The notes under the pieces: model-generated
What the model saw: the letters and a program-made list of their open reading frames with translations, nothing else
Told to the model about the DNA's origin: nothing
The model's database searches: none
Assembly: GCF_003339815.1 (NCBI RefSeq)
Contig: NZ_PPTT01000005.1
Coordinates: forward strand, 62,001-126,000
Length of the DNA stretch: 64,000 nt
From: Eggerthella sinensis
GTDB taxonomy: Bacteria; Actinomycetota; Coriobacteriia; Coriobacteriales; Eggerthellaceae
Direction: 5' to 3'
Part shown: positions 1-64,000 of the stretch, piece after piece
Layout: each line of letters opens with the position of its first letter
Position numbering within the stretch: position 1 is the first letter of the stretch
Made by a program: the position numbers and the translations under genes

Positions 1-557
1 AGGTCGCCGAGCTCGAGCACGTCGCATTCGGCCAGGGGGTCGTCGGCGCGCACCCAGTAGAGCACGGGCGAGGCGTACAGCTCGTGCGAGACGAAGTCGT
101 CCGCCGTCGAGGACACGGTGAGCGCGAGGTCGTACAGGCCGTCGCGCAGCACCGACTCGCACAGGGCGTCGGGCATCTCGTTGAGGGTGATGGACACGTC
201 GGGGTGCGCCTCGAGGAAGCCGTCGAGAAAGCCCGATCCCAACAGCCCCGGCACCCCGAGCGAGCATGCGATGCGCAGTTCCACGTAGCCGCTCGACGAG
301 ATGCGCTCGAACGCGCTCGCCAGCAGGTTGCGCTCGGCGCGCATGCGCTTGGCGTACTCGTACAGCTCGTCGGCGTAGGGCGTTGCGCGGCGCGTGCCGT
401 CCTCGTCCACGGCGAACAGGGGCACGCCCAGCTCGCGCTCGAGGTTGCGGATGGCCTTCGCGAACCCCTGCGGCGACATGGGCACCTTGTTCGCCGCCGC
501 GCTGAAACTGGGCGAATCGTAGGCCAGCATGAAGTAGTCGCACTTGTCTTGCAGCAT
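1..557 (-). CDS. LysR-family transcriptional regulator (3' end outside window)
   Basis: Reading from an ATG at 557 on the minus strand gives an N-terminal winged helix-turn-helix of LysR type: a helix with FSAAANKVPMSPQGFAKAI (about residues 18-36), then RNLERELGVPLF. The start of the substrate-binding domain follows, with a VELRIACS strand at the usual place near residue 90. About 185 residues are visible and the frame runs off the left edge, so the effector domain is incomplete. It is divergent from the flavoprotein reductase at 803, which is the usual geometry for a LysR protein controlling its neighbour, so that gene is the likely target. The ligand is unknown. Family assignment is secure; the regulatory link is inference. 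Confidence 0.9.
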   Translation of the reverse strand, partial: MLQDKCDYFMLAYDSPSFSAAANKVPMSPQGFAKAIRNLERELGVPLFAVDEDGTRRATPYADELYEYAKRMRAERNLLASAFERISSSGYVELRIACSLGVPGLLGSGFLDGFLEAHPDVSITLNEMPDALCESVLRDGLYDLALTVSSTADDFVSHELYASPVLYWVRADDPLAECDVLELGD

Positions 558-802
558 GGTGTCCCTCCCTGCCTCTCGTGCGCAAGGGGCTCCCTCCCGC
601 TTCGCACGAGGCCCATTGTACTACGCCGCATCGCGCGGGCGGCACGATATGATGGGCTTGAAACTAAGAGATTCAGCAGCAAACAAGGAGCTACACGTCA
701 AGCTCTTGCACGCAATATCCACGGAACACACAATAGGGACAGGCCGCAGGAGGGCGGTCGCAATCCACTTCCTCAGGAATGAGGCAGGCAAGGAGGATCA
801 TC
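558..802. promoter_or_regulatory. Divergent control region between the LysR gene and the flavoprotein gene
   Basis: This intergenic stretch serves two divergent genes. It has a TATGAT hexamer at 648-653 on the plus strand and a TACAAT hexamer on the minus strand (615-620), both candidate -10 boxes without convincing -35 partners. An inverted repeat CTCGTGCG / CGCACGAG (575-582 and 603-610, 20-nt spacer) is a candidate LysR operator or a leader hairpin. The ribosome-binding site AGGAGGA at 791-797 fixes the start of the plus-strand gene at 803. Confidence 0.4.
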
Positions 803-2517
803 ATGTCCGAATCCACGAGCAATCTGAGCAGGCGTTCCTTTCTGGCAGGCGCAGGCATCCTGACCGCCGGCTTCGCGGGCGCCGCGCTGACCGGCTGCGG
901 TCCGCAGCAGTCCACGTCGGCTGCAGCCGATGCCCCGACCGCCGGCGCCGATGCGGGCGCCGCCAGCACGAGCGCCGCCGACGACGCCATCTGGAGCATC
1001 CCCGAGCTGGGCGAGCCGAAGGAAACCGTGAAGGCCGACGTGTGCATCGTCGGTGCGGGCGGCACGGGTACGGCGGCGGCCATCCAGGCGGTCGACCTGG
1101 GCCTCAAGCCCGTCGTCATCGAGCGCTTGAGCGGCTACGGCGGATCGTTCATCGGCACCGAGGGCATGACCGGCCTCGAGACGCACTTCACCGAGGCGGA
1201 CGGCGGCGTGAAGTTCGCCGGCGCGTACAGCCCCGACGCGCCCTACGGCGTGAAGAACGCCATCAACACCTGCCTGAACTACCATCACTGGATCCCGCAG
1301 CATCAGCTGTACGAGAACTTCTTCGGGCAGACGTCCGAGACCATCGACTGGCTCGAAGGCCACGGCATCGTGTTCGAGGGCAACATCTCCATCGGCGTGG
1401 GGCCGAAGGTGTGGCACGTGTACGACAAGGGCGACAACGCGAGCCCCGGCGGCTACTTCATGCAGTGCTTCGGCGAAGAGGCGGAGAAGCTGGGCATCGA
1501 GGCGCACTTCAACACGTTCGGCCGCAAGCTGCTCGTCGAGGACGGCAAGGTTGCCGGCGTGCTGGCCGAGAAGGAGAACGGCGACGTGCTGAAGGTGGAA
1601 GCCCCCGTCGTGATGATTGCCACGGGCGGCTACGCGAACAACTCCGAGTTCCTCTACGCCGTGTCCGAGACGAAGAACGCCAACATCCAGGCGCTCGGCA
1701 TGGACTGCCGCGCCGGCGACGGCATCAAGATGGCGAAGGACGCGGGCGCCGACATGGCCGAGGGCCTGGGCACCGTCATGTGGTGCGGACCGGTGACCAT
1801 CGGCGCCGTGACGGCCACGTGGACGACCGATGCCTACTCCGCCGGCGTGCAGCCCACGCTCTGGCTCAACGAGAAGGGCGCGCGCTTCTGCAAGGAGGAC
1901 CTGTGGCTCGACGACTTCGCCGGCGCGGGCATCTGCGTGCGCAACCAGGAGAAGACGTTCGCGCTGTTCACCGAGGCAGACATGAAGCGCTGGGAGGCCG
2001 ACGGCCCCGATGGCCAGGTGTTCTCGTTCGGCACGCCGGGCACGCCGCTCGCGAAGGCGCGCGAGGTGCTGGAGAAGGCCGAGGGCTGCCACGTGGGCGA
2101 TTCCATCGACGCCGTGTGCAAGGAAGTGGGGCTCGACGCCGCGGCGGTGAAGGCCACCGTCGACCAGTACAACGGCTATTGCGATGCGGCGGCCGAGCTC
2201 GACGGGACGACACGAGCGCCGACGAGGAATTCGGCAAGCGCGCGAAGTACCTCCACAAGATGGAGGAGGGCCCCTACTGGCTGTGCGAGACGGCCGACGG
2301 CTTCTACACCACGTGCGGCGGCATCAAGGTGAACGAGAAGACGCAGGTGCTCGACGAGAACGGCGAGGTCATCGTGGGCCTGTACGCCGGCGGCTCGGAT
2401 GCGGGCGGCCTGTACGGCGACTCCTACGACGTGAAGTTCGCGCCCGGCTCGCAGGCGGCGTGGGCCGTGAACTCCGGCCGCCTCGCCATGAAGGACGCCA
2501 AGGAGCTGCTGGCGTAA
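803..2517 (+). pseudogene. Tat-exported FAD-dependent reductase (fumarate reductase/urocanate reductase flavoprotein family), interrupted by a -1 frameshift
   Basis: The product starts at ATG 803 behind AGGAGGA. It has a twin-arginine signal (SRRSFLAGAG, residues about 9-18), a hydrophobic segment and a cysteine (LTGCG) that could be a lipobox. An FAD-binding Rossmann motif GAGGTGTAAA lies at about residue 84, followed by a long flavoprotein body of the fumarate reductase/succinate dehydrogenase class. No heme c motif is present, so electrons would have to come from a separate partner. The frame breaks near 2203-2208: one base is missing in a GAC-GGG-ACG context, after which the downstream frame (from about 2208) continues with a proper family C-terminus ending at 2517. 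With one base restored the protein would be about 571 residues. The break is either a true mutation, a phase-variable G run or a sequencing error. The electron acceptor is not predictable from sequence. Confidence 0.85.
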
Positions 2518-2601
2518 GGCGCCTCAGCCCCCTTCCCTCCCCGATTTCGCTTTCCCTCCCCTTCGCGCGCGGGCCCTCTCCCCTCCCGGGCCCGCGCGCA
2601 G

Positions 2602-2636
2602 CAGCCCCGGCCGCATCATGCGACCGGGGCTTTTTT
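2602..2636 (+). terminator. Rho-independent terminator after the flavoprotein gene
   Basis: A stem AGCCCCGG.. / ..CCGGGGCT with a short loop is followed directly by six T residues. It lies about 85 bases past the flavoprotein stop, with nothing coding between. Confidence 0.85.
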
Positions 2637-2712
2637 GCGGGCTCGACGGCGTGGTATATGAACGGCGGGCAACGATGCGCAATCAGGTGGGCGCGCGGTG
2701 TTCCCGCGCATG

Positions 2713-2740
2713 AAAAAGCCGGGCACAATGGGTGCCCGGC
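2713..2740 (-). terminator. Rho-independent terminator of the tRNA-Gly gene
   Basis: On the minus strand GCCGGGCAC / GTGCCCGGC-type arms close a 4-5 base loop and run into TTTTT, immediately downstream of the tRNA-Gly CCA end. Confidence 0.8.
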
Positions 2741-2751
2741 TTGCAGATTCG

Positions 2752-2825
2752 TGGAGCGGGTGACGGGAATCGAACCCGCGTCATGAGCTTGGAAGGCTCA
2801 GGTTCTACCATTGAACCACACCCGC
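2752..2825 (-). tRNA. tRNA-Gly (anticodon TCC)
   Basis: The minus strand folds as a full cloverleaf. Acceptor arms GCGGGTG / CACCCGC pair, the D-loop is GTTCAATGGTAGAAC, the anticodon loop CTTCCAA carries TCC, and the T-loop GGTTCGATTCC is canonical. CCA is encoded in the gene. The anticodon TCC reads GGA/GGG glycine codons. Confidence 0.95.
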
Positions 2826-2901
2826 GTTCAGCGCGGCGACTATTGTACCGCAAGTTCGCGCGTTGCGAGCAAAATTATCCCAGAAAGACCACGTGGTGCC
2901 C

Positions 2902-5373
2902 ATGTCCTCCCCCTTGAGCGAATACAACCGCAAACGCAACTTCGAGCGCACCCCCGAACCGCCCGGCACGGAAGAAGAAAGCACGCGACCCGACGATGCG
3001 GTCGAACAGGGACGGCTGCGCTTCGCCGTGCAGCATCACCGCGCCTCGCGCGACCACTACGATCTGCGGCTCGAATGGAACGGGACGCTGCTGAGCTGGG
3101 CCGTTCCGAAGGGGCCGTCCTACAACCCGCGCGACAAGCGCCTGGCCGTGCGCGTGGAGGACCACCCTCTGGACTACCGCACGTTCGAGGGCGTCATCGC
3201 GCAGGGCGAGTACGGCGGCGGCACCGTCATGCTGTGGGACGAGGGGTATTGGGAGCCGCTCGTGGACGTGGAGGACGGGCTTGCCGACGGCGATTTGAAG
3301 TTCGTCCTGGACGGGCATCGATTGCACGGTGCCTGGGTGCTCGTGCACATGAAGCCGAAGAAGGGCGAGCGCGACAACAACTGGCTGCTCATCAAGGAAA
3401 AAGACGACTACGTGCGCGCGGACGCCGGCATCGACGGCTTCGACACCTCCGTGCAAACCGGGCGCACCATGGACGAGATCGCGCACGGGGAAGACGAGGC
3501 GTTCGCCGCGAACCCCTTCGACCACGTGGATGTGGAGCTTGCCAAGCTGGTGAGCTCGGCGCCCGACGGCGACGGATGGCTGTACGAGGTGAAGTACGAC
3601 GGCTACCGCATGGTGGCGTTCATCGAGCACGACGCCGTGCGCCTCGTCACGCGCAACGGCAACGACTACACCGCGCGCTTCCCCGCCGTGGCCGCGTCGC
3701 TGGGCGCATGGGCGGCGGGACGCGCGATGGTGCTCGACGGCGAGCTCGTGGTGACCGACGATGCCGGCAGGACCGACTTCCAAGCGCTGCAGGGTTTCCT
3801 GCGCAACCCGGCCGGCAAGCACCCCGCCTACGTGGTGTTCGACCTGCTCGCGCTCGACGGCGACGACCTGCGCGACCGTCCGCTCGTCGAGCGCAAGGAG
3901 CTGCTGGAATCGCTCGCGCAGGACGCGCCCGACGACGTGCGCTACAGCGTGCACGTGCGCGGAAACGGCGTCGACAGCTTCCGCGCCGCGTGCGAGCAGC
4001 ACCTCGAAGGCGTGGTGGGCAAGCGCGCGGACGCGCCGTACCGCGGCGGGCGCTCGGGCGACTGGATCAAGCTGAAGTGCGGAAACGAGCAGGAGTTCGT
4101 CATCGGCGGGTACACGCAGTCGATGAAGCGCGTGCGCGGCGTCAGCTCGCTTTTGCTCGGGCAGTACGAGGACGGGCGGCTCGTGTACGCGGGGCGCGTG
4201 GGCTCCGGGCTGAGCGAGGCCGTCTCGCGCGATCTGCTTGCGGCCTTCGAGGGCCTCGAGCGCACGGACGCGCCGTTCGAGGACGCGCCGAAGCCGCGCG
4301 CGGGCGAGCGGGTCGTATGGCTCGAGCCGCGCCTCGTGGGGGTGGTGAAGTTCTCCGAGTGGACCGACGACGGCCTGCTGCGCCACCCCAGCTATCAGGG
4401 CCTGCGCACCGACAAGGAGCCGCGCGACGTGCGGCGCGAGGTTGCGGTGCGCGGCGAAGACTTTCCCGAACCCGACGATCGATCGGAGCATCCCATGAGC
4501 GATACCCCCTCCCGCGACGAGCTGCGCATCGACGGCGTGCGCATCACAAGCCCCGACAAGCTGCTGTTCGAGCACCCGCCCATCACGAAGGAAGACGTCG
4601 TGCGCTACTACGCGCGCATGGCCGAGCGCATGCTGCCCTACGCGGGCGGCCGCATCCTCAGCATCGTGCGCTGTCCGCGCGGCGCAGGTTCGGCGTGCTT
4701 TTTCAAGAAGCACCCCGGCCCCGGCACGTCGGGCGTCATCACCGCCGCCATCCCCGCGAGCAACGGCGAGGACGAGGAGTACTTCTACGTGGACAGCGCC
4801 AAGGGACTCGTGTCCGAGGCGCAGATGGACACGCTCGAGTTCCACATCTGGGGCAGCCGCGTGGAAACGCTCGAGCAGCCCGACATGATGGTGTTCGACC
4901 TCGACCCCGACAAGGGCCTCGAGCTGGCGCAGGTGCGCCAAGGCGTGCGCGACCTCAAGGGCATCCTCGACGATTTGGAGCTGACGGCGTTTCTCAAGAC
5001 GAGCGGCGGCAAGGGGTACCACGTGGTGGTGCCGTTCGAGCCGGCGGCGTCCTGGGACGCGTTCCACGACTTCGCGCGGCGCATCGCCCAGGTGATGGCC
5101 GAGAAGTGGCCCGACCGCTACACGAGCAACGTGCGGCTGGCGAAACGCACCGGCAAGGTGTTCATCGATTGGATGCGCAACGGCCGCGGCGCCACGAGCG
5201 TGGCCCCGTACTCGCTGCGCGCCCGCAGCGGCGCGCACGTGTCCATGCCGCTCAGCTGGAACGAGCTCGACCGGGTGGCGCCCGACGCCGTGTCGATGCA
5301 GGATGCCCTGGCGTCGCTCGACGGCGTCGACCCCTGGGAGGGCTACTTCGACGTGCGGCAGGCGCTCAAGTAG
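2902..5373 (+). CDS. ligD: Multifunctional ATP-dependent DNA ligase LigD (phosphoesterase-ligase-polymerase)
   Basis: LigD repairs double-strand breaks by non-homologous end joining with the end-binding protein Ku. Three domains are visible in order. The 3'-phosphoesterase (about residues 30-165) has FAVQHHRASRDHYDLRLEWNG. The ATP-dependent ligase (about 200-520) has the adenylation motif EVKYDGYRM, with nucleophile lysine about 231. The archaeo-eukaryotic-primase-type polymerase (about 540-823) has the metal-binding FDLDPDKG. This PE-LIG-POL order is that of Pseudomonas LigD, not the mycobacterial POL-PE-LIG. I start at ATG 2902 because the protein then opens directly with the family's N-terminal LSEYNRKRNF; an in-frame ATG at 2863 overlaps nothing but lacks family similarity. 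No strong ribosome-binding site is seen. An in-frame ATG at 4495 begins the polymerase domain cleanly. No ku gene lies in this window, although ligD and ku are usually neighbours. Confidence 0.95.
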   Translation: MSSPLSEYNRKRNFERTPEPPGTEEESTRPDDAVEQGRLRFAVQHHRASRDHYDLRLEWNGTLLSWAVPKGPSYNPRDKRLAVRVEDHPLDYRTFEGVIAQGEYGGGTVMLWDEGYWEPLVDVEDGLADGDLKFVLDGHRLHGAWVLVHMKPKKGERDNNWLLIKEKDDYVRADAGIDGFDTSVQTGRTMDEIAHGEDEAFAANPFDHVDVELAKLVSSAPDGDGWLYEVKYDGYRMVAFIEHDAVRLVTRNGNDYTARFPAVAASLGAWAAGRAMVLDGELVVTDDAGRTDFQALQGFLRNPAGKHPAYVVFDLLALDGDDLRDRPLVERKELLESLAQDAPDDVRYSVHVRGNGVDSFRAACEQHLEGVVGKRADAPYRGGRSGDWIKLKCGNEQEFVIGGYTQSMKRVRGVSSLLLGQYEDGRLVYAGRVGSGLSEAVSRDLLAAFEGLERTDAPFEDAPKPRAGERVVWLEPRLVGVVKFSEWTDDGLLRHPSYQGLRTDKEPRDVRREVAVRGEDFPEPDDRSEHPMSDTPSRDELRIDGVRITSPDKLLFEHPPITKEDVVRYYARMAERMLPYAGGRILSIVRCPRGAGSACFFKKHPGPGTSGVITAAIPASNGEDEEYFYVDSAKGLVSEAQMDTLEFHIWGSRVETLEQPDMMVFDLDPDKGLELAQVRQGVRDLKGILDDLELTAFLKTSGGKGYHVVVPFEPAASWDAFHDFARRIAQVMAEKWPDRYTSNVRLAKRTGKVFIDWMRNGRGATSVAPYSLRARSGAHVSMPLSWNELDRVAPDAVSMQDALASLDGVDPWEGYFDVRQALK

Positions 5374-5397
5374 CGCGGCCTGGGGGACGCCGCGCAT

Positions 5398-5452
5398 ATC
5401 TTCGCCCGCAAAACACGCCTCAGCACACGAGGCGTGTTTTGCGGGCGAAGAT
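5398..5452. terminator. Bidirectional terminator, perfect 24-bp inverted repeat
   Basis: Two 24-base arms (5398-5421 and 5429-5452) are perfect reverse complements around a 7-base loop. They lie between the convergent ligD and DUF4256 genes. The inner stem GCCTC/GAGGC flanked by AAAACAC and GTGTTTT gives a T-tract in both directions, so it should stop transcription from either side. Confidence 0.75.
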
Positions 5453-5463
5453 GCGTTTCCTGC

Positions 5464-6024
5464 CTACACGCGCAGGGAGGCGCGGAAGCCGCGGGAGGCG
5501 TAGTAGGATTCGGCGCCGTTGTGGAAGGTGAACACGCGATTGAAGCGACGGTCGCAGAACAGCGCGCCGCCGAGCGCGCGCACGGGTTCGGGCGTTTCGA
5601 CCCAGCTCGACGTTTTCACGTCGAATTCCCCGAGCTCCTGCAGGGCGTAGTACTGCGCCTCGGTGAGCATCTCGACGCCCATGTCCGCCGCTTCGTCGAC
5701 GGCGTTGCCGCGCGGCTTGTTGCGCTTGCGCGACTCCCAAGCTTCCCGATCGTAGCAGAGGTTGCGGCGGCCGACGGGGGTTTCGGGCGCGCAGTCGTAG
5801 AACACGTACTCGTTCGTCGCCAGGTCGTAGGTGACCACGTCGGGCTCGCCGCCCGTGTCCTCCATGGCGAAGAGCGCGGCCAGCTTGGCATCGTCCGCTT
5901 CCAGCTTCGTCTGCACGCCCTCCCAGTCGATGCCGGGATGGCGCTGCTCGTTGCGCTCGAAGCGCTCCTGCAGGGTTCCGAGCAGCGCCGTGCGCTGGTC
6001 GGCGGTGAGAGAGGTGGGCTCCAT
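5464..6024 (-). CDS. DUF4256 family protein
   Basis: A 186-residue soluble protein matching the DUF4256 family over its whole length, with the typical N-terminus LQERFERNEQRHPGIDW, a central CYDREAWESRKRNKP block and a C-terminal FNGAESYYASRGFR-like end. The family has no established function. It starts at ATG 6024 and ends 12 bases before the bidirectional terminator shared with ligD. No signal peptide or membrane segment is visible. Confidence 0.85.
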   Translation of the reverse strand: MEPTSLTADQRTALLGTLQERFERNEQRHPGIDWEGVQTKLEADDAKLAALFAMEDTGGEPDVVTYDLATNEYVFYDCAPETPVGRRNLCYDREAWESRKRNKPRGNAVDEAADMGVEMLTEAQYYALQELGEFDVKTSSWVETPEPVRALGGALFCDRRFNRVFTFHNGAESYYASRGFRASLRV

Positions 6025-6135
6025 GGCTCGTCCTTTGCTCGCGAGGGCTTTTCGCCATGGTAGAACCCGGCGAGGGCTTTGGGAACGTCCGCCCGCAAAC
6101 GCGCGCGAAGCCGTTACCGGACGGGCATCGGGCCT

Positions 6136-6696
6136 CTACATGGGCTTCAGGTTCCGGTCCAACCGCTCGATCATCCAGGCGAGGCGGCTTGCGCGGCCGG
6201 CATCGGTTTTGGCGCTGAAGTAGGCTTTCGCGTACGTCTTGCGCACCGAGGGCGCCATGGCCCGGTAGTTCGCGCATGCCGGCTCGTGGCCTTCGAGCAG
6301 CGCCGCGATCGCACTCAGCTGCTCGTCGGTGACGCCCGGCGCCTTCGGGGCGTCCCACCGGCCGTCCTTCTTCGCTTCCGCAATCGTATCGCGTCCGGCC
6401 GCAGTCATCGCGCCGCGTGCCTCGAGCTGCTCGGCGAGCGCCTTGTTCTTCTCCGACCAGGGACTTTTCGGCGTGCGCCGCGCGAAGTACTTCTTGTAGG
6501 ACCCCTCGTCGATGCGCTGCATCTGCCCGTCGATCCAGCCGAAGCACAGCGCCTCCTCAAGCGCCTCGGCCGCCGTGAGCGTTTTCGGCCCGCCCTTCTT
6601 GCCGAAGCGCACCCACACCCCGTCGCTCTCGGCCCCATGCGCCTCAAGCCACGCGCGAAACGCGGCCCGGTCGCGGAACTCCACCATCTCAGCCAC
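6136..6696 (-). CDS. YdeI/OmdA-associated family protein
   Basis: A roughly 186-residue protein of the YdeI/OmpD-associated (OmdA) family. The hallmark block GVWVRFGKKGGPKTLTAAEALEEALCFGWIDG lies near the N-terminus, followed by YFARRTPKSPWSEKN, and the C-terminal region has the usual KTYAKAYFSAKTDAGRASRL repeat. Members are linked by annotation to bacteriocin or stress tolerance, but the biochemical role is not known. The start is uncertain: GTG 6696 lies four bases behind GGGAGG, while ATG 6687 lies 13 behind. The N-terminus of relatives begins close to this point, so upstream codons are unlikely to be translated. Confidence 0.85.
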   Translation of the reverse strand: MAEMVEFRDRAAFRAWLEAHGAESDGVWVRFGKKGGPKTLTAAEALEEALCFGWIDGQMQRIDEGSYKKYFARRTPKSPWSEKNKALAEQLEARGAMTAAGRDTIAEAKKDGRWDAPKAPGVTDEQLSAIAALLEGHEPACANYRAMAPSVRKTYAKAYFSAKTDAGRASRLAWMIERLDRNLKPM

Positions 6697-6740
6697 GGCG
6701 CCTCCCTTCGTGAACAGCTCTTTCGAGCTCTGAAACACTT

Positions 6741-6769
6741 ACGCCCGACAACCTCAGGTTGCCGGGCGT
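6741..6769 (-). terminator. Hairpin downstream of tRNA-Pro
   Basis: Arms CGCCCG.CAACC / GGTTG.CGGGCG close a three-base loop just after the tRNA-Pro 3' end on the minus strand. The following T-run is interrupted (TAAGTGTTT), so it is a weaker terminator than the one behind tRNA-Gly. Confidence 0.6.
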
Positions 6770-6772
6770 AAA

Positions 6773-6849
6773 TGGTCGGGATGACAGGATTCGAACCTGC
6801 GACATCCTGCTCCCAAAGCAGGCGCGCTACCAAACTGCGCCACATCCCG
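6773..6849 (-). tRNA. tRNA-Pro (anticodon TGG)
   Basis: The minus strand folds as a cloverleaf. Acceptor CGGGATG / CATCCCG, anticodon stem CCTGC / GCAGG with loop TTTGGGA giving anticodon TGG, T-loop GGTTCGAATCC, discriminator A and encoded CCA. A proline tRNA reading CCA and by wobble other CCN codons. Confidence 0.95.
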
Positions 6850-6949
6850 ACGCGAAAACAGCAGAAGCCAGTATAGCAGAAGATTCGGCGCGCGGCGCGA
6901 TCTTCGCATGGCATGCGCCCGCGGGCTTGCGCTGCGCGCCCGGCCCTCT

Positions 6950-7978
6950 CTACGCCACGCTCACCTCGCCAGCGAGGACGCGTTCGTAGTCGGCGCGGTT
7001 CTTGCGCAGAAGCGCGGGGATGTCCAGCTCGTAGGGACATTTCGCCACGCAGGCGCGGCAGTCGATGCAACGCTCCACGGCCTCCATGGCCTCCTGCCAC
7101 GCGGGCGTGAGCCAGGCGCTCGACGGCGCACGGCGCAGCATGAGCGAGATGCGGGCGCACTGGTTGATGACGATGCCCTGCGGACACGGCATGCAGTAGC
7201 CGCAGCCGCGGCAGAAGTCGCCCGCCAGCTCGGCGCGCTCGCTCTCGATGAACGCGGCCAGCTCATCGTCCATCCGCGGGGTCTCGTCCATGTACGCCAA
7301 CCATTCGCGCAGCTCGGACATGCGCTGGACGCCCCAGATGGGCAGCACGTTGTCGAACTGCATCAGGTACGCCATGGCCGTGCGGCTGTTCGTGATGAGG
7401 CCGCCCGCCAGGCCCTTCATGGCCACGTAGCCCACGTTCGCTGCACGGCACTCATCGATGAGTTCCCGCTCGCGTTCGCCCGACAGGTAGCTCAACGGGA
7501 ACTGCAGCACCTCGTACAGGCCGGAACGCACGCAGTCGAACGCCACCTCGATCTTGTGCGCCGTCACGCCGATGTGGCGGATCTTCCCCTGGCGTTTCGC
7601 CTCCAGCATGCACTCGTACATGCCGGTGCCGTCGCCCGGCGCGTAGGCCTGGTCGACGCAGTGGAACTGGTGCACGTCGATGCAGTCGGTGCGCAGCTCG
7701 GAAAGCGACGTTTCCAGATCGGCCCAGAACGCGTCGGGCGTGCGGGCCATCGTCTTCGTGGCCAGGTACACGTCATCGCGCCTGCCCTCGAACGCGAGGC
7801 CCACGCGGTGCTCGCTGTTCGAATAGGCGCGCGCCGTGTCGAAGTAGCGCATGCCGCCCTCGTACGCCGCGCGCAGCAAGGCTACGGCCTCGGCCTCTTC
7901 CAAGCGCTGCAGCGGCAGCGCTCCGAACGCGTTCTGCGGCACCGTGATGCCCGTGCTCCCCAACGTGATGTCGCGCAT
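6950..7978 (-). CDS. Aldo/keto reductase with C-terminal 2[4Fe-4S] ferredoxin domain
   Basis: The first 240 residues are an aldo/keto reductase barrel with the catalytic tetrad visible: Asp47, Tyr52, Lys75 and a histidine at 103 or 106. The C-terminal 100 residues carry two cysteine clusters of ferredoxin type, Cys256/259/262/265 and Cys304/307/310/314. This fused architecture is common in anaerobes, where the iron-sulfur part probably feeds electrons to or from the reductase; the substrate is unknown. It starts at ATG 7978. The next gene upstream is rdgB, whose stop is about 48 bases away on the same strand, so the two may be co-transcribed. The C-terminal cluster is intact, with no truncation. 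Confidence 0.92.
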   Translation of the reverse strand: MRDITLGSTGITVPQNAFGALPLQRLEEAEAVALLRAAYEGGMRYFDTARAYSNSEHRVGLAFEGRRDDVYLATKTMARTPDAFWADLETSLSELRTDCIDVHQFHCVDQAYAPGDGTGMYECMLEAKRQGKIRHIGVTAHKIEVAFDCVRSGLYEVLQFPLSYLSGERERELIDECRAANVGYVAMKGLAGGLITNSRTAMAYLMQFDNVLPIWGVQRMSELREWLAYMDETPRMDDELAAFIESERAELAGDFCRGCGYCMPCPQGIVINQCARISLMLRRAPSSAWLTPAWQEAMEAVERCIDCRACVAKCPYELDIPALLRKNRADYERVLAGEVSVA

Positions 7979-8026
7979 GGACCTTTCCCCTTTCTCGTCG
8001 ATCTTCCCTCGTCGCCGCTCGCTGCG

Positions 8027-8623
8027 CTAGCCCTCCAGCTTCGCGCGCAGCTCGCGCAGCGCGTTGCCGCGGTGGGAGACGGCGTTCTTCTCGTGCGGCA
8101 GGGCCTCGGCCAGGGTGCGACCGTCGTCGAACACGTCGGGCAGGAACAGCGGGTCGTAGCCGAAGCCGTGGTCGCCGCGCTCTTCGCGGCCGATGCGGCC
8201 CTCGATGGTGCCGTACGCCACCTCTTCGGTGCCGTCCTCGTCGATGAACACGAGCGTGCACACGAAGCGCGCCGTACGCTGCTCGTCGGGAACGTCGGCC
8301 AACGCGGCCAGCAGCTTGACGTTGTTGTCGGCATCGGTGGCGTCCTCGCCCGCGTAGCGCGCCGAGTACACGCCGGGCGCGCCGTCGAGCGCGTCCACCG
8401 CCAAACCCGAGTCGTCGGCCAGCACGGCCTTGCCGCCGCTCGCCGCGCGGGCCGCCTGCGCCTTGATGCGCGCGTTGCCCTCGAACGAATCGGCGTCCTC
8501 GGCCGGGTCGGACTCGAGCCCCAGCTCGCGCAGCGTGTGGAACTCCCAACCGGGGAAGTCGAGCGCCGTGGCGATCTCCTCGGCCTTGTGCGCGTTGTTG
8601 CTGGCTATGACGATGGTTTTCAT
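8027..8623 (-). CDS. rdgB: XTP/dITP pyrophosphatase (RdgB/HAM1)
   Basis: Hydrolyses non-canonical purine nucleoside triphosphates (XTP, dITP, ITP) to monophosphates, keeping deaminated bases out of nucleic acids. The signature ASNNAHKAEEI at residues 7-17, ADDSGLAVDALDGAPGVYSARYAG and the C-terminal GFGYDPLF and SHRGNAL motifs are all present. The 198-residue length fits the family. The start is ATG 8623; extra upstream codons would not match the family. It follows murI with a 52-base gap, an arrangement (murI-rdgB) seen in many bacteria. Confidence 0.95.
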   Translation of the reverse strand: MKTIVIASNNAHKAEEIATALDFPGWEFHTLRELGLESDPAEDADSFEGNARIKAQAARAASGGKAVLADDSGLAVDALDGAPGVYSARYAGEDATDADNNVKLLAALADVPDEQRTARFVCTLVFIDEDGTEEVAYGTIEGRIGREERGDHGFGYDPLFLPDVFDDGRTLAEALPHEKNAVSHRGNALRELRAKLEG

Positions 8624-8675
8624 GCTGCATGGCTCCAATCTGATGCCGATAGGATGGTTGATGCGCTCGACGGGG

Positions 8676-9587
8676 CTACGAGGGGAACGCGACGCGGCCC
8701 ACGTCGTCGATGCCCGTGCGGAACACGCGCCCACCGAAGCTGCGGAACTCCTCCACGTCCTCCCCCGTCGTGAAAAACTCGTAGGTCGGCTCGTGATCGC
8801 CCGCGGCGAGCGCGCCGCGGCGAGCCAGGATGTCGGCCACTTCGCGCGCCGTCTCCTGCCCGGACGAGATGAGCGTGACGTCGCGCCCCACCACGCTTCC
8901 GATCAGCGCCTTCAGCAGCGGGAAGTGCGTGCAGCCCAGCACGAGCGTGTCGATGCCGCTGCGCCTCAGGGGCTCGAGGTACTCGCGCGCGATCTCCTCG
9001 AACGCGGGGCGCACGTACACCTTCGACACGAGCGACGTGAAGTCCTCGATGGGGCCTTCGGCCATGCGCAGGCCCTGTTCGGCGATTTCCACGAAGCGCG
9101 GCGTTGCCGTGGAGAACACGGTGATGCCCTCGTCGAGGTGGCGGATGGCCTTCGTGTAGGCGTCCGATTCCACCGTGGCCTTCGTGGCGATGACGCCCAC
9201 GCGCTGATTCTCCGTCGCGCGCGCCGCCGCGCGGGAACCCGGCTCAACCACGCCGACGACCGGCACGGGGAACGTCTGCTGCGCATGGGAAAGCCCGGCC
9301 GCCGTGGCCGTGTTGCACGCGATGACGACGATCTTCACACCGCGCTCGACCAGCCACGCGCCGATCTGCTGCACGAAGCCGTCCACTTCGTCCAAGCTGC
9401 GCGGGCCGTAGGGGCAGCGCAGCGAATCGCCCAGGTAGACGATGGACTCGTGCGGCAGCTCTTTCGCGATCTCGCGCGCCACGGTGAGGCCCCCGAACCC
9501 CGAGTCGAACACGCCGATAGGCGCGTTGTCGAAGGGGGAACCATCCGCCACAGCGGGGGTTTCAGCCAATGTCTCGTTGATATCCAT
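8676..9587 (-). CDS. murI: Glutamate racemase MurI
   Basis: Interconverts L- and D-glutamate, supplying D-Glu for peptidoglycan. The motif GVFDSGFGGLTV lies at residues 25-36. The two catalytic cysteines are visible as Cys91 (ACNTAT) and Cys219 (GCTHFPLL). The 303-residue length includes a short non-conserved N-terminus of about 20 residues. I start at ATG 9587 because codons further upstream lack similarity. It heads a minus-strand run murI-rdgB-aldo/keto reductase and is divergent from the flavoprotein at 9712. Confidence 0.95.
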   Translation of the reverse strand: MDINETLAETPAVADGSPFDNAPIGVFDSGFGGLTVAREIAKELPHESIVYLGDSLRCPYGPRSLDEVDGFVQQIGAWLVERGVKIVVIACNTATAAGLSHAQQTFPVPVVGVVEPGSRAAARATENQRVGVIATKATVESDAYTKAIRHLDEGITVFSTATPRFVEIAEQGLRMAEGPIEDFTSLVSKVYVRPAFEEIAREYLEPLRRSGIDTLVLGCTHFPLLKALIGSVVGRDVTLISSGQETAREVADILARRGALAAGDHEPTYEFFTTGEDVEEFRSFGGRVFRTGIDDVGRVAFPS

Positions 9588-9711
9588 ACCGCCAGTATAG
9601 CGTAGGCTTCGTTGGTTGTTTGCATTCGATACCGGCTGGTCATAGTTTCTGCTAACCTGATTCATGAGAGAAGCGAGCACTCCGAAGAACATCAGACGAG
9701 AGGAACGCATC

Positions 9712-10326
9712 ATGAAGGTACTGCTTATCAACGGGAGCCCGAACGAGGAGCGCTGCACGCACACGGCGCTCGCCGAGGTGGCCGGCGCGCTTGAGGCGCA
9801 GGGCGTGGAAACCGAGATCGCCTGGATCGGACGCGATCCCATCCGCGGCTGCCTGGGCTGCGGCGGCTGCAGCAAACGCGGCGACCACCGCTGCATCTTC
9901 GACGACGATGTGGTGAACGGCCTCATCGAGAAGGCGCTTGACGCCGACGGGCTCATCGTAGGCTCGCCCGTCTTCTACGCCGGCGCGAACGGGGCGCTCC
10001 TGTCGGTGCTCGACCGCCTGTTCTTCGCCGCCTCGTCGCAGCTGCGCTTCAAGCCCGCGGCCGCCATCGCTTCGGCGCGTCGCGCGGGCACCATCCTGGC
10101 CGTCGACCAGATCAACAAGTACTTCCAGATTTGCTGCATGCCGGTGGTTTCCTCGAACTACTGGCCCGTCGTGCACGGCCAAAGCGTCGAGCAGGTGCGC
10201 CAGGATGCCGAGGGCATGCAGATCATGCGCGTGCTGGGCACGAACATGGCCTGGATGCTGCAGGCGACCGCCGCGGTGCCCGCGCCGACGGTGGAGCAGA
10301 AGATCATGACGAACTTCATCCGCTAG
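9712..10326 (+). CDS. Iron-sulfur flavoprotein-like NAD(P)H-dependent FMN reductase
   Basis: A 204-residue flavodoxin-fold protein. It opens with MKVLLINGSPNEERCTH, the FMN phosphate-binding loop. The compact cysteine motif CxxCxxCx7C follows at about residues 47-60 (GCLGCGGC...C), as in archaeal and clostridial iron-sulfur flavoproteins, where it holds a [4Fe-4S] cluster. GSPVFYAGANGALLSVLDRLF is the second FMN-contact region. Such proteins move electrons or reduce oxygen species and quinones in anaerobes. The start ATG 9712 lies behind AGAGGAACG. It is followed after 21 bases by ybaK, so the two are probably co-transcribed. Confidence 0.85.
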   Translation: MKVLLINGSPNEERCTHTALAEVAGALEAQGVETEIAWIGRDPIRGCLGCGGCSKRGDHRCIFDDDVVNGLIEKALDADGLIVGSPVFYAGANGALLSVLDRLFFAASSQLRFKPAAAIASARRAGTILAVDQINKYFQICCMPVVSSNYWPVVHGQSVEQVRQDAEGMQIMRVLGTNMAWMLQATAAVPAPTVEQKIMTNFIR

Positions 10327-10347
10327 CCGCAACGGAAGATGCCGACG

Positions 10348-10833
10348 ATGGCCAAGGAACACGACCACAAGACGAACGCCATGCGCGTGCTCGATGCGGT
10401 GGGAGCCGTCTATCGGGCGCGGTTCTTCGACTGCCCCGAGGCGCTCTCGGGCGTGGAGGTGGCGCGCATCCTCGACCTCGACCCCGACACCGTGTTCAAG
10501 ACGCTCGTGACGCAGGGCAAGTCGGGCGAGCACTACGTGTTCATGATCCCCGTGGCCTGCGAGCTCGACCTGAAGAAGGCCGCAGCCGCCGTGGGCGAGA
10601 AGGCGGTGGCCATGGTGCGCTCGCGCGAGCTGCTGCCGCTCACGGGCTACGTGCACGGCGGGTGCTCGCCGCTCGCCATGCTCAAGCCCTTCCCCACCGC
10701 CATCGACGAGACGTCGGCGCTGCACGAGCGCATCGCGTTCTCGGGCGGGCGCATCGGGTGCCAAATCGAGATGGCGCCCGACGACCTGGCGCGCGTGGTG
10801 CCGCTCACGGTAGCCGATCTCACCGTGGTGTGA
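10348..10833 (+). CDS. ybaK: Cys-tRNA(Pro) deacylase YbaK/EbsC
   Basis: Trans-acting editing enzyme that removes cysteine mis-attached to tRNA-Pro. The 161-residue protein has the family's KTNAMRVLDAVG start, the VFKTLVTQGKSGEHYVFMIPVACELDLKKAA core with conserved lysine, and GGCSPLAMLKPFPTAIDE near the C-terminus. The start at ATG 10348 sits nine bases after GGAAG; ATG 10339 directly abuts that sequence and is less likely. A tRNA-Pro gene lies about 3.5 kb away, but I see no functional reason for the proximity. Confidence 0.92.
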   Translation: MAKEHDHKTNAMRVLDAVGAVYRARFFDCPEALSGVEVARILDLDPDTVFKTLVTQGKSGEHYVFMIPVACELDLKKAAAAVGEKAVAMVRSRELLPLTGYVHGGCSPLAMLKPFPTAIDETSALHERIAFSGGRIGCQIEMAPDDLARVVPLTVADLTVV

Positions 10834-10850
10834 CCTCGGCGCGACACGCA

Positions 10851-10875
10851 GCGGGCCCGCATGATGCGGGCCCGC
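10851..10875. terminator. Bidirectional hairpin between ybaK and the L,D-transpeptidase gene
   Basis: Perfect arms GCGGGCCCGCA / TGCGGGCCCGC around a three-base loop lie between convergent genes. On the plus strand the sequence continues GTTCGTTCT, a poor T-tract, so termination strength is uncertain. Confidence 0.65.
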
Positions 10876-10884
10876 GTTCGTTCT

Positions 10885-12576
10885 CTACCAGTGCACGACC
10901 ACCGTGTCGCCCGACGACAGCATGCCGTAGAGCGATGCGGCCAGCGACGGGGGCAGGTTCACGCATCCGTGGCTGCCCGCGCCGTCGGCGTACAGCGTGC
11001 CGCCGAACGCCGGCTGCCAATCGGCATCGTGGAAGCCGATGTAGTTGCCCACGAACGGCATCCAGTACTGCACCTCGGTCTCGTAGATCTTCTCGTTGCC
11101 GTTGTACCCGATGAGCTTCGAGGGACTTGCCATGGCGTTCACCATGTACACGCCCGAGGGGGTGTCGTGCTCGCCGTCGGGCTTGCCCGTGATGATGTCC
11201 GACTCCCAGATGACCGCGCCCGACGCGTCGTAGAAGCGCGCGTGCTGCTCGGACAGGTCGACGTCGACGTAGCGGTTGCCCCAGTCCTGCTTGCCGGCGC
11301 CGTTGTACGCGTCGCCGGTCTGCGTGCACGGGATGTCGATGGAGTCCGCCGTGCCGTTCGCCACGGCGTCCTTCACGAGCGTGAGCAGGGACCCCTCGTC
11401 CACGGCCCAGCCGTACGTGCCGCCGGCCACCGTGAAGGTCTTGCCGTCGGGGCGCGTGTAGGTGCGCTGCGTGCCGATGGTGTTGCAGGCGGCGGCCAGC
11501 TCGCCCACCCATGCGGTGAGCGCGTCCTCGTCGAGCGTGACCGTGAGGTCGTCGGCCAGCTTCACCCATTGCGACACGAGGCTCGCGTCCACGGTGCCGG
11601 CCGGCGTGCCCGCCATGTTCAGCACGAGGTTGGCCTTGATCATGGTGTTCGCCGAATCGGCCGCCGCGGTGAGCTTCGGATCGGTGGAGAGCACCGTGGG
11701 CTTGAGCAGCTGCTCGGAGGTGAGCTTCACCTGCGGGTCGAGGCCGGCCACTGCGTCGTCGGCGGCCTTGATCACCGCATCGGCGTCGAGGGCGGTGCCG
11801 ACGGCTTCGGGCTGCACGACGAAGGCGGCCTGCGCATCGTCGTAGGAGATGGCGGCGTTCGTGGGCTGCGTGGCGCCCTCGTTGAAGGAGGCCACCGCCG
11901 TGCGGATGGCGTCCTCAAGCCCCGTGCCGTTGTAGGTGGCCACGAGCTTCGCCGTCTCGTCATGCGTTTCGCGCAGCTCGAACGGCCAAGCCCACGGGTT
12001 CATGTCGGACAGCATGTCGTGCACGACCTTGTTCTCGTCGATGGACAAGCCCGCGTCCGTCGCACTCAGCTTGAGCGTGAAGCCCTGCCCGTCGATGGAC
12101 AGCGCGTAGTCTTTGATGGAATCCGACAGCACCTTCTCCGCGTCGCCCGCCGACATGAGCGACACGTCGATGTCGCCGATGGTGGAGTTCGGCATGAAGC
12201 GGTCGGTGAAGTACAGGGCCACGCCCGCGTAGGCAACGAGCAGCAGCGCGATGATGACGCCGAACGTGATGCCGAGGATCTTGAGGGGCTTGTGCTTGCG
12301 CTCGCGGACGGGAGCAGCCTGCCCCATGTCGACGGGACGCATGCCGCCGAGTGGCTGAAATACCTGGTCAGAAGCATAGCGCAGCGGCGGCTCCTGCCCT
12401 TTGGGCGGCCGCGTCGGCCGTGCCTGCGCAGGCATGGCCGCCGTCGGTTGCACCGGGGGCACCACGGGAGGCACGGGAGGCACGACGGGGGCGGGCTGGC
12501 TCGGTACGGCGTCGCTATGGTGAGCGCCGGCGGCGTGACGGCCGCGCGACGGCTTGTCAGACTTGTTTTCGCTCAT
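10885..12576 (-). CDS. Membrane-anchored L,D-transpeptidase (YkuD) with peptidoglycan-binding domains
   Basis: A 563-residue envelope enzyme predicted to form 3-3 cross-links in peptidoglycan. The first 95 residues are cytoplasmic and proline-rich, followed by a membrane segment (LKILGITFGVIIALLLVAYA, about 99-118). Next come a long region of the PG_binding_4 (VanW-associated) type, probably two copies, up to about residue 430. The C-terminal YkuD catalytic domain has HxnSHGCVNL with the nucleophilic cysteine in SHGCVN near the end. The start ATG 12576 (MSENKSD) is chosen over an upstream ATG because the first 11 codons look like leader. It is divergent from the tmRNA promoter and convergent with ybaK. 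Confidence 0.92.
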   Translation of the reverse strand: MSENKSDKPSRGRHAAGAHHSDAVPSQPAPVVPPVPPVVPPVQPTAAMPAQARPTRPPKGQEPPLRYASDQVFQPLGGMRPVDMGQAAPVRERKHKPLKILGITFGVIIALLLVAYAGVALYFTDRFMPNSTIGDIDVSLMSAGDAEKVLSDSIKDYALSIDGQGFTLKLSATDAGLSIDENKVVHDMLSDMNPWAWPFELRETHDETAKLVATYNGTGLEDAIRTAVASFNEGATQPTNAAISYDDAQAAFVVQPEAVGTALDADAVIKAADDAVAGLDPQVKLTSEQLLKPTVLSTDPKLTAAADSANTMIKANLVLNMAGTPAGTVDASLVSQWVKLADDLTVTLDEDALTAWVGELAAACNTIGTQRTYTRPDGKTFTVAGGTYGWAVDEGSLLTLVKDAVANGTADSIDIPCTQTGDAYNGAGKQDWGNRYVDVDLSEQHARFYDASGAVIWESDIITGKPDGEHDTPSGVYMVNAMASPSKLIGYNGNEKIYETEVQYWMPFVGNYIGFHDADWQPAFGGTLYADGAGSHGCVNLPPSLAASLYGMLSSGDTVVVHW

Positions 12577-12714
12577 AATCACTCTCATGGGTCTGGGTCG
12601 TTCGTTCATTGTAGCAAGTCGAGATTAATTCTCCTGTAACAAAACGTCCCACGTTCAAGCTGCGCTGCGATTGTCACAATTTCGACACGGGGCGCGCATG
12701 AGAAGCCAACAACC

Positions 12715-12742
12715 TTGACAAACGCAGGGGTGCGGATAGAAT
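12715..12742 (+). promoter_or_regulatory. Sigma-70-type promoter for ssrA
   Basis: A consensus -35 TTGACA (12715-12720) and -10 TAGAAT (12737-12742) are separated by 16 bases and lie about 125 bases upstream of the mature tmRNA 5' end. Transcription from here would produce a precursor with a leader that is then processed. A second TTGACA at 12799 lacks a -10 box. Confidence 0.7.
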
Positions 12743-12865
12743 GGATGTTCGCAGAAAACGAGCGACCGCTTCGGCGGGCCGCGCGCCCTGCGCGAACATT
12801 GACAAGGTGGGCCTTCGACCCCGGCAACCGCCCCGCAGCGATGCGGAACGGCCTTGCACCTCTTT

Positions 12866-13234
12866 GGGGGCGACTGGTTTCGACATGGTACGTTTGAAAT
12901 GAGGAGCAGGTCGTGGTCTCCTCGCCACGTTAAACAGGGGTACCGTCAATTTAATTGGCAAGAACAACACTCAGAGCGCTCCGGCGCTCGCCATGGCTGC
13001 TTAATAGCACCAGGCTGTCGACCTTGGAATGTCCCCGATCCTCGGTTCGGCATCAACTCAGGGGAATGCGCTTGAGCACGTAGCCGGTATGGCTCAGGCA
13101 AAGATCGAACCGGCTAGGGTGCGTCTCGCTTGTCCGCGGGCCGGCCGCATCCGAACCTCGACCACGGACTAAGCTTGTAGAGCCTCATGGATTATGTAGT
13201 ATGGACCGGAGTTCGATTCTCCGCGCCTCCACCA
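12866..13234 (+). ncRNA. ssrA: tmRNA (transfer-messenger RNA)
   Basis: Rescues ribosomes stalled on broken mRNA together with SmpB, encoded 2 kb away. The 5' end GGGGGCG pairs with CGCCTCC near the 3' end, giving the tRNA-like acceptor stem with G-U at the third pair. The T-arm GGAGTTCGATTCTCC and encoded CCA close the tRNA domain. The internal reading frame begins at GGC after TTTAATT and encodes the tag GKNNTQSAPALAMAA, ending TAA at about 13004. The tag ends MAA where many bacteria have LAA. The last 15 bases and the terminator behind are duplicated 1.16 kb downstream. Confidence 0.95.
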
Positions 13235-13289
13235 CCAATGACAGGGCCCCCGCCGGCATCGCCGACGGGGGCCCTTTGCGTGCGCGGGG
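13220..13289 (+). repeat. Left copy of a perfect 70-bp direct repeat (attL-like)
   Basis: These 70 bases cover the last 15 bases of ssrA including CCA and the ssrA terminator. The identical 70 bases occur at 14378-14447. The bases on either side differ (C before and G after here; T and A there), so the repeat is exactly 70 bp. Confidence 0.95.
13243..13277 (+). terminator. Rho-independent terminator of ssrA
   Basis: The stem AGGGCCCCC / GGGGGCCCT, extended by GCCGGC-type inner pairs around loop ATC, ends in TTT. It lies eight bases past the tmRNA CCA and inside the left 70-bp repeat. A second copy sits at 14401-14435. Confidence 0.8.
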
Positions 13290-13448
13290 GAAGAGCGGAG
13301 GCTCAAATGCCAATCTCATCGATTGCCCGCCCAATGCGATGAACGCTTTTCATAGCATTTCCCTCTCCATTGTTTTGGATTTTCAGATACGCGAATTAGA
13401 CATATTCTCAATTGCCCTTATCTTATCGCCTCCTGTTGCAATTATTAC

Positions 13449-13856
13449 TCATTTTCGTTTGGCATCTTTCGGATTCGATTCATCAAACAGCTTTGCACCC
13501 GCAAGCATGCCTATCGCAACCAGGGCAAGAGCACTAAGCGGAACCATCCAGATTGGATACTGTGGAAGACCAGAAAACGAATGACCGAACAAAGTGCAAG
13601 CAGCCGCAAAGAGCAGAATGGTAACCGCTACTTCGGCATTGTCTTTCCACGTCATTGTGCCAATACGCTTTACTATCTGTTTTCTCAAACGCACAAGAGC
13701 AGCCATCTCGTCAGGTTTAGCGTTGATCCTCCACCCGTTGTATATACTAATCTTTGCGTTTAAAGCTTGATTATTGACCATATTAAGAAGAAGGCTTACA
13801 AGTATCGTTAGAAGCGAGCCTATTACCGCCCCTAACAGTCCCACATAATCTTGCAT
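13449..13856 (-). CDS. Small membrane protein of the ssrA insert, unknown function
   Basis: A 135-residue protein with an N-terminal membrane helix (YVGLLGAVIGSLLTILVSLLL, residues about 4-24), a charged central segment (about 25-72) and two further hydrophobic helices (EVAVTILLFAAACTLFG and IWMVPLSALALVAIGMLAG). The tail SNPKDAKRK is basic. Codon use is AT-rich, unlike its neighbours, consistent with transfer. I do not recognise the family. It is the only credible gene of the insert, so it may be cargo with a protective or silencing role, but nothing in the sequence shows this. Confidence 0.6.
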   Translation of the reverse strand: MQDYVGLLGAVIGSLLTILVSLLLNMVNNQALNAKISIYNGWRINAKPDEMAALVRLRKQIVKRIGTMTWKDNAEVAVTILLFAAACTLFGHSFSGLPQYPIWMVPLSALALVAIGMLAGAKLFDESNPKDAKRK

Positions 13857-14377
13857 TACTGCACTTTCCTTTCAAATAGATTATCTTAATTATCATCTTA
13901 CCAAAACAAGATCAAGTCACCCGAAAAACTCACAATGAGGCTTGGCGCTTTTGTTGCCACAGCATACCGATAGCTTCACTTATCAATTAGTTTTTCGCGA
14001 TCAAGATACCCTACCTTCGCCAATCGCACAGGACCTTGCGGGTATCACACACAAGGTCCTTTTCGTGTGCGGACGCGGCGAACGCTACCCCATCATAATT
14101 CTTCAGGCTGTTTATGACCTTCGTTTTACTAGCACTTATGCACGTCGATGGGTTGCAACACCAATTTAGACGAATCCCTTTCACATGCATAAACCCACGC
14201 CGCAACCCACCCTCTCGACATCCTCCATTCTTAAGGTTTAGTGCATTGCGAGAACCTTCCTTAATTGCACCGAGCTTAGCTTGCTTGTCGAGCCTTATCG
14301 TTGTTGGCAAATCCAGTTCGTTACTTCTGTTATGTTCCTCATCATTTCTGATTTTCGCTGATTTCACCCACTCCGAT

Positions 14378-14447
14378 TCCGCGCCTCCACCACCAATGAC
14401 AGGGCCCCCGCCGGCATCGCCGACGGGGGCCCTTTGCGTGCGCGGGG
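14378..14447 (+). repeat. Right copy of the 70-bp direct repeat (attR-like)
   Basis: Identical to 13220-13289. It carries the last ssrA bases without the rest of the tmRNA, plus a complete copy of the terminator hairpin (14401-14435). The terminator ends 17 bases from the stop of the convergent acidic-protein gene, so this copy marks the original chromosomal junction. Confidence 0.95.
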
Positions 14448-14452
14448 ACGCC

Positions 14453-15262
14453 CTACTTCTTCAGAATGGACGTGAAGTCGAAGGCGCTCTTGATGTCGTC
14501 GAAGGCGCCTTTGAGCTCGGCGGCTACGGCGATGCCGTCCTTGTAGATGGCGTTCATGTCGCTCGTGGCGGCGGCGACGCCCTCCTTCGTGATGCCGAAG
14601 TCGAACTCGTTGTCGTCGTCGGAAGCTTCGCCTTCCTCTTCCTCGACGTAGAAGTACTCCACCTCTTCGCCGTCTTCCTCGAGCACGAAGCCGATGACGT
14701 CGCCGTCCTCGTCCTCGATGTAGCGCACGATGTCATCGTCGTCGAGCTCGAGCTCCACCAGCTCGTAGCCGTCGTCTTCGGCGCTCGGCTCGATGATGGT
14801 CACGTCCTGCACGTCGTCGGCCTGCCCGTCCTCGAGCTCCTCCAACGCGTTCGCCTCGGTGATCTCGGACACGGCGCCGGCGGTGACGTCGCCGTCCTCG
14901 TCGAGGGCATCGGCATCGTAGGTGTCGAGGGAGCCCTTCTCGTACAGCTCGTCTTCGGCCGCTTCGCGATCGCCGTCGACGATGTGGAAGCCCTCTTCGG
15001 ACAGGTCGAGGCCCGTCTGATCCTCGACGAGCGTGGCCAGGCCGCCGTCGCCGACGGGCGAGGTCTCGCCCTCGCCATCGGGGCCCTCCTCGGCGAAAAA
15101 GCCCTCGTAGGCCTCTTCGAGGTCGGTTTCCTCGTCCTGCGGATCGAACTCTTCGTCGTCCTGGAACTCCTCGACGTCCTCGAGTTCCGTCTCCTGGTCG
15201 ATCTGCTCGGCTTCCGTCTCGGCGCCGTCTTCGATGGTATCCAGTTCCTCGTCCAAGCCCAT
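14453..15262 (-). CDS. Highly acidic protein of unknown function, next to smpB
   Basis: A 269-residue protein in which Asp and Glu dominate nearly the whole length, with very few basic residues until the last 40, where a short less biased segment (MNAIYKDGIAVAAELKGAFDDIKSAFDFTSILKK, split across residues about 235-269) may form a helix pair. There is no signal peptide or membrane segment. I do not recognise a family. It begins 21 bases after the smpB stop and is probably co-transcribed with the M42 peptidase and smpB. Such composition suggests a nucleic-acid mimic, a chaperone-like tail or a metal-binding spacer; none can be chosen from sequence. Confidence 0.75.
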   Translation of the reverse strand: MGLDEELDTIEDGAETEAEQIDQETELEDVEEFQDDEEFDPQDEETDLEEAYEGFFAEEGPDGEGETSPVGDGGLATLVEDQTGLDLSEEGFHIVDGDREAAEDELYEKGSLDTYDADALDEDGDVTAGAVSEITEANALEELEDGQADDVQDVTIIEPSAEDDGYELVELELDDDDIVRYIEDEDGDVIGFVLEEDGEEVEYFYVEEEEGEASDDDNEFDFGITKEGVAAATSDMNAIYKDGIAVAAELKGAFDDIKSAFDFTSILKK

Positions 15263-15283
15263 GATGGCCTCCTGTCCTGTGTC

Positions 15284-15748
15284 TTAGCGGCTGCGTTCCT
15301 TGAGCGCGCGCTCCACCTCGCGGCGGGAATCGCGCGCCGCCATGGTCGCCCGCTTGTCGTAGAGCTTCTTGCCGCGCGCGACGGCCAGCTCCACCTTCAC
15401 GAGCGAATTGTCCTTGAAGTACATCTTCACGGGCACGAGCGCCATGCCCTTCTCTTTCACCTGCTCCTGCAGCATGCGGATCTGCTTCTTGTGCAGCAGC
15501 AGCTTGCGCTTGCGGTCGGGATCGGGGTTGGCGATGTTGCCGTTCACGTACGGCGGGATGTGCACGTTGTGCAGCCACACCTCGCCGTCGCGGATGAGCG
15601 CGAAGCAGTCGGTGAGCTGGCAATGGTTCTCGCGCAGCGAGCGCACCTCGGTGCCCGTCAGCTCGATGCCCGCCTCGAGCGATTCGAGGATCTCGTACTC
15701 GTGGAACGCCTTTTTATTCTTGGCGATAGTCTTTTCTTCGCGTTTCAC
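15284..15748 (-). CDS. smpB: SsrA-binding protein SmpB
   Basis: Binds tmRNA and brings it to stalled ribosomes. The 154-residue protein shows IAKNKKAFHEYEILESLEAGIELTGTEVRSLR at the N-terminus, NIANPDPDRKRKLLLHKKQI in the middle and RGKKLYDKRATMAARDSRREVERALK at the C-terminal tail, all family hallmarks. The start is GTG 15748, with AGG six bases upstream overlapping the stop of the M42 peptidase gene, indicating translational coupling. An upstream ATG at 15814 lies inside the peptidase gene and would add non-conserved residues. The partner ssrA lies about 2 kb away on the opposite strand, convergent. Confidence 0.96.
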   Translation of the reverse strand: MKREEKTIAKNKKAFHEYEILESLEAGIELTGTEVRSLRENHCQLTDCFALIRDGEVWLHNVHIPPYVNGNIANPDPDRKRKLLLHKKQIRMLQEQVKEKGMALVPVKMYFKDNSLVKVELAVARGKKLYDKRATMAARDSRREVERALKERSR

Positions 15749-15755
15749 GGCCGGC

Positions 15756-16913
15756 CTACTCCACGCCCGTTTCGTCGAACTGCATCTGCGCGGCGGACTC
15801 GTCGTCGGCCGCATCAGCGTCGTCCTCGGTGACCGCGTCGCCCATGCCCGGCACGAAGCAGGCGTCCTCGCCCAAATCGCGCGCGAAGCGCACGAGCAGC
15901 TTCACCGTGGCATCGAGGTCGTCGAGGCTCACCACTTCGGTGGGCGTGTGCATGTAGCGCAGCGCCACGGACACGAGGCCGGTGGGGATGCCGCCGCGGG
16001 TGATCTGGATGGAGCGCGCATCGGTGCCGGTGACGCCGGGCTCGGCCTCGATCTGGTACGGGATGCCCTCGGCCTCGGCCGCCGCCACAAGGCGCTCGAA
16101 CACGGCCGGGTTGATGTTGGGGCCGCGCGCGATGACGGGGCCTTCGCCGCACACGATCTTGCCGTACTTCGTCTTGTCGATGCCGGGATAGTCGGTGGCG
16201 TGCGTCACGTCGAAGGCCACGGCCACATCGGGGTTCACGCCGTAGGTGGACGTGATGGCGCCGCGCGTGCCGATTTCCTCCTGCACGGTGGCGGCCACGA
16301 TGAAGTCGCCGGGAGCGCGGCCTTCCTCGGCCAACGTCTCGAGCACGCGCGTGGCAATCCACACGCCCGCCTTGTCGTCGAAGGCGCGCGACACGGCCAT
16401 GTTCTTGCCGAAGCGCTCGAAGCCCACGCCGAAGGTGATGACGTCGCCCACCATGACGAGCTTCTTCACGCGCTTCGCCGGCATGCCGAGGTCGATGACC
16501 AGCTTGTCGATGGGCGTGACGCTCTTGCGCTCGTCGGGCTCGATGAGGTGGATGGGCTTGCGGCCCACCACGCCGCGCAGCGGTTCCATGGAGTTGGAGG
16601 CGTGCACGTCCACGCGCATGCCGGGCAGGATGGCCGCGTCCACGCCGCCCACCGACGACACGGACAGAAAGCCCTCGTCGGAGATGTAGGTGACCATGAG
16701 GCCGATCTCGTCCATGTGGGCGGACAGCATGAGCGAAGGCGCCACGCCCGTGCCGGAAAGGCGGGCGTGCACCGATCCCATGACGTCGGTTTGAATCTCG
16801 TCGGCCGTACCGGCCAGGCGCTCGCGCACGAGCTCGGCCACGGCGATCTCGGTGCCGGTGGCGGACGGCGTCTCGAGCAGTTGCTTGAGGAATTTCACCT
16901 GCTTGTTCTTCAT
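15756..16913 (-). CDS. M42 family metallopeptidase (glutamyl aminopeptidase-like)
   Basis: A cytoplasmic dinuclear-zinc aminopeptidase. The zinc ligand and catalytic motifs AHMDEIGLMVTYI (about residues 65-77), RAFDDKAGVW (about 180), VQEEIGTRGA (about 215) and AFDVTHATDYPG (about 234) occur in the order of the family. The final YMHTPTEVVSLDDL includes the last metal-binding histidine. The C-terminus has an acidic tail. It starts at ATG 16913, and its stop overlaps the smpB ribosome-binding site. Members release N-terminal residues from short peptides; a link to tag-peptide recycling would be speculation. Confidence 0.92.
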   Translation of the reverse strand: MKNKQVKFLKQLLETPSATGTEIAVAELVRERLAGTADEIQTDVMGSVHARLSGTGVAPSLMLSAHMDEIGLMVTYISDEGFLSVSSVGGVDAAILPGMRVDVHASNSMEPLRGVVGRKPIHLIEPDERKSVTPIDKLVIDLGMPAKRVKKLVMVGDVITFGVGFERFGKNMAVSRAFDDKAGVWIATRVLETLAEEGRAPGDFIVAATVQEEIGTRGAITSTYGVNPDVAVAFDVTHATDYPGIDKTKYGKIVCGEGPVIARGPNINPAVFERLVAAAEAEGIPYQIEAEPGVTGTDARSIQITRGGIPTGLVSVALRYMHTPTEVVSLDDLDATVKLLVRFARDLGEDACFVPGMGDAVTEDDADAADDESAAQMQFDETGVE

Positions 16914-17085
16914 AGCGCTCCCTGTTCTGGGTGAGGCCGCGCGCGGGGCGTGCGGCGCGTTAGTGGTATGGGAGCATTATAGCGGTTTGCATCGACAAGC
17001 GACGCGCTCATCGCAGATGACGTTAGGCTGTCACCGGAGCACCACGAAGCGTGCGGACGCATGCGCGGGTCGACGCGGTGCGAGC

Positions 17086-17367
17086 CTACCAGTATTCCTT
17101 GGTTTTCGCGCGCTTGCGCTGCTTCTTCGGCGGACGAAAGTCCAGCTCGAGCTGACCGTCCTGCGAGGCCTCCGACGCTTTCTTCCGCTCGACGCTGTCG
17201 ATGTTCCACGGCACGGCGTCCTTGCCGAACAGCTCGAGCATCTTGAGGCGCGCGTCGCGCAGGTTCATCTTCGTGCCCGCGCGGGCTTCGCTCTCGAACT
17301 CGAAGAGCCCCACGCCCTGCGTGTCGGAAGCGGCGGGTGAACGGTAATGGGCGATGTAGGTCTGCAT
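17086..17367 (-). CDS. Small basic-tailed hypothetical protein
   Basis: A 93-residue protein starting at ATG 17367 behind GAAGGAAGG. The N-terminal half begins MQTYIAHYRSPAASDTQG and resembles a small compact domain; the tail PPKKQRKRAKTKEYW is strongly basic and could bind nucleic acid. I do not recognise the family. It is isolated, with about 170 bases of non-coding sequence on each side, and is divergent from the otsAB gene. Confidence 0.65.
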   Translation of the reverse strand: MQTYIAHYRSPAASDTQGVGLFEFESEARAGTKMNLRDARLKMLELFGKDAVPWNIDSVERKKASEASQDGQLELDFRPPKKQRKRAKTKEYW

Positions 17368-17549
17368 ATCCTTCCTTCGGAGGTCGTGGTTGAGTGCGTC
17401 TCTCGCATGATACCGCAAGCAAGCCGGACATGCCTCCAGAAAAGGGCGCGTTCACGACGGCCTGACAGCCGCGAAACAAGGGTGCAACCGCTTCGGGCGT
17501 ATCCGGCGCGCTTCCCTACAATGGCAGGAAAGACAGCAAAGGTGGACCC

Positions 17550-19895
17550 ATGCGCACACGCGAAACAACCCTCGCGACCCCCCGTCGCGACATCCTCGAT
17601 ATCATGCCTCCGACCAGGATCGACGCTCCCCTTGCGCCCTCCGCGGCCGCCGGGCGGCCCCGCGTGGAAGCCCGGGAAGCCTCCGCGCAGGACGCGGGGA
17701 GGCTCATCATCGTGTCGAACCGCCTGCCGTACCGCTTCGAGGACGACGGCGCGGGCGGCTTCGCGTTCGCGCGCAGCGTGGGCGGCCTGGCAACCGGCCT
17801 CGGCCCGCTCCACGAGCAGGACGGCAACCTGTGGATCGGGTGGGCGGACGCCGACGCCTGCATGGACGAGGAGGAGCGCGCGCACCTGTCCGCCGCACTC
17901 GGCGAGCGCGCCTGCCGCCCGGTGTTCCTCGACGAGGACGACGCCGAAGCGTACTACGAGGGGTTCTCGAACTCCGCCATCTGGCCGCTGTTCCACGGAT
18001 TTCCCCAGTTCACCCGCTTCGACGAAGAGGAATGGGAGGCCTATCGCCGCGTGAACGAGCGCTTCTGCGAAGCGGTGCTGGCCGAGGCGCGGCCCGGCGA
18101 CACGCTGTGGATTCAGGACTACCACCTCATGCTGCTGCCGTCGATGCTGCGGGCGAAGCTGCCGGACGTGGCCATCGGCTTCTTCCTGCACATCCCCTTC
18201 CCCGACTACGAGACGTTCCGCACGCTGCCGTGGCGCGACGAGATCATCCGCGGCGTGCTGGGGGCCGACCTCATCGGCTTTCACGCCTACGACTACGTGC
18301 GCCACTTCCTGTCGAGCTGCCGCCGCGTGGCGGGCATCGAGAACACGAGCGGCACCCTGTCCGTCGACGGGCGCATCGTGCAGGTGGACGCGTTTCCGCT
18401 CGGCATCGACTACGCGCGCTACCGCGACGCGGCGCGCAAGCCCTCGGTGCGCGCGTCCGTGGAATCGCTTGCCGCCGAAAAGGGCCACGACGGCTGCAAG
18501 GTGATGCTCTCGGTGGAGCGGCTCGACTACTCGAAGGGCATTCCCGAGCGGCTCGACGCCTTCGACGCCTTCCTCGACCGTCATCCCGAGTGGGCCGGGC
18601 GCGTGGTGCTCATGCTGGTCACCGTGCCCTCCCGCGAGAACGTGGCGTCGTACCGCGCGCTCAAGAAGCGCATCGACGAGCTGGTGGGCCTCATCAACGG
18701 CAAGCACTCCACCATGGACTGGACGCCGGTGGACTACTACTACCGCGCGCTGCCGTTCGATCAGTTGGTCAGCCTGTACGCCGCGAGCGACGTCATGCTG
18801 GTCACGCCGCTGCGCGACGGCATGAACCTCGTGTGCAAGGAGTACCTGGCCTGCCACGACGGCGACGGCGGCGTGCTCGTGCTGTCCGAGATGGCGGGCG
18901 CGTCCTACGAGCTGCACGAGGCGCTGTGCGTGAACCCCTTCGACCGCGCGGGCATCGTCGAGGCCATGCAGCAGGCGCTCACCATGCCGCCCGACGAGCA
19001 GCGGCGCCGCAACGCGCCCATGCAGCAACGCCTGGCACGCTACACGTCGAAGAAGTGGGCGCGCGAATTCCTTGCCGCCGTGGACGACGTCAAGCGCCGG
19101 CAGGCGGGCATGAGCGCGCATTTGCTGGGTCCGACGTCGGCGGGCCGGCTGCTCGACGCGTTTCACGCCGCGGGACGGCGGGCGCTGCTGCTCGACTACG
19201 ACGGCACGCTCATGCCGTTCTCCGACGACCCCGCGCGCGTCGCGCCCGACGAGCGGCTGCTGAAGGTGCTCGCCCGGCTGGGCGGGCACGAGGGCAACGA
19301 CGTGGTGGTGGTGTCGGGCCGCGACCATGCCACGCTCGAAGCGTGGCTGGGCGCGCTGCCGGTGGACCTCGTGGCCGAGCACGGCGTGTGGTTCGCGGAG
19401 CGGGCGGGCAGAACGGGCCGCACGTGGACGATGCAGGAGCCGCTCGACAACAGCTGGAAGGAGGCCGTGCGGCCCGTGCTGGCCGACTTCGTTGACCGCA
19501 CGCCCGGATCGCTGCTGGAAGAGAAGGACTACTCGCTCGTGTGGCACTACCGCACATGCAGCCAGGAACTGGCCGAACGCCGCGTCATCGAGATCAAGAA
19601 CGCGCTGGGCGACGGGCTGGCCGACCGCGGCATCGCGCTCATGGACGGCAACAAGGTGGTCGAGGTGAAGCCGCGCGGCGTGGACAAGGGGCACGCGGCC
19701 CATCGCTGGTTCCGCGACCCCGCGTACGGCTTTCTGCTGGCCGCGGGCGACGACCGCACCGACGAGGACGTGTTCGAGGCCGCGCCCGAGCGCGCCTGGA
19801 CCATCAAGATAGGCAGCGGCCCCACCCTCGCCCGCTTCGCGCTGAAGAATTGCGGCGAGATGCGCCAGCTGCTGGAAGCGCTCGCAGAGGCCTAG
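17550..19895 (+). CDS. Bifunctional trehalose-6-phosphate synthase/phosphatase (OtsA-OtsB fusion)
   Basis: Makes trehalose from UDP-glucose and glucose-6-phosphate in two steps on one chain, a stress protectant. The N-terminal glycosyltransferase family 20 domain (about residues 50-510) shows [44 protein letters not shown] and the C-terminal [15 protein letters not shown]. The C-terminal HAD phosphatase (about 540-781) has the nucleophile motif [12 protein letters not shown] at about residue 548, VVVSGRD and the metal-binding [14 protein letters not shown]. The first 50 residues are a non-conserved extension. ATG 17550 lies behind AAAGGTGG. Fusions like this are common in eukaryotes and in scattered bacteria. 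It is monocistronic here. Confidence 0.95.
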
Positions 19896-19907
19896 GGCTC
19901 GGGCGCG

Positions 19908-20447
19908 CTAGAACGTGCGCGACGCACCGCAAAAGACCATCGACGTGTCGTTCGGCACTTCAGCGCCGGTAAGGAACGCGAGCATTTGCCGCATGAGCGC
20001 GGAGAGCTCGGCCTCGTCGAGGGTGCGGGTCAGCCCGCTGTCGGCGAGGTTCTCGAACGCGGCGGCGTTGCGGTAGCGGATGCCGTCGAGGAAGAACGCC
20101 TTGCGGCGGTTGTCGCGGTCGCGCACCACCACGATGGTTTGCGCGGGCAGCTTGGCGTAGGCGGCTTCGTCCAGGCCGAGCGTGCGCGCGTACCACTCCG
20201 GCACGTTGCGCACGCCCTCGTCGGCGAAGAATTCGCGTATCTCGCCGCAGCCGGCCAGCGGATACGGCGGCAGGTCGTAGCCGCAATGGCGCGCGTACGC
20301 GAAGATGTAGCGGGATGCATCACCCACCTGCGCCCGATCGCCCAGCACGAACGACAGCAGGTCGAACGTCCGATGCGGCGTCCAGCGCGCCTCCTCGAGC
20401 TCGAGGAGGCGCGCCACAGCCGCGATGTTTTCATTGGGGCTGGTCAT
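19908..20447 (-). CDS. Hypothetical protein downstream of a P-loop kinase-like gene
   Basis: A 179-residue protein starting at ATG 20447 behind GAGGAG, overlapping the stop of the upstream P-loop gene by four bases (ATGA), so translation is coupled. It contains no motif I recognise. The central region EWYARTLGLDEAAYAKLPAQTIVVVRDRDNRRKAFFLDGIRYRN has alternating strands. No signal or membrane segment is seen. Its place at the end of a four-gene minus-strand run suggests a shared transcript. Confidence 0.7.
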   Translation of the reverse strand: MTSPNENIAAVARLLELEEARWTPHRTFDLLSFVLGDRAQVGDASRYIFAYARHCGYDLPPYPLAGCGEIREFFADEGVRNVPEWYARTLGLDEAAYAKLPAQTIVVVRDRDNRRKAFFLDGIRYRNAAAFENLADSGLTRTLDEAELSALMRQMLAFLTGAEVPNDTSMVFCGASRTF

Positions 20448-20965
20448 AAGCGCGCTCCTCCCGCCTCGGACAGAAAGCCCTCGACGGCGCGCGGGGTGCG
20501 CAGAACCACCGTTTTCCCACCGTGCGTTTCGACGATTCGCCGGTATCGCTCGCGTATGGCCGGCGCCCGCCCGTCGCGCATGATCCACCAGAAGAACTCC
20601 CGATCGAACTTCTCGAGGCACCCCGGCGCCATGTCGACGCGCGTGCGCCCGCGATAGACGACGGAGCGCCGCAGGGCGCGCACGAGGCAGCGCCAGCGAG
20701 GAAACGCGAGGAACACGATGCGGTCGGCTTCCTCGAAGCGGCGCCCGTCGTCGGCGCGCTGCCAGTTGCCGTCCACCACCCACGCGTCGTGCTCGTCGAG
20801 GAACGCCTGCACGAGCGCGCGCATCTCGGCCTTGTCCCGCTGCACCCATCCCGCTTGCCAGCCCACCGCATCGAGGTGCAGCACGGACGCATCGTAAAGC
20901 GCGCCCAGACGGCGAGCGAGCGTGGACTTCCCCGCCCCGCTGAACCCGATCACGGCGATCTTCAT
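20444..20965 (-). CDS. P-loop nucleoside kinase-like protein (FlaR-type)
   Basis: A 173-residue NTPase of the family annotated as topology modulation protein or adenylate kinase-like. The Walker [10 protein letters not shown] lies at residues 7-15. [11 protein letters not shown] (about 30-40) and VVDGNW (about 64) match the conserved elements of this family, as do [22 protein letters not shown] and DREFFWWIM later. It probably phosphorylates a small molecule; the DNA-topology name is historical. It overlaps its neighbours by ATGA at both ends (20444-20447, 20962-20965), a tight translationally coupled unit with the GIY-YIG gene. Confidence 0.85.
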
Positions 20966-21342
20966 GCGACAGCCCCGCCTTCGGCGTCTTCCGCGCTCGG
21001 GGCCTCATCCTTGTCCGCACGCGCAGGGGCGCTCGGCATGATGGCGCGCAGCACGTGCTCGAACGGTTCGCGGGCTGCACGGCGTACGAGGCGCTCCTTC
21101 TGACGGCGCGATAGGCGCTTGAACCGGTACTCGGCGCTCATGGCCTCGTGCTTCGTCGCAAACGTCGCCTGCACGAGCAGGCGCACGGGACGGCGGCTGC
21201 GCGTGTACTTCGCGCCCGCGCCGGCGTTGTGCGCGCGCACGCGCTCGTCGACGTCCACGGTGTAGCCCGTGTACCAGGTGCCGTCGGCGCACTCGAGCAC
21301 GTAGAGGAAGAACGAGGAACTGTCCGAGCCGGGGGCCTGCAT
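20962..21342 (-). CDS. GIY-YIG nuclease family protein
   Basis: A 126-residue single-domain protein of the YhbQ/UPF0213 type. The [18 protein letters not shown] motif (about residues 11-28) holds the paired GIY-YIG tyrosines and the following RVRAHNAG supplies the catalytic arginine and histidine; [13 protein letters not shown] follows. A variable acidic and alanine-rich tail ends the protein. It is coupled by ATGA to the P-loop gene. Relatives act on DNA or repair intermediates, but the target here is unknown. Confidence 0.88.
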
Positions 21343-21348
21343 GCGGGG

Positions 21349-21804
21349 CTAGACCCGCACCTTCACGACGATTTTGCGCACGCGAGCGGGGCCGCCGAGC
21401 GCGCAGCCCGGCTTGTGCGCGTCCTCGGGCGCGAGCACGGCCGTGTCGCCCGCGCGCAGCACGATGCCGCTCGGGAGCGCGGGGCCGACGTACAGCCCGA
21501 AGTCGCTCTGCTCGTCGAACGGCTGCGCCTCCTCGAGGCCCGCAAGCGGCGCGTACTCCATGAGCTCCTCGCCCTCCACGACGTACTGGACGTCGTAGTA
21601 GCGGCGATGGGCTTCCATCTGCTTCTCGCTCGCCGGCACCGTCTCGTACTCCTGCACGTTGGCGAACACGTCGTCGCCGTTGATGTCGACGCGCCCGAGC
21701 GGCAGCTCGGCCAAATCGGAGCGGTTGAGGAATGCATACGCGGCGCGAAAACGCTCGGATAGGTAGTCGTGCCCTTCTGCGTGCTCCAACGACGTGACCA
21801 GCAT
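21349..21804 (-). CDS. YhcH/YjgK/YiaL family protein (DUF386)
   Basis: A 151-residue cupin-like protein of the YhcH/YjgK/YiaL family, implicated in sugar-acid or sialic-acid metabolism. Conserved parts include GRVDINGDDVFANVQEYET (about 37-55), EAHRRYYDVQYVVEGEE (about 64-80), the FDEQSDFGLY stretch and the metal-site motif VLAPEDAHKPGC (about 121-132). I start at ATG 21804. It is first in the minus-strand run with GIY-YIG, P-loop and hypothetical genes, with only a 6-base gap to the next, and is divergent from ade. No sugar catabolic genes accompany it. Confidence 0.88.
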   Translation of the reverse strand: MLVTSLEHAEGHDYLSERFRAAYAFLNRSDLAELPLGRVDINGDDVFANVQEYETVPASEKQMEAHRRYYDVQYVVEGEELMEYAPLAGLEEAQPFDEQSDFGLYVGPALPSGIVLRAGDTAVLAPEDAHKPGCALGGPARVRKIVVKVRV

Positions 21805-21930
21805 ACGATGTCCTCTCGATCGATCTTCACAACTGGCCGCAAGTATACACCTGCCGCGCGCGGGCACGCTATAATGAGCCGCATCAGCCCCGCGCCGCGT
21901 GTCGGCGCCGTCCATCGAAGGAGCAAGGCG

Positions 21931-23733
21931 ATGATCAACACCTTCTGCAAGAAACCTCTCTGGGAGTGCTCGAAGACGCTCTCGGCCGTCGCTCAGGGAC
22001 TCGCGCCCGCCGACACGGTGATCAAGGGCGCGAAGCTCGTGAACGTGTGCACGGCCGAAATCCAGGACGACATCGACATCGCCATCGCCGAGGGGCGCAT
22101 CGCCTACCTCGGGCAGGCCGACCACTGCATCGGCGAGGGCACGGCCGTCATCGACGCCGCAGGTCAGTACGTGGCTCCCGGCTTCCTTGACGGGCACATT
22201 CACGTGGAGTCGTCCATGATGGGCGTGGGAGAATACGCGCGCGCCGTCGTGCCGCACGGCACCACCGGCATCTACATGGACCCGCACGAGATCTGCAACG
22301 TGCTGGGCCTCGACGGCGTGAAGGTGATGGACGAGGACGCGCAGCGCACGCCGCTCAAGACGATGATCACCACCCCGTCATGCGTGCCCGCCGTGCCCGG
22401 CTTCGAAGACACCGGCTCGTTCATCGGCCCCGACGACATCGCGGAAACCATGGATTGGCCGAACGTCGTGGGTCTCGGCGAGATGATGAACTTCCCCGGC
22501 ATCCTGGGCAGCACCGACCACGCGCATGGCGAAGTGGGCGCCACCCTGGCAGCCGGCAAGATCGTGACCGGCCATTACTCCATGCCCGAGACCGACCGCG
22601 GCCTCAACGCCTACATCGCCTCCGGCGTGCGCTGCTGCCACGAATCGACGCGCCCCGAGGACGTGCTCGCGAAGATGCGCCTCGGCATGTACGCGCAGCT
22701 GCGCTACGGCTCGGCGTGGAAGGACCTGCCCGTGCTGGCCGAGGCCGTTCTGGCGAACGACATCGACACGCGCTTCGCCACGCTCGTCAGCGACGACACG
22801 CACCCGCACACGCTCGTGGCCGACGGGCACCTCGACCACATCGTGCGCACGGCCGTCGAGCTGGGCATCGACGCGGTGACGGCCATCCAGATGGTCACCA
22901 TCAACTGCGCGCAGTGCTTCCAGATGGACCACGACCTGGGTTCCATCACGCCGGGCAAGTGCGCCGACATCGTGTTTTTGGACAACCTGGAAAGCTTGCA
23001 GGTCACGCGCGTGCTCATCGACGGCGACGTCGTGGCCGAAAACGGGCGCCCGCTGTTCGACCTGCCGCCGTTCCAGTTCCCGGAATGGGTGACGCACTCC
23101 ATGCATCTGGGCCGCGAGCTCACGGCGGAGTCGTTCGCCGTGACCGCCCCCGAGGGCGCGGGCGACACTGTGCGCGTGCGCACGATCGAGATCATCCCCG
23201 GGAAGGTGGGCACGTTCGAAACGCTGGTGGACCTGCCCGTGGTCGAGGGGCGCCTGGAATCCGACACCGATCTGGACGTGCTCAAGACGTTCGTGTTCGA
23301 GCGCCATCACGAGACGGGCACGTTCGGCTACGGCTTCACGAAGGGCTTCGGCATCAAGCGCGGCGCAATGGCCTCGACGGTGGCGCACGACGCGCATAAC
23401 CTGCTGGTCGTGGGCACGAACGATGAGGACATGGCCCTGGCCGCGAACACGCTCGCCGCGTGCGGCGGCGGCATGGTCGTGGTCGCCGACGGCGAGGTGC
23501 TCGGCCTCATGGAGCTCCCCATCGCCGGGCTGATGGACGCGCTGCCCGCCGAGGAGATGAGCGAGAAGGTGCATCGGCTGGAGAAAACGTGGTCGGAAAT
23601 CGGCTGCACCATGCCGTCGCCGTTCATGACCATGGCGCTCATACCGCTGGCGTGCCTGCCCGAGCTGAGGCTGACGAACCGAGGCCTGGTCGATTGCACG
23701 AAGTTCGAGTTCGTGGAGCTGGTGGCGGGATAA
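21931..23733 (+). CDS. ade: Adenine deaminase
   Basis: Deaminates adenine to hypoxanthine in purine salvage, a metal-dependent amidohydrolase. The 600-residue chain has GHIHVESSMM, with metal-binding His89 and His91, HGTTGIYMDPHEICNVLG, PSCVPAVPG and the Ade-specific C-terminal domain with GFTKGFGIKRGAMASTVAHDAHNL. The start ATG 21931 lies behind GAAGGAG. A TATAAT hexamer at 21870-21875 upstream is a candidate -10 box. The gene is followed by a 11-bp stem hairpin and then the AT-rich restriction island. Confidence 0.95.
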   Translation: MINTFCKKPLWECSKTLSAVAQGLAPADTVIKGAKLVNVCTAEIQDDIDIAIAEGRIAYLGQADHCIGEGTAVIDAAGQYVAPGFLDGHIHVESSMMGVGEYARAVVPHGTTGIYMDPHEICNVLGLDGVKVMDEDAQRTPLKTMITTPSCVPAVPGFEDTGSFIGPDDIAETMDWPNVVGLGEMMNFPGILGSTDHAHGEVGATLAAGKIVTGHYSMPETDRGLNAYIASGVRCCHESTRPEDVLAKMRLGMYAQLRYGSAWKDLPVLAEAVLANDIDTRFATLVSDDTHPHTLVADGHLDHIVRTAVELGIDAVTAIQMVTINCAQCFQMDHDLGSITPGKCADIVFLDNLESLQVTRVLIDGDVVAENGRPLFDLPPFQFPEWVTHSMHLGRELTAESFAVTAPEGAGDTVRVRTIEIIPGKVGTFETLVDLPVVEGRLESDTDLDVLKTFVFERHHETGTFGYGFTKGFGIKRGAMASTVAHDAHNLLVVGTNDEDMALAANTLAACGGGMVVVADGEVLGLMELPIAGLMDALPAEEMSEKVHRLEKTWSEIGCTMPSPFMTMALIPLACLPELRLTNRGLVDCTKFEFVELVAG

Positions 23734-23753
23734 ACGGAAAAGGATGCGGACAG

Positions 23754-23786
23754 TCTGGCCGCTCATTGCAAGCGCGAGCGGCCAGA
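23754..23786. terminator. Hairpin after ade, at the edge of the defence island
   Basis: Perfect 11-base arms TCTGGCCGCTC and GAGCGGCCAGA around an 11-base loop lie between ade and the convergent mcrC end. No T-tract follows, so it may terminate weakly or be a boundary palindrome. Confidence 0.5.
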
Positions 23787-23794
23787 TGGAATTG

Positions 23795-24883
23795 CTAGCC
23801 ACAATCCATGCTGTTGAATATCTCAAGCATCTGCGATTCAACATCCTGCCAGCTGGCATCAAGGTCGACCGTCCTGACATGCAACGACCCTTCGGACAGT
23901 ACGACATCCTCGCACAAACGCCTCCCGTTCAGAGGATAGAGCAGGCACCCATGCACCTCATGGAACTTCGTCAATGAAGCGGTACGTGCATTCGACATGT
24001 AACTGTAAATCTGATATAGGTTTTCAGTTTTAAACTTGCTCCCATCGCGCAAGGCTTCCCGATAGTACTTCGCATCGATGATAAAAAGTCGAGACGAGCC
24101 GACGTCGGATATCGTTTCAATCCAGATGTCGGCTTCCATGCTGGGCATAAAGGGACAGATATCGGTGGAGTCTCGCGTCGCCCAGGCGATAGGTTTGTTC
24201 TTCTCGAACACGACGTAACGAGATCCTTTGAGACGCGGCAGCTCTTTGCGATAGAACGCTCGAGCGAACTTTTCAAAGATATGATTCAGCGTAGTTCGCT
24301 CCGAATCGCTCATGAGGACACCGTCAGTACCTTCCAAAGGAAGCGTATGGCGATAAAGCAGCGAGCAAAGCGATATGACGAATCGATATCGCGAGGTCGT
24401 GCGGTTAAATACGATGCGCGAGAGAACTTGCTCAGTCGGAGCGACAGGATCAATATCCTCGAATGAGGGATATGCCGCCCTAACCAGTCTCCGGGTTTCT
24501 GCATGCTCGCTGCACACGCCCATCAACGCATGCGCGACGATACCGTTCAGGTCGTTGTTGGTGGTGTACTCATCGGGCCCACATACCAGTTTTTGATCGA
24601 GGCGTGCAACATGAGAGAAGGATTCCTTCATGTTCACAGGTCCTCTTGGAGAAGCGGTGCACGCCTCGAAAGAGACGTACTCGCGGGCAAGACCCAGCTG
24701 GGCGACATTCTTCGCCTCACGCGCCACAAGATACGAAAGAAGGTCTTCCACTCCCTCGAATCGCCCCGCCTCACCCGTGAGGCATTCGTCGAGAAGGTAA
24801 CGGCCACTCCATGCGTAGCAGAGCATATGATAGATATTGCGAACAGGGATTTCCCCGCATCGCAATTCTGTTGAACGAGTCAC
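23795..24883 (-). CDS. mcrC: McrC-like subunit of a McrBC type IV restriction system
   Basis: The partner that supplies the nuclease and stimulates the McrB GTPase. The start IPVRNIYHMLCYAW (about residues 12-25) is the McrC hallmark, and the PD-(D/E)xK nuclease core is visible as MEADIWIE ... LFIIDAKYY (about 248-273). The 362-residue length fits. It begins at GTG 24883, 14 bases after the mcrB stop, so mcrB-mcrC form an operon. Base composition is clearly lower in GC than the flanking chromosome, consistent with acquisition. The substrate, probably modified cytosine in foreign DNA, is set by the McrB N-terminus. Confidence 0.92.
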   Translation of the reverse strand: MTRSTELRCGEIPVRNIYHMLCYAWSGRYLLDECLTGEAGRFEGVEDLLSYLVAREAKNVAQLGLAREYVSFEACTASPRGPVNMKESFSHVARLDQKLVCGPDEYTTNNDLNGIVAHALMGVCSEHAETRRLVRAAYPSFEDIDPVAPTEQVLSRIVFNRTTSRYRFVISLCSLLYRHTLPLEGTDGVLMSDSERTTLNHIFEKFARAFYRKELPRLKGSRYVVFEKNKPIAWATRDSTDICPFMPSMEADIWIETISDVGSSRLFIIDAKYYREALRDGSKFKTENLYQIYSYMSNARTASLTKFHEVHGCLLYPLNGRRLCEDVVLSEGSLHVRTVDLDASWQDVESQMLEIFNSMDCG

Positions 24884-24897
24884 GATAAGTCCGACTG

Positions 24898-26757
24898 CTA
24901 CTTGCGTGCGCCAGCAAGTTCTCGAAGTGGCGCAACGTAACTCGCGATAATGTTCGGAGCAGCGTCAAACCAATACTCTTCGAGAAGCGGTGCAATCTCG
25001 TAATCTACGATGGATCTCAACCAGGATTGAGCTGCGGAAACATCCATTACGCCATCATTGTCGGGAACGTCGAGAAAGAAGCTGTGACCGATGCACAAGC
25101 CTCGCCCCCGTTCCTCCTCGATTCTTGCATTGAGTTCCCGTACCGAAGCTATGAGAGCATCGGCAAAGTCGGCGGGCATGAGTTCGTACAGCCTCTTTCG
25201 AAAACCGTCCTGTTGAAATGCAGGTCTCATCTCGAAATACGCGAATCGGCGACGCAGCGCATAATCCATTGTGGCAATCGAGCGATCCGCAGTGTTCATC
25301 ATGCCGATAATGTAGATGTTCCCGGGAACGGAAAAGCCGTTGCGTCCATCTTGCAAACGGACTCCAACCGTTTCCCCTCGATGCTTCTTCTCAACCGTCA
25401 TCAGCATCTCGCCCATAACCTTGGAAACGTTTGCTCGATTGATCTCGTCGATGATGAAAAAATATGCCTCCGTGGAAGCTTCGGCTCGCTGGCAAAGCTG
25501 AGTGAACGTCCCGTTTTTCAGCTTAAAACCACCGTTTTCTGTGGGTCGATAGCCAACGATTATGTCCTCGTACGCAGTGCTTTGATGGAATTGCACGAAC
25601 TCGATTCTGCTATTATCCTTCTTTCCCATTAGCGACCATGCGAGACGTTTCGCAGCATAGGTTTTACCGGTGCCGGGAGCGCCCTGCAGTATCACATTGC
25701 CCTTTCGCCTGAGAAGTTCAACAAGTCGGTCATACTCAATCTCGTCCATGAAAACGTCGTTCAAAAAGTCTTTCGGTCCATACGGTTTAGCTTCGATCGC
25801 TGCTTCTTCGAGTTCAGAAAGCTCGGCATCCTCTCCTTCGACTACAGCATCGTAGCGACCAACCCACAGCGGATCGGAAATGAACGCCTCGATATCTTGA
25901 ACATCGTCGTTGAACGCGAAGTCTATCAGAGCTCCACGTTTCCAATCCTGTAAGTCACGCCTGATGAAGTTAAATGCTGGACGCAGAGTGAAGAACAACC
26001 ATTCGCGCGGTTCGTAGTCCTTATCCCAATCGACTCGCAGCGTTTTTCCATCGCAAGGGTTGTATCGAACCGTACCTCGCGCCTTGATTTTCATTACCGA
26101 TACAGTTTCTTCGTGATTGTCGAACGGCAAATCGTACTTGCGCGTATACGCCGCCTTGATGGCTATCGATGCACCTTGCTGGATAGCGTTGATCTGGTCA
26201 GCATATTTCTCTTCGTAACCGCACTGCCAGATCCCCTCCGAGAGAAATCCCTCGGTCATATCAACGCCATTAATTGACGCTCCCACAAAATATGCAAAAA
26301 GCGGCTGATCAGGCGATGGATTAAGATCCGAATCAGCATCAGGCACGTCTAAGGAGTAGTATTCGAACCCCGAATTAGCACTTTCTTTGCTGGCGTCCGC
26401 TCCTAAAGAGCGTTGCGCGGCTTCGAGCGAACGAATAGCGTTTACCTGCGCGATAATTTCAGACGGGTCACCGTCAAGCGCCAACCTTCCTTTTTCAGTT
26501 AGCTCCCATGTGCTCCGTGCAGGATTCTCAACCATGCCAATCTTTTTTAGATCGGTCCGTGCCCAAGCAAGACGATAAGAAACTTCCGATTTCGTAGATC
26601 CAAGATGGGGGAAAGAAACGACTTCGTTCGAAAAGCCCATGAGATCAATGACGCGCTGATCGATTTCCTCGTTCATGGCGCGACCGCCCAATTCTTCGAG
26701 TGCTCGCAATACGTACGGCATCATTTTTATATAGGTCGGACCCGTAAACTTGGCCAT
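24898..26757 (-). CDS. mcrB: McrB-like GTPase/AAA+ subunit of a type IV restriction system
   Basis: The N-terminal 95 residues form a winged helix of the Mrr N-terminal type (YIKMMPYVLRALEELGG ... WELTEKGRLAL). A middle region (about 150-265), with IAIKAAYTRKYDLPF and VMKIKARGTVRYNPCDGKTLRVDW, looks like a PUA/EVE-type modified-base reader; that part is inference. The AAA+ domain follows with Walker A GAPGTGKT (359-366), Walker B FIIDEIN (434-440) and the McrB-specific MNTADRSIATMDYALRRRF (487-505), whose NTAD is the guanine-specificity element. Start ATG 26757 follows GGAGGAG. The N-terminal domain differs from E. coli McrB, so the recognised modification may differ. Confidence 0.93.
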   Translation of the reverse strand: MAKFTGPTYIKMMPYVLRALEELGGRAMNEEIDQRVIDLMGFSNEVVSFPHLGSTKSEVSYRLAWARTDLKKIGMVENPARSTWELTEKGRLALDGDPSEIIAQVNAIRSLEAAQRSLGADASKESANSGFEYYSLDVPDADSDLNPSPDQPLFAYFVGASINGVDMTEGFLSEGIWQCGYEEKYADQINAIQQGASIAIKAAYTRKYDLPFDNHEETVSVMKIKARGTVRYNPCDGKTLRVDWDKDYEPREWLFFTLRPAFNFIRRDLQDWKRGALIDFAFNDDVQDIEAFISDPLWVGRYDAVVEGEDAELSELEEAAIEAKPYGPKDFLNDVFMDEIEYDRLVELLRRKGNVILQGAPGTGKTYAAKRLAWSLMGKKDNSRIEFVQFHQSTAYEDIIVGYRPTENGGFKLKNGTFTQLCQRAEASTEAYFFIIDEINRANVSKVMGEMLMTVEKKHRGETVGVRLQDGRNGFSVPGNIYIIGMMNTADRSIATMDYALRRRFAYFEMRPAFQQDGFRKRLYELMPADFADALIASVRELNARIEEERGRGLCIGHSFFLDVPDNDGVMDVSAAQSWLRSIVDYEIAPLLEEYWFDAAPNIIASYVAPLRELAGARK

Positions 26758-26918
26758 TGCTCCTCCATTATTGCAGCTTCATCGCGTAGCGAAGTATACG
26801 TCATCAACCCATCAATTTATAGCCGCATCACCACGTGCACGAGCTATTATGCTTGAAGTGGCACATTTCACTGTCTTATGATGGGGTTACTAATCCGCAT
26901 ATAACGAGGAGTCCACGC
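26758..26918. promoter_or_regulatory. Divergent intergenic region between mcrB and the SMC-like ATPase
   Basis: An AT-rich stretch of about 160 bases from which both defence genes start outward. It contains the ATPase ribosome-binding site GAGGAG (26905-26910). I do not see a clear pair of -35/-10 boxes or a large palindrome, so no promoter is assigned. Confidence 0.35.
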
Positions 26919-29105
26919 ATGGGCAGTATTGATATTAGCTTTAAAAATTGCCGCAATATTACCTCCGTCATCGACGGTTCCTTACATATCGCAGAAAACA
27001 CTTTAAACATCTTCTACGCTGCTAATGGCACAGGAAAAACTACTATAGTACGTATCTGCGATTATCTGTCAAAGAGAGGGACGGACGAAGAAGGAGCCGC
27101 TTACGAAGCATTGCGATCATTCGCAAGCCTCTTCCACCCCAATGACGAGGACGCAAAACCTTCGGTCACGAAACCTGACCAATCGCTCAGCGTAGCTATA
27201 TTCGATGAAAACTGGGTTGACAAACACTGCTTCAAACAGGACAGTCTTCGAGACGATGTGTTTCGCATCTTTGTAGAAACAGGCGAATACAAGCGACTCG
27301 CATCAAAACGAGCCCAAATACTTGCCGAGATCCAGCAAGTTCTGCACCAAGAGGAAATCGATCTTCTCATAAAAGGATTTCAGAGCTTAAGAAAGGGCAT
27401 CGGCGCAACGAGCGCTAGCGGGTCCCTCATGCAGTCTGCTTGCTATAGCAAAGCTTTCAAACAAGGCTCGCCCCTAGGCTCTGTTCCCAAAAGCATCCAG
27501 CCAGTTCTGGTCCCGCTTTTGCCCGTAGAAAGAGCCGATTGGCTTGGTTGGCATACAAAGGGTCTGAGGTTTACAAAGAACGACCAGCATCGATGCCCCT
27601 ATTGCGGAACCGTAGACGATGCCCTGATGCACGCTTGCATCGCATACGACGAATCACGTACCGACGCACCGGCGAACGGCTGGCTCAAAACCGCAACGGC
27701 TTTTGCCGACAATGCCTCCCTGTTCAACAACAACTCATTATATGTCGCGAATGCGGTACTTTCTGCAGAATCGAATCCTACGGCCGATAATGACGAATAC
27801 TTCGCCATTATCTCAAGAAGGGCAAACGAAGTTGCAGACACTTTGTCTTCGCTGAAAAGTCTTCACCTCAATGGAACAATCGATACCCCGTCTATAAAAG
27901 CTCAAATACAGGACGCCCTCACAAAGCTCGCCTGTAAACACCATGTGTTTTCGGAGAAAATCGAAACCACACTTTCCACCATCACCGACATTTTGCATAA
28001 AGCGTTGGATAACATCGAAAAAGCAGCAACGATGATAGCAGAGCAGAACTCGCTCATTGAATCGGCAGTGAAAAATCACGAGGGCGAGATCAATACCTTT
28101 TTGAAAGAAGCGGGATATAACTACGAAGTAGAGTTGGAGGCAGATGAAAAGGGTGCGGCTTCTCTGATCCTGAAAGATGCTGACAGTGCTTATCCCGTTT
28201 TAGGGTCAAAAGATCATTTGAGCTACGGCGAGAGAAATGCCATAACTCTCATTCTTTTTCTGTACGAAGTGCTTGAGGCCAAACCTGATCTGATCGTTCT
28301 TGATGACCCAGTATCATCCTTCGACGGGGACAAAAGATTTGCTCTTCTTTACACGCTCTTTTCTCCCTATCAGCAATTGCTTTGCAACAATCTCCAAGAT
28401 ACGACGGTTGCCCTATTTACTCACGACTTTCTCGTTGTTTCAGATTGGCTCAAGGTTCTCAAAAACACACATGGAGGTTCGGGCATCAAAGCCAATTACC
28501 TCCGAACCAATGAAACCGGAAGCATTCTTTGTCGTCAAATCAAGTGTAACGATATCGAGGATTTTCGGTCTATCACCTACAAGAAAGCTCAACATAGCGC
28601 GAATGATTTATCTCGGCTTATTTACGCTCGGCAGTTGGTGGAACTGGAAAAAAGCGTTGACGAGTCCCTAAAACCAGCATGGAATGTTCTCTCCTCCCTT
28701 TTCCATAAACGCGAAAACGCCACCGACAACAAGGGGAATATACTCGACGATAACGATATGGGCTCGGCCTGCAACTACATACATGACTTGACGAGCATCC
28801 AGTTCGCATATCAAGAATGGTACGAACGGGTTAAGAACGGCTCGTCGTATATCGTCTCATGCTACGAACAGAGCGAATCAGCTTACGAAAAACTGCAGTT
28901 CCTCCGGATTATTCTTGAGGAAAGCGACCTTCTCTCAACTTGCGATAAGACAATCATGACAAGATTCGCTGACGAAACGTACCATATCGGAGGGGATTAT
29001 CTCTATCAACTCGACCCTTGCGCATTTCAACAAGTACCGAATTATGTCGAATCTTGGTGCGACGACATCGTTGCTAAATACAAAACAAAGCACCAACTGG
29101 ACTGA
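26919..29105 (+). CDS. SMC-like ATPase of the PrrC/RloC (AAA_13) group, candidate anticodon nuclease
   Basis: A 728-residue protein with ABC/SMC-type ATPase halves split by a central domain. Walker A AANGTGKTT is at 34-42, the ABC signature LSYGER at 434-439, Walker B LIVLDDP at 458-464 and an H-loop FTHDF at about 500-504. A CPYCG motif (Cys226/229) in a helical central region resembles the zinc hook of RloC. The C-terminal 250 residues contain R571-x3-E575 and His596, reminiscent of the Arg-Glu-His triad of PrrC/RloC anticodon nucleases; this match is tentative. The spacing to the histidine is shorter than in PrrC. RloC and PrrC guard restriction systems and cleave tRNA when those fail. The gene is divergent from mcrBC. 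Start ATG 26919 follows GAGGAG. Base composition is low-GC. Confidence 0.8.
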   Translation: MGSIDISFKNCRNITSVIDGSLHIAENTLNIFYAANGTGKTTIVRICDYLSKRGTDEEGAAYEALRSFASLFHPNDEDAKPSVTKPDQSLSVAIFDENWVDKHCFKQDSLRDDVFRIFVETGEYKRLASKRAQILAEIQQVLHQEEIDLLIKGFQSLRKGIGATSASGSLMQSACYSKAFKQGSPLGSVPKSIQPVLVPLLPVERADWLGWHTKGLRFTKNDQHRCPYCGTVDDALMHACIAYDESRTDAPANGWLKTATAFADNASLFNNNSLYVANAVLSAESNPTADNDEYFAIISRRANEVADTLSSLKSLHLNGTIDTPSIKAQIQDALTKLACKHHVFSEKIETTLSTITDILHKALDNIEKAATMIAEQNSLIESAVKNHEGEINTFLKEAGYNYEVELEADEKGAASLILKDADSAYPVLGSKDHLSYGERNAITLILFLYEVLEAKPDLIVLDDPVSSFDGDKRFALLYTLFSPYQQLLCNNLQDTTVALFTHDFLVVSDWLKVLKNTHGGSGIKANYLRTNETGSILCRQIKCNDIEDFRSITYKKAQHSANDLSRLIYARQLVELEKSVDESLKPAWNVLSSLFHKRENATDNKGNILDDNDMGSACNYIHDLTSIQFAYQEWYERVKNGSSYIVSCYEQSESAYEKLQFLRIILEESDLLSTCDKTIMTRFADETYHIGGDYLYQLDPCAFQQVPNYVESWCDDIVAKYKTKHQLD

Positions 29106-29111
29106 CAATCC

Positions 29112-29705
29112 ATGCCTCTCATCTCCGACATACGCGCCTACCAACCTTTCAACCAGCAGGAGATTGCTGACCGGCAGGTCATCCTCGAGCAGCTGGAATC
29201 CAACCCGCGGGTCTTCGACCGCTCGTCGCTCGCGCATATGACGTGCTCGATCTGGACGGTCGATCCCGCCAAAACGCAGACGCTCATGGTGTTCCACAAC
29301 ACGTACAACTCATGGAGCTGGATCGGCGGGCATGCGGACGGCGAGCGCGACCTTGCCAGCGTGGCGCTCCGGGAGCTCGAGGAGGAGACGGGCGTGGCGA
29401 ACGCGCGCCTCGTCGCGTCGTGCGGGCCGGGCGGCATCTACTCGCTCGAGGTGCTCACCGTGGATGGACACGAGAAGCGCGGCGCGTACGTGAGCTCGCA
29501 TCTGCACCTCAACGTGACGTATCTGGCCGTCGCATCGCCCGACGAGCCGCTGCGCATCAAGCCCGATGAGAACAGCGGCGTGCGCTGGATGGGCCTCGAC
29601 GAGGCCCTGGCCGCATCCACGGAACCGTGGATGCGCGACCGGATCTACCGCAAGCTCGTCGACAAGCTGCCCACCGTCGACGTCCATCGCTCGCGCGTGA
29701 GGTAG
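29112..29705 (+). CDS. Nudix hydrolase
   Basis: A 197-residue pyrophosphohydrolase. The Nudix box is complete: GGHADGERDLASVALRELEEETG (about residues 72-94, split here), with the metal-binding REVEE-type glutamates. The N-terminal extension (MPLISDIRAYQPFNQQE...) and the later GVRWMGLDEAL are typical. It starts six bases after the ATPase stop with no obvious ribosome-binding site of its own, so translation is probably coupled. Its GC-rich codons are unlike the ATPase, placing the right edge of the defence island near 29105. Its 3' end overlaps the convergent DUF523-GNAT gene by 61 bases. Confidence 0.9.
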   Translation: MPLISDIRAYQPFNQQEIADRQVILEQLESNPRVFDRSSLAHMTCSIWTVDPAKTQTLMVFHNTYNSWSWIGGHADGERDLASVALRELEEETGVANARLVASCGPGGIYSLEVLTVDGHEKRGAYVSSHLHLNVTYLAVASPDEPLRIKPDENSGVRWMGLDEALAASTEPWMRDRIYRKLVDKLPTVDVHRSRVR

Positions 29706-30739
29706 TACGACTCGCAGTCCTGCATGATGCCGTCGGGCGTCGCCTCGACCCCATGGATGGTGCCCTCGTGCACGAAGCCCGACTTCTCGATGACGCGCCG
29801 CGAGCGCTCGTTGAACGCGTAGTGCGTGCACGTTGCCATGAGCAGGCCCAACTCTTCGAACCCGTAGCGCAGCACCTCGTTCGACGCCTCGGTCATGTAG
29901 CCCTTCCCCCACGCCTGCTGAGCAAGCGCGTAGCCCAGCATGAGGCAGTCGACGTTGCGCCGCTGCGGGTCGCCGATGAGGCCGATCGACCCGATGCACG
30001 GCCCGGTCTCTCCGACGTTCGAGCCGCTCCCTTCGCCCCTTTTCTCGAAGATGCCGAACACGTGCGGCGCGCTGGCGATGATCTCGACGAACACGTGCGC
30101 ATCCTCGCGCGTGCGATGCGGCGGCCACCCGGCGTCGGGGCCGACGGCGGGGTTGCTGCAGTAGGCGAACACGTCGTCGATGTCCTCGGACACCAGCGGT
30201 CGCAGCACGAGCCGCTCGGTTTCGAGCACGGGACACTCCGCCGACGTCGCAGCCAGCAAGGCGGCCGGCTGCCCGGGACGGCGCGCCTCGCTCGCCTCGA
30301 GGCACGCCTGCAGCTGCACCTCGTCCACCACGCGCACGCCCGCTTCGCGCAGCGCCCGCGCCGCCAGGCCGTAGCCGGGCACGAGCGCGCCCGTGAACGC
30401 GCCGTCGTATACCGCCCCGTTGCCGCACGAGGGGCTCTTCGCCTTCAGCACGGCCAGCTTGCAGCCCGCCTCCTGCACCTGCTCGAGCGTTTTCGCCGCG
30501 CCCTCCAAGAAGGCGTCGGTCACGTCGGAACCGTCGGACGCCGTCACGCGCACGGCGCGCTCGGCCGTCGCGATCTCGCTCGGCAAGCGCGGCACCGCAA
30601 GGCCGCCCAGCACCTCGGGGCACACCGGCAGAAGCTCGCAGCCCGCCTCGCGCAGCGATCGCACGGCCTCGCACGGACGCGCTTCGCCGTCGTAGCGGCA
30701 CGGTTCTCTTAGCAAGCAGGCGCTCACGGCTAAGGGCAT
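29645..30739 (-). CDS. DUF523-GNAT fusion protein
   Basis: Two domains on one chain. The first, about 150 residues, is DUF523 (thiouracil desulfurase TudS-like), with SACLLREPCRYDG at the N-terminus, VCPEVLGGL at about 40 and KSPSCGNG at about 102, whose cysteines bind an iron-sulfur cluster in the family. The second, about residues 180-364, is a GNAT acyltransferase of the RimJ/RimL type (TERLVLRPLVSEDID ... GYALAQQAWGKGYMTEA ... NERSRRVIEKSGF). The start is chosen at ATG 30739, where the family N-terminus (VSACLL) begins; ATG 30757 is six codons upstream. I know of no established fusion of this kind. The last 61 bases overlap the convergent Nudix gene. Confidence 0.85.
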   Translation of the reverse strand: MPLAVSACLLREPCRYDGEARPCEAVRSLREAGCELLPVCPEVLGGLAVPRLPSEIATAERAVRVTASDGSDVTDAFLEGAAKTLEQVQEAGCKLAVLKAKSPSCGNGAVYDGAFTGALVPGYGLAARALREAGVRVVDEVQLQACLEASEARRPGQPAALLAATSAECPVLETERLVLRPLVSEDIDDVFAYCSNPAVGPDAGWPPHRTREDAHVFVEIIASAPHVFGIFEKRGEGSGSNVGETGPCIGSIGLIGDPQRRNVDCLMLGYALAQQAWGKGYMTEASNEVLRYGFEELGLLMATCTHYAFNERSRRVIEKSGFVHEGTIHGVEATPDGIMQDCESYYLTRERWTSTVGSLSTSLR

Positions 30740-30808
30740 GGCTCGACCTCGTTTCATAACGGAATCTCTCGCACGACGCCCAGTATAGCAAAGCCGCGCC
30801 GCGGCCCC

Positions 30809-32002
30809 TCAGCGCGTGCGCGCGAACACCACGACGGCGGCACCCGCCGCGCACGCCGCGAGCACCGCCAGCACGCCGACGAGCGTCGTCACGCCCACGA
30901 GCGCGCCCATGACGCCGCTCAGCACGGCCGAGCCCGCGTAGCCGATGAGGTTGATGGTGGACACCACCGTCGCAGTGCTGCGCGCGTCGGCCTGCGCGAA
31001 CAGCAGGCGCAGGCTGCCGGACAAGCACATGCCGGTGGACAGGCCGAACAGCGCCACGAGCACGAGAAACGCGCCGAGCGCCTCGGCCGCCATCGCCGCG
31101 CACATGGCGCAGGTGAACACGAGCAGCGCCGCCATGGACACCCTGAGCGACACGCCCGCAGGCAACCGCGCCTCGATAGGCGCGCCGAGGGCGCTCGGCG
31201 CCATCGAAAGCGCGAAGATGGCCGACGCCACGAACGGGTCGCTCGACCCGAAGCACTCCACGGCCACCGGGGAGCTGAACGACTGGAAGAACGTCCCCAC
31301 GCCCCACGAGGCGACGTAGGCGCATCCGGCAACGGGAAGCACGCGGCGCAGCTTCGGGTCCACCGAGATCACCGGCTTGCAGGCGCTGCGCAACGGCGCG
31401 CGGCGCACCACCGTCTCGGGCGCGGCGGGGATGAGCACCACGCCGAGGGCGAGCAGGGCGATCATGATCCAATAGATAACGGCGTGGTAGCTGGTGGCCA
31501 GGCTGAGGAACCCGACGGCCAGCGAGCCCGCCATCACGCCCAGCAGGGCGCCGCAGCCGGCCACCGCCAGGCCGAACCCCGTGTAGCGCCCCACCGCGGA
31601 ATCCACCACGAGCGCGGAGATAGCGCTCATGGCCAGCCCGCACGACACGCCCTGCACGGCGCGCGCGGCCAGCACCACCATCGGGTCGGTGGCGCGCAGG
31701 AACATGAAGCACCCCAGCATGGCCAACAGCAGCGACACGGCCGCAAGCGGCTTGCGCCCGGCCGCATCGGACAGCGAGCCGGAGAAGAACAGCGTGAGGA
31801 TGACGCCGAACAGGTACATGAGCATGGTCGCGGAGATGTCGGCGTCGGTCAGGCCGATGGTCGCCTTGTATTCCGAGTACAGCGGAATGGGCACCGCCGA
31901 AGCGGCGAACACCGCCAGGAAGGCGAACGTGGCAATGAACAGCCCCCGTCGTCCCTGCCGAACGTGCGCGGAATCGACCGCATCGACCGTATGCGCGAAC
32001 AT
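30809..32002 (-). CDS. MFS transporter (drug/metabolite exporter-like)
   Basis: A 397-residue integral membrane protein with about 12 hydrophobic helices. FFSGSLSDAAGRKPL (about residues 72-86) is the A-motif between helices 2 and 3 that marks the major facilitator superfamily. The first helix starts at about residue 22. The start ATG 32002 follows GGTGGGG. The gene is divergent from the SNF2-like helicase, with about 200 bases between that contain a 12-bp palindrome. The substrate cannot be predicted. Confidence 0.9.
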   Translation of the reverse strand: MFAHTVDAVDSAHVRQGRRGLFIATFAFLAVFAASAVPIPLYSEYKATIGLTDADISATMLMYLFGVILTLFFSGSLSDAAGRKPLAAVSLLLAMLGCFMFLRATDPMVVLAARAVQGVSCGLAMSAISALVVDSAVGRYTGFGLAVAGCGALLGVMAGSLAVGFLSLATSYHAVIYWIMIALLALGVVLIPAAPETVVRRAPLRSACKPVISVDPKLRRVLPVAGCAYVASWGVGTFFQSFSSPVAVECFGSSDPFVASAIFALSMAPSALGAPIEARLPAGVSLRVSMAALLVFTCAMCAAMAAEALGAFLVLVALFGLSTGMCLSGSLRLLFAQADARSTATVVSTINLIGYAGSAVLSGVMGALVGVTTLVGVLAVLAACAAGAAVVVFARTR

Positions 32003-32150
32003 GGCCCCACCCATCCGTCCCCAACGAATTCCGCCCGCGTTCTCCCCTGCGAGCGGGTGATTGCGCCCAGCATAGCACCGCGAACACGCGCCGGGAATAC
32101 CCGCCTTTGCACGTTCGGTGAATACCGGACGCCGGCGCGCCCGATTTCTG

Positions 32151-32162
32151 GTACCATGGTAC
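32151..32162. promoter_or_regulatory. Candidate operator palindrome GTACCATGGTAC
   Basis: A perfect 12-bp palindrome, extended to TGGTACCATGGTACA with one mismatch, lies in the divergent region between the MFS transporter and SNF2 gene, 42 bases upstream of the SNF2 start codon. It could be a repressor site for either gene; no regulator is encoded next to it. Confidence 0.35.
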
Positions 32163-32203
32163 AAATGTTCTGAAACCTGCCCGAGGGAGGCTCGCCGCAC
32201 CGC

Positions 32204-35200
32204 ATGCTATCCGAAGACGACATCAGCCGGCAATGCGCCGCGCGCACGTTGCAGCGCGCACGCTCCATCGCGTCGTCGGAGCGCAACATCCTCACGAAGC
32301 AGGTACGCTACAATCCGCCCGAGACCACGCTGAGCGCGTTCGTCGCAAGCAGCAGCGGATGGAACGACCGCTACCGCACGTCCGTCACGTTCGACGAGAA
32401 CGAAGGCGCCATCGTCGACTTCTCCTGCACGTGCCCCGCGTACCGCGAGCACGAGGGCATGTGCAAGCACTGCGCCGCCCTCGCGCTGACCTACGCCGAC
32501 GAGCCGCGCACGTTCATGGGCTACCGCGCCCACCGCGCGCCCTCCACGTCCACCTCGCTGCTCGAGTTCATGGAGCGCAGCAAGAGCATCGCCGATGCGG
32601 AGGAGACGGGTGCCGTCGATCTGGAAACCACCATTTCCTACGGGTACCGCAATTGGTCGGCGCACTTCAAGATAGCCGGGCCGAACGGCGCCTACGTCAT
32701 GAGGAGCATCTCGGAATTCGTCGACCGCATGCGCCGCGGCGAGCGCTTCTCCTACGGTAAGAAGCTCGCGTTCACGCACGCCCCCGCCCTGCTCACCGAG
32801 CAGGCGCGCGGCATCGCCCGGTTCCTCGACCGCGCGGTCGCGCTGCGCGAGCAGGCCACCGGCTCGGCGTTTTGGCGCTACCGCGGGCGCGACGAAATCG
32901 GACGAGACCTCGAGCTGTCGGACTACGAGCTCATCGAGCTGCTCGACCTGCTCGAGGGCCGCCCCTTCACCGTCGAGGGCACCGACTACGGCACGCGCTC
33001 GCTCACGCACGCGCACATCGTCGAGGCCGACCCCGACGTGAGCATCGTGCTGCAGCGCACCGACGAAGGCGGCTACGCCATCGAGCAGCCGGACGCCACG
33101 CCGTTCGTCGCGAAGGGCGAGCGCATGTACCTGTGGCAGGGCGACACGTTCTACCGCTGCTCGCCCGCCTTCGCGCGCACGGCCGACTTCCTGCGCACCG
33201 TGTACGAGAACGAGGACACGCGCCTGTTCGTCAGCCTTGCCGACCTGCCGCTGTTCTGCGCCGCCGTGCTGCCCGTCATCGAGGAGCAGCTGCACGTGGA
33301 GGTGCCGCCCGAGGTCGACCTGTTCCGTCCCGTGCCGTGCACGCTGGAATTCTACTTCGACCGAACCGACCACGACGTCACGTGCACGGCGCACGCCGTG
33401 TACGGGGAGCGCCGCTACACCCTGTTCGAGGACGCAGCCGACGACGATGCGGGCCCGCTGCGCGACGAGCGGCTGGAAAGCAAGGCGAAGAAACTGATCA
33501 AGCGGTACTTCGACACGTTCGAAACGCCGCCCTCCATCAAGCTTGCCGACGAAGCGGCCGTCGCCGACCTCGTGTTCGGCGGCCTCGTGCAGTTCCAGGC
33601 GCTCGGCGAGGCGTTCACCACCCCGGCGTTCGACCGGCTGCTCGTCGACCGCGCGCCGCACATCTCGGTGGGCATCTCGCTCGCGGGCAACCTCATCAAC
33701 CTGTCGCTGTCGGCCGAAGACCTGCCCCCCGCCGAAGTGGCCGCCATCCTGTCAAGCTACCGCCGGCGCAAGCGCTTCCACCGCCTGAAGAGCGGCGCGT
33801 TCCTCAACCTGGAAGCGTACGACCTCGCGCAGCTCGACCACCTCGTGGACGACTTCGGGTTCACGCCCAAGCAGCTGGCGTCGGGCGCGGTGGAGCTGCC
33901 CGCCTACCATGCGTTCTACCTGGACGAGCAGTTCGAAGGCGCGCGGCGCAACCGCTCGTTCACGGACTACCTCGAAAGCTTCCGCGCCGCCGGAAACGAT
34001 CCGTGCGCGATTCCCGAGCAGCTGCACGCCACGCTGCGCCCTTACCAGGTGGAAGGCCTGCGCTGGATGAGCGCGCTGGCCGAGCGCGATCTGGGCGGCA
34101 TCCTGGCCGACGAGATGGGCCTCGGCAAATCCGTGCAGCTCATCGCGTTCTTGCTGGCGCGGCAGAGCGAGGCGCGCACGATCGGGCCGAGCCTCATCGT
34201 CTGCCCCGCGTCGCTCGTGTACAACTGGATGGCCGAGTTCGAGCGCTTCGCCCCCTCCCTCGACGTCCGCGCCGTCGTGGGCACGAAACGCGAGCGCATG
34301 CGCGTCCGATCCGCTGCCTGCGACCGCGACGGGCGCGAAAGCGAGCTCGCGCGCGACGGGCGCTGCTGCGACGTGCTGATCACGTCGTACGACCTGCTGC
34401 GCATCGACGCCGACGACTTCGCCGCACGCACGTTCTACTGCTGCGCGCTCGACGAAGCGCAGTACATCAAGAACCACGCCACGAAAACGGCGCGCGGCGC
34501 CAAACGCGTGCAGGCGCGGCATCGTTTCGCGCTCACCGGCACGCCGATGGAGAACCGCCTGAGCGAACTGTGGAGCATCTTCGACTTCCTCATGCCGGGC
34601 CTGCTGGGCACGTACATGCGCTTCCGCGAGCACTTCGAGCTGGCCATCACCGGCGGCGACGAGGACGCGGCGAGGCGCCTGCGCTCGCTCGTGGCGCCGT
34701 TCATGCTGCGCCGCCTGAAAGCCGACGTGCTGGACGATTTGCCCGACAAGCTGGAATCGGTGGTGTACACCCCGTTGGAAGGCGAGCAGCAGCGCCTGTA
34801 CGCCGCGCACGAGCAGCAGCTGCGTGACGCGCTGACCCTGCAGAAGAACAACCGGCACAACAAGCAGTTCAACGAGCGCAAGGTGGAGATCCTCGCCGAG
34901 CTCACGAAGCTGCGGCAGCTGTGCTGCGACCCGCGCCTTCTGTACGAGAACTACGCCGGCCACGCCGCCAAGCTGGACGCCATCGCCGAGCTCGTGGATT
35001 CAGCCATGGACGCCGGCGAGAAGACGCTCGTGTTCTCGCAGTTCACCAGCTTCCTCGCGCTCATCGCCGATCAGCTGGACGCGCGCGGCGTGCCCTACTT
35101 CACCATCACGGGCGCCACGCCCAAGAAAAGGCGGCTCGAGCTGGTGAACGCGTTCAACGCCGACGACACGCCCGTGTTCCTCGTCTCGCTCAAAGCGGGC

Positions 35201-35476
35201 GGCACGGGCCTCAACCTCACAGGCGCCTCCGTGGTGGTGCACGCCGATCCGTGGTGGAACGCCGCGGCGCAGAACCAGGCCACCGACCGTGCGCACCGCA
35301 TCGGCCAGACGCAGATGGTGAGCGTGCACAAGGTCATCGCGAAGGGCACCATCGAGGAGCGCATCCTGCACCTGCAGGATGCGAAGAACGAGCTTGCCGA
35401 CCAGGTGATCGGAGGCGGCGGCGTGTCGCTGGCATCGCTCAGCCAAGAAGAGCTGCTCGACCTGCTCGAAGGATAG
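32204..35476 (+). CDS. SWIM-domain SNF2 family helicase
   Basis: A 1090-residue DNA-dependent ATPase. A SWIM zinc finger CxCx(9)CxH at residues 75-89 (CTCPAY...CKHC) is near the N-terminus. A long middle region (about 150-580) is the bacterial SNF2-associated domain. The helicase core has the Walker A DEMGLGKS (about 636-643), a DEAQ box (about 748) and the C-terminal helicase lobe with SLKAGGTGLNLT, ATDRAHRIGQ and QNQATDR motifs. The predicted role is nucleic-acid remodelling, substrate unknown. Bacterial SNF2 proteins also appear in defence systems, but the neighbours here (MFS and lipid genes) give no such clue. Start ATG 32204; a GAGGGAGG ribosome-binding site lies about 10 bases upstream. 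Confidence 0.95.
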   Translation: MLSEDDISRQCAARTLQRARSIASSERNILTKQVRYNPPETTLSAFVASSSGWNDRYRTSVTFDENEGAIVDFSCTCPAYREHEGMCKHCAALALTYADEPRTFMGYRAHRAPSTSTSLLEFMERSKSIADAEETGAVDLETTISYGYRNWSAHFKIAGPNGAYVMRSISEFVDRMRRGERFSYGKKLAFTHAPALLTEQARGIARFLDRAVALREQATGSAFWRYRGRDEIGRDLELSDYELIELLDLLEGRPFTVEGTDYGTRSLTHAHIVEADPDVSIVLQRTDEGGYAIEQPDATPFVAKGERMYLWQGDTFYRCSPAFARTADFLRTVYENEDTRLFVSLADLPLFCAAVLPVIEEQLHVEVPPEVDLFRPVPCTLEFYFDRTDHDVTCTAHAVYGERRYTLFEDAADDDAGPLRDERLESKAKKLIKRYFDTFETPPSIKLADEAAVADLVFGGLVQFQALGEAFTTPAFDRLLVDRAPHISVGISLAGNLINLSLSAEDLPPAEVAAILSSYRRRKRFHRLKSGAFLNLEAYDLAQLDHLVDDFGFTPKQLASGAVELPAYHAFYLDEQFEGARRNRSFTDYLESFRAAGNDPCAIPEQLHATLRPYQVEGLRWMSALAERDLGGILADEMGLGKSVQLIAFLLARQSEARTIGPSLIVCPASLVYNWMAEFERFAPSLDVRAVVGTKRERMRVRSAACDRDGRESELARDGRCCDVLITSYDLLRIDADDFAARTFYCCALDEAQYIKNHATKTARGAKRVQARHRFALTGTPMENRLSELWSIFDFLMPGLLGTYMRFREHFELAITGGDEDAARRLRSLVAPFMLRRLKADVLDDLPDKLESVVYTPLEGEQQRLYAAHEQQLRDALTLQKNNRHNKQFNERKVEILAELTKLRQLCCDPRLLYENYAGHAAKLDAIAELVDSAMDAGEKTLVFSQFTSFLALIADQLDARGVPYFTITGATPKKRRLELVNAFNADDTPVFLVSLKAGGTGLNLTGASVVVHADPWWNAAAQNQATDRAHRIGQTQMVSVHKVIAKGTIEERILHLQDAKNELADQVIGGGGVSLASLSQEELLDLLEG

Positions 35477-35494
35477 GGCCGAAAAGCGAGCCAG

Positions 35495-35532
35495 AACGAA
35501 GCGGCCCCCGCCGAAGCAGGGGCCGCTCGTTT
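35495..35532. terminator. Bidirectional terminator between the SNF2 helicase and accDA
   Basis: A stem GCGGCCCC / GGGGCCGC with AACGA / TCGTT extensions and a 10-base loop sits between convergent genes. It ends in short T-runs on both strands. It overlaps the last bases of accDA by two nucleotides. Confidence 0.6.
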
Positions 35533-38071
35533 AGTACTTCCCGAACCGCTCGTGGCGGGCGTGGACGAGGTCGTCGGCGGGAGTGCCGCAAAGCTCGTCG
35601 AGCGCGGCGCACACGTAGGCGCGCACGCCCTCGGCGGCCACCGCGGGGTTCTCGTGCGCGGGACGCGCGCCCTCGGACAGCACGGCGTCGACGATGCCCA
35701 TCTCGCAGGCCTCGGCGGCGCTCATCTTCATGACGGCGGCTGCCTCGGGAGCCCGCGTGCGATCCTTCCAGAGGATCGAGGCGAAACCCTCCGGCGAGAG
35801 CACCGAGTACACCGCATGCTCCTGCATGGCCACGCGGTCGGCCAGCGCGAGTGCGAGCGCGCCGCCGCTGCCGCCCTCGCCCAGAAGCACGCTCACCACG
35901 GGCACGCGCAGGCCCGCGAGCGCCAGCAGGTTGTCGGCGATGGCGTTGCCCTGTCCGCGCTCCTCTGCTTCCATGCCGCAGAACGCGCCCTGCGTGTCCA
36001 CGAGGCACACCACCGGACGGCCGAACTTCTCGGCCTGGCGCATGAGACGCAGCGACTTGCGGTAGCCCTCCGGCTGCGGGCAGCCGAAGTTGCGCGCGAT
36101 ACGTTCGCGCAGGTCGGAGCCCTTCTCCTGGGCGATCACCGTCACCGCGCGGCCGCCGATCCATCCAAGGCCGCACACGATGGCCCCGTCGTCGCCGAAC
36201 ATGCGGTCGCCGTGCAGCTCGATGAAGCCGTCCACGAACGCGTCGATGTAGGCGAGCGCCGTCGGACGGTGCACGTTGCGCGCCAGCTGCACGCTCTCCC
36301 ACGCGCGGTTCGACGTCGGCGCGCCGGCCTCGCGGGCGGCTGCGGACGCGTCTTCCAGCGACACGCCCGCTTCGGCATCGTACCCGCCCGTGCTGAGCAC
36401 CTTCTCCAAGCGCTTGCGCATGGAGGCGCCGCGTCGGTCGAAGCGCTCGGCCAGGGTGGCGATGCGGCCGCGCAGCTTGGCGCCGCCCCAGGCCACGTCC
36501 CCGAAGGGCAGGCCGCCCACCGTGAGGTCGCCGTACGTCACCGTGTTGTACGTGTCGGTGCCGCTGGCCAGGTTCTCGCACACGGCGTCGTAGCTCACAA
36601 GGATGTCGCGGTCGCCCGGCTCGTGGTCGTCGCGCGCTGCCACCGCGGTGGCCAGGTGCAGCGCCAGCAGATGCGCAAGCGTGCTGCGCAGCTCGTCGCG
36701 CTCCACGATGGCGTCGATCAGGCCGTGCTCGAGCGCGAACTCGGCGGTTTGGAAACCCTCGGGCAGCTCCTGTTTGATGGTGTCCTTGATGACGCGCTGC
36801 CCCGCGAAGCCGATGAGCGCGCGCGGCTCGGCCAGGATGACGTCGCCCTGCATGGCGAACGACGCGGTGACGCCGCCCGTCGTGGGGTCGGTGAGCACCG
36901 AGATGTAGGGCAGCTTCGCCTTCGCGTGACGCTCGAGGGCGCACGACACCTTCGCCATCTGCATGAGCGACACGAGGCCCTCCTGCATGCGCGCGCCGCC
37001 CGACGCGGTGAATATCACCACGGGCAGGCGCTCGTCGGTGGCGCGCTCCACGAGCCGCGCCACCTTCTCGCCCACCACCGAGCCCATCGAGCCCATGAAG
37101 AACTGCGACTCCATGATGCCGACGGCCACGCGCAGGCCCGCGATGCGGCCCTCGCCCGTGCGCACGCCCTCTTCGAGGCCCGTCTTCGCACGCTGCGTTT
37201 CGAGCTTGCCCAGGTAGCCGGGGAAGTCGAGCGGGTCGGTCTCGGGCACGACGCGGTTCCATTCCACGAAGCTGTCGGCGTCGAGCGTGTCGTCGATGCG
37301 CTCGCTCGAGGACATGCGCAGGTAGCCGCCGCACGTCGGGCACACGTAGTGCCCCGCCGCCAGGCTGGCCTCGTCGAACTTGAGGCCGCACTGCGGGCAC
37401 GCGCGCCACGCGTCGCTCTCGAACGCCGGCTTGTCGGTGGTGCACAGCACCCAGCCCAAGAGCGGCGCGTCGACGCTGAGCGGGCGGAACACGCGCACAC
37501 CGTGGGCGGCCGTGCGCGCGAGGAAGCTGTCCACCTCCGCGAGCGGCAGCGCCTCGTCGCACAGCAGCACCACCGAGGCGCCGCACGCGTCGATGGCGCT
37601 CAGCACGGCGTGGCTGTTGCAGAACAGCGCGTCGGAGTACTTCTCGCCGAGGCTCACCGTGCTCTGGGCCAGCTTGAGGTGGCCGTCGTTGCGGTGGTCC
37701 GCCGTGTACACGGCGCAGGTGGAGAACCCGGCGTCGGACACGGGCTGCAGCAGGCGCTTCGCCGTCTTCGGGCGCGCCATGACGAGCGCGACGGGCTTCG
37801 CGGCGCATACGGGGGCGCCGCCCGCGCCCGTGACGCGCGGCGCGGAGGTGGCCAGCGCCGGAGACACGGCGGTGTACTCGGACATGTCGGCCGCGTCGAG
37901 GGCGTTCGGGGCGACGGGCAGGGACGCAGCCGCCTCCTCGGCCATGCGCGTGAGGCGGTAGGCCACGTCGGCCGACTCGCTGGCCGGCGCGGCGACCGCG
38001 CGCGTGCCGCCCTGCGGCAGCACGCATCCGTCGGATCCGATGGTGATGTAGTTCTGGTTGCGCTGCTTCAT
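35531..38071 (-). CDS. Fused acetyl-CoA carboxylase carboxyltransferase (AccD-AccA) with N-terminal biotin-carboxylase-like remnant
   Basis: Transfers the carboxyl group from carboxybiotin to acetyl-CoA to make malonyl-CoA. Three parts are visible in 846 residues. Residues about 92-197 resemble the N-terminal domain of biotin carboxylase (AccC): VALVMARPKTAKRLL and TCAVYTADHRNDGHLKLAQ align with its typical lines, but its ATP-grasp and biotin sites are absent. Residues about 220-480 are AccD, with zinc ribbon Cys225/228/244/247 and GGARMQEGLVSLMQM. Residues about 530-846 are AccA, with FGCPQPEGYRKSLRLMRQAEKFGRPVV and GEGGSGGALALALADRV. Biotin carrier (AccB) and functional AccC must be elsewhere. 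It is last in the fab operon, 19 bases after fabZ. ATG 38071 lies behind GAGAGG. Confidence 0.9.
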   Translation of the reverse strand: MKQRNQNYITIGSDGCVLPQGGTRAVAAPASESADVAYRLTRMAEEAAASLPVAPNALDAADMSEYTAVSPALATSAPRVTGAGGAPVCAAKPVALVMARPKTAKRLLQPVSDAGFSTCAVYTADHRNDGHLKLAQSTVSLGEKYSDALFCNSHAVLSAIDACGASVVLLCDEALPLAEVDSFLARTAAHGVRVFRPLSVDAPLLGWVLCTTDKPAFESDAWRACPQCGLKFDEASLAAGHYVCPTCGGYLRMSSSERIDDTLDADSFVEWNRVVPETDPLDFPGYLGKLETQRAKTGLEEGVRTGEGRIAGLRVAVGIMESQFFMGSMGSVVGEKVARLVERATDERLPVVIFTASGGARMQEGLVSLMQMAKVSCALERHAKAKLPYISVLTDPTTGGVTASFAMQGDVILAEPRALIGFAGQRVIKDTIKQELPEGFQTAEFALEHGLIDAIVERDELRSTLAHLLALHLATAVAARDDHEPGDRDILVSYDAVCENLASGTDTYNTVTYGDLTVGGLPFGDVAWGGAKLRGRIATLAERFDRRGASMRKRLEKVLSTGGYDAEAGVSLEDASAAAREAGAPTSNRAWESVQLARNVHRPTALAYIDAFVDGFIELHGDRMFGDDGAIVCGLGWIGGRAVTVIAQEKGSDLRERIARNFGCPQPEGYRKSLRLMRQAEKFGRPVVCLVDTQGAFCGMEAEERGQGNAIADNLLALAGLRVPVVSVLLGEGGSGGALALALADRVAMQEHAVYSVLSPEGFASILWKDRTRAPEAAAVMKMSAAEACEMGIVDAVLSEGARPAHENPAVAAEGVRAYVCAALDELCGTPADDLVHARHERFGKY

Positions 38072-38090
38072 CGAACGACCTCTCGCCTCT

Positions 38091-38540
38091 TTACGCTTCC
38101 GCTTTCGCCAGCACGTACTTCTGCGTCGCCGACGCGCACACCGCGCCGTCGACGCTCGCCTCCACCTCGGCCACGCACAAGCGCGACGAGGACTTCACGA
38201 TGCGCGCCTTGAGCACGAGCGTCTCGCCCGGCTCCACCTGACGACGGAACTTCGCGCCGTCGATGCCCGTGAGGAAGCCGATGGAGCCCTCGGCGCCGCG
38301 CTCGACGAGGATGCAGAACGAGGCCGCCTGCGCGAGTGCCTCCATGATGATGACGCCCGGCAGCACCGGATGCCCGGGGAAGTGCCCCTTGAACAGCGGC
38401 AGGTCGGGATCGACGTCGAGCTCGGCGGTCACGTCGACGCCCGGCTCGCACGCCACGACGCGGCTCACCCAGCAGAACGGGTCGCGATGCGGCAGCACCG
38501 CCTCGACGACGTCCTTGCCGCAGGGAAACGTGATGTCCAT
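38091..38540 (-). CDS. fabZ: 3-hydroxyacyl-ACP dehydratase FabZ
   Basis: Dehydrates 3-hydroxyacyl-ACP in fatty-acid elongation. The active-site block FKGHFPGHPVLPGVIIMEALAQ has His53 and Glu67 in position. The C-terminal half LTGIDGAKFRRQVEPGETLVL continues the hot-dog fold. The 149-residue length is normal. ATG 38540 lies six bases behind AAAGGA; a TTG five codons earlier is less likely. It follows fabF by 16 bases. Confidence 0.93.
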   Translation of the reverse strand: MDITFPCGKDVVEAVLPHRDPFCWVSRVVACEPGVDVTAELDVDPDLPLFKGHFPGHPVLPGVIIMEALAQAASFCILVERGAEGSIGFLTGIDGAKFRRQVEPGETLVLKARIVKSSSRLCVAEVEASVDGAVCASATQKYVLAKAEA

Positions 38541-38556
38541 GATGGTTCCTTTCAAC

Positions 38557-39846
38557 CTACGCGCGATACGGCGAAATGGCGAGGCTCGCGTTGTGGCCGC
38601 CGAATCCCAGCGAGTTCGACAGCGCCACCTTCTGCGGGTAGCCCGTCTTCGCCTCCGTGACCACGTTCACCGGGCACTCCGGGTCGGCCTCGGCGAAGCC
38701 GCAGGTGGGCGGCACGCAGTCGTGCATCACCGAAAGCGCCGTGACGATGGCCTCGATGGCGCCGGCGGCGCCGAGCGTGTGGCCCGTCGTGCCCTTCACC
38801 GACGTCACCGGCACTCGGACGCCCGCGTCCTCGCCGCAGAGCGCCAGCAGCGCCTTCGACTCGGTGGCGTCGTTGGCCGGCGTACCCGTGCCGTGCGCGT
38901 TCACATGTCCCAGGTCCTCAGGGCTAAAGCCGCCCTCCTCGAGCGCCTGGCGCATGGCGCGCGTCACGCCCTCGCCCGACGGCTCGGGAGCCGTCATGTG
39001 GTAGGCGTCGCCCGTCGAGCCGAAGCCCGTGATCTCGGCGAGCACGGTCGCGCCGCGCCCGAGCGCGTGCTCGAGCGACTCGACGACCACCGCGCCCGCG
39101 CCCTCGCCCGCCACGAAGCCGGCGCGGCGCACGTCGAACGGCAGCGACGCCTGCGCGGCATCCTCCGCCTTCGACAGCGCACCGAGGTTCGCGAAGCCCG
39201 CCAGGCAGATGGGCGACACGGATTCCTCCGAGCCGCCGGCCAGAGCCGCGTCGATGTAGCCGTGGCGGATATCGCGCACGGCCGCGCCGATGGAGTGCGC
39301 GCCGGTGGCGCAGGCGGTGACCACGTTGAGGCACTCGCCGCGCAAGCCGTAGCGGATGGAGAGGTTGCCGGCGGCGATGTTGCCGATCATCGTGGGGATG
39401 AACAGCGGGCTCACGCGCTTCGGCCCCTTCTCGGCCAGCGTGAAAAAGCCGCTCTGCAGCTCGTCGATGCCGCCGATGCCCGTGCCGAACACGCACGCGA
39501 TGCGCGTGGTGTCCTCGGTTTCGAGGTCGAGCCCGGATTGGGCGAGCGCCTCGTCGGACGCGACGATGGCGTACTGCACGAAGCGTTCGAAGCGCCGCGC
39601 CTCCTTCTTCGTGATGCCGTGCTCGGTGGCGTCGAAATCGCGCACCTCGGCGGCGATGTGCACGTCGTAGTCGGCCGTGTCGAAGCGCGTCACCGGGCCG
39701 ATGCAGCACTCCTTGCCCATGACCGCCCTCCACAGCGCCTCAACGCCCACGCCGGCGGGCGACACGGCGCCCATGCCGGTGATGACCACGCGATGCGTGC
39801 CGTCGGGACGGCGCGTGGCCGCCGTGCTCATGCTGTTCTCGCTCAT
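38557..39846 (-). CDS. fabF: 3-oxoacyl-ACP synthase II FabF
   Basis: Condenses malonyl-ACP with a growing acyl-ACP. The catalytic triad is complete: Cys179 (VVTACATGAHS), His318 (NAHGTGTP) and His356 (GTTGHTLGAAG). The C-terminal LSNSLGFGGHNASL is the other family signature. It has 429 residues. The start ATG 39846 overlaps the fabG stop by four bases (ATGA), so translation is coupled. The initiating enzyme FabH is missing from this operon. Confidence 0.95.
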   Translation of the reverse strand: MSENSMSTAATRRPDGTHRVVITGMGAVSPAGVGVEALWRAVMGKECCIGPVTRFDTADYDVHIAAEVRDFDATEHGITKKEARRFERFVQYAIVASDEALAQSGLDLETEDTTRIACVFGTGIGGIDELQSGFFTLAEKGPKRVSPLFIPTMIGNIAAGNLSIRYGLRGECLNVVTACATGAHSIGAAVRDIRHGYIDAALAGGSEESVSPICLAGFANLGALSKAEDAAQASLPFDVRRAGFVAGEGAGAVVVESLEHALGRGATVLAEITGFGSTGDAYHMTAPEPSGEGVTRAMRQALEEGGFSPEDLGHVNAHGTGTPANDATESKALLALCGEDAGVRVPVTSVKGTTGHTLGAAGAIEAIVTALSVMHDCVPPTCGFAEADPECPVNVVTEAKTGYPQKVALSNSLGFGGHNASLAISPYRA

Positions 39847-40607
39847 AGCGACATACCTCCGTCGATGCAGACAACCTGTCCGGTGATGTAGCCGGCCTCT
39901 TCGCTCGCCAGGAACCGGACGAGCGCAGCCACGTCCTCGGGCGCGCCGAGGCGCTTCGAGGCGATGCGGCCCACGATGGCCTCGCGCTGCTTCTCCGACA
40001 GCGCGTCGGTCATGTCGGTGGCGATGAAGCCCGGCGCCACCGCGTTGGCCGTGATGTTGCGGGCGGCCAGCTCGCGGGCGATGGACTTCGTGAGCCCGAT
40101 GACGCCGGCCTTCGAAGCGGCGTAGTTCGCCTGCCCCGCGTTGCCGGCCACGCCCACGACGCTCGACAGGTTCACGATGCGCCCGTAGCGCTGCTTCATC
40201 ATGCGCTGCGCCGCCGCCTTGCAGCAGTTGAACGTGCCCTTGAGGTTCACGTCGATGACGGCGTCGAAGTCCTCTTCCTTCATGCGGGCCAACAGGCCGT
40301 CGCGCGTGATGCCGGCGTTGTTCACCAGCACGTCCACGCGGCCGAAGGATTCGTGCGCAGCGGCCACGAGCCCCTCAGCCTCGGCGGCGTCGGCCACGTT
40401 CGCGGCCACCGCCAGGGTGCGCACGCCGTGATCGGCCTCAAGGGCGGCGGCGAAGGCGCGCGCCTCGTCGAGACCGCGCTCGCTCGAGCAGTTCACGCAC
40501 ACGTCGAAGCCCGCACGGGCGAGCTCCTCGGCCACGGCGCGGCCGATGCCGCGGCTCGAGCCAGTGACGACCGCGCTTCGGCGCGGGGTTTCGGTGTTCT
40601 CAGTCAT
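39843..40607 (-). CDS. fabG: 3-oxoacyl-ACP reductase FabG
   Basis: NADPH-dependent short-chain dehydrogenase that reduces 3-oxoacyl-ACP. The cofactor loop VTGSSRGIG (about 14-22), NNAG (about 96-99) and the catalytic Ser148-Tyr162-Lys166 set (NLSSVVG ... QANYAASKAG) are present, and it ends with the family YITGQVVCIDGGMSL. ATG 40607 sits 11 bases behind AGGAG, just after the fabD stop, with a 13-base gap. Confidence 0.95.
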   Translation of the reverse strand: MTENTETPRRSAVVTGSSRGIGRAVAEELARAGFDVCVNCSSERGLDEARAFAAALEADHGVRTLAVAANVADAAEAEGLVAAAHESFGRVDVLVNNAGITRDGLLARMKEEDFDAVIDVNLKGTFNCCKAAAQRMMKQRYGRIVNLSSVVGVAGNAGQANYAASKAGVIGLTKSIARELAARNITANAVAPGFIATDMTDALSEKQREAIVGRIASKRLGAPEDVAALVRFLASEEAGYITGQVVCIDGGMSL

Positions 40608-40620
40608 GGACGGGAAGCTC

Positions 40621-41604
40621 CTATTCGGAATCGGAAACAGTCGCGGCGGCGCCTTCGCCACAGGCGGCCAGGCACGCGTCGAAGCTCGCGCGATCCTGCA
40701 CGCATGCGCGCGCAGCGGTCTTGTCGATGCGCTTCACGAGGTTCGCCAGCACACCGCCGAAACCCACCTCGACGAACGTGTCGGCGCCGGCCGTGGTCAA
40801 GGCGGCCACGCTCGCGTCGAAGCGCACGGGACTCGTCAGATGGCGCACGAGGTGCTCGCGCGCCTCATCGGCGGCAAGCGGCGCGGCGGTCACGTTGCAG
40901 ATGAGCGGGATGCGCGGCTCGGCGAACGAGACGCCCGCGAGGTACGTCGCCAGCTCGTCGGCCACGCAGGCCATGAGCGGGCTGTGGAACGCGCCCGACG
41001 TGGCCAGGCGCGACGAGCGCTTGCCGGCAGCGGCCCACGCCGCCTCAGCGCGCTCGACGGCCGCGGGCGTACCGGCGATGACGATCTGCCCCGGGCAGTT
41101 GAAGTTCGCGGGCACGAGCACCTCGCCCTGCGCGTTATCCGCGCACAGCGCCTCGACGCTTGCCTCGTCGGCCTTCAGCAGCGCGCTCATGGCGCCAGGA
41201 TGCGCAGCGGCGGCCTCGGCCATGAGGCGCGAGCGCTGCTTCACGAAGGCGAACGTCGCCTCGTCGGAGAGCATGCCCGACACGGCCAGCGCGCTCACCT
41301 GCCCGAGCGAGAAACCCAGCACGCAGGCCGGCTCCACGCCGCGCGCCATGAGCGCGCGGGCGATGGCCACCGACAGCGCGCACAGCGCGGGCTGCGCGAA
41401 CCGCGTGTCGTTGAGCTTTTCGGGCTCGGCGTTGAGCACGAGGTCGGCCACGTCGAAGCCCAGCACGTCGGACGCGCAGGCGAACACGGCGGCAACCTCG
41501 GGCAGGTCGAGCAGGTCGGCGCCCATGCCGGGCTTCTGCGCGCCCTGGCCCGAGCACAAGAATACGGGGGAACCCGCCGCAATCGCGGGGATGGAGCAGC
41601 TCAT
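40621..41604 (-). CDS. fabD: Malonyl-CoA:ACP transacylase FabD
   Basis: Loads malonyl groups on acyl carrier protein. The nucleophile lies in GFSLGQ (residues 97-102, Ser99), where most FabD enzymes have GHSLGE. The glycine-rich FLCSGQGAQKPGMG (about 15-28) replaces the usual FPGQGAQ. The second catalytic histidine is in SGAFHSPLM (about 210). The 327-residue length is normal. ATG 41604 follows GGGGAGG. The His-to-Phe and Glu-to-Gln changes around the serine are unusual but the rest is intact. Confidence 0.93.
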   Translation of the reverse strand: MSCSIPAIAAGSPVFLCSGQGAQKPGMGADLLDLPEVAAVFACASDVLGFDVADLVLNAEPEKLNDTRFAQPALCALSVAIARALMARGVEPACVLGFSLGQVSALAVSGMLSDEATFAFVKQRSRLMAEAAAAHPGAMSALLKADEASVEALCADNAQGEVLVPANFNCPGQIVIAGTPAAVERAEAAWAAAGKRSSRLATSGAFHSPLMACVADELATYLAGVSFAEPRIPLICNVTAAPLAADEAREHLVRHLTSPVRFDASVAALTTAGADTFVEVGFGGVLANLVKRIDKTAARACVQDRASFDACLAACGEGAAATVSDSE

Positions 41605-41615
41605 GCGCGCCTCCC

Positions 41616-42596
41616 CTAGCCTGCCGCGCGATCGCGACGGGCGTTCGCGGCGGCCATGGCGGCCATATCGCGGGCGCCGAGCGCCTCGGCTTCGGCCATC
41701 ATCTGGGCGATCGCCTCGGCTGCGGTCGCGCGGTCGCGCACGAGCGCCGCCACCTGCCCGGCCATCATGGTGCCGTTGTCCACGTCGCCTTCGACGGCGC
41801 GGCGCAAGGACCCCACGTACATCGCCTCCAGCTCGTCGCCGTTCTGCGCCACGTCGCCCTCGAGCGAGCGCACCTTGCGGGCGAACTTGTTCTTGAGGCA
41901 GCGCACGGGATGCCCGCTGCCGCGGCCCGTGACGATGGTGTCGGCGTCCTTCGCGGCGATGACCTTCTCCTTGTACGCGTCGGCGATGGTGCACTCCTCC
42001 ACCGTAAGGAAGCGGGTGCCCACCTGCACGCCCTCGGCGCCCAGCGCGAAAGCGGCGGCCATGCCGCGCCCGTCGGCGATGCCGCCGGCCGCGATGACGG
42101 GAATGGACACGGCGTCGCACACCGCGGGCACGAGCGCCATCGTGGTCAGCTCGCCGATGTGGCCGCCGGCCTCGGTGCCTTCGGCCACCACGGCATCGGC
42201 GCCGAGGCGCTCCATGCGCGCCGCGAGCGCGCTCGAGGCCACCACGGGCACCACCTTGATGCCGGCGTTCTTCCACAGCTCCATGTAGTTCGCCGGGCTG
42301 CCCGCGCCGGTCGTGATGACGTCGACGCGCAGCTTCGCCAGCAGCTCGGCGGTCTCGCCGGCGTTCGGGTCCATGAGCATGACGTTCGCGCCGATGGGCT
42401 TGTCGGTCATCGAGCGGGCGATGCTCACCTGCTCCTCCACCCACGAAAGCGGCGCTCCGCCGCACGCGATGATGCCGAGGCCGCCGGCCTCGCTCACCGC
42501 CCCGGCCAGGCTCGCGTTGGCAATGCGCGCCATCGCGCCCTGGATGACCGGCACCTCGATGCCCAACAGTTCCGTAACCCGCGTGTTCATGCCCAT
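41616..42596 (-). CDS. fabK: Enoyl-ACP reductase FabK (FMN-dependent)
   Basis: Reduces trans-2-enoyl-ACP in the last step of elongation; the FMN enzyme is structurally unrelated to FabI and resists triclosan. The nitronate monooxygenase-like barrel has PVIQGAMARIANASLAGAVSEAGGLGIIACGG (about 15-46), DAVVAEGTEAGGHIG (FMN phosphate region) and GVQVGTRFLTVEE. The 326-residue length matches. No FabI-like gene is in the window. ATG 42596 lies behind AGGAAGAG; ATG 42590 is two codons later. It precedes fabD by 11 bases. Confidence 0.95.
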   Translation of the reverse strand: MGMNTRVTELLGIEVPVIQGAMARIANASLAGAVSEAGGLGIIACGGAPLSWVEEQVSIARSMTDKPIGANVMLMDPNAGETAELLAKLRVDVITTGAGSPANYMELWKNAGIKVVPVVASSALAARMERLGADAVVAEGTEAGGHIGELTTMALVPAVCDAVSIPVIAAGGIADGRGMAAAFALGAEGVQVGTRFLTVEECTIADAYKEKVIAAKDADTIVTGRGSGHPVRCLKNKFARKVRSLEGDVAQNGDELEAMYVGSLRRAVEGDVDNGTMMAGQVAALVRDRATAAEAIAQMMAEAEALGARDMAAMAAANARRDRAAG

Positions 42597-42651
42597 GCTC
42601 TCTCTTCCTCGTAGAAACCAAGGGCCCCTTGCGGGGCCCGCTCACCTCGTG

Positions 42652-42870
42652 TTACAGCGAGTCGATGTGCGCCACGAGCTGGCCCACCGTGTCGATGCCC
42701 TCGGGCTCGCCGAACTCGATGTCGCACTTCTCCTCGAGGTCGCAGATCAGCTCGACCATGTCGAGGGAGTCGATGCCGAGCGACTCAAGCGTGGCCTCCT
42801 CGGTGATGGCCTCGGCGTCGAGGTCGAGGTTCTCGACGAGCACTTCTTTGACGGTGTCGATGGTAGCCAT
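42652..42870 (-). CDS. acpP: Acyl carrier protein
   Basis: A 72-residue acidic carrier. The phosphopantetheine serine lies in GIDSLDMVEL, about Ser35. The start is ATG 42870, eight bases behind AAAGGA; an upstream in-frame codon extends the protein by eight residues without match. First gene of the fab operon behind the regulator's palindrome and parS region; 55 bases separate it from fabK. Confidence 0.95.
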   Translation of the reverse strand: MATIDTVKEVLVENLDLDAEAITEEATLESLGIDSLDMVELICDLEEKCDIEFGEPEGIDTVGQLVAHIDSL

Positions 42871-42897
42871 GACGGGTTCCTTTCGGTCGTGCAATTT

Positions 42898-42914
42898 AGT
42901 TTGATAATCAAAGT
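42898..42914. promoter_or_regulatory. FabT-type operator AGTTTGATAATCAAAGT upstream of acpP
   Basis: A near-perfect palindrome with a core TTTGATAATCAAA (42900-42912) lies about 27 bases before the acpP start codon. It matches the FabT box known from Firmicutes, AGTTTGATTATCAAATT-like. The MarR gene 120 bases upstream is the natural binder. A second related palindrome sits before that gene. Confidence 0.7.
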
Positions 42915-43006
42915 ATTTCTACTCGGGTAATGGTATGAGGATGGGCTGTCGATTGCAAGAGCCGCCGCGCGCCCTCCATGATTTCTGCGCGTGAAACACG
43001 AACGAG

Positions 43007-43022
43007 TGTTTCACGTGAAACA
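43007..43022. promoter_or_regulatory. Consensus parS site TGTTTCACGTGAAACA
   Basis: These 16 bases are an exact palindrome and match the ParB-binding parS consensus (TGTTNCACGTGAAACA) without mismatch. The site lies in the 160-base gap between fabT and acpP. A nearby repeat GTGAAACAC (42991-42999) pairs with GTGTTTCAC, forming a hairpin that overlaps the site. parS sites normally cluster around the replication origin. parA and parB are not in this window. Confidence 0.7.
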
Positions 43023-43033
43023 TTCCGGCTCGC

Positions 43034-43504
43034 TCACGCTTGCGCGTCGAAGAACCCCTTCACCTTCGCAAGCGCGCCGGCGAACACGCGCTCCTCCTCT
43101 TCGGTGAGGTCGGCAAGCGCGTCGTCGATCATCTGATGATGGAACAGGTTGTGCGCGCGCAGCACCTGCCTGCCCTTCTTCGTGAGCGAGACGAGCACCT
43201 TGCGCCGGTCGTCCTCGGCGCGCGTGCGGTCCACGAACCCCTTCTTGGCCAGCTTGTTCACCGCGGTGGTGAGCGTTGCCAGCGTCACGCCCAGACGGGC
43301 GGCCACCACGTTCATGGGGTTGCGCTCGTGCAGGCCGATGGCCACGATGGTGTGCACCTCGGTGATGGTGAGGCCGTGCGTCAGGCGGTTGTCGAGCGAT
43401 TGCTCCTCGATGCGCAGGATGGAGTTGAACGTGCCCGACAGCAGATCGTCGATCTCCTCGCGCCGCTTGCGCGATGCGTCGAGCCCCGCGTTCGAACCGG
43501 CCAT
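43034..43504 (-). CDS. MarR-family regulator, FabT-like
   Basis: A 156-residue MarR repressor with the winged helix (about residues 45-110; NVVAARLGVTLATLTTAVNKLAKKGFVDRTRAEDDRRKVLVSLT) between helical dimerisation ends. In Firmicutes FabT sits first in the fab operon and represses it with acyl-ACP as co-repressor. The position, the neighbours and both operator palindromes match. ATG 43504 follows GAGGAGG. It has its own promoter with a palindrome across the -35 box, so it should repress itself. Its 3' side leads into the parS/acpP gap. Family certain; FabT function inferred from context and sites. Confidence 0.88.
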   Translation of the reverse strand: MAGSNAGLDASRKRREEIDDLLSGTFNSILRIEEQSLDNRLTHGLTITEVHTIVAIGLHERNPMNVVAARLGVTLATLTTAVNKLAKKGFVDRTRAEDDRRKVLVSLTKKGRQVLRAHNLFHHQMIDDALADLTEEEERVFAGALAKVKGFFDAQA

Positions 43505-43538
43505 GTTCCTACCTCCTCGTCGTTTCTCGGTTGCCCGC

Positions 43539-43566
43539 ATCATACCGCACTTAGTTAGATAGTCAA
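43539..43566 (-). promoter_or_regulatory. Promoter of the fabT-like gene
   Basis: On the minus strand -35 TTGACT (43561-43566) and -10 TATGAT (43539-43544) are 16 bases apart, just upstream of the fabT start. The operator palindrome covers the -35 box, a simple repression geometry. Confidence 0.65.
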
Positions 43567-43569
43567 AGT
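43553..43569. promoter_or_regulatory. Second FabT-type operator AGTTAGATAGTCAAAGT
   Basis: An imperfect copy of the palindrome before acpP, at 49 bases upstream of the fabT start. It overlaps the -35 box and also the stop codon of the upstream membrane-protein gene (43555-43557). Supports autoregulation. Confidence 0.6.
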
Positions 43570-44379
43570 ATCTGCCTCGTCCGCGCCATCGGCCGGCGCC
43601 GGAGTGGGCACGAAGCGGCGCACGAACCGCCCCTCCCCCTTGCTCTTGAGGTAGCGGTATCCGATAACCGAGAACGCGAGCGCCCCGATGAAGTTCACGA
43701 ACAGGTCGCTCATCGTGTCGAGCAGCCCGATGTCGAGGTAGCCTCCCAGCCCCAGCTCCTGGCCGTTCACCTCGACGGTTTGGATGCCGTCGATGCGTTC
43801 GGGGCGCTGCGAGCCCGTCGGGTCGAGCAGCGTGCTCGAGATGCTGGTCACCACCGTGTCCTTCTGCATGTCGAGCCCGAACGCCGCGTCCATGCCGAAC
43901 TCGAAGAACTCCCACAGCACGCCGATGGTCATGGAGAAGCAGAACGCCACCACCACGCAGAAGAACGGCGACAGCGAGAACGCGATGCGCTCCGAACGGT
44001 TGAGGATGGACACGAGCGCAAGCCCGATGGCGGCCGCCAGAAAGCCGTTGAACGTGTGGAGCAGCGTGTCCCAAAACGGGAAGATGGTGTAGAAGTGGAA
44101 CAGCTCGCCCAGAATCTCGGCGGCGAAGATGAACAGCGCGATGACCACCTCGAGCGTCTCGGGGATGGTGATGCTGAAGTTCACCTCGATGAACGGCGGC
44201 ACAAGGAATAGCACGAGCGTGAGCAGGCACAGGAAGAACGACTCGTAGTTGCCGAACACGAGCGCGGTCACGGCGCATGCCATGACGATGAGCCGCAGCA
44301 CCACGTACACGGCGAACGATCCCTTGCTCTTGCGCATCTGAGAGCCCATGGCCCTCAGCACTTCGCGCACGCGCCCCAT
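43555..44379 (-). CDS. Multi-pass membrane protein of unknown function
   Basis: A 274-residue protein with a cytoplasmic basic start and about six hydrophobic helices (about residues 23-44, 48-66, 74-96, 104-127, 135-160, 223-243). The segment HTFNGFLAAAIGLALVSILNR, and FCFSMTIGVLWEFFEFGMDAAFGLDMQKDT, resemble the DUF2238-like membrane families by eye only. The C-terminal tail is charged. It starts nine bases after the rnr stop and may share its transcript. The stop codon lies inside the fabT operator. I cannot name a function. Confidence 0.8.
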   Translation of the reverse strand: MGRVREVLRAMGSQMRKSKGSFAVYVVLRLIVMACAVTALVFGNYESFFLCLLTLVLFLVPPFIEVNFSITIPETLEVVIALFIFAAEILGELFHFYTIFPFWDTLLHTFNGFLAAAIGLALVSILNRSERIAFSLSPFFCVVVAFCFSMTIGVLWEFFEFGMDAAFGLDMQKDTVVTSISSTLLDPTGSQRPERIDGIQTVEVNGQELGLGGYLDIGLLDTMSDLFVNFIGALAFSVIGYRYLKSKGEGRFVRRFVPTPAPADGADEADTLTI

Positions 44380-44388
44380 GGCCGTCGG

Positions 44389-46446
44389 CTACTTCTCGCC
44401 GCGGGCGGGACGGAAGTCCAAGCGCCGCGCGCGGGGGTCGGCCGCCGTCAGCACGACGGGGAGCCGTTGGCCCAGACGGTACGACACGCCCGTATCCTGG
44501 CCGGTCAGCCGATGCTGCACCGGGTCGAGCGCGAAGTACTCAGCCCCGAGGTTCTTGAGCGGGATGAGCCCTTCGGCCGTGTTGTCGAGGCGCACATACA
44601 CGCCGTACGACGCCACGCCGGACACCGTCGCCGAGAACGCCTGCCCGACGAACTGCTCGAGGTACTCGATGATCTTGAGCTCCTGCGACTCGCGCGCGGC
44701 CTTCTCGGCGACGCGCTCCATGTCGGAGGAGTGCTCGGCGACCCACGGGAGCGCAGACGTTTCCTGGTCGAACTTCTCGGGGCGGCCGCCGCAGAGCGCC
44801 TTCAGCATGCGATGCACCACGAGGTCGGGATAGCGCCTGATGGGCGACGTGAAATGCGTGTACGCCTCACTCGCCAGCCCGTAGTGGGGCGCACAGACGG
44901 GACGGTACACCGCCCGCTTCATCGAACGCAGCACGAGCGACGAGACGAGCTCGCCCTCGGGCCGCCCCGCGCTCGCCTCGAGCACGCGTTGGATGACGTG
45001 CGCATCGCCCGCCACGAACGCAACCTGGTCGACGTCGCGGAACCACGCGAACTCCTGGAACACCGGCACAAGCGCGGCGAGGTTGTCGGACGAGGGCTGC
45101 TCGTGGATGCGGTATAGGCTGGGAAACTTCGCATCGCGCAGGTGCACGGCCACCGTCTCGTTCGCGAGGATCATGGCCTCCTCGATGAGCGAGGTGGCGT
45201 CGGTCTTCGTGCGCAGGTCGATGCCCGTCGGCCGCCCCTCGCCGTCGAGGCGCACGCGCGCCTCCACCGAATCGAAGTCGAGGCCGCCGGCCCGCTCGCG
45301 CGCCGCGAAGCGCTGCTTCGCCAGCCGCGACAGCACGCCGAGCCGATACGACAGGTCGTCGCCCGTCGGCTCGTCGAGCAGCGCCTGCGCCTCCTCGTAG
45401 GCCAGCCGCGCGTCGGAGCGAATGAGTGCCGGATACAGGTCGTAGGCCACGAGCCGCGCCTGATCGTCGAGGTAGAGGTCGGCCGTCATCGTGCGGCGCA
45501 CCTCGTCGGGCCTGAGCGAGCACAGGTTCCCCGACAGCTCGTCGGGCAGCATGGGGATGACGCGGTCCACCAGGTACACGCTCGTCGCGCGGCGGCGCGC
45601 ATCGAGGTCGAGCGAGGAGTTCCACCCCACGTAATGCGACACGTCGGCGATGTGCACGCCCAAGCGCCACGTCGCCGCCCCGAACCCGCGCTTGTCCACC
45701 ACGCGCACGCCGGTGCCCCCGCGCTCCCCCGCTGCCGGCTCGACGCGCGGGTCGACGGGCTCGAGGCTCACGGCGTCGTCGAAGTCGCGCGCGTCGGCCG
45801 GGTCGATGGTGAACGTGAAGCGACCGCGCAGGTCGCGGTAGCCGCTTGAGAGCGCACCGTCCTCGTCGAGCACGGCGGCGCGCGCCTCGGCGAGCGCCCC
45901 TTCGGAGAACGAGGTTTCCAGCTTGTGGCGCGCGATCACGAGGTCCACCGCCACGCGCTCGTCATCGGCGCGACCGTACACCTCTTCGACAACCCCCGTC
46001 GCCGCGGTGTTGCGCGCCGGGAAGGTGGTGATACGCACGCGCACGAGCGAGCCGTCCTCGATGTCGGGGCGGTCGGCGCGCATGGTGAAGATGTCGTAGG
46101 GGATGCGCGTGTCCTCGGGCACGACCACGCCGAAGGGCTCGGCCACCTCGTAGCGCCCCACGAGCGTGTCGTGCGCGCGGTCGACGACGCGCAGCACACG
46201 CGCGGCGGGCTTCTCGCCCGCGCGCAGGTCGCCGCCCTGATGGGGCTGTTTCTTACGCCCGCCCTGCACGGGCAGGGGCGCCAGCTCCACGAGGTCGCCG
46301 TCGAAGGCCCCGCCCATCTTCGACTCCGGCACGAAGAACTCGCCCTCGGCCGTCTGCACGAAGCCGAAGCCGCCTCCGCGCACGTCGAGCACGCCGCGCG
46401 GATTGCTGCGGGCATGCCGGCGCGTATGCATCCGGGAACGCGCCAT
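44389..46446 (-). CDS. rnr: Ribonuclease R
   Basis: A 3'-5' exoribonuclease that degrades structured RNA and takes part in tmRNA-linked quality control. Cold-shock-like domains (about residues 15-130) are followed by the RNB catalytic domain, with TIDPADARDFDDAVSLE (about 214-230), a conserved aspartate cluster, and the S1 domain (VSGVASYGVYVRLDNTAEGLIPL, about 590-615). The 685-residue length is normal. ATG 46446 lies three bases after the protease stop. It is the nearest functional partner of ssrA/smpB in the window but 30 kb away. Confidence 0.95.
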   Translation of the reverse strand: MARSRMHTRRHARSNPRGVLDVRGGGFGFVQTAEGEFFVPESKMGGAFDGDLVELAPLPVQGGRKKQPHQGGDLRAGEKPAARVLRVVDRAHDTLVGRYEVAEPFGVVVPEDTRIPYDIFTMRADRPDIEDGSLVRVRITTFPARNTAATGVVEEVYGRADDERVAVDLVIARHKLETSFSEGALAEARAAVLDEDGALSSGYRDLRGRFTFTIDPADARDFDDAVSLEPVDPRVEPAAGERGGTGVRVVDKRGFGAATWRLGVHIADVSHYVGWNSSLDLDARRRATSVYLVDRVIPMLPDELSGNLCSLRPDEVRRTMTADLYLDDQARLVAYDLYPALIRSDARLAYEEAQALLDEPTGDDLSYRLGVLSRLAKQRFAARERAGGLDFDSVEARVRLDGEGRPTGIDLRTKTDATSLIEEAMILANETVAVHLRDAKFPSLYRIHEQPSSDNLAALVPVFQEFAWFRDVDQVAFVAGDAHVIQRVLEASAGRPEGELVSSLVLRSMKRAVYRPVCAPHYGLASEAYTHFTSPIRRYPDLVVHRMLKALCGGRPEKFDQETSALPWVAEHSSDMERVAEKAARESQELKIIEYLEQFVGQAFSATVSGVASYGVYVRLDNTAEGLIPLKNLGAEYFALDPVQHRLTGQDTGVSYRLGQRLPVVLTAADPRARRLDFRPARGEK

Positions 46447-46449
46447 GGC

Positions 46450-47730
46450 CTAGCTCTTCACGAGGGACTGCGCGGTCTCGATGGCGAGCGCTTTCTGGTT
46501 GTCTTCCCCGTCGGCCAGGCCCACCGTCACGTCGGGCGCAACGCCCACGCCCTCGATGTCGTGCCCGAGCGGGCTCTTGTAGTACGCGGCCGTGTAGCGC
46601 AGCGCGCCGCCGAAGCTCAGGTCGCGCGTCACCTGCACCGAACCCTTGCCGAGCGTCGTCGTTCCCACGAGCGTGGCGCGTTGGTTATCCTGCAGCGCCG
46701 CCGCCAGCACCTCGGCCGATGCGGCCGTCTTGCCGTTCACGAGCACGACGAGCGGCTTCTCGTTCGTGGTGCCGTCGCCCGTGGCCGTCTTCGACGTCTC
46801 CTCGGACTTCGTCCGGATCTTCACCACCGTGCCGCTTTTCACGAACAGGCTGGCGATATCCACCGACTGCGTGAGGAAGCCGCCGGGATTGTCGCGAATG
46901 TCGAGCACGAACGACTGCGCGCCCTGCGATTCCAGATCGGACACGGCGCTCTTCACGAGGCTCGCCGCGTTCTGGGTGATCTGCTTGAGCTTGATGTAGC
47001 CCACCGAGTCGTCGAGCTCGGTTTCGACGTTCTTCACCGAGTAGTTCGAGCAGGTGAGCGTCGTGGTGAACTCCTCGCCGCCCTCGTCGTCGAGCGTCTC
47101 GGCGCGGCGCCACGTGATGACGACGCTCTCGCCCTCGTCGCGCTTGAGCGCGGACGTCACCTCGTTCGTGGTCCATTCATGGCCACGATCGCCGTCGATG
47201 GCCACGACGAAGTCGCCGCTGCGGATATCGGCCGCCTGCGCGGCGGAACCCTCGAACACGTCGGCCGCGTACGCACGGCCCTTGTACTCGGAGAACAGCA
47301 CGCCAATGCCCGCCGTCTTGTCCGCGTTGTCCTGCAGCAGCGCCGCGTAGCGCACCGGATCGTAGTAGCGCAGGTAGGAATCCTCAGTGGTGTCGGACAG
47401 CGCGTTGAGGATGTTCGTCGTGGCGAGGCCCAGATCGTAGCTGTCCAGGCTGTCGTTCTCGATGATGCCCTCAACCTCTTCGACGCGCGCGCCGATGGAG
47501 TCGTAGGTGTCCCCCGACGTGGTGGAACCCGGGTTGCGGTCCACGTCCACCACGAGCGACGTGAAACCGAGCGATTCCAACAGCGAAGCGTCGCCTCGCG
47601 CGGCAAAACCCGCGACGAAGGCGACGCCCACGACGATGATCACGACGAACGCCTTGATGAGGCGCACGTTGCGGGTCCGCGCTCGACGCGCGGACGCCGC
47701 TAGTTGCGAAGTGTCAGTATGTTTGCCCAT
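46450..47730 (-). CDS. C-terminal processing protease (S41, CtpA/Prc type)
   Basis: A 426-residue membrane-anchored serine protease acting outside the cytoplasm. A membrane helix (residues about 23-44) follows a basic start. The PDZ domain spans about 145-235. The catalytic dyad is visible: Ser338 (NGKTAASAEVL) and Lys362 (TLGKGSVQ). It sits between ftsX and rnr; in several bacteria a ctp gene follows ftsEX. There FtsEX activates peptidoglycan hydrolases through PDZ or coiled-coil partners, so a shared role in division is possible but not shown. Start ATG 47730, 14 bases after ftsX. Confidence 0.93.
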   Translation of the reverse strand: MGKHTDTSQLAASARRARTRNVRLIKAFVVIIVVGVAFVAGFAARGDASLLESLGFTSLVVDVDRNPGSTTSGDTYDSIGARVEEVEGIIENDSLDSYDLGLATTNILNALSDTTEDSYLRYYDPVRYAALLQDNADKTAGIGVLFSEYKGRAYAADVFEGSAAQAADIRSGDFVVAIDGDRGHEWTTNEVTSALKRDEGESVVITWRRAETLDDEGGEEFTTTLTCSNYSVKNVETELDDSVGYIKLKQITQNAASLVKSAVSDLESQGAQSFVLDIRDNPGGFLTQSVDIASLFVKSGTVVKIRTKSEETSKTATGDGTTNEKPLVVLVNGKTAASAEVLAAALQDNQRATLVGTTTLGKGSVQVTRDLSFGGALRYTAAYYKSPLGHDIEGVGVAPDVTVGLADGEDNQKALAIETAQSLVKS

Positions 47731-47744
47731 ATCCGTTCAGCGCT

Positions 47745-48653
47745 CTACACCTTGAGGTAGCGGCGCATGGCGAACGCCGATCCAAGCAAGCCGATGAGCA
47801 GGCCGGAGCCCACGAGCACCGCGTAGATGAACAGGAAGGCGTTCACGCTCAGGTCGAAGTTGAGGAACATGAGCGCGTTTTGCAGCTTCGGAAGCGCCAG
47901 CGTGCGCAGCAGCTCCAGACAGCCCACCGCCAAGAGCGAGCCGATGATGGCGTGCAGCGCGCCTTCCATGAGGAAGGGCCCGCGGATGAAGCCGTTCGAT
48001 GCGCCCACGAGACGCATGATGGCGATTTCCTTGCGGCGCGCCAGGATGGCGAGACGGATGGTGTTGTTGATGAACACCATGGCGATGAAGATGAGCAGCG
48101 CCACGAGCGCGATGCCGATGTAGCGCACGTAGGACGTGAGCGTGAACAGGCGATCCACGGTCTGCTGACCGTACTTGATCGACTCGGTCATGCTCTCGGG
48201 CGCGTCGGCGATCTGCTTGTAGGTCGTGTTGTCCCAGATGGTCGAGGCCACCTGCTCCACCAGCTGCGGGTCGGACAGCTCCACGTCGATGGAGGCCGGC
48301 AGCGGGTTCTGACCGTCGAGCGTGTCGAGGATGTCGGACGTCGACGTCTCGCGGAACTTCTCGAGCGCCTGGTCCTTCGTGGTGAAGCTCACCGAGGCCA
48401 CGCCGTCGAGGCCCTTGATGTAGTTCTCGACGGTTTGGATATCCGCCTCGGAAGCATCGTCGGCCACGTACGCCGTGATGGACACTTCGTTCTCCACCGA
48501 GGACACAAGCTTCTCGATGACGAAGCCGCCGACGAGGAACACGCCGATGATCAGCAACGATAGGAAAATCGTGACGATGGAGCCCAACGCCGTCGACAGG
48601 TTGCGCGTGAAGCCCTTGAAGGACTCCTTGATAAAGTAGAAGAAACTAGACAT
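47745..48653 (-). CDS. ftsX: Cell-division protein FtsX
   Basis: The membrane half of FtsEX, an ABC-type complex that controls septal wall hydrolases. It has the four-helix FtsX layout: helix one near residues 22-45, an extracytoplasmic domain (about 50-165) and three further helices near 178-203, 228-252 and 274-296. ATG 48653 overlaps the ftsE stop by eight bases. The 302-residue length is typical. Confidence 0.94.
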
Positions 48654-49488
48654 CGAAACCGTACACCCCCCGGTCCTGGTCGCGGGTGAGGTGTCCGCGG
48701 TCGAGTGCGATAACGCGACGGCGCATGTTGTCCACCATCTCGCGGTCGTGCGTGGCCACGAGCACCGTGGTGCCCGTGCGGTTGATGCGCTCGAGCAGGT
48801 CCATGATGCCGCGCGATGTCTGCGGGTCGAGGTTGCCGGTGGGCTCGTCGCATACGAGCAGCGGCGGACGGTTCACGATGGCGCGCGCGATGGACACGCG
48901 CTGCTGCTCGCCGCCCGACAGCTGGTCGGGACGCTTGTTGAGCTTGTCCTGCAGGCCCACGAGGCGAAGCACCTCGGGCACCTGGGTCTTGATGACGTGG
49001 CGGCTCTTGCCGATAACCTCGAGCGCGAACGCGACGTTCTCGAACACCGTCTTGTTCGGCAGCAGCTTGAAGTCCTGGAACACGCAGCCGATGTTGCGGC
49101 GCAAGTAGGGAACGCGCCAGTTGCGCATGGTGGTCAGGTCTTCATCGGCCACGTAGATATGGCCCTGCGAGGGCTTCACCTCGCGGATGAGCATGCGGAT
49201 GAACGTGGACTTGCCGGAACCGGAATGGCCCACGAGGAAGATGAATTCACCTGCGTAGATCTGCAGCGATATATCGTTGAGCGCCGGCTTGTTCGGCTGG
49301 GCCGGATACACCTTCGTCACATGGTCGAACGTGATGACGGGCGTGCCCGTTTGCTGGGGAATGTCATCGACTTCCAGCACCGGCAGCGACGCGGAAAGCT
49401 GCGACGTCGTCTGTCGAGCGGGCGCCGCGTGGGCACCGCTGCGTCGCACTTGACGCGCAGGAACCCCTTGGCTGATGTCGTTCGTCAC
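48646..49488 (-). CDS. ftsE: Cell-division ATP-binding protein FtsE
   Basis: The cytosolic ATPase of FtsEX. Walker [11 protein letters not shown] (about residues 86-95), signature QLSGGEQQR and Walker [13 protein letters not shown] are present. The first 50 residues, glutamine- and alanine-rich, are an extension not found in most FtsE proteins. The start is GTG 49488, seven bases behind GGAG. The gene leads an ftsE-ftsX-protease-rnr run on the minus strand. Confidence 0.94.
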
Positions 49489-49543
49489 AGAGTGCTCCGT
49501 TCAAATAGTAATGTACTGAGACGGGTAGATTCTAACAGAAGCA

Positions 49544-50509
49544 CTATCGGGCCATAACCTTCTTCACAGCTTCGACAATCGCCCTCGACCCCAGGTTGAA
49601 GTAGTCGAGCAGCTCTTCGAACTCGCCCGATTTGCCGAACTGATCGCACATGCCCACGAACTCGACCGGCGCCGGATTCGTGCGCGCAAGCGTCTCGGCA
49701 ACGGCCGATCCGAGGCCGCCGTACACGCTGTGCTCCTCGGCCACCACGACGCGACCCGTCTTGCGCACGGACGCGAGCACGGTTTCCTCGTCGAGCGGCT
49801 TCACGCTGAACGCGTCGATGACCTCGACCTCGATGCCCTCGGCGGCAAGCGCCTCGGCAGCCTTGAGCGCCTGCTCAACCTCGACGCCGCAGGCCACGAT
49901 GGTGGCGTCCGCGCCCTCGCGCAGCACGTAGGCGGCTCCCAGCTCAAGCTCCACCCCGTCGGCGTACACGGCCGGCACCGACGCGCGGCCCATGCGCACG
50001 TACACAGGGCCCGGCGTTGCGGCGGCAAGGCGGATGGCGGCACGGGCGGCAGCGTAGTCGGCCGGCACGAGCACGCGCATGTTCGGAAGCCCGCGCATGA
50101 GCGAGACGTCCTCGAGCATCTGATGGCTGCCGCCGTCGGGGCCGACGGAGATGCCGGCATGCGTCGGGGCGATTTTCACGTTGAGGTTGCTGTAGCACAC
50201 CGTGTTGCGAATCTGATCGTAGGCGCGCCCGGTGCCGAAGACGGCGAACGAGCCCGTGTAGGCGATATGGTCGGTTGCGGCGAGGCCGGCGGCCACGTCC
50301 ACCATGTTCTGCTCGGCGATGCCGCAGTTGAACAGGCGGTCGGCGAAGCCCGCGTCGGCGAGCTTCTTCGTGGTGGTGGAACCCGTCAGGTCGGCGTCCA
50401 CGGCCACCACGGGAAGGCCTTCCTGCGCAAGCTCGGCCAGCGTCGCACCGTACGCGGCACGCGTCGCGCGCTTGACCTGGGACTCAGTTTCGTTTGCCAG
50501 CTTAACCAC
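49544..50509 (-). CDS. Transketolase, C-terminal subunit
   Basis: Carries the pyrimidine-binding and C-terminal domains of a split transketolase: a segment with FNCGIAEQNMVDVAAGLA (about 60-77), GPDGGSHQMLEDVSLMRGLPNM (about 123-145) and the C-terminal domain. It pairs with the N-terminal subunit upstream. Start GTG 50509 lies behind GGAGT and overlaps the partner stop by eight bases, so the two are coupled and made at matched levels. The 321-residue length fits. Confidence 0.94.
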   Translation of the reverse strand: MVKLANETESQVKRATRAAYGATLAELAQEGLPVVAVDADLTGSTTTKKLADAGFADRLFNCGIAEQNMVDVAAGLAATDHIAYTGSFAVFGTGRAYDQIRNTVCYSNLNVKIAPTHAGISVGPDGGSHQMLEDVSLMRGLPNMRVLVPADYAAARAAIRLAAATPGPVYVRMGRASVPAVYADGVELELGAAYVLREGADATIVACGVEVEQALKAAEALAAEGIEVEVIDAFSVKPLDEETVLASVRKTGRVVVAEEHSVYGGLGSAVAETLARTNPAPVEFVGMCDQFGKSGEFEELLDYFNLGSRAIVEAVKKVMAR

Positions 50510-51341
50510 GGCTGGACTCCTCTCCCGTCAGCGCGGCCAGCTCGGCCAGCGCAGCTTCCGTCTGCTCGGCGTTCGGCGCCTTGCCGTGCCACCCCGCCTG
50601 GTTCTCCATGAACGACACGCCCTTGCCCTTCACCGTGCGCGCGATGAGCGCGTGCGGCTTGGCGGCGCGGTCGGCCTTCGCGGCCGCGAGCGCCTCCACG
50701 AGCGCGGGGATGTCGTGGCCGTCCACTTCGACGGCCGTCCAGCCGAAGGCGCTGAACTTCGCCGCGAGATCGCCCGGATCGCACACGTCGGCGGTGTTGC
50801 CGTCGATCTGCAGGCAGTTGCGATCGACGATGGCCACGAGGTTGTCGAGCCCGCGGTGCGCCGCGAACATGGCGGCCTCCCAGACCTGGCCCTCCTGGCA
50901 CTCGCCGTCGCCGAGCAGCGCGAACACCGACTGCGTCTTGCCGTCGAGCTTGAGGCCGGCCGCGATGCCGGCCGCGACGGACAGTCCCTGGCCGAGCGAT
51001 CCCGTGGACACCTCGACGCCGGGGACGAGGTTCGAGTCGGGATGGCCCTGCAGGCGCGTGCCCAGCTTGCGCAGCGTGAGCAGCTCTTCGCGCGGGAAGT
51101 AGCCCGCCTGCGCGAGCACGGCGTACAGCGCCGGAGCCGCGTGGCCCTTCGCCAGGATGAAGCGGTCGCGCTCGTCCCAGCCGGGACGAGCGGGATCGTG
51201 CTCGAGCACGCCGCCGAAGTAGAGCGCCGTGAGGATATCGGCGCTCGACAGCGATCCGCCCGGATGCCCGCTGCCCGCTTCCGCGATCATGGACACGATG
51301 TCGGAGCGCATCTCGTTCGCCCGCCGTTCAAGTTCGGTCAT
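50502..51341 (-). CDS. Transketolase, N-terminal subunit
   Basis: The thiamine-diphosphate-binding half of a split transketolase in the non-oxidative pentose phosphate pathway. SGHPGGSLSSADILTALYF (about residues 23-41), GSLGQGLSVAAGIA (about 115-128) and the TPP motif GDGECQEGQVWEAA (about 145-158) are visible. The 279-residue length fits. ATG 51341 starts the pair, with 66 bases to prfB upstream. Confidence 0.94.
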   Translation of the reverse strand: MTELERRANEMRSDIVSMIAEAGSGHPGGSLSSADILTALYFGGVLEHDPARPGWDERDRFILAKGHAAPALYAVLAQAGYFPREELLTLRKLGTRLQGHPDSNLVPGVEVSTGSLGQGLSVAAGIAAGLKLDGKTQSVFALLGDGECQEGQVWEAAMFAAHRGLDNLVAIVDRNCLQIDGNTADVCDPGDLAAKFSAFGWTAVEVDGHDIPALVEALAAAKADRAAKPHALIARTVKGKGVSFMENQAGWHGKAPNAEQTEAALAELAALTGEESSRG

Positions 51342-51380
51342 GCCAGGTCCTTTCTAGACACTACAACGTAAACAACAGGG

Positions 51381-51403
51381 CGCTTGTGGTGGCGCCACAA
51401 GCG
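51381..51403 (-). terminator. Terminator-like hairpin after prfB
   Basis: Nine-base arms CGCTTGTGG / CCACAAGCG close a five-base loop five bases past the prfB stop. The minus strand then reads CCCTGTTGTTT, a partly T-rich tract. Confidence 0.45.
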
Positions 51404-51407
51404 GCCG

Positions 51408-52502
51408 TCATTGCGAAACTCGCCAACGGTGATAGCCTATTACGAATTCATCCAAATCCCCGTCGAGCACGGCTTCCACGTTGCCCGTCTCGATGCCGCT
51501 GCGCACGTCCTTCACCATCTGGTACGGGTACAGCACGTAGTTGCGGATTTGGCTGCCGAACGTGGAATCCATGCGATCGCCGCGCAGCTGCGCGAGTTCT
51601 TCGGCGCGCTTCTGCTCCTCGCGCTCGTAGAGCTTCGCCTTGAGCACCCGGAACGCGGCTTCCTTGTTCTGCAGTTGGGATTTCTCGTTTTGGCACGTCA
51701 CGACGATGTTCGTCGGGATGTGCGTGAGGCGCACGGCCGAGTCGGTGGTGTTGACGCACTGGCCGCCGGGACCGCTCGAGCGGTACACGTCCACGCGCAC
51801 GTCGGCGGGGTTGAGGTCCACCTCGATGTCGTCGGGCAGCACGGGCAGCACCTCCACGCCGGCGAACGTGGTGTGGCGGCGCTTCTTGTCGTCGGTCGGC
51901 GAGATGCGCACGAGACGGTGCACGCCGTTCTCGCTCTTCAGCATGCCGAACGCGTTGCGGCCCTCGATCTGGATCGTAGCCTTGTCCAGGCCGATGCCCT
52001 CGCCCGGCACCACGTCGAGCACGGTGACCTTCCAGTCCTTCTTCTCGGCGTAGCGCACGTACATGCGGTAGAGCATGTCCGTCCAGTCCTGCGCCTCGAG
52101 GCCGCCCGATCCCGGGTTCACCGTGAGGATGGCGTCGCCGCCGTCGAAGCGCTCCGAGAACCATGAGCTGATCTCGAGCGCGTCCAACAGCACGTCGAGC
52201 TTGTCGAGGGCGTCGGCCGCCTCCTCGGCGAACAGCTCGTCCTCGGCGGCGAGGTCGAAGGCGGCGCGCGCGTCGTCGAGCAGCGTCGCGGCCTCGTTGT
52301 ACTCGCCGATGGTGTCGCGCAGCACGCTCGCCTGCTTCGACACGCTCTGCGCGTGCGCCGCGTCGTCCCAGAAACCGGGACGCGCGATCTCCTCGTCGAG
52401 CTTCGCCAGTTCGGCGGTGCGCTCGTCGATATGCAGGTAGCCGTGCGCCGCCTGCACGCGCTGGGCTACCTGCTCCAGATCTTTTTCGTCTCTATCAGCC
52501 AT
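51408..52502 (-). CDS. prfB: Peptide chain release factor 2
   Basis: Terminates translation at UGA and UAA. The 364-residue chain has the catalytic GGQ at 246-248 (SSGPGGQCVN) and the GSGGLEAQDW block at about 131-140. The stop-codon-reading tripeptide, normally Ser-Pro-Phe, reads Ser-Pro-Thr at 201-203 (RISPTDDKKRRHTTF). The reading frame is continuous; no programmed UGA frameshift is present near codon 25. Start ATG 52502; its short AAGGA overlaps the secA stop, so it is coupled to secA. Confidence 0.95.
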   Translation of the reverse strand: MADRDEKDLEQVAQRVQAAHGYLHIDERTAELAKLDEEIARPGFWDDAAHAQSVSKQASVLRDTIGEYNEAATLLDDARAAFDLAAEDELFAEEAADALDKLDVLLDALEISSWFSERFDGGDAILTVNPGSGGLEAQDWTDMLYRMYVRYAEKKDWKVTVLDVVPGEGIGLDKATIQIEGRNAFGMLKSENGVHRLVRISPTDDKKRRHTTFAGVEVLPVLPDDIEVDLNPADVRVDVYRSSGPGGQCVNTTDSAVRLTHIPTNIVVTCQNEKSQLQNKEAAFRVLKAKLYEREEQKRAEELAQLRGDRMDSTFGSQIRNYVLYPYQMVKDVRSGIETGNVEAVLDGDLDEFVIGYHRWRVSQ

Positions 52503-52508
52503 GATTCC

Positions 52509-55322
<2,814 letters not shown>

Positions 55323-55532
55323 GTATGCGCCATCCTTTTTCGTGGCTTGCCAGCGCGTCGATGCGCGCTCATTCACTCGAATACAGCACGTGCTACTCTA
55401 GCATATCGTGCCTGACCTCAAAGGAAATTCACAGGGCACGCAAGGGCGATGAGGCGCACAGCGGCGGGTCGGGAACGCATCGCGCCCGTCCGACCCGTCC
55501 ACCCCGCGCGCCCAAAGCGTGCCCCGCAGGGT

Positions 55533-55766
55533 TCAGGCCGTGCGGTGCGCTTCCGCGTCGAGCCGCTCGGCCAGCCACATCTTGATCACCGCCTGACGGG
55601 TGACGCCGACGCGCTTCGCCTCGCGATCGAGCGCATCGACCATCCACGGCGGCATATCCACGTTGATCTTCCGCACTTCGCGGGCAGGATAGACCACCTC
55701 GGCGCTCTCGAGATCGAGGTACTCCATGATATCCTCTTCGCCCTCGTCGACAATCTTTTTCGCCAT
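55533..55766 (-). CDS. Orphan ribbon-helix-helix (CopG/BrnA-like) antitoxin
   Basis: A 77-residue protein whose C-terminal half (KINVDMPPWMVDALDREAKRVGVTRQAVIKMWLAERLD, about residues 31-68) is a MetJ/Arc-type ribbon-helix-helix of the kind seen in BrnA/CopG antitoxins. The N-terminal MAKKIVDEGEEDIMEYLDLESAEVVY is acidic. No toxin gene (BrnT-like) adjoins it; both sides are occupied by secA and the SARP gene. ATG 55766 lies ten bases behind GGAGG, and it has its own promoter. It may be an orphan or a plain repressor. Confidence 0.75.
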   Translation of the reverse strand: MAKKIVDEGEEDIMEYLDLESAEVVYPAREVRKINVDMPPWMVDALDREAKRVGVTRQAVIKMWLAERLDAEAHRTA

Positions 55767-55803
55767 ACCGAACGACCTCCAGTTTCGATGTAACGGTATA
55801 GTT

Positions 55804-55832
55804 ATTATATTCATTCCACCTTCCTTTCGCAA
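55804..55832 (-). promoter_or_regulatory. Promoter of the orphan antitoxin
   Basis: On the minus strand -35 TTGCGA (55827-55832) and -10 TATAAT (55804-55809) are spaced by 17 bases, near consensus. The transcript would begin about 45 bases before the antitoxin start codon. Confidence 0.75.
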
Positions 55833-55860
55833 TGACGACGTCTGCTTCGTTGCCCGCTTG

Positions 55861-58434
55861 CTACTCGAAATCGGTTTCGGTTTCGATGATGCTGCGATAG
55901 AGGCGCATGGTTTCGAGCGAGGGGTCGATGCCCAGCTCGTCGGCGAGGAAGCGGCGGCAGGCGAAGTAGGTTTCGAGGGCGGCGGTGCGCTGGCCCGAGG
56001 CCAGCTGCGCGTGCATGAGCGTGGTGTAGGCGTCCTCGCGCGTGCGGTCGCGCTGCAGGGCGGCGCGGGCGAACCACAGCCCCTCCTGCTCCTCGCCCGC
56101 CGCGATGAGCCTGAGCGAGGCGGCCACGAGCGCGTCGACGAGGCGGTTGCGGTAGTCCACGCGCAGCGCGGCGATGGCGTCGTTGTCGTTCTCGCTCGGC
56201 AGCAGGTCGTCGGAGAAGCGGTCGTTGATGAGCGAGTACAGGTTCGCCCAGCCGCCGTAGCCCGGACGCTCGAACAGCAGCGTGCGGCACACGTCGTCGA
56301 ACTGCGCCACGTCGCTCGTGAGCAGGCTCGCGTCGAGGCGCAGCCCCTGTTGCTGCCGGATGAGGTAGGGGCACTCGCCCGCCGGCGTCGCGAGCGCCCG
56401 GCGCAGCATGGCCCAGATGCCGTAGAAGTTCTTCCGCGCCGCCTCGAGCTCGCTTTCAGGCCACAGCAGGGCGACCAGCTTGTCGCGCGAGAACTCGCGC
56501 CCGTTGTGCAGCACGAGCAGCGCGAGCAGCGTCTTCACTTTCTGGCGGCGGAAGGTGGACGGGTCGATGCGGTCGCGCCCGAGGCGCACGTCGAGGCCAC
56601 CGAACAGGTTGACCTCAAGCACGGGCGCCGCGGTGGGCAGCTTCCCGAGCGCCTTCGCGCTTCTCTCAGCTCGGAAGGCGTCGGGGTGGGTGGCCAGAAA
56701 ATCGCGTTCGCGCACGAGACGCTCCTGCTCGCGCCGTTCGTGCTCGGTGCGCTGCGCGAACAGCTTCATCTCCACGCGGCGAACGACGAAGGCCGTTTTC
56801 GCGTCGAGCGCCGGAATCGAGAGCGAACCCGTTTCGCAGGCGCGCTCGTAGGCGATGCCCACCATCGCGTCGTGCAGGCCGATGGCCTCGCGGCTCGCCC
56901 GCGCCACCCGCGTGCGCACGAGGCCGCCGAGCCGGTCGAGCGCGGGCGACGGTTTCTCCGAGGGCGGGAGCGCCGCCGCGCTGCGCAGCACCTCGGCGGC
57001 CGCCTGCTTGAGGAAGCAGCCGCGCGCACCCCGGTCGTACCACTCGAGCCACACGCGCGCGGCCTCGAAGCAGTTCGCTTCCGCAAGCCGCGCATGCACG
57101 CAGCCCGACGCAACCCACGCGCCCTCCTGCGTCGCGCGCTCGCGCGCCGCCCCGGCCGTGCCCACGAGCGCCGCCGCGAGCTTGTCGGCGCGCCGCCGCT
57201 CCTCCGCGCTCGCGCACTGCGCGAGCACGAGCGCGCCCATCATGCGCACCGACGCGGACGCCGCCTTGTCGCGCGCCGCCTTACGCGCCGACGAGCACGC
57301 CGCCGCGCGATCCCCCAGCACCGCGCGGCGCAGCGCCTCGTTTGCGCTGAGCAGGGCGCTCTTCCCCGCCGTCTCGCCCGAAAGCGAGCGGTGCACGTCG
57401 CAGGCGGCCACGAGGCACCCGGCGTCGAACAGCGCGGGCCCCTGCGCGGCGAGCCACTCCGCCCGCACGGGCCGCGGCGCGAGCAGCCGCATGAGGTCGC
57501 AGGCGCGGACGTGCCCGCCGTGCGCGACGAGCGCCTCTCCCAAACGCATGACGAGCGTGCCCGCATCGGGGAACGACGACCGGTCGGCCAGCACGTTCAC
57601 CTTGCGCGCGAAGGCTTCGGCAATATCCGCCACCTCGAACGGCGCGGTTGCGAAAGCGCCCCGCTGCCGGTCGATGCCGAGGTAGGGGTACTGCTCGGCC
57701 AGCAGCGCCTCCTGCTCGACGCCGAACGGGCCGAACGCGCCCACGTCCTCGAGCGCGCCCTTTTGCAGCACCGCCATGACGAACAGGGGAAGCAGCAGGT
57801 CGGCGGGCAGTTCCTCCCGCAGGGCCGTCGCGAGGAACGCGGCGCGCTCCTGCGGCTGCGACCACGCGAGGCCCGCGACGCGACAGGCGCGCGGGATCGC
57901 GACGGCCGGGTTGCCGCTGCGCTCGCTCGGCGTGCGCAGCGTGTCGAGCTCGGTGTCGGTGAGCAGCAGATCGGACGCTGAGAGCCTGACGCGGTCGCGA
58001 TGCCGCGCGAACGCATCGCGCGACGGCATGCACGTAACGAGCACCTCGCACTCGCGGTCGAGCAGGCGGTCCATCTCGTTCGACAGCAGTTCCACCCGCT
58101 CCTGATCGAGCGGCGGCACGTCGTCGATGACCGCGAGGAACGGCTGCGTGTCGTCGCGCAGCAGCGTGCGCGCGATGATGCCGCGGTCGAGGTCGCGCAG
58201 GAAGCACGGACTGCGTCCGTCGAGCCAGAACACGTGCTCGAACGAGAATACCGTGTCGGCGTATTCCAGGGCGAGGCCCGTTTTGCCGAAGCCGTCGGGA
58301 GCGGTGATGAAGCGCGCGACGTGGCGCTCGCGCAGCAGCTTCGCAATGAGGTCGGGGCGGGAAATCTGACGTCGGGCAGCCAGGTGCATCGGACGACGGC
58401 CGCGGCAAGCCGCTTTCTTGAGGAATTCAGGCAT
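55861..58434 (-). CDS. Large ATPase-SARP transcriptional regulator (P-loop + OmpR-like + BTAD)
   Basis: An 857-residue regulator. A P-loop APDGFGKT (45-52) opens a STAND/MalT-type ATPase region (about 15-280). A long helical, repeat-like middle (about 280-580) follows. The C-terminus is the SARP architecture: an OmpR-type DNA-binding wing (about 600-690; GLDVRLGRDRIDPSTFRRQKVKTLLALLVLHNGREFSRDKLVALLWP in pieces) and the bacterial transcriptional activator domain (about 700-857; RDRTREDAYTTLMHAQLASGQRTAALETYFACRRFL). ATG 58434 follows GGGAG. Its targets are unknown: the divergent peptidase-channel pair is the nearest. The start is preceded by an in-frame ATG at 58449. Confidence 0.9.
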   Translation of the reverse strand: MPEFLKKAACRGRRPMHLAARRQISRPDLIAKLLRERHVARFITAPDGFGKTGLALEYADTVFSFEHVFWLDGRSPCFLRDLDRGIIARTLLRDDTQPFLAVIDDVPPLDQERVELLSNEMDRLLDRECEVLVTCMPSRDAFARHRDRVRLSASDLLLTDTELDTLRTPSERSGNPAVAIPRACRVAGLAWSQPQERAAFLATALREELPADLLLPLFVMAVLQKGALEDVGAFGPFGVEQEALLAEQYPYLGIDRQRGAFATAPFEVADIAEAFARKVNVLADRSSFPDAGTLVMRLGEALVAHGGHVRACDLMRLLAPRPVRAEWLAAQGPALFDAGCLVAACDVHRSLSGETAGKSALLSANEALRRAVLGDRAAACSSARKAARDKAASASVRMMGALVLAQCASAEERRRADKLAAALVGTAGAARERATQEGAWVASGCVHARLAEANCFEAARVWLEWYDRGARGCFLKQAAAEVLRSAAALPPSEKPSPALDRLGGLVRTRVARASREAIGLHDAMVGIAYERACETGSLSIPALDAKTAFVVRRVEMKLFAQRTEHERREQERLVRERDFLATHPDAFRAERSAKALGKLPTAAPVLEVNLFGGLDVRLGRDRIDPSTFRRQKVKTLLALLVLHNGREFSRDKLVALLWPESELEAARKNFYGIWAMLRRALATPAGECPYLIRQQQGLRLDASLLTSDVAQFDDVCRTLLFERPGYGGWANLYSLINDRFSDDLLPSENDNDAIAALRVDYRNRLVDALVAASLRLIAAGEEQEGLWFARAALQRDRTREDAYTTLMHAQLASGQRTAALETYFACRRFLADELGIDPSLETMRLYRSIIETETDFE

Positions 58435-58593
58435 GCGTATCACTCCCATCTACAAGGGGAGCACGCAGCGAAGGTGTTTCACGGTACCACCGTACCCGGC
58501 AATCCACAAGCCGACATCGGTTCGCGTGCGGTCCGCGAGGCGGTGTACAATAAGCGAATCGCACGTTACGTACCTGATGAAAGGGAGTATGCC

Positions 58594-59619
58594 ATGCTTC
58601 AGCCCGCCTCGCTTGCCGACCTGCCGGCTTTTCGCTGCGCGCACGCCGAAGACGCCTCCGCGGGCACCGGCTGCACCGTCGTCGTCGCACCCGCCGGAGC
58701 AACCTGCGGCGTTGACGTGCGCGGCGGCGGTCCCGCCACCCGCGAGACCGACCTGCTCAAGCCCGAGAACATGATCGAAGCCGTGCACGCCGTGGTGCTG
58801 TCCGGCGGCAGCGCGTTCGGTCTGGCAGCCTCGACCGGCGTCATGGACGAGCTGGCTGCGCGCGGCATCGGCTTTCCCGTGGAGAGCGCGCGCGTGCCCA
58901 TCGTGGTGGGCGCCTGCCTGTTCGACCTGCTCGTCGGGCAGAACGCGCATCCTGATGCCGCGATGGGGCGGCGCGCGGCCGCCGCGGCGTTCGAGCGCGA
59001 TGCGGCCGAACCGCTTGCCGAGGGCAACGTGGGCGCCGGCTGCGGCGCGTCGGTGGGCAAGCTGCTGGGAGGCGACCGCGCGATGAAGGCGGGGCTCGGC
59101 GTCTACGGGCTGCGTTTGGGAGAGCTCGTGGCCTGCGCGCTCGTGGCGGTGAACGCGCTCGGCAACGTGCGCGACGCGAGCGGCGCCTGGATCGCCGGCT
59201 GTCGCGACGACGAGGGCCGCGTCATGGACCCGCTCGACGCCTTCGCCGCCCTGGCGCACCAGGCCGCAGATGCTGCGAGCGCCGCAACCGACGAGGGTGA
59301 GGGCGCCGTCGACCCCGCCGCCGGACCGTGCGCCAACACCACCATCGGCGTGGTGCTGACGAACGCGCGCCTCACGAAAGCGCAGGCGACGAAGGTGTCC
59401 TCGACCGTGCACGACGCCTACGCGCGCGCCATCAAGCCGGTGCACACCTCAGGCGACGGCGACACCGTGTTCACGTTCGCGTCGGGCGAGGTGCCCGCCG
59501 ACTACGATCTGACCGCCATCCTGGCCACCGAAGCCATGCAAGGCGCGCTCGAGCGCGCCGTCACGCAGGCGAGCGGTGCGTACGGGCTGCCGGCCGCCGG
59601 CGACCGTCCCGCGCGCTAG
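58594..59619 (+). CDS. P1 family (S58/DmpA-like) peptidase
   Basis: A 341-residue self-cleaving N-terminal hydrolase. The autoprocessing site is likely before the threonine in PCANTTIGVVLTNA (about residues 245-258); the DmpA family releases N-terminal residues from peptides or amides. The N-terminal GGGPATRETDLLKPENMIEAVHAVVLSGGSAFGLAASTGV is characteristic. ATG 58594 follows AGGGAG. A TACAAT hexamer (58546-58551) is a candidate -10. The stop is eight bases before the ClC gene, so they are likely co-transcribed. Confidence 0.92.
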   Translation: MLQPASLADLPAFRCAHAEDASAGTGCTVVVAPAGATCGVDVRGGGPATRETDLLKPENMIEAVHAVVLSGGSAFGLAASTGVMDELAARGIGFPVESARVPIVVGACLFDLLVGQNAHPDAAMGRRAAAAAFERDAAEPLAEGNVGAGCGASVGKLLGGDRAMKAGLGVYGLRLGELVACALVAVNALGNVRDASGAWIAGCRDDEGRVMDPLDAFAALAHQAADAASAATDEGEGAVDPAAGPCANTTIGVVLTNARLTKAQATKVSSTVHDAYARAIKPVHTSGDGDTVFTFASGEVPADYDLTAILATEAMQGALERAVTQASGAYGLPAAGDRPAR

Positions 59620-59627
59620 GAGGACGC

Positions 59628-60908
59628 ATGGAGGGAGCGAAACTCGCGAACCGCACGCTGTTCGTCGCGTCGGTGATCGTCACCGGCGCCATCGCCGGCG
59701 CGTTCGTGTGGCTGCTGCTGTTCGTCATGAACCTCGGCATCACGTTCATCTGGAACAAGCTGCCGGCCCACTTCGGCCCCTTCTTCCCGATCGTCGCCTG
59801 CCTCGCGGGCGGCCTCGTCATCGGCCTGTTCGCCAAGCGGTTCGGCTCGTACCCCGAGGACCTCAACGAGGTGATGGCGAAGGTGAAGCGCGACGGGCGC
59901 TACGACTACGACAAGCTGGGCGTCATGTCCGTTGCCGCGCTGCTGCCGCTGTTCTTCGGCGGCTCCGTCGGCCCCGAAGCCGGCCTCACCGGCGCCGTGG
60001 CGGGCATCAGCACGTGGGTGGGCGACCGCATGAAGCGCTTCGGCGCGGACTTCCAGCAGCTCACGTCGGTGGGCACCATGGCGGCGCTGTCGGCCATCTT
60101 CACCGCTCCCCTGTTCGGCTTCGCCGCGCCCTTCTACGACGATGGCGACGAGGCGGCGGGTTCGCAGACCACCATCACGCTGCCGAAGTCGTCGAAGATC
60201 GTCGTGTACTTCTGCGCCATCGCCGGCGCGCTTGCCACGTTCCTCGGACTGGGCTCGCTGTTCGGCGGCGGCCTGTCGCTGCCGCACTTCACCGACATCC
60301 ACGTGGGCGTCACCGAGCTCATCTGGCTCGCGCCGCTCGCGCTCGTGGGCGCGGCGGGCGGCTGGCTGTTCTGCGCGTTCGACGGCGCGTTCAAGCGCCT
60401 GGCCGACCGCATGGGCGACCGCCCCGTGACGAAGGCCCTCATCGCCGGTTTGATCCTGGCGCTGTTGGGCATGGCGCTGCCGTTCACGATGTTCGCCGGC
60501 GAGACGCAGGCCGAGCAGCTCGGCGAGGTGTGGGGAGGCATGAGCGCGCTCGTGCTGTTGGGCACCGGCTTCTGCAAGGTGCTCATCACGCCGCTGTGCA
60601 TCCGCTTCGGATGGCGCGGCGGGCATTTCTTCCCCGTCATCTTCGCCGGCATCTCCATCGGCTACGGCATGGCGATGCTGACGGGAGCCGACCCGGTGTT
60701 CTGCCTGTGCGCCTGCACGGCGGCGCTCGTGGGCGGCGTCATGCGCCAGCCGCTCATGACCGTGCTGCTCCTGTTCCTGTGCTTCCCCGTGAAGGGCGTC
60801 GTGGTCATGCTGGCCGCAGCCGCCCTCGGCGCCGCCATTCCGCTGCCCAAGGCCCTGCGCCCCGAGAAGCCCCAGCCTCCTACGCCCCCGGAGTCACCAC
60901 AAGCTTGA
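59628..60908 (+). CDS. ClC-type chloride channel/transporter
   Basis: A 426-residue membrane protein with about 10-12 hydrophobic helices. The selectivity-filter-like GGSVGPEAGLTGAVAGI (about residues 106-122) corresponds to the GxxGPE element of ClC proteins. The C-terminal tail is proline-rich. ATG 59628 lies behind TAGGAGGA. Channels and H+/Cl- exchangers of this family cannot be told apart here. The 3' end overlaps the convergent antitoxin gene by 29 bases. Confidence 0.9.
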   Translation: MEGAKLANRTLFVASVIVTGAIAGAFVWLLLFVMNLGITFIWNKLPAHFGPFFPIVACLAGGLVIGLFAKRFGSYPEDLNEVMAKVKRDGRYDYDKLGVMSVAALLPLFFGGSVGPEAGLTGAVAGISTWVGDRMKRFGADFQQLTSVGTMAALSAIFTAPLFGFAAPFYDDGDEAAGSQTTITLPKSSKIVVYFCAIAGALATFLGLGSLFGGGLSLPHFTDIHVGVTELIWLAPLALVGAAGGWLFCAFDGAFKRLADRMGDRPVTKALIAGLILALLGMALPFTMFAGETQAEQLGEVWGGMSALVLLGTGFCKVLITPLCIRFGWRGGHFFPVIFAGISIGYGMAMLTGADPVFCLCACTAALVGGVMRQPLMTVLLLFLCFPVKGVVVMLAAAALGAAIPLPKALRPEKPQPPTPPESPQA

Positions 60909-61185
60909 AACCAAGCGCATCGAGCACGTCGATGACGGTGCCGAAGCGAGGGTTGCCATCGGCCGAGAGCGACTTGTACAGACTCTCGCGCCCGACCCCC
61001 GCATGCTCGGCCACGCTTGCCATGCCGCGCGCTTTGGCCACCTCGCCAAGGGCTTTCTGGAAGAACTCGGGGTCGTTCTCCTCAAGCGCCGCAGAAAGAA
61101 ACGCGGCGATCGTCTCGTCGGAATCGAGATAATCCGAAGCGTGAAATTCGGACGTCTCGATAGGCCTCCTAAACGGGTTTTTCAT
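60880..61185 (-). CDS. HI1420-type antitoxin with helix-turn-helix
   Basis: A 101-residue antitoxin of the putative addiction-module antidote family. The region ALGEVAKARGMASVAEHAGVGRESLYKSLSADGNPRFGTVIDVLDALGFKLVV (split, about residues 46-98) is a Cro/C1-type helix-turn-helix. It overlaps the toxin gene upstream by 17 bases, so they are coupled; the toxin comes first in the operon. It should neutralise the toxin and repress the pair. The 3' end overlaps the ClC gene convergently. Confidence 0.85.
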   Translation of the reverse strand: MKNPFRRPIETSEFHASDYLDSDETIAAFLSAALEENDPEFFQKALGEVAKARGMASVAEHAGVGRESLYKSLSADGNPRFGTVIDVLDALGFKLVVTPGA

Positions 61186-61504
61186 AGAACCCTCCCTCTG
61201 CTATACGCCGCGCCATGCGTACGGCGCGCTCGATATCGCGCTGCTGGGACCCCTTATCGCCCCCGCAGAGCAATACGACGAACACCGCACTCCTTCTCAT
61301 GCCGTACAGACGATACCCGGGTCCGCAATCAATCCGCAGCTCGAAGAGACCTCGACCGATCGATCGCACATCGCCCCACGATCCGTTTTCCAGGCGTACG
61401 ATGCGCGCCGTGATCCGACCGCGGGCGTCCCCGTCATTCAAACCGCCGAGCCAACGATCAAATACCCGCGATTTCCGTACGGTAAGCTTCTCATGCTCCA
61501 TCAC
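61169..61504 (-). CDS. RelE/ParE-superfamily toxin (HI1419/Gp49-like)
   Basis: A 111-residue toxin, probably an mRNA interferase. The conserved core FDRWLGGLNDGDARGRITARIVRLENGSWGDVRSIGRGLFELRI and the RLYGMRRSAVFVVLLCGGDKGSQQRDIERA segment match the family of HI1419 and phage-derived Gp49 proteins. ATG 61504 (MMEHEKL) starts the pair. The toxin-first order with the antitoxin behind it is typical of this group. Both are probably inserted in the chromosome as a small module. Confidence 0.85.
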   Translation of the reverse strand: MMEHEKLTVRKSRVFDRWLGGLNDGDARGRITARIVRLENGSWGDVRSIGRGLFELRIDCGPGYRLYGMRRSAVFVVLLCGGDKGSQQRDIERAVRMARRIAEGGFYEKPV

Positions 61505-61703
61505 CGCTCCTCAGTATCTTACAGGATACAACTTGGATTGACAAGGAGTCCTGGGAACGACGTGCCAACGAGAAGCATACCGCTTGGGATCGAGCGGTTC
61601 GATGATGGGAGACGCGGCGAATCGCCGCACGATTCAAGCAGGTTTCCAGCGCGATTCACCCGCGCATCCAGCGAAATTCCAGCGCGCACCAAACGCCGTT
61701 CCG

Positions 61704-61742
61704 GCGCCGCTCTAGCGCGCGTCGGGCGCGCTGGAGCGGCGC
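61704..61742 (-). terminator. Long GC-rich hairpin after the HEAT-repeat gene
   Basis: Seventeen base pairs (one G-U) with a five-base loop lie 14 bases past the stop of the HEAT-repeat gene. No T-run follows, so it may be a stabilising or pausing hairpin rather than a classical terminator. Confidence 0.5.
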
Positions 61743-61755
61743 GCGCTTGCCTTGC

Positions 61756-62367
61756 TTATCCGGCGGCCTTGACGGCGCCGGCGGCGTGGATGCGGACGAC
61801 GCGGTTCTCGTCCGTCTCGGCCAGGGTTCGCAATGCGGGAAGATAGGGCTCGACGAGGTCGCGGCGGCGCTTGCCCACCACGCGGAATATCTCGGGCGCC
61901 TCCATGCGCACGCGTTCGGCATCGTCGCCGAGCAGGTGCGCGAACGCGTCCATGCGGCCCTCGAACAGCTCCGGCGCCGTGGTCGCGATGTTTTCGCATG
62001 CCCAGATGCCGTGCATCCGCACGTCGGATGCAGGATCGCGGCACAGCTCCATGAGCGCGTCGAAGTAGGGCAGCACGAGCGCGTGTTCCGCCCGGCCGAT
62101 CCTGCCGAGCGCGCACGCGGCGCGCTCGCGCAGGTGGGGATTCTCGCTACGCAGGTGGGCTGCCGCCGCATCGAGGTACGGCTCGACAAGCTGCGGATAC
62201 CGCAGCCCCATCTCGCCGAACACCCAGAGGGCCTTCGCCGCGATCCTATCCGACGAGCCCGTCAGCAGGCTGCCCACCTCATCGACGGACGACTCCCATT
62301 CCTCCCGGTTATCCAGCAGCCAAGCAAGCCGCCGATAGACGGCGTCATCGCACGCGGCGTCTTCCAT
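61756..62367 (-). CDS. HEAT-repeat protein
   Basis: A 203-residue soluble protein built of about five helical HEAT-type repeats (periodic LRERAACALGRIGRAEHALV, VRMHGIWACENIATTAPEL, VRMEAPEIFRVVGKRRRDLV, VRIHAAGAVKAAG). Such scaffolds bind proteins or nucleic acid; some are phycobilin-lyase-like or AlkD-like, but no catalytic residue is visible. ATG 62367 lies six bases behind GGGGAGG. It is separated from rsfS by a strong terminator. Confidence 0.82.
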   Translation of the reverse strand: MEDAACDDAVYRRLAWLLDNREEWESSVDEVGSLLTGSSDRIAAKALWVFGEMGLRYPQLVEPYLDAAAAHLRSENPHLRERAACALGRIGRAEHALVLPYFDALMELCRDPASDVRMHGIWACENIATTAPELFEGRMDAFAHLLGDDAERVRMEAPEIFRVVGKRRRDLVEPYLPALRTLAETDENRVVRIHAAGAVKAAG

Positions 62368-62385
62368 GCTCATCCTCCCCCCAGC

Positions 62386-62413
62386 AAAAAACGCCGCCAC
62401 AAACGTGGCGGCG
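62386..62413 (-). terminator. Rho-independent terminator after rsfS
   Basis: A perfect stem CGCCGCCAC / GTGGCGGCG with a four-base loop and six T residues on the minus strand, immediately downstream of rsfS. The strongest canonical terminator in the window. Confidence 0.9.
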
Positions 62414-62441
62414 CGCGTTCGGTTCTCGTCCCCGCAGGACG

Positions 62442-62870
62442 CTACTCCTTGCCGAGCAGCTTGGCGATGCGGTCGGAGTACTCGATATCGGTCAGGCCGG
62501 CTTCGGCGGCGAGGTCGATGACGGGCGCGTCGTTCCACAGCGCTTCGAGACGGTAGTACTCGCGCGTCTCGGGCTGGAAGACGTGCACGACGAAGCTGCC
62601 GTAATCGAGCAGCGACCACGTGCCGTCCTGCGTGCCCTCGCGATGGACGGGCTTGAGGTGCGCCTGCGTGCGCACCGCATCCTCGATCTCGTCGATGATG
62701 GCGTCGACCTGACGGTTGTTGGAGGCGGTGGCGATGACGAAGTAGTCGGTCACGCCGATGAGCTCGCCCACCTCCTGCACCATGATGTCGGTGGCCTTCT
62801 TCTCGTCAGCCGCGCGGGCCGCGATGAGGGCGCATTCCCTCGGAGTCTGTTCGGTCGTCGTTGTGCTCAC
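62442..62870 (-). CDS. rsfS: Ribosome silencing factor RsfS
   Basis: Binds the large ribosomal subunit and blocks subunit joining when nutrients fall. The 142-residue protein has GELIGVTDYFVIATASNNRQVDAIIDEIED (about 35-64) and DGTWSLLDYGSFVVHVFQPETREYYRLEALW (about 82-112), the complete family core. The start is GTG 62870, overlapping the yqeK stop as GTGA, six bases behind AAAGGA. Operon with yqeK and nadD. Confidence 0.95.
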   Translation of the reverse strand: MSTTTTEQTPRECALIAARAADEKKATDIMVQEVGELIGVTDYFVIATASNNRQVDAIIDEIEDAVRTQAHLKPVHREGTQDGTWSLLDYGSFVVHVFQPETREYYRLEALWNDAPVIDLAAEAGLTDIEYSDRIAKLLGKE

Positions 62871-63490
62871 GCTGTTCCTTTCTCGGCCGCCGCATGACGC
62901 GTACGGGCCACGTAATGGTTCCACACCTCGACCGTTGCCGGGTGCAGGCGTCGCCGGCGCTCCACGAGCGTCAGCAGGATATGTTGAAACGTTCGGACGA
63001 ACAGCTCGTCGAGCGAAGCCGTGCCGATGAGGGCACGCAGCTCGTCGAGCCCGTCGAAATCGCGTCCGGGTTCGATGGCGTCGGAGATGTAGATGATCAT
63101 GTCGAGGTCGCTCATGCCCACCGCCGCCGCGGTATGCCGCGCGATGGCCTGGATCACGTCGTCCGGCAGCGCAGGGTAGGCGCGCTGCAGCTCGACCGCC
63201 GCGGTGGGACCGTGCAGCAGGCGCGGCATGGTTTCGAGCACGTGCGGATCGACGTCCACGCGCAAGGCGCGGGCGCGCTCGCGAATCTCGTCGTCGGTGT
63301 ATTCCTTGTCCCAATCGTGCAGCAACCCCGCCAACCGCGCCTTGCGCACGTCGGCACCGTAGGTTTCCGCCAACGATGCGGCCATCTTCGACACGCTCAC
63401 CGCGTGCTCGAAGCGCTTGTGCTTGAGCCGCTGCTCCAAATCGCGCTCGCGCGCCTCGAAGAACGCATCCGATAGCACGTCGTCAGTCAT
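62867..63490 (-). CDS. yqeK: YqeK-type HD-domain hydrolase (diadenosine tetraphosphatase)
   Basis: A 207-residue HD phosphohydrolase that splits Ap4A symmetrically. The metal-binding HD pair is in LAGLLHDWDKE (about residues 54-64), with His in RFEHAVSVSKMA at about 28 and later HGPTAAVELQ and ARHTAAA histidines. Overlaps nadD and rsfS by ATGA and GTGA, so all three are coupled. Confidence 0.93.
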   Translation of the reverse strand: MTDDVLSDAFFEARERDLEQRLKHKRFEHAVSVSKMAASLAETYGADVRKARLAGLLHDWDKEYTDDEIRERARALRVDVDPHVLETMPRLLHGPTAAVELQRAYPALPDDVIQAIARHTAAAVGMSDLDMIIYISDAIEPGRDFDGLDELRALIGTASLDELFVRTFQHILLTLVERRRRLHPATVEVWNHYVARTRHAAAEKGTA

Positions 63491-64000
63491 CGCACGCCTC
63501 CTTCATCGTCGCGTTCGCCCGTATGGTACAGGCCTCGCTCCTGAATATAGTCGAGCACGCCCTGCATCGTCAAATAACGGATCGACTTCCCCGCCGCCAG
63601 ACGCTGCCGCAGGTCGCTCGAGGAGATGGCGAGCGCCGTGACCTCAAGGTAGTCGATGTCGAAGTTGCCGTTCTCGGCAATGAACGCGCGCCGTTCCTCC
63701 GACAGCACGTAGCCGGGCCGCGTCACCGCGATGAGGCGCGCGAGGTCGGCGATGGCCGCGCTCTCGCGCCACTGCACGATATGGTACACGGCGTCGGCGC
63801 CCGTGATGAAGCGCAGCTCCACGTTATCGGGGTAATGGGCGCGCAGCTGACGCAGCGTGTCCACCGTGTACGTGTCGCCGCCCCGCTCGATTTCGAGGGG
63901 GCTCACGTCGAACGACGGGTTGCTGCGCGTGGCGATGCGGCACATCTCCAGGCGCATCGGCGCCGGCGTGACGGCGCGATCCTTCTTGAACACGGGATTG
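63487..64000 (-). CDS. nadD: Nicotinate-nucleotide adenylyltransferase NadD (5' end outside window)
   Basis: Adenylates nicotinate mononucleotide in NAD synthesis. The visible 170 C-terminal residues include FITGADAVYHIVQW and the ISSSDLRQRLAAGKSIRYLT motif (the ISSTxIR-type phosphate-binding end), and NPVFKKDR just inside the edge. The N-terminal GxFDPxHxGH lies beyond the window. It overlaps yqeK by ATGA. Confidence 0.93.
   Translation of the reverse strand, partial: NPVFKKDRAVTPAPMRLEMCRIATRSNPSFDVSPLEIERGGDTYTVDTLRQLRAHYPDNVELRFITGADAVYHIVQWRESAAIADLARLIAVTRPGYVLSEERRAFIAENGNFDIDYLEVTALAISSSDLRQRLAAGKSIRYLTMQGVLDYIQERGLYHTGERDDEGGVR

Follow-up and report, generated by a model that had tools for sequence, protein, structure and literature searches.

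The ssrA gene in the window (that is, in the whole stretch of 64,000 nucleotides analyzed here) is followed by 1,088 bp of AT-rich DNA held between two identical copies of the gene's own tail and terminator. We consider it an even bet that this DNA is the remnant of an island that had once integrated into ssrA, a remnant resembling a CIME (cis-mobilizable element), devoid of integrase, whose right end was duplicated together with the tail and terminator of the host gene.

The tmRNA gene itself is intact: ARAGORN places it at 12866-13234 on the forward strand, and Rfam RF00023 matches the same span at full length with 170 bits. Its last 15 nt and the 55 nt past the end of the mature tmRNA make up a direct repeat of 70 nt (TCCGCGCC...GCGCGGGG), which is found with 100% identity at 13220-13289 and 14378-14447 (both on the forward strand; start-to-start spacing 1158). 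An exact repeat of this length at such a spacing is not due to chance. The left copy comprises the end of the tmRNA, a terminator hairpin (13243-13275) and about 12 nt further; the right, or distal, copy is taken to consist of the attR core and the host's original terminator. The insert between them (13290-14377) has a GC content of 44.8%, against 65.9% for the window. Beyond the right copy, and both on the reverse strand, lie the gene of an acidic protein of unassigned function (14453-15262) and smpB (15284-15814; Pfam PF01668). The arrangement is thus what the earlier note, made from the sequence alone, had described: an exact 70-bp repeat of tail plus terminator around approximately 1.09 kb of AT-rich DNA.

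The insert has a single convincing gene and no transfer genes. The gene (P0001; 13449-13856, reverse strand) starts with ATG, with a plausible ribosome-binding site, AAAGGA, 10 bases upstream, and encodes a small membrane protein of 135 aa in which three hydrophobic stretches can be made out by eye. The protein, which we regard as cargo, is an orphan: it has no match in PHROGs, PADLOC or NCBIfam and only sub-threshold matches in Pfam, and its predicted structure (mean pLDDT 58.8) is too poor to serve as a search query. (Seven weak matches, at 20.2 bits or less, were not accepted as relatives.) That it serves island maintenance or defence is a guess. Family searches of P0001 and tblastx searches detect no integrase in the insert. 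Relatives are no easier to come by. The insert compared by tblastx with loci bearing neighbouring ssrA islands yields nothing better than E 0.017; among 138 genomes of the family it matches only itself and 25 bp in G124, among 396 genomes of the class only itself, and in phage and plasmid records nothing. Protein searches with P0001 find no relatives in GTDB and viral contigs. The exact 25-base tail pattern is likewise missing from the viral and GTDB contigs, collections that may lack the genus (G003, a member of it, has the pattern). The family genomes, the class genomes and the protein searches of GTDB and viral contigs accordingly offer no parent island for the insert.

Comparison within the genus draws on three genomes (G001, G002 and G003). 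In G003 the tail and terminator occur once and are followed directly by the genes for the acidic protein, SmpB and an M42 peptidase, in flanks that are 84-87% identical to those of the window. The insert is absent from this orthologous ssrA end, and the window's right copy stands at the position of the single G003 copy. An empty site is also seen in G030 and G100, of one other genus, with ssrA leading directly to the acidic-protein gene and smpB. A relative with a single copy of the 70-bp type, which the earlier note had proposed to look for, therefore exists; its converse, that all relatives carry both copies and the insert as fixed sequence, is contradicted by the same genome. Because G003 is empty, and G001 and G002 have other inserts at the same place, the insert of the window is derived.

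These other inserts deserve description. In G001 the end of ssrA is followed by 2,947 bp (46.4% GC) and then by a second TCCGCGCCTCCACCAC; genes for a helix-turn-helix protein, two proteins without family and a ParE/RelE-type toxin are present, and no integrase is seen. The repeat is 16 bp long and its core starts with TCCGCG, as does the window's: the first 16 nt of the 70-nt repeat are the core common to both, and this core is all that the two inserts have in common, their ends being unlike. In G002 the insert after the ssrA end measures 6,832 bp, has a 10-bp repeat and ends in a second CTCCACCACT. It begins with a large serine integrase of 510 aa, encoded on the reverse strand and abutting ssrA (L033:3403-4935; PF00239 with E 8.7e-36, PHROG integrase with 6.3e-74). 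A serine integrase 57% identical to it occupies the same place at ssrA in G116 (L082:8750-10279), where no distal border is found within the 10 kb examined; at E<=1e-30 these two genomes are the only ones among the 138 of the family to have an integrase of this type, and the search of viral contigs with the G002 integrase yields no relative. G103, of another genus, has a 0.9-kb insert at ssrA (L083:5409-6320) with a 15-bp repeat of the gene's end and only a DUF6290/ParE-type gene pair as content. That G001 and G002 carry different inserts at one and the same point identifies ssrA as a landing site of the genus, and the signature of integration that had been claimed for the window is borne out: the insert is acquired DNA, located where integrating elements insert (G003, G001, G002 and G116 taken together). 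A search of literature titles found none on ssrA islands in this genus.

(Two notes on these elements: 1) The serine-integrase genes of G002 and G116 take their last codons from the 3' end of ssrA, read in antisense. In the predicted circle of the G002 element the integrase frame remains open with a different and longer tail, 541 as against 517 residues from stop to stop. Integration may thus swap the C-terminus of the G002 integrase; an open frame of such length could also be chance. 2) G002 has the ssrA-type terminator twice, at L033:10281-10350 and L033:13735-13790, flanking 3.4 kb that contain a gene for an EAL-type regulator and one that, by eye, resembles a substrate-binding protein gene. 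In G002 and G003 the stem pattern of this terminator has no match outside the ssrA locus.)

What sets the window apart is the extent of its repeat. Seventy bp had been called long for a core att site, and rightly so: the repeats of G001, G002 and G103 are 16, 10 and 15 bp long. In these three islands and that of G116, what comes immediately after the ssrA core is something other than the host terminator: a sequence that differs from island to island and contains, judged by eye, hairpins that resemble terminators. In G001, G002 and G103 a terminator of the host type is found after the distal copy. Plain integration should leave sequence of the island's own after the core, because the island supplies whatever part of attL lies past the crossover. 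The window, unlike these four, has the host's own terminator in its left copy. Over the 54 nt beyond the core the window's two copies are identical, while identity over this stretch is 81% with G003 and with G002 and 67% with G001; the duplication is therefore recent, or the copies have been converted. Either the island brought with it a copy of this species' terminator acquired very recently, or tail and terminator were duplicated on the spot, or conversion made the copies alike. The proposal that the terminator was included in the repeat so as to preserve termination of the tmRNA is weak, since the other islands bring their own hairpin after the core.

How might a host terminator have come to stand on both sides of an island remnant? 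We suppose that site-specific recombination brought an island into ssrA at its 3' end, with the core lying within TCCGCGCCTCCACCAC, and that what is left would be its right end with one membrane-protein gene as cargo. That the repeat exceeds the core would be due to duplication of the host's ssrA tail and terminator along with the island's right end. Two routes to this state can be envisaged: 1) Unequal exchange would link an internal point of the island (now 13290) with the first base after the host terminator and so duplicate the unit of right end, core and terminator; the full island with its integrase would then be lost by precise excision, the ssrA core recombining with the first distal core. 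2) An aberrantly excised circle would take the host core and terminator with it, in the manner of a specialised transducing phage, and re-enter an empty ssrA site by homology. By either route one arrives at the order observed, at copies that match exactly, at an insert devoid of integrase and at a repeat whose end coincides with no functional boundary. At 13289/13290 the postulated exchange has left no direct sign. The low GC content and the lack of relatives of the insert are counted in favor of an island origin; counted against it is the fact that tail-plus-terminator duplications with other spacers occur without signs of an island, which makes a purely local origin possible. On balance, the "decayed island" that has lost its integrase, one of two suggestions of the earlier note, fits best, its parent being an island whose former presence we infer.

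The purely local origin would have template switching or slippage at the terminator hairpin duplicate the tail and terminator and take in foreign DNA, with no integrase involved. Precedents come from a survey of ssrA ends (53 regions of part of the family, chosen by tmRNA match, with the tmRNA found in 51): in four genomes other than the window's (G032, G034, G052 and G147) tail and terminator are duplicated with a spacing of 201, 137, 204 and 155 bp and an identity of 90, 98, 99 and 90%, respectively, and the second ssrA-type terminator of G002, 3.4 kb further on, can be cited to the same effect. However, all four of these short-spaced cases have an inverted copy of the tail (12-18 bp), and the window does not: its best inverted match is 6 bp long, which 126 of 200 shuffles also reach. 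Moreover, the distal copy of the window and the distal core of the G001 island start at the same base, as fits the core of a recombinase. The earlier note had itself named local duplication as an outcome that would count against integration; such duplications without integrase do occur among the 51 loci, as just stated, but with an inverted copy that the window lacks, and we hold this origin to be unlikely, if well short of far-fetched.

(The inverted copies are an observation in their own right. A copy of the T-arm/acceptor tail of the tmRNA, 12-28 bp long and inverted, is found past the ssrA terminator at six of the 51 loci: L086 (G032), L118 (G034), L133 (G052), L129 (G147), L135 (G059) and L127 (G143). 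In the four of these genomes with direct duplications the spacers are palindromic and the spacing is 137-204 bp. Template switching at the hairpin and a small palindromic element are candidate causes. The window's repeat as a mobile palindrome of the kind seen in these six genomes was considered and rejected on the strength of the same 6-bp match and shuffles.)

A further terminator-like hairpin inside the insert (14010-14072, forward strand, in a region extending to 14110), with no gene before it, is a borderline candidate for a third, degenerate copy of tail and terminator from ssrA; were it one, the insert would be a composite. Its score against the G003 reference is reached by 0 of 500 and 0 of 300 shuffles, and that against the window's own copy by 20 of 500 and 4 of 300. 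Real DNA was used as a further control: among 260 chunks (130 stretches, both strands) scored loosely and strictly, the G003-reference score is reached by 3 and 15 chunks, respectively. For the best score from four references the counts are 19 and 60, for the summed score 172 and 125. The third copy is not relied on here.

The other suggestion of the earlier note, a satellite mobilised in trans, can be put more specifically: a minimal ssrA cassette with an attP of some 70 bp that includes tail and terminator, moved by the integrase of another island. Small inserts in which no integrase is seen do recur at ssrA (1.1 kb in the window, 2.9 kb in G001, 0.9 kb in G103), and large serine integrases that are specific, by position, to this place exist in the family. 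Yet G001 and G103 have repeats of 16 and 15 bp and not of 70, the window's genome (G000) has no G002-type integrase at E<=1e-30 and no CCGCGCCTCCACCAC site besides the two already described, and an attP identical to this species' terminator would require recent capture in any case. No helper has come to light, and the family and class genomes, GTDB and viral contigs have yielded no relative of the insert. Mobilisation in trans is unsupported so far, and we think it quite unlikely for the window. One can go further and imagine that ssrA in this family generally hosts tiny integrase-less cassettes (about 0.9-3 kb, with a membrane protein or a toxin-antitoxin pair) moved in trans by the serine integrases of ssrA islands, and that some of these captured the terminator in their attP and so keep tmRNA expression intact after each move; this broader notion strikes us as improbable.

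Could the junction be an assembly effect, a single contig having been made out of a mixed population or by joining in a separate circle? G000 is a draft (4.0 Mb in 75 contigs). The locus, however, lies inside a 200-kb contig, the repeat is short at 70 bp, and inserts are present here in one-contig genomes of the genus too, all of which makes this very improbable.

For most readers the insert will be a decayed island of ordinary type. It serves to mark ssrA as a landing site for islands in the genus, and it presents a remnant bordered, on the side of ssrA, by host rather than island sequence. If duplication followed by excision is the true course of events, then long, terminator-containing repeats would be traces left by islands now gone, and programs that look for islands by an integrase and short att repeats would misread them.

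The nearest named category is the CIME, described in PMC5704250 as what is left of an ICE or IME after decay, with attL and attR retained. Like a CIME, the insert has a small cargo without integrase or transfer gene, and is bounded by direct repeats of the end of its target gene (putative attL and attR); unlike one, its repeat contains the host terminator and no parent element is found for it. A second parallel is provided by the ssrA islands of Dehalococcoides, 15 of 31 of which, according to PMC3146451, lack an integration module and have been proposed to be cis-mobilizable elements. As presented there, these islands differ in their 20 bp repeat, tandem arrays, reductive dehalogenase cargo and phylum, and those of the DsiB type have a serine recombinase module next to attL, where the window's insert has none. 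Closest to home, the serine-integrase islands of G002 and G116 share with the window both the landing site at the end of ssrA and the bacterial family; they differ in having an integrase and sequence of their own after the core, and show no notable DNA or translated match to the insert. Set beside these systems, the insert appears to be a decayed island of an ordinary kind with one unusual detail, its duplicated host terminator.

Follow-up and report, generated by a model that had tools for sequence, protein, structure and literature searches.

A biotin carboxylase N-terminal domain joined to the AccDA carboxyltransferase of Eggerthella sinensis and related Eggerthellaceae

Introduction

The heteromeric AccA-AccD carboxyltransferases of bacteria (PDB 2f9i, 2f9y, and 8uxz) have an AccD part with a Zn ribbon and an AccA part. 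The AccDA protein described here has both, with sequence matches to these structures at E-values of 1e-80 to 1e-63 and with fold matches too. It differs from them in that AccD and AccA form one chain, which also carries a biotin carboxylase (BC) N-terminal domain and an 89-residue extension, and in that accB and accC lie outside its operon. Components are likewise joined in one chain in the multidomain acetyl-CoA carboxylases (ACCs) such as AccADCB (PDB 9kkm). The multidomain ACC of Saccharopolyspora has complete catalytic domains in one chain (PMC6491548), as has the BC-BCCP fusion of Chloroflexus (PMC11077971). While all these enzymes keep complete catalytic domains, AccDA of the window joins only a non-catalytic BC fragment to the carboxyltransferase. 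In actinobacterial acyl-CoA carboxylases, one alpha subunit (BC+BCCP) serves several beta subunits. A similar use of one biotin-bearing unit by more than one carboxyltransferase is proposed for AccDA, but the shared unit here would be an AccB on a pyruvate-type carboxyltransferase. The two-subunit pyruvate carboxylase PycA/PycB (PDB 5ks8) resembles this pyruvate-type enzyme in having a separate BC subunit adjoining an HMGL-PYC_OADA-biotinyl subunit, whereas the version of Coriobacteriia ends in a complete ACC-type AccB. No description of a carboxyltransferase with a non-catalytic BC fragment was found in the literature searched, which included little of the subscription literature.

The accDA gene and its parts

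The window, i.e., the whole stretch of DNA analysed, is 64,000 nucleotides long and originates from Eggerthella sinensis. The accDA gene and its parts are as follows.

35531..38071, minus strand: accDA fusion gene coding for 846 aa, which include an N-terminal extension and a biotin-carboxylase-like domain (ORF and family matches)
37805..38071, minus strand: N-terminal extension, residues 1-89, mostly disordered (predicted model and conservation)
37481..37792, minus strand: N-terminal domain of biotin carboxylase (pre-ATP-grasp fold), residues 94-197 (PF00289, hhalign to AccC, AlphaFold and Foldseek, PDB profile matches)
37532..37564, minus strand: position of HPGYGFLSEN, here LCDEALPLAEV (residues 170-180), motif lost (alignments)
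36650..37432, minus strand: AccD (carboxyltransferase beta), residues 214-474, Zn ribbon C225-C247 (TIGR00515)
36317..36631, minus strand: AccD-AccA linker, residues 481-585, largely of low confidence (full-length model)
35534..36316, minus strand: AccA (carboxyltransferase alpha), residues 586-846 (PF03255, E=1.2e-109)

The ORF is uninterrupted, with 0 internal stops. TIGR00515 matched the AccD part at residues 213-474 with 344 bits (cut-off 317), and all four Cys of the Zn ribbon are invariant in 30 relatives. The AccA part was recognized by PF03255 at residues 586-845 (366.7 bits, cut-off 23) and by TIGR00513 (321 bits, cut-off 319.3), and PRK05724 scored 354.3 bits on it, slightly under the cut-off of 357. 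AccDA is thus established by homology as an acetyl-CoA carboxyltransferase with complete AccD and AccA. The full-length model has pLDDT of 76.4 and pTM of 0.76. Residues 1-34 and 54-89 are disordered in it (pLDDT <50), a conserved helix spans 40-49, and a domain modelled with confidence, residues 90-213, continues into the Zn ribbon. Two short motifs of the extension are conserved, QNYIT close to the N-terminus and the helix VAYRLxRMAEEA (residues 36-48), which appear in relatives as an early Y-I/Y-T and a helix of approximately YRLxRIAxEA. The first ~89 residues have an origin other than accC.

Identity of residues 94-197

The original prediction was that residues of about 92-197 resemble the first domain of BC, and the limits found here are nearly the same. 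When the N-terminal 228 aa were scanned alone, PF00289 (Biotin_carb_N) matched residues 96-169 (E=1.4e-7, 32.4 bits, cut-off 25.5) and residues 96-168 aligned to positions 6-78 of TIGR00514 (accC). In the whole protein, PF00289 reached 28.8 bits and was still above the cut-off. A domain profile built with 37 relatives was compared in hhalign with the AccC proteins of the window's genome, giving an alignment of 102 columns over residues 94-197 (E=1.1e-10, 97%). A PDB profile search with the domain recovered 42 sequences at E<=0.001, every one of them BC or a BC-containing enzyme. Structure prediction agrees with these matches and gave the fold expected of a BC N-terminal domain, as the AlphaFold model of the domain alone has pLDDT of 96.1 and pTM of 0.90, and the best 50 PDB matches listed by Foldseek are all BC chains (BC, PC, PCC, ACC, and MCC; top E=3e-8). 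Judged by profiles and predicted fold, residues 94-197 are a complete BC N-terminal domain.

The ATP-grasp (PF02786) and C-terminal BC (PF02785) domains had no match in the 846 aa of AccDA at E<=10, in agreement with the earlier statement that the catalytic part is lacking, so the BC domain of AccDA should not catalyse. The similarity to the N-terminal domain of AccC (PF00289) includes the whole fold and the 102 columns. The differences from AccC are the missing ATP-grasp and C-terminal domains, the fusion to a carboxyltransferase, and the loss of HPGYGFLSEN, which is replaced by LCDEALPLAEV in AccDA of the window and by varying sequences in its relatives.

Gene order and distribution

Upstream of accDA, the fab genes FabK-FabD-FabG-FabF-FabZ are arranged at 38091-42596 on the minus strand in a Firmicutes-like order minus accB and accC.

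38091..38555, minus strand: fabZ, adjoining accDA upstream with a gap of 19 bp (ORF; operon comparison)
38557..39846, minus strand: fabF (ORF; operon comparison)
39843..40661, minus strand: fabG (ORF)
40621..41619, minus strand: fabD, acyl transferase, start approximate (PF00698 in this frame)
41616..42596, minus strand: fabK-like enoyl-ACP reductase, the first fab gene recognised (ORF; named by sequence and conserved gene order)

The observation made earlier that accB and accC are gone and the remaining genes keep their order holds for FabF-FabZ-accDA in the window, and extends to the relatives. Sister lineages have the order fabF-accB-fabZ-accC-accDA or accB-accC-accD-accA, with intact accC at the fabZ/accDA junction and accB between fabF and fabZ. 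At all 13 plain AccDA or AccD/AccA loci (13/13), an intact accC lies directly upstream of a carboxyltransferase without the extra domain. In neighbourhoods with domain-bearing AccDA, accB and accC are absent from 34/34 (12 + 22 in two samples, a few being from the same genome) and fabF-fabZ-accDA is kept. Their usual order is fabK-fabD-fabG-fabF-fabZ-accDA, with few loci varying or cut. Comparison of accDA N-termini among relatives separates plain accDA with intact accC upstream from domain-bearing loci without accB and accC.

The AccDA query was matched in 67 of 101 Eggerthellaceae genomes, and nearly all full-length matches carry the domain. Gordonibacter pamelaeae, Rubneribacter, Enteroscipio, Paraeggerthella, Ellagibacter, and Senegalimassilia are among the named relatives that have it. 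Beyond the Eggerthellaceae, the domain was found in three genomes, two from a second family of the same order and one from yet another family of the class. In 297 Actinomycetota genomes, no match above 58 bits was among the matches listed besides the Eggerthellaceae AccDA, and other Actinomycetota matches resemble ordinary BC-containing carboxylases, as judged by open-frame lengths. An AccD/AccA match is absent in G002, G004, G008, G009, and other Eggerthellaceae genomes, though AccC is present there; these bacteria are possibly fatty-acid auxotrophs. Genomes G018 (locus L134) and G039 (L135), placed in Eggerthellaceae, retain a domain-free accB-accC-accDA that belongs to a different lineage, which suggests operon replacement, transfer, or contamination. 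Genome G075 (L038) has a 932-aa AccDA and a second copy, diverged and split, in which a 349-aa frame matching query 75-243, from the N-domain region as far as the Zn ribbon, is followed by a 287-aa AccA.

Origin of the fusion

In the tree of the AccD+AccA core, from which the domain was left out, the domain-bearing AccDAs form a single clade (100/100). It adjoins accC-adjacent lineages, among which the branching order is weakly supported. A different fusion was found in genome G107 (L132:3471-5465, one draft genome), where AccC residues 1 to ~110 are joined in frame directly to AccD, with a junction differing from that of Eggerthellaceae. This gene codes for AccD-AccA without the AccD Zn ribbon and follows fabZ, and accB is absent. 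In the core tree, it groups with the plain, accC-adjacent L130 (96/84) inside a clade of eight rows (100/99). A single origin of both fusions was rejected by the one-clade constraint (p-AU 0.0014). Since the G107 fusion arose separately, accB was lost and accC cut to its first domain at least twice.

There is strong support for an ancestor whose fab operon included both accB and accC. accB was lost, and a deletion inside accC brought the N-terminal domain of AccC into frame with accD-accA. These changes occurred once on the stem leading to the domain-bearing clade (Eggerthellaceae plus a few allies) and again, separately, in a different family. A deletion fusing the start of accC to accD had been proposed from the window, and this origin of the N-terminal domain is supported by the gene order of the sisters, the single domain-bearing clade, and the separate fusion in G107. 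The tree of the domain (117 columns, long branch) is too short to name the donor, and it is gene order that points to the accC of the operon itself. The domain joins 5-oxoprolinase-type AccC in the free tree with support of 37/0, and no grouping with FAS-type, 5-oxoprolinase-type, or PycB-linked AccC was rejected (p-AU 0.24 for PycB-linked).

Supply of AccC and AccB

The window's genome encodes two AccC and two biotinyl proteins, and the supplier for its AccDA is therefore ambiguous. The first AccC adjoins a 630-residue HMGL-PYC_OADA-biotinyl fusion (L104:4433-6325, contig C12). The second is in a 5-oxoprolinase-type operon with a separate accB (L105:2585-7260, contig C9). The latter cluster contains the 5-oxoprolinase-type carboxyltransferase genes CT_C_D and CT_A_B, its own accB and accC, and D-glutamate cyclase.

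Throughout the class sample, HMGL-PYC_OADA proteins beside accC end in a complete AccB (homologues L140-L145 and L195-L201). TIGR00531 covers the AccB tail of the pyruvate-type subunit whole, at positions 1-155 (157.5 bits, cut-off 115.2), and the tails examined have the AccB N-terminal module, an Ala/Pro linker, PMVGTFY, and EAMKLMNEI. By its sequence, the protein is an apparent PycB-AccB fusion. PF02785 and PF00364 each match exactly once in at least 15 domain-bearing genomes of at least 95% estimated completeness, including the single-contig G030, a count in which diverged biotinyl domains could be missed. The sole PF00364 match lies in each case in an ORF of 620-690 aa, AccB fused to the pyruvate-carboxylase-type subunit beside accC. 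The simplest reading of these single-pair genomes, which offer no other AccC or AccB, is that AccDA uses the PycB-type AccB and the neighbouring AccC.

From gene content, AccC and AccB for AccDA probably come in trans from the pyruvate-type carboxylase, and AccDA would take carboxybiotin made in trans. As AccC and PycB-AccB are the only pair in many relatives, pyruvate and acetyl-CoA would both be carboxylated from a single biotin arm. In other orders of the class, AccD and AccA are plain and split, and many of these genomes have a single AccC beside the PycB-AccB fusion. AccB sharing thus cannot depend on the domain, and the idea that it requires the domain was not upheld, since orders without it apparently share too. 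Sharing of AccB may be older than the domain.

Selection and possible function of the domain

In the genus and near-genus relatives, the BC domain has dN/dS of 0.20-0.36, compared with 0.11-0.30 in AccD, 0.09-0.28 in AccA, and 0.15-0.60 in the extension (residues 1-89). Mean column conservation in 30 relatives is 0.56 for the domain, 0.76 for AccD, 0.80 for AccA, and 0.34 for the extension, and A159, W207, and W222 are invariant. The BC fold is kept at 22-90% identity across about 35 genera. The BC domain of AccDA is under purifying selection and is less constrained than the catalytic parts, so it has been domesticated and is not decaying as a fossil would. Of the phrase "fossil of accC" in the original prediction, the origin is upheld by gene order and the clade; the state it implies is contradicted by dN/dS of 0.20-0.36 and the kept fold. 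The retained domain would serve, with the helix at residues 36-48, as an assembly or docking surface, e.g., for the dimer of AccC or for the subunit that bears AccB. Such a role is plausible in view of the retention, the constraint, and the repeated capture of the BC N-domain.

The main rival to this contact-surface role is that the domain is an inert remnant or spacer before the Zn ribbon with no partner, the removal of which would break folding or translation. Lower conservation and higher dN/dS than in AccD and AccA are in line with such a spacer, as are the loss of the catalytic motif with no uniform replacement and the fact that other orders manage without the domain. It is nevertheless unlikely, because both independent fusions retained the whole BC N-domain, dN/dS is constrained, W207 and W222 are invariant, and the fold and core residues are kept in about 35 genera with identity down to 22%. 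A regulatory module binding a nucleotide, acyl-CoA, or acyl-ACP and controlling malonyl-CoA synthesis could be imagined from a Rossmann-like pre-ATP-grasp fold within the enzyme of the committed step, a role that is conjecture. It is highly improbable, as no conserved pocket motif stands in place of HPGYGFLSEN and the stretch varies among relatives.

Regarding origin, a different AccC copy (5-oxoprolinase-type or PycB-linked) might instead have been duplicated and fused to give the domain. Both the free tree of the domain and the PycB-linked grouping, which was not rejected, agree with such a donor, but the placement in the free tree is unsupported, the domain occupies the exact position of accC in the sister operons, and accC was replaced in the same way in G107, where the N-terminus is more readily recognised as AccC. 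A donor other than the operon's accC is accordingly regarded as quite unlikely. That the likeness to AccC is mere chance between Rossmann-like folds would fit the commonness of such domains and the modest single-sequence match of 32 bits. This was ruled out, with a practically negligible probability left to it, by PDB profile matches exclusively to BC or BC-containing enzymes, by the best 50 fold matches listed being all BC, and by the domain replacing accC in the gene order.

Implications

The preferred account, with a probability of roughly 0.7, is that AccDA captured its BC N-domain from the neighbouring accC, is supplied with AccC and AccB in trans, and, less surely, uses the domain as a docking surface. 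A wider proposal is tentative and somewhat doubtful, namely that ACC of Eggerthellaceae, and perhaps of most Coriobacteriia, has no BC or carrier of its own and receives carboxybiotin via PycB-AccB, the domain helping to hold the joint machine in Eggerthellaceae. If true, a PycB-AccB/AccDA machine could pass carboxyl from oxaloacetate to acetyl-CoA without ATP. The locus is also an example of the rewiring of a multi-subunit enzyme, in which partner genes leave an operon and the remaining subunit captures a non-catalytic domain of the lost partner, twice independently. As many genomes appear to have one BC and one carrier, the carrier being on a pyruvate-type enzyme, a testable question on malonyl-CoA synthesis in gut bacteria arises.

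ACC is an antibacterial target. Growth of E. lenta in defined medium needs biotin, and fatty acid synthesis is treated as essential in a systems study of this species, the main text of which is without acetyl-CoA carboxylase (PMC10234575). For both reasons, the wiring of ACC has a practical bearing. E. lenta is reported to have no annotated enoyl-ACP reductase (PMC10234575), and a FabK is an obvious candidate. Among the domain-bearing loci with sufficient flanking sequence, nearly all have a FabK-like gene in their fab operon.
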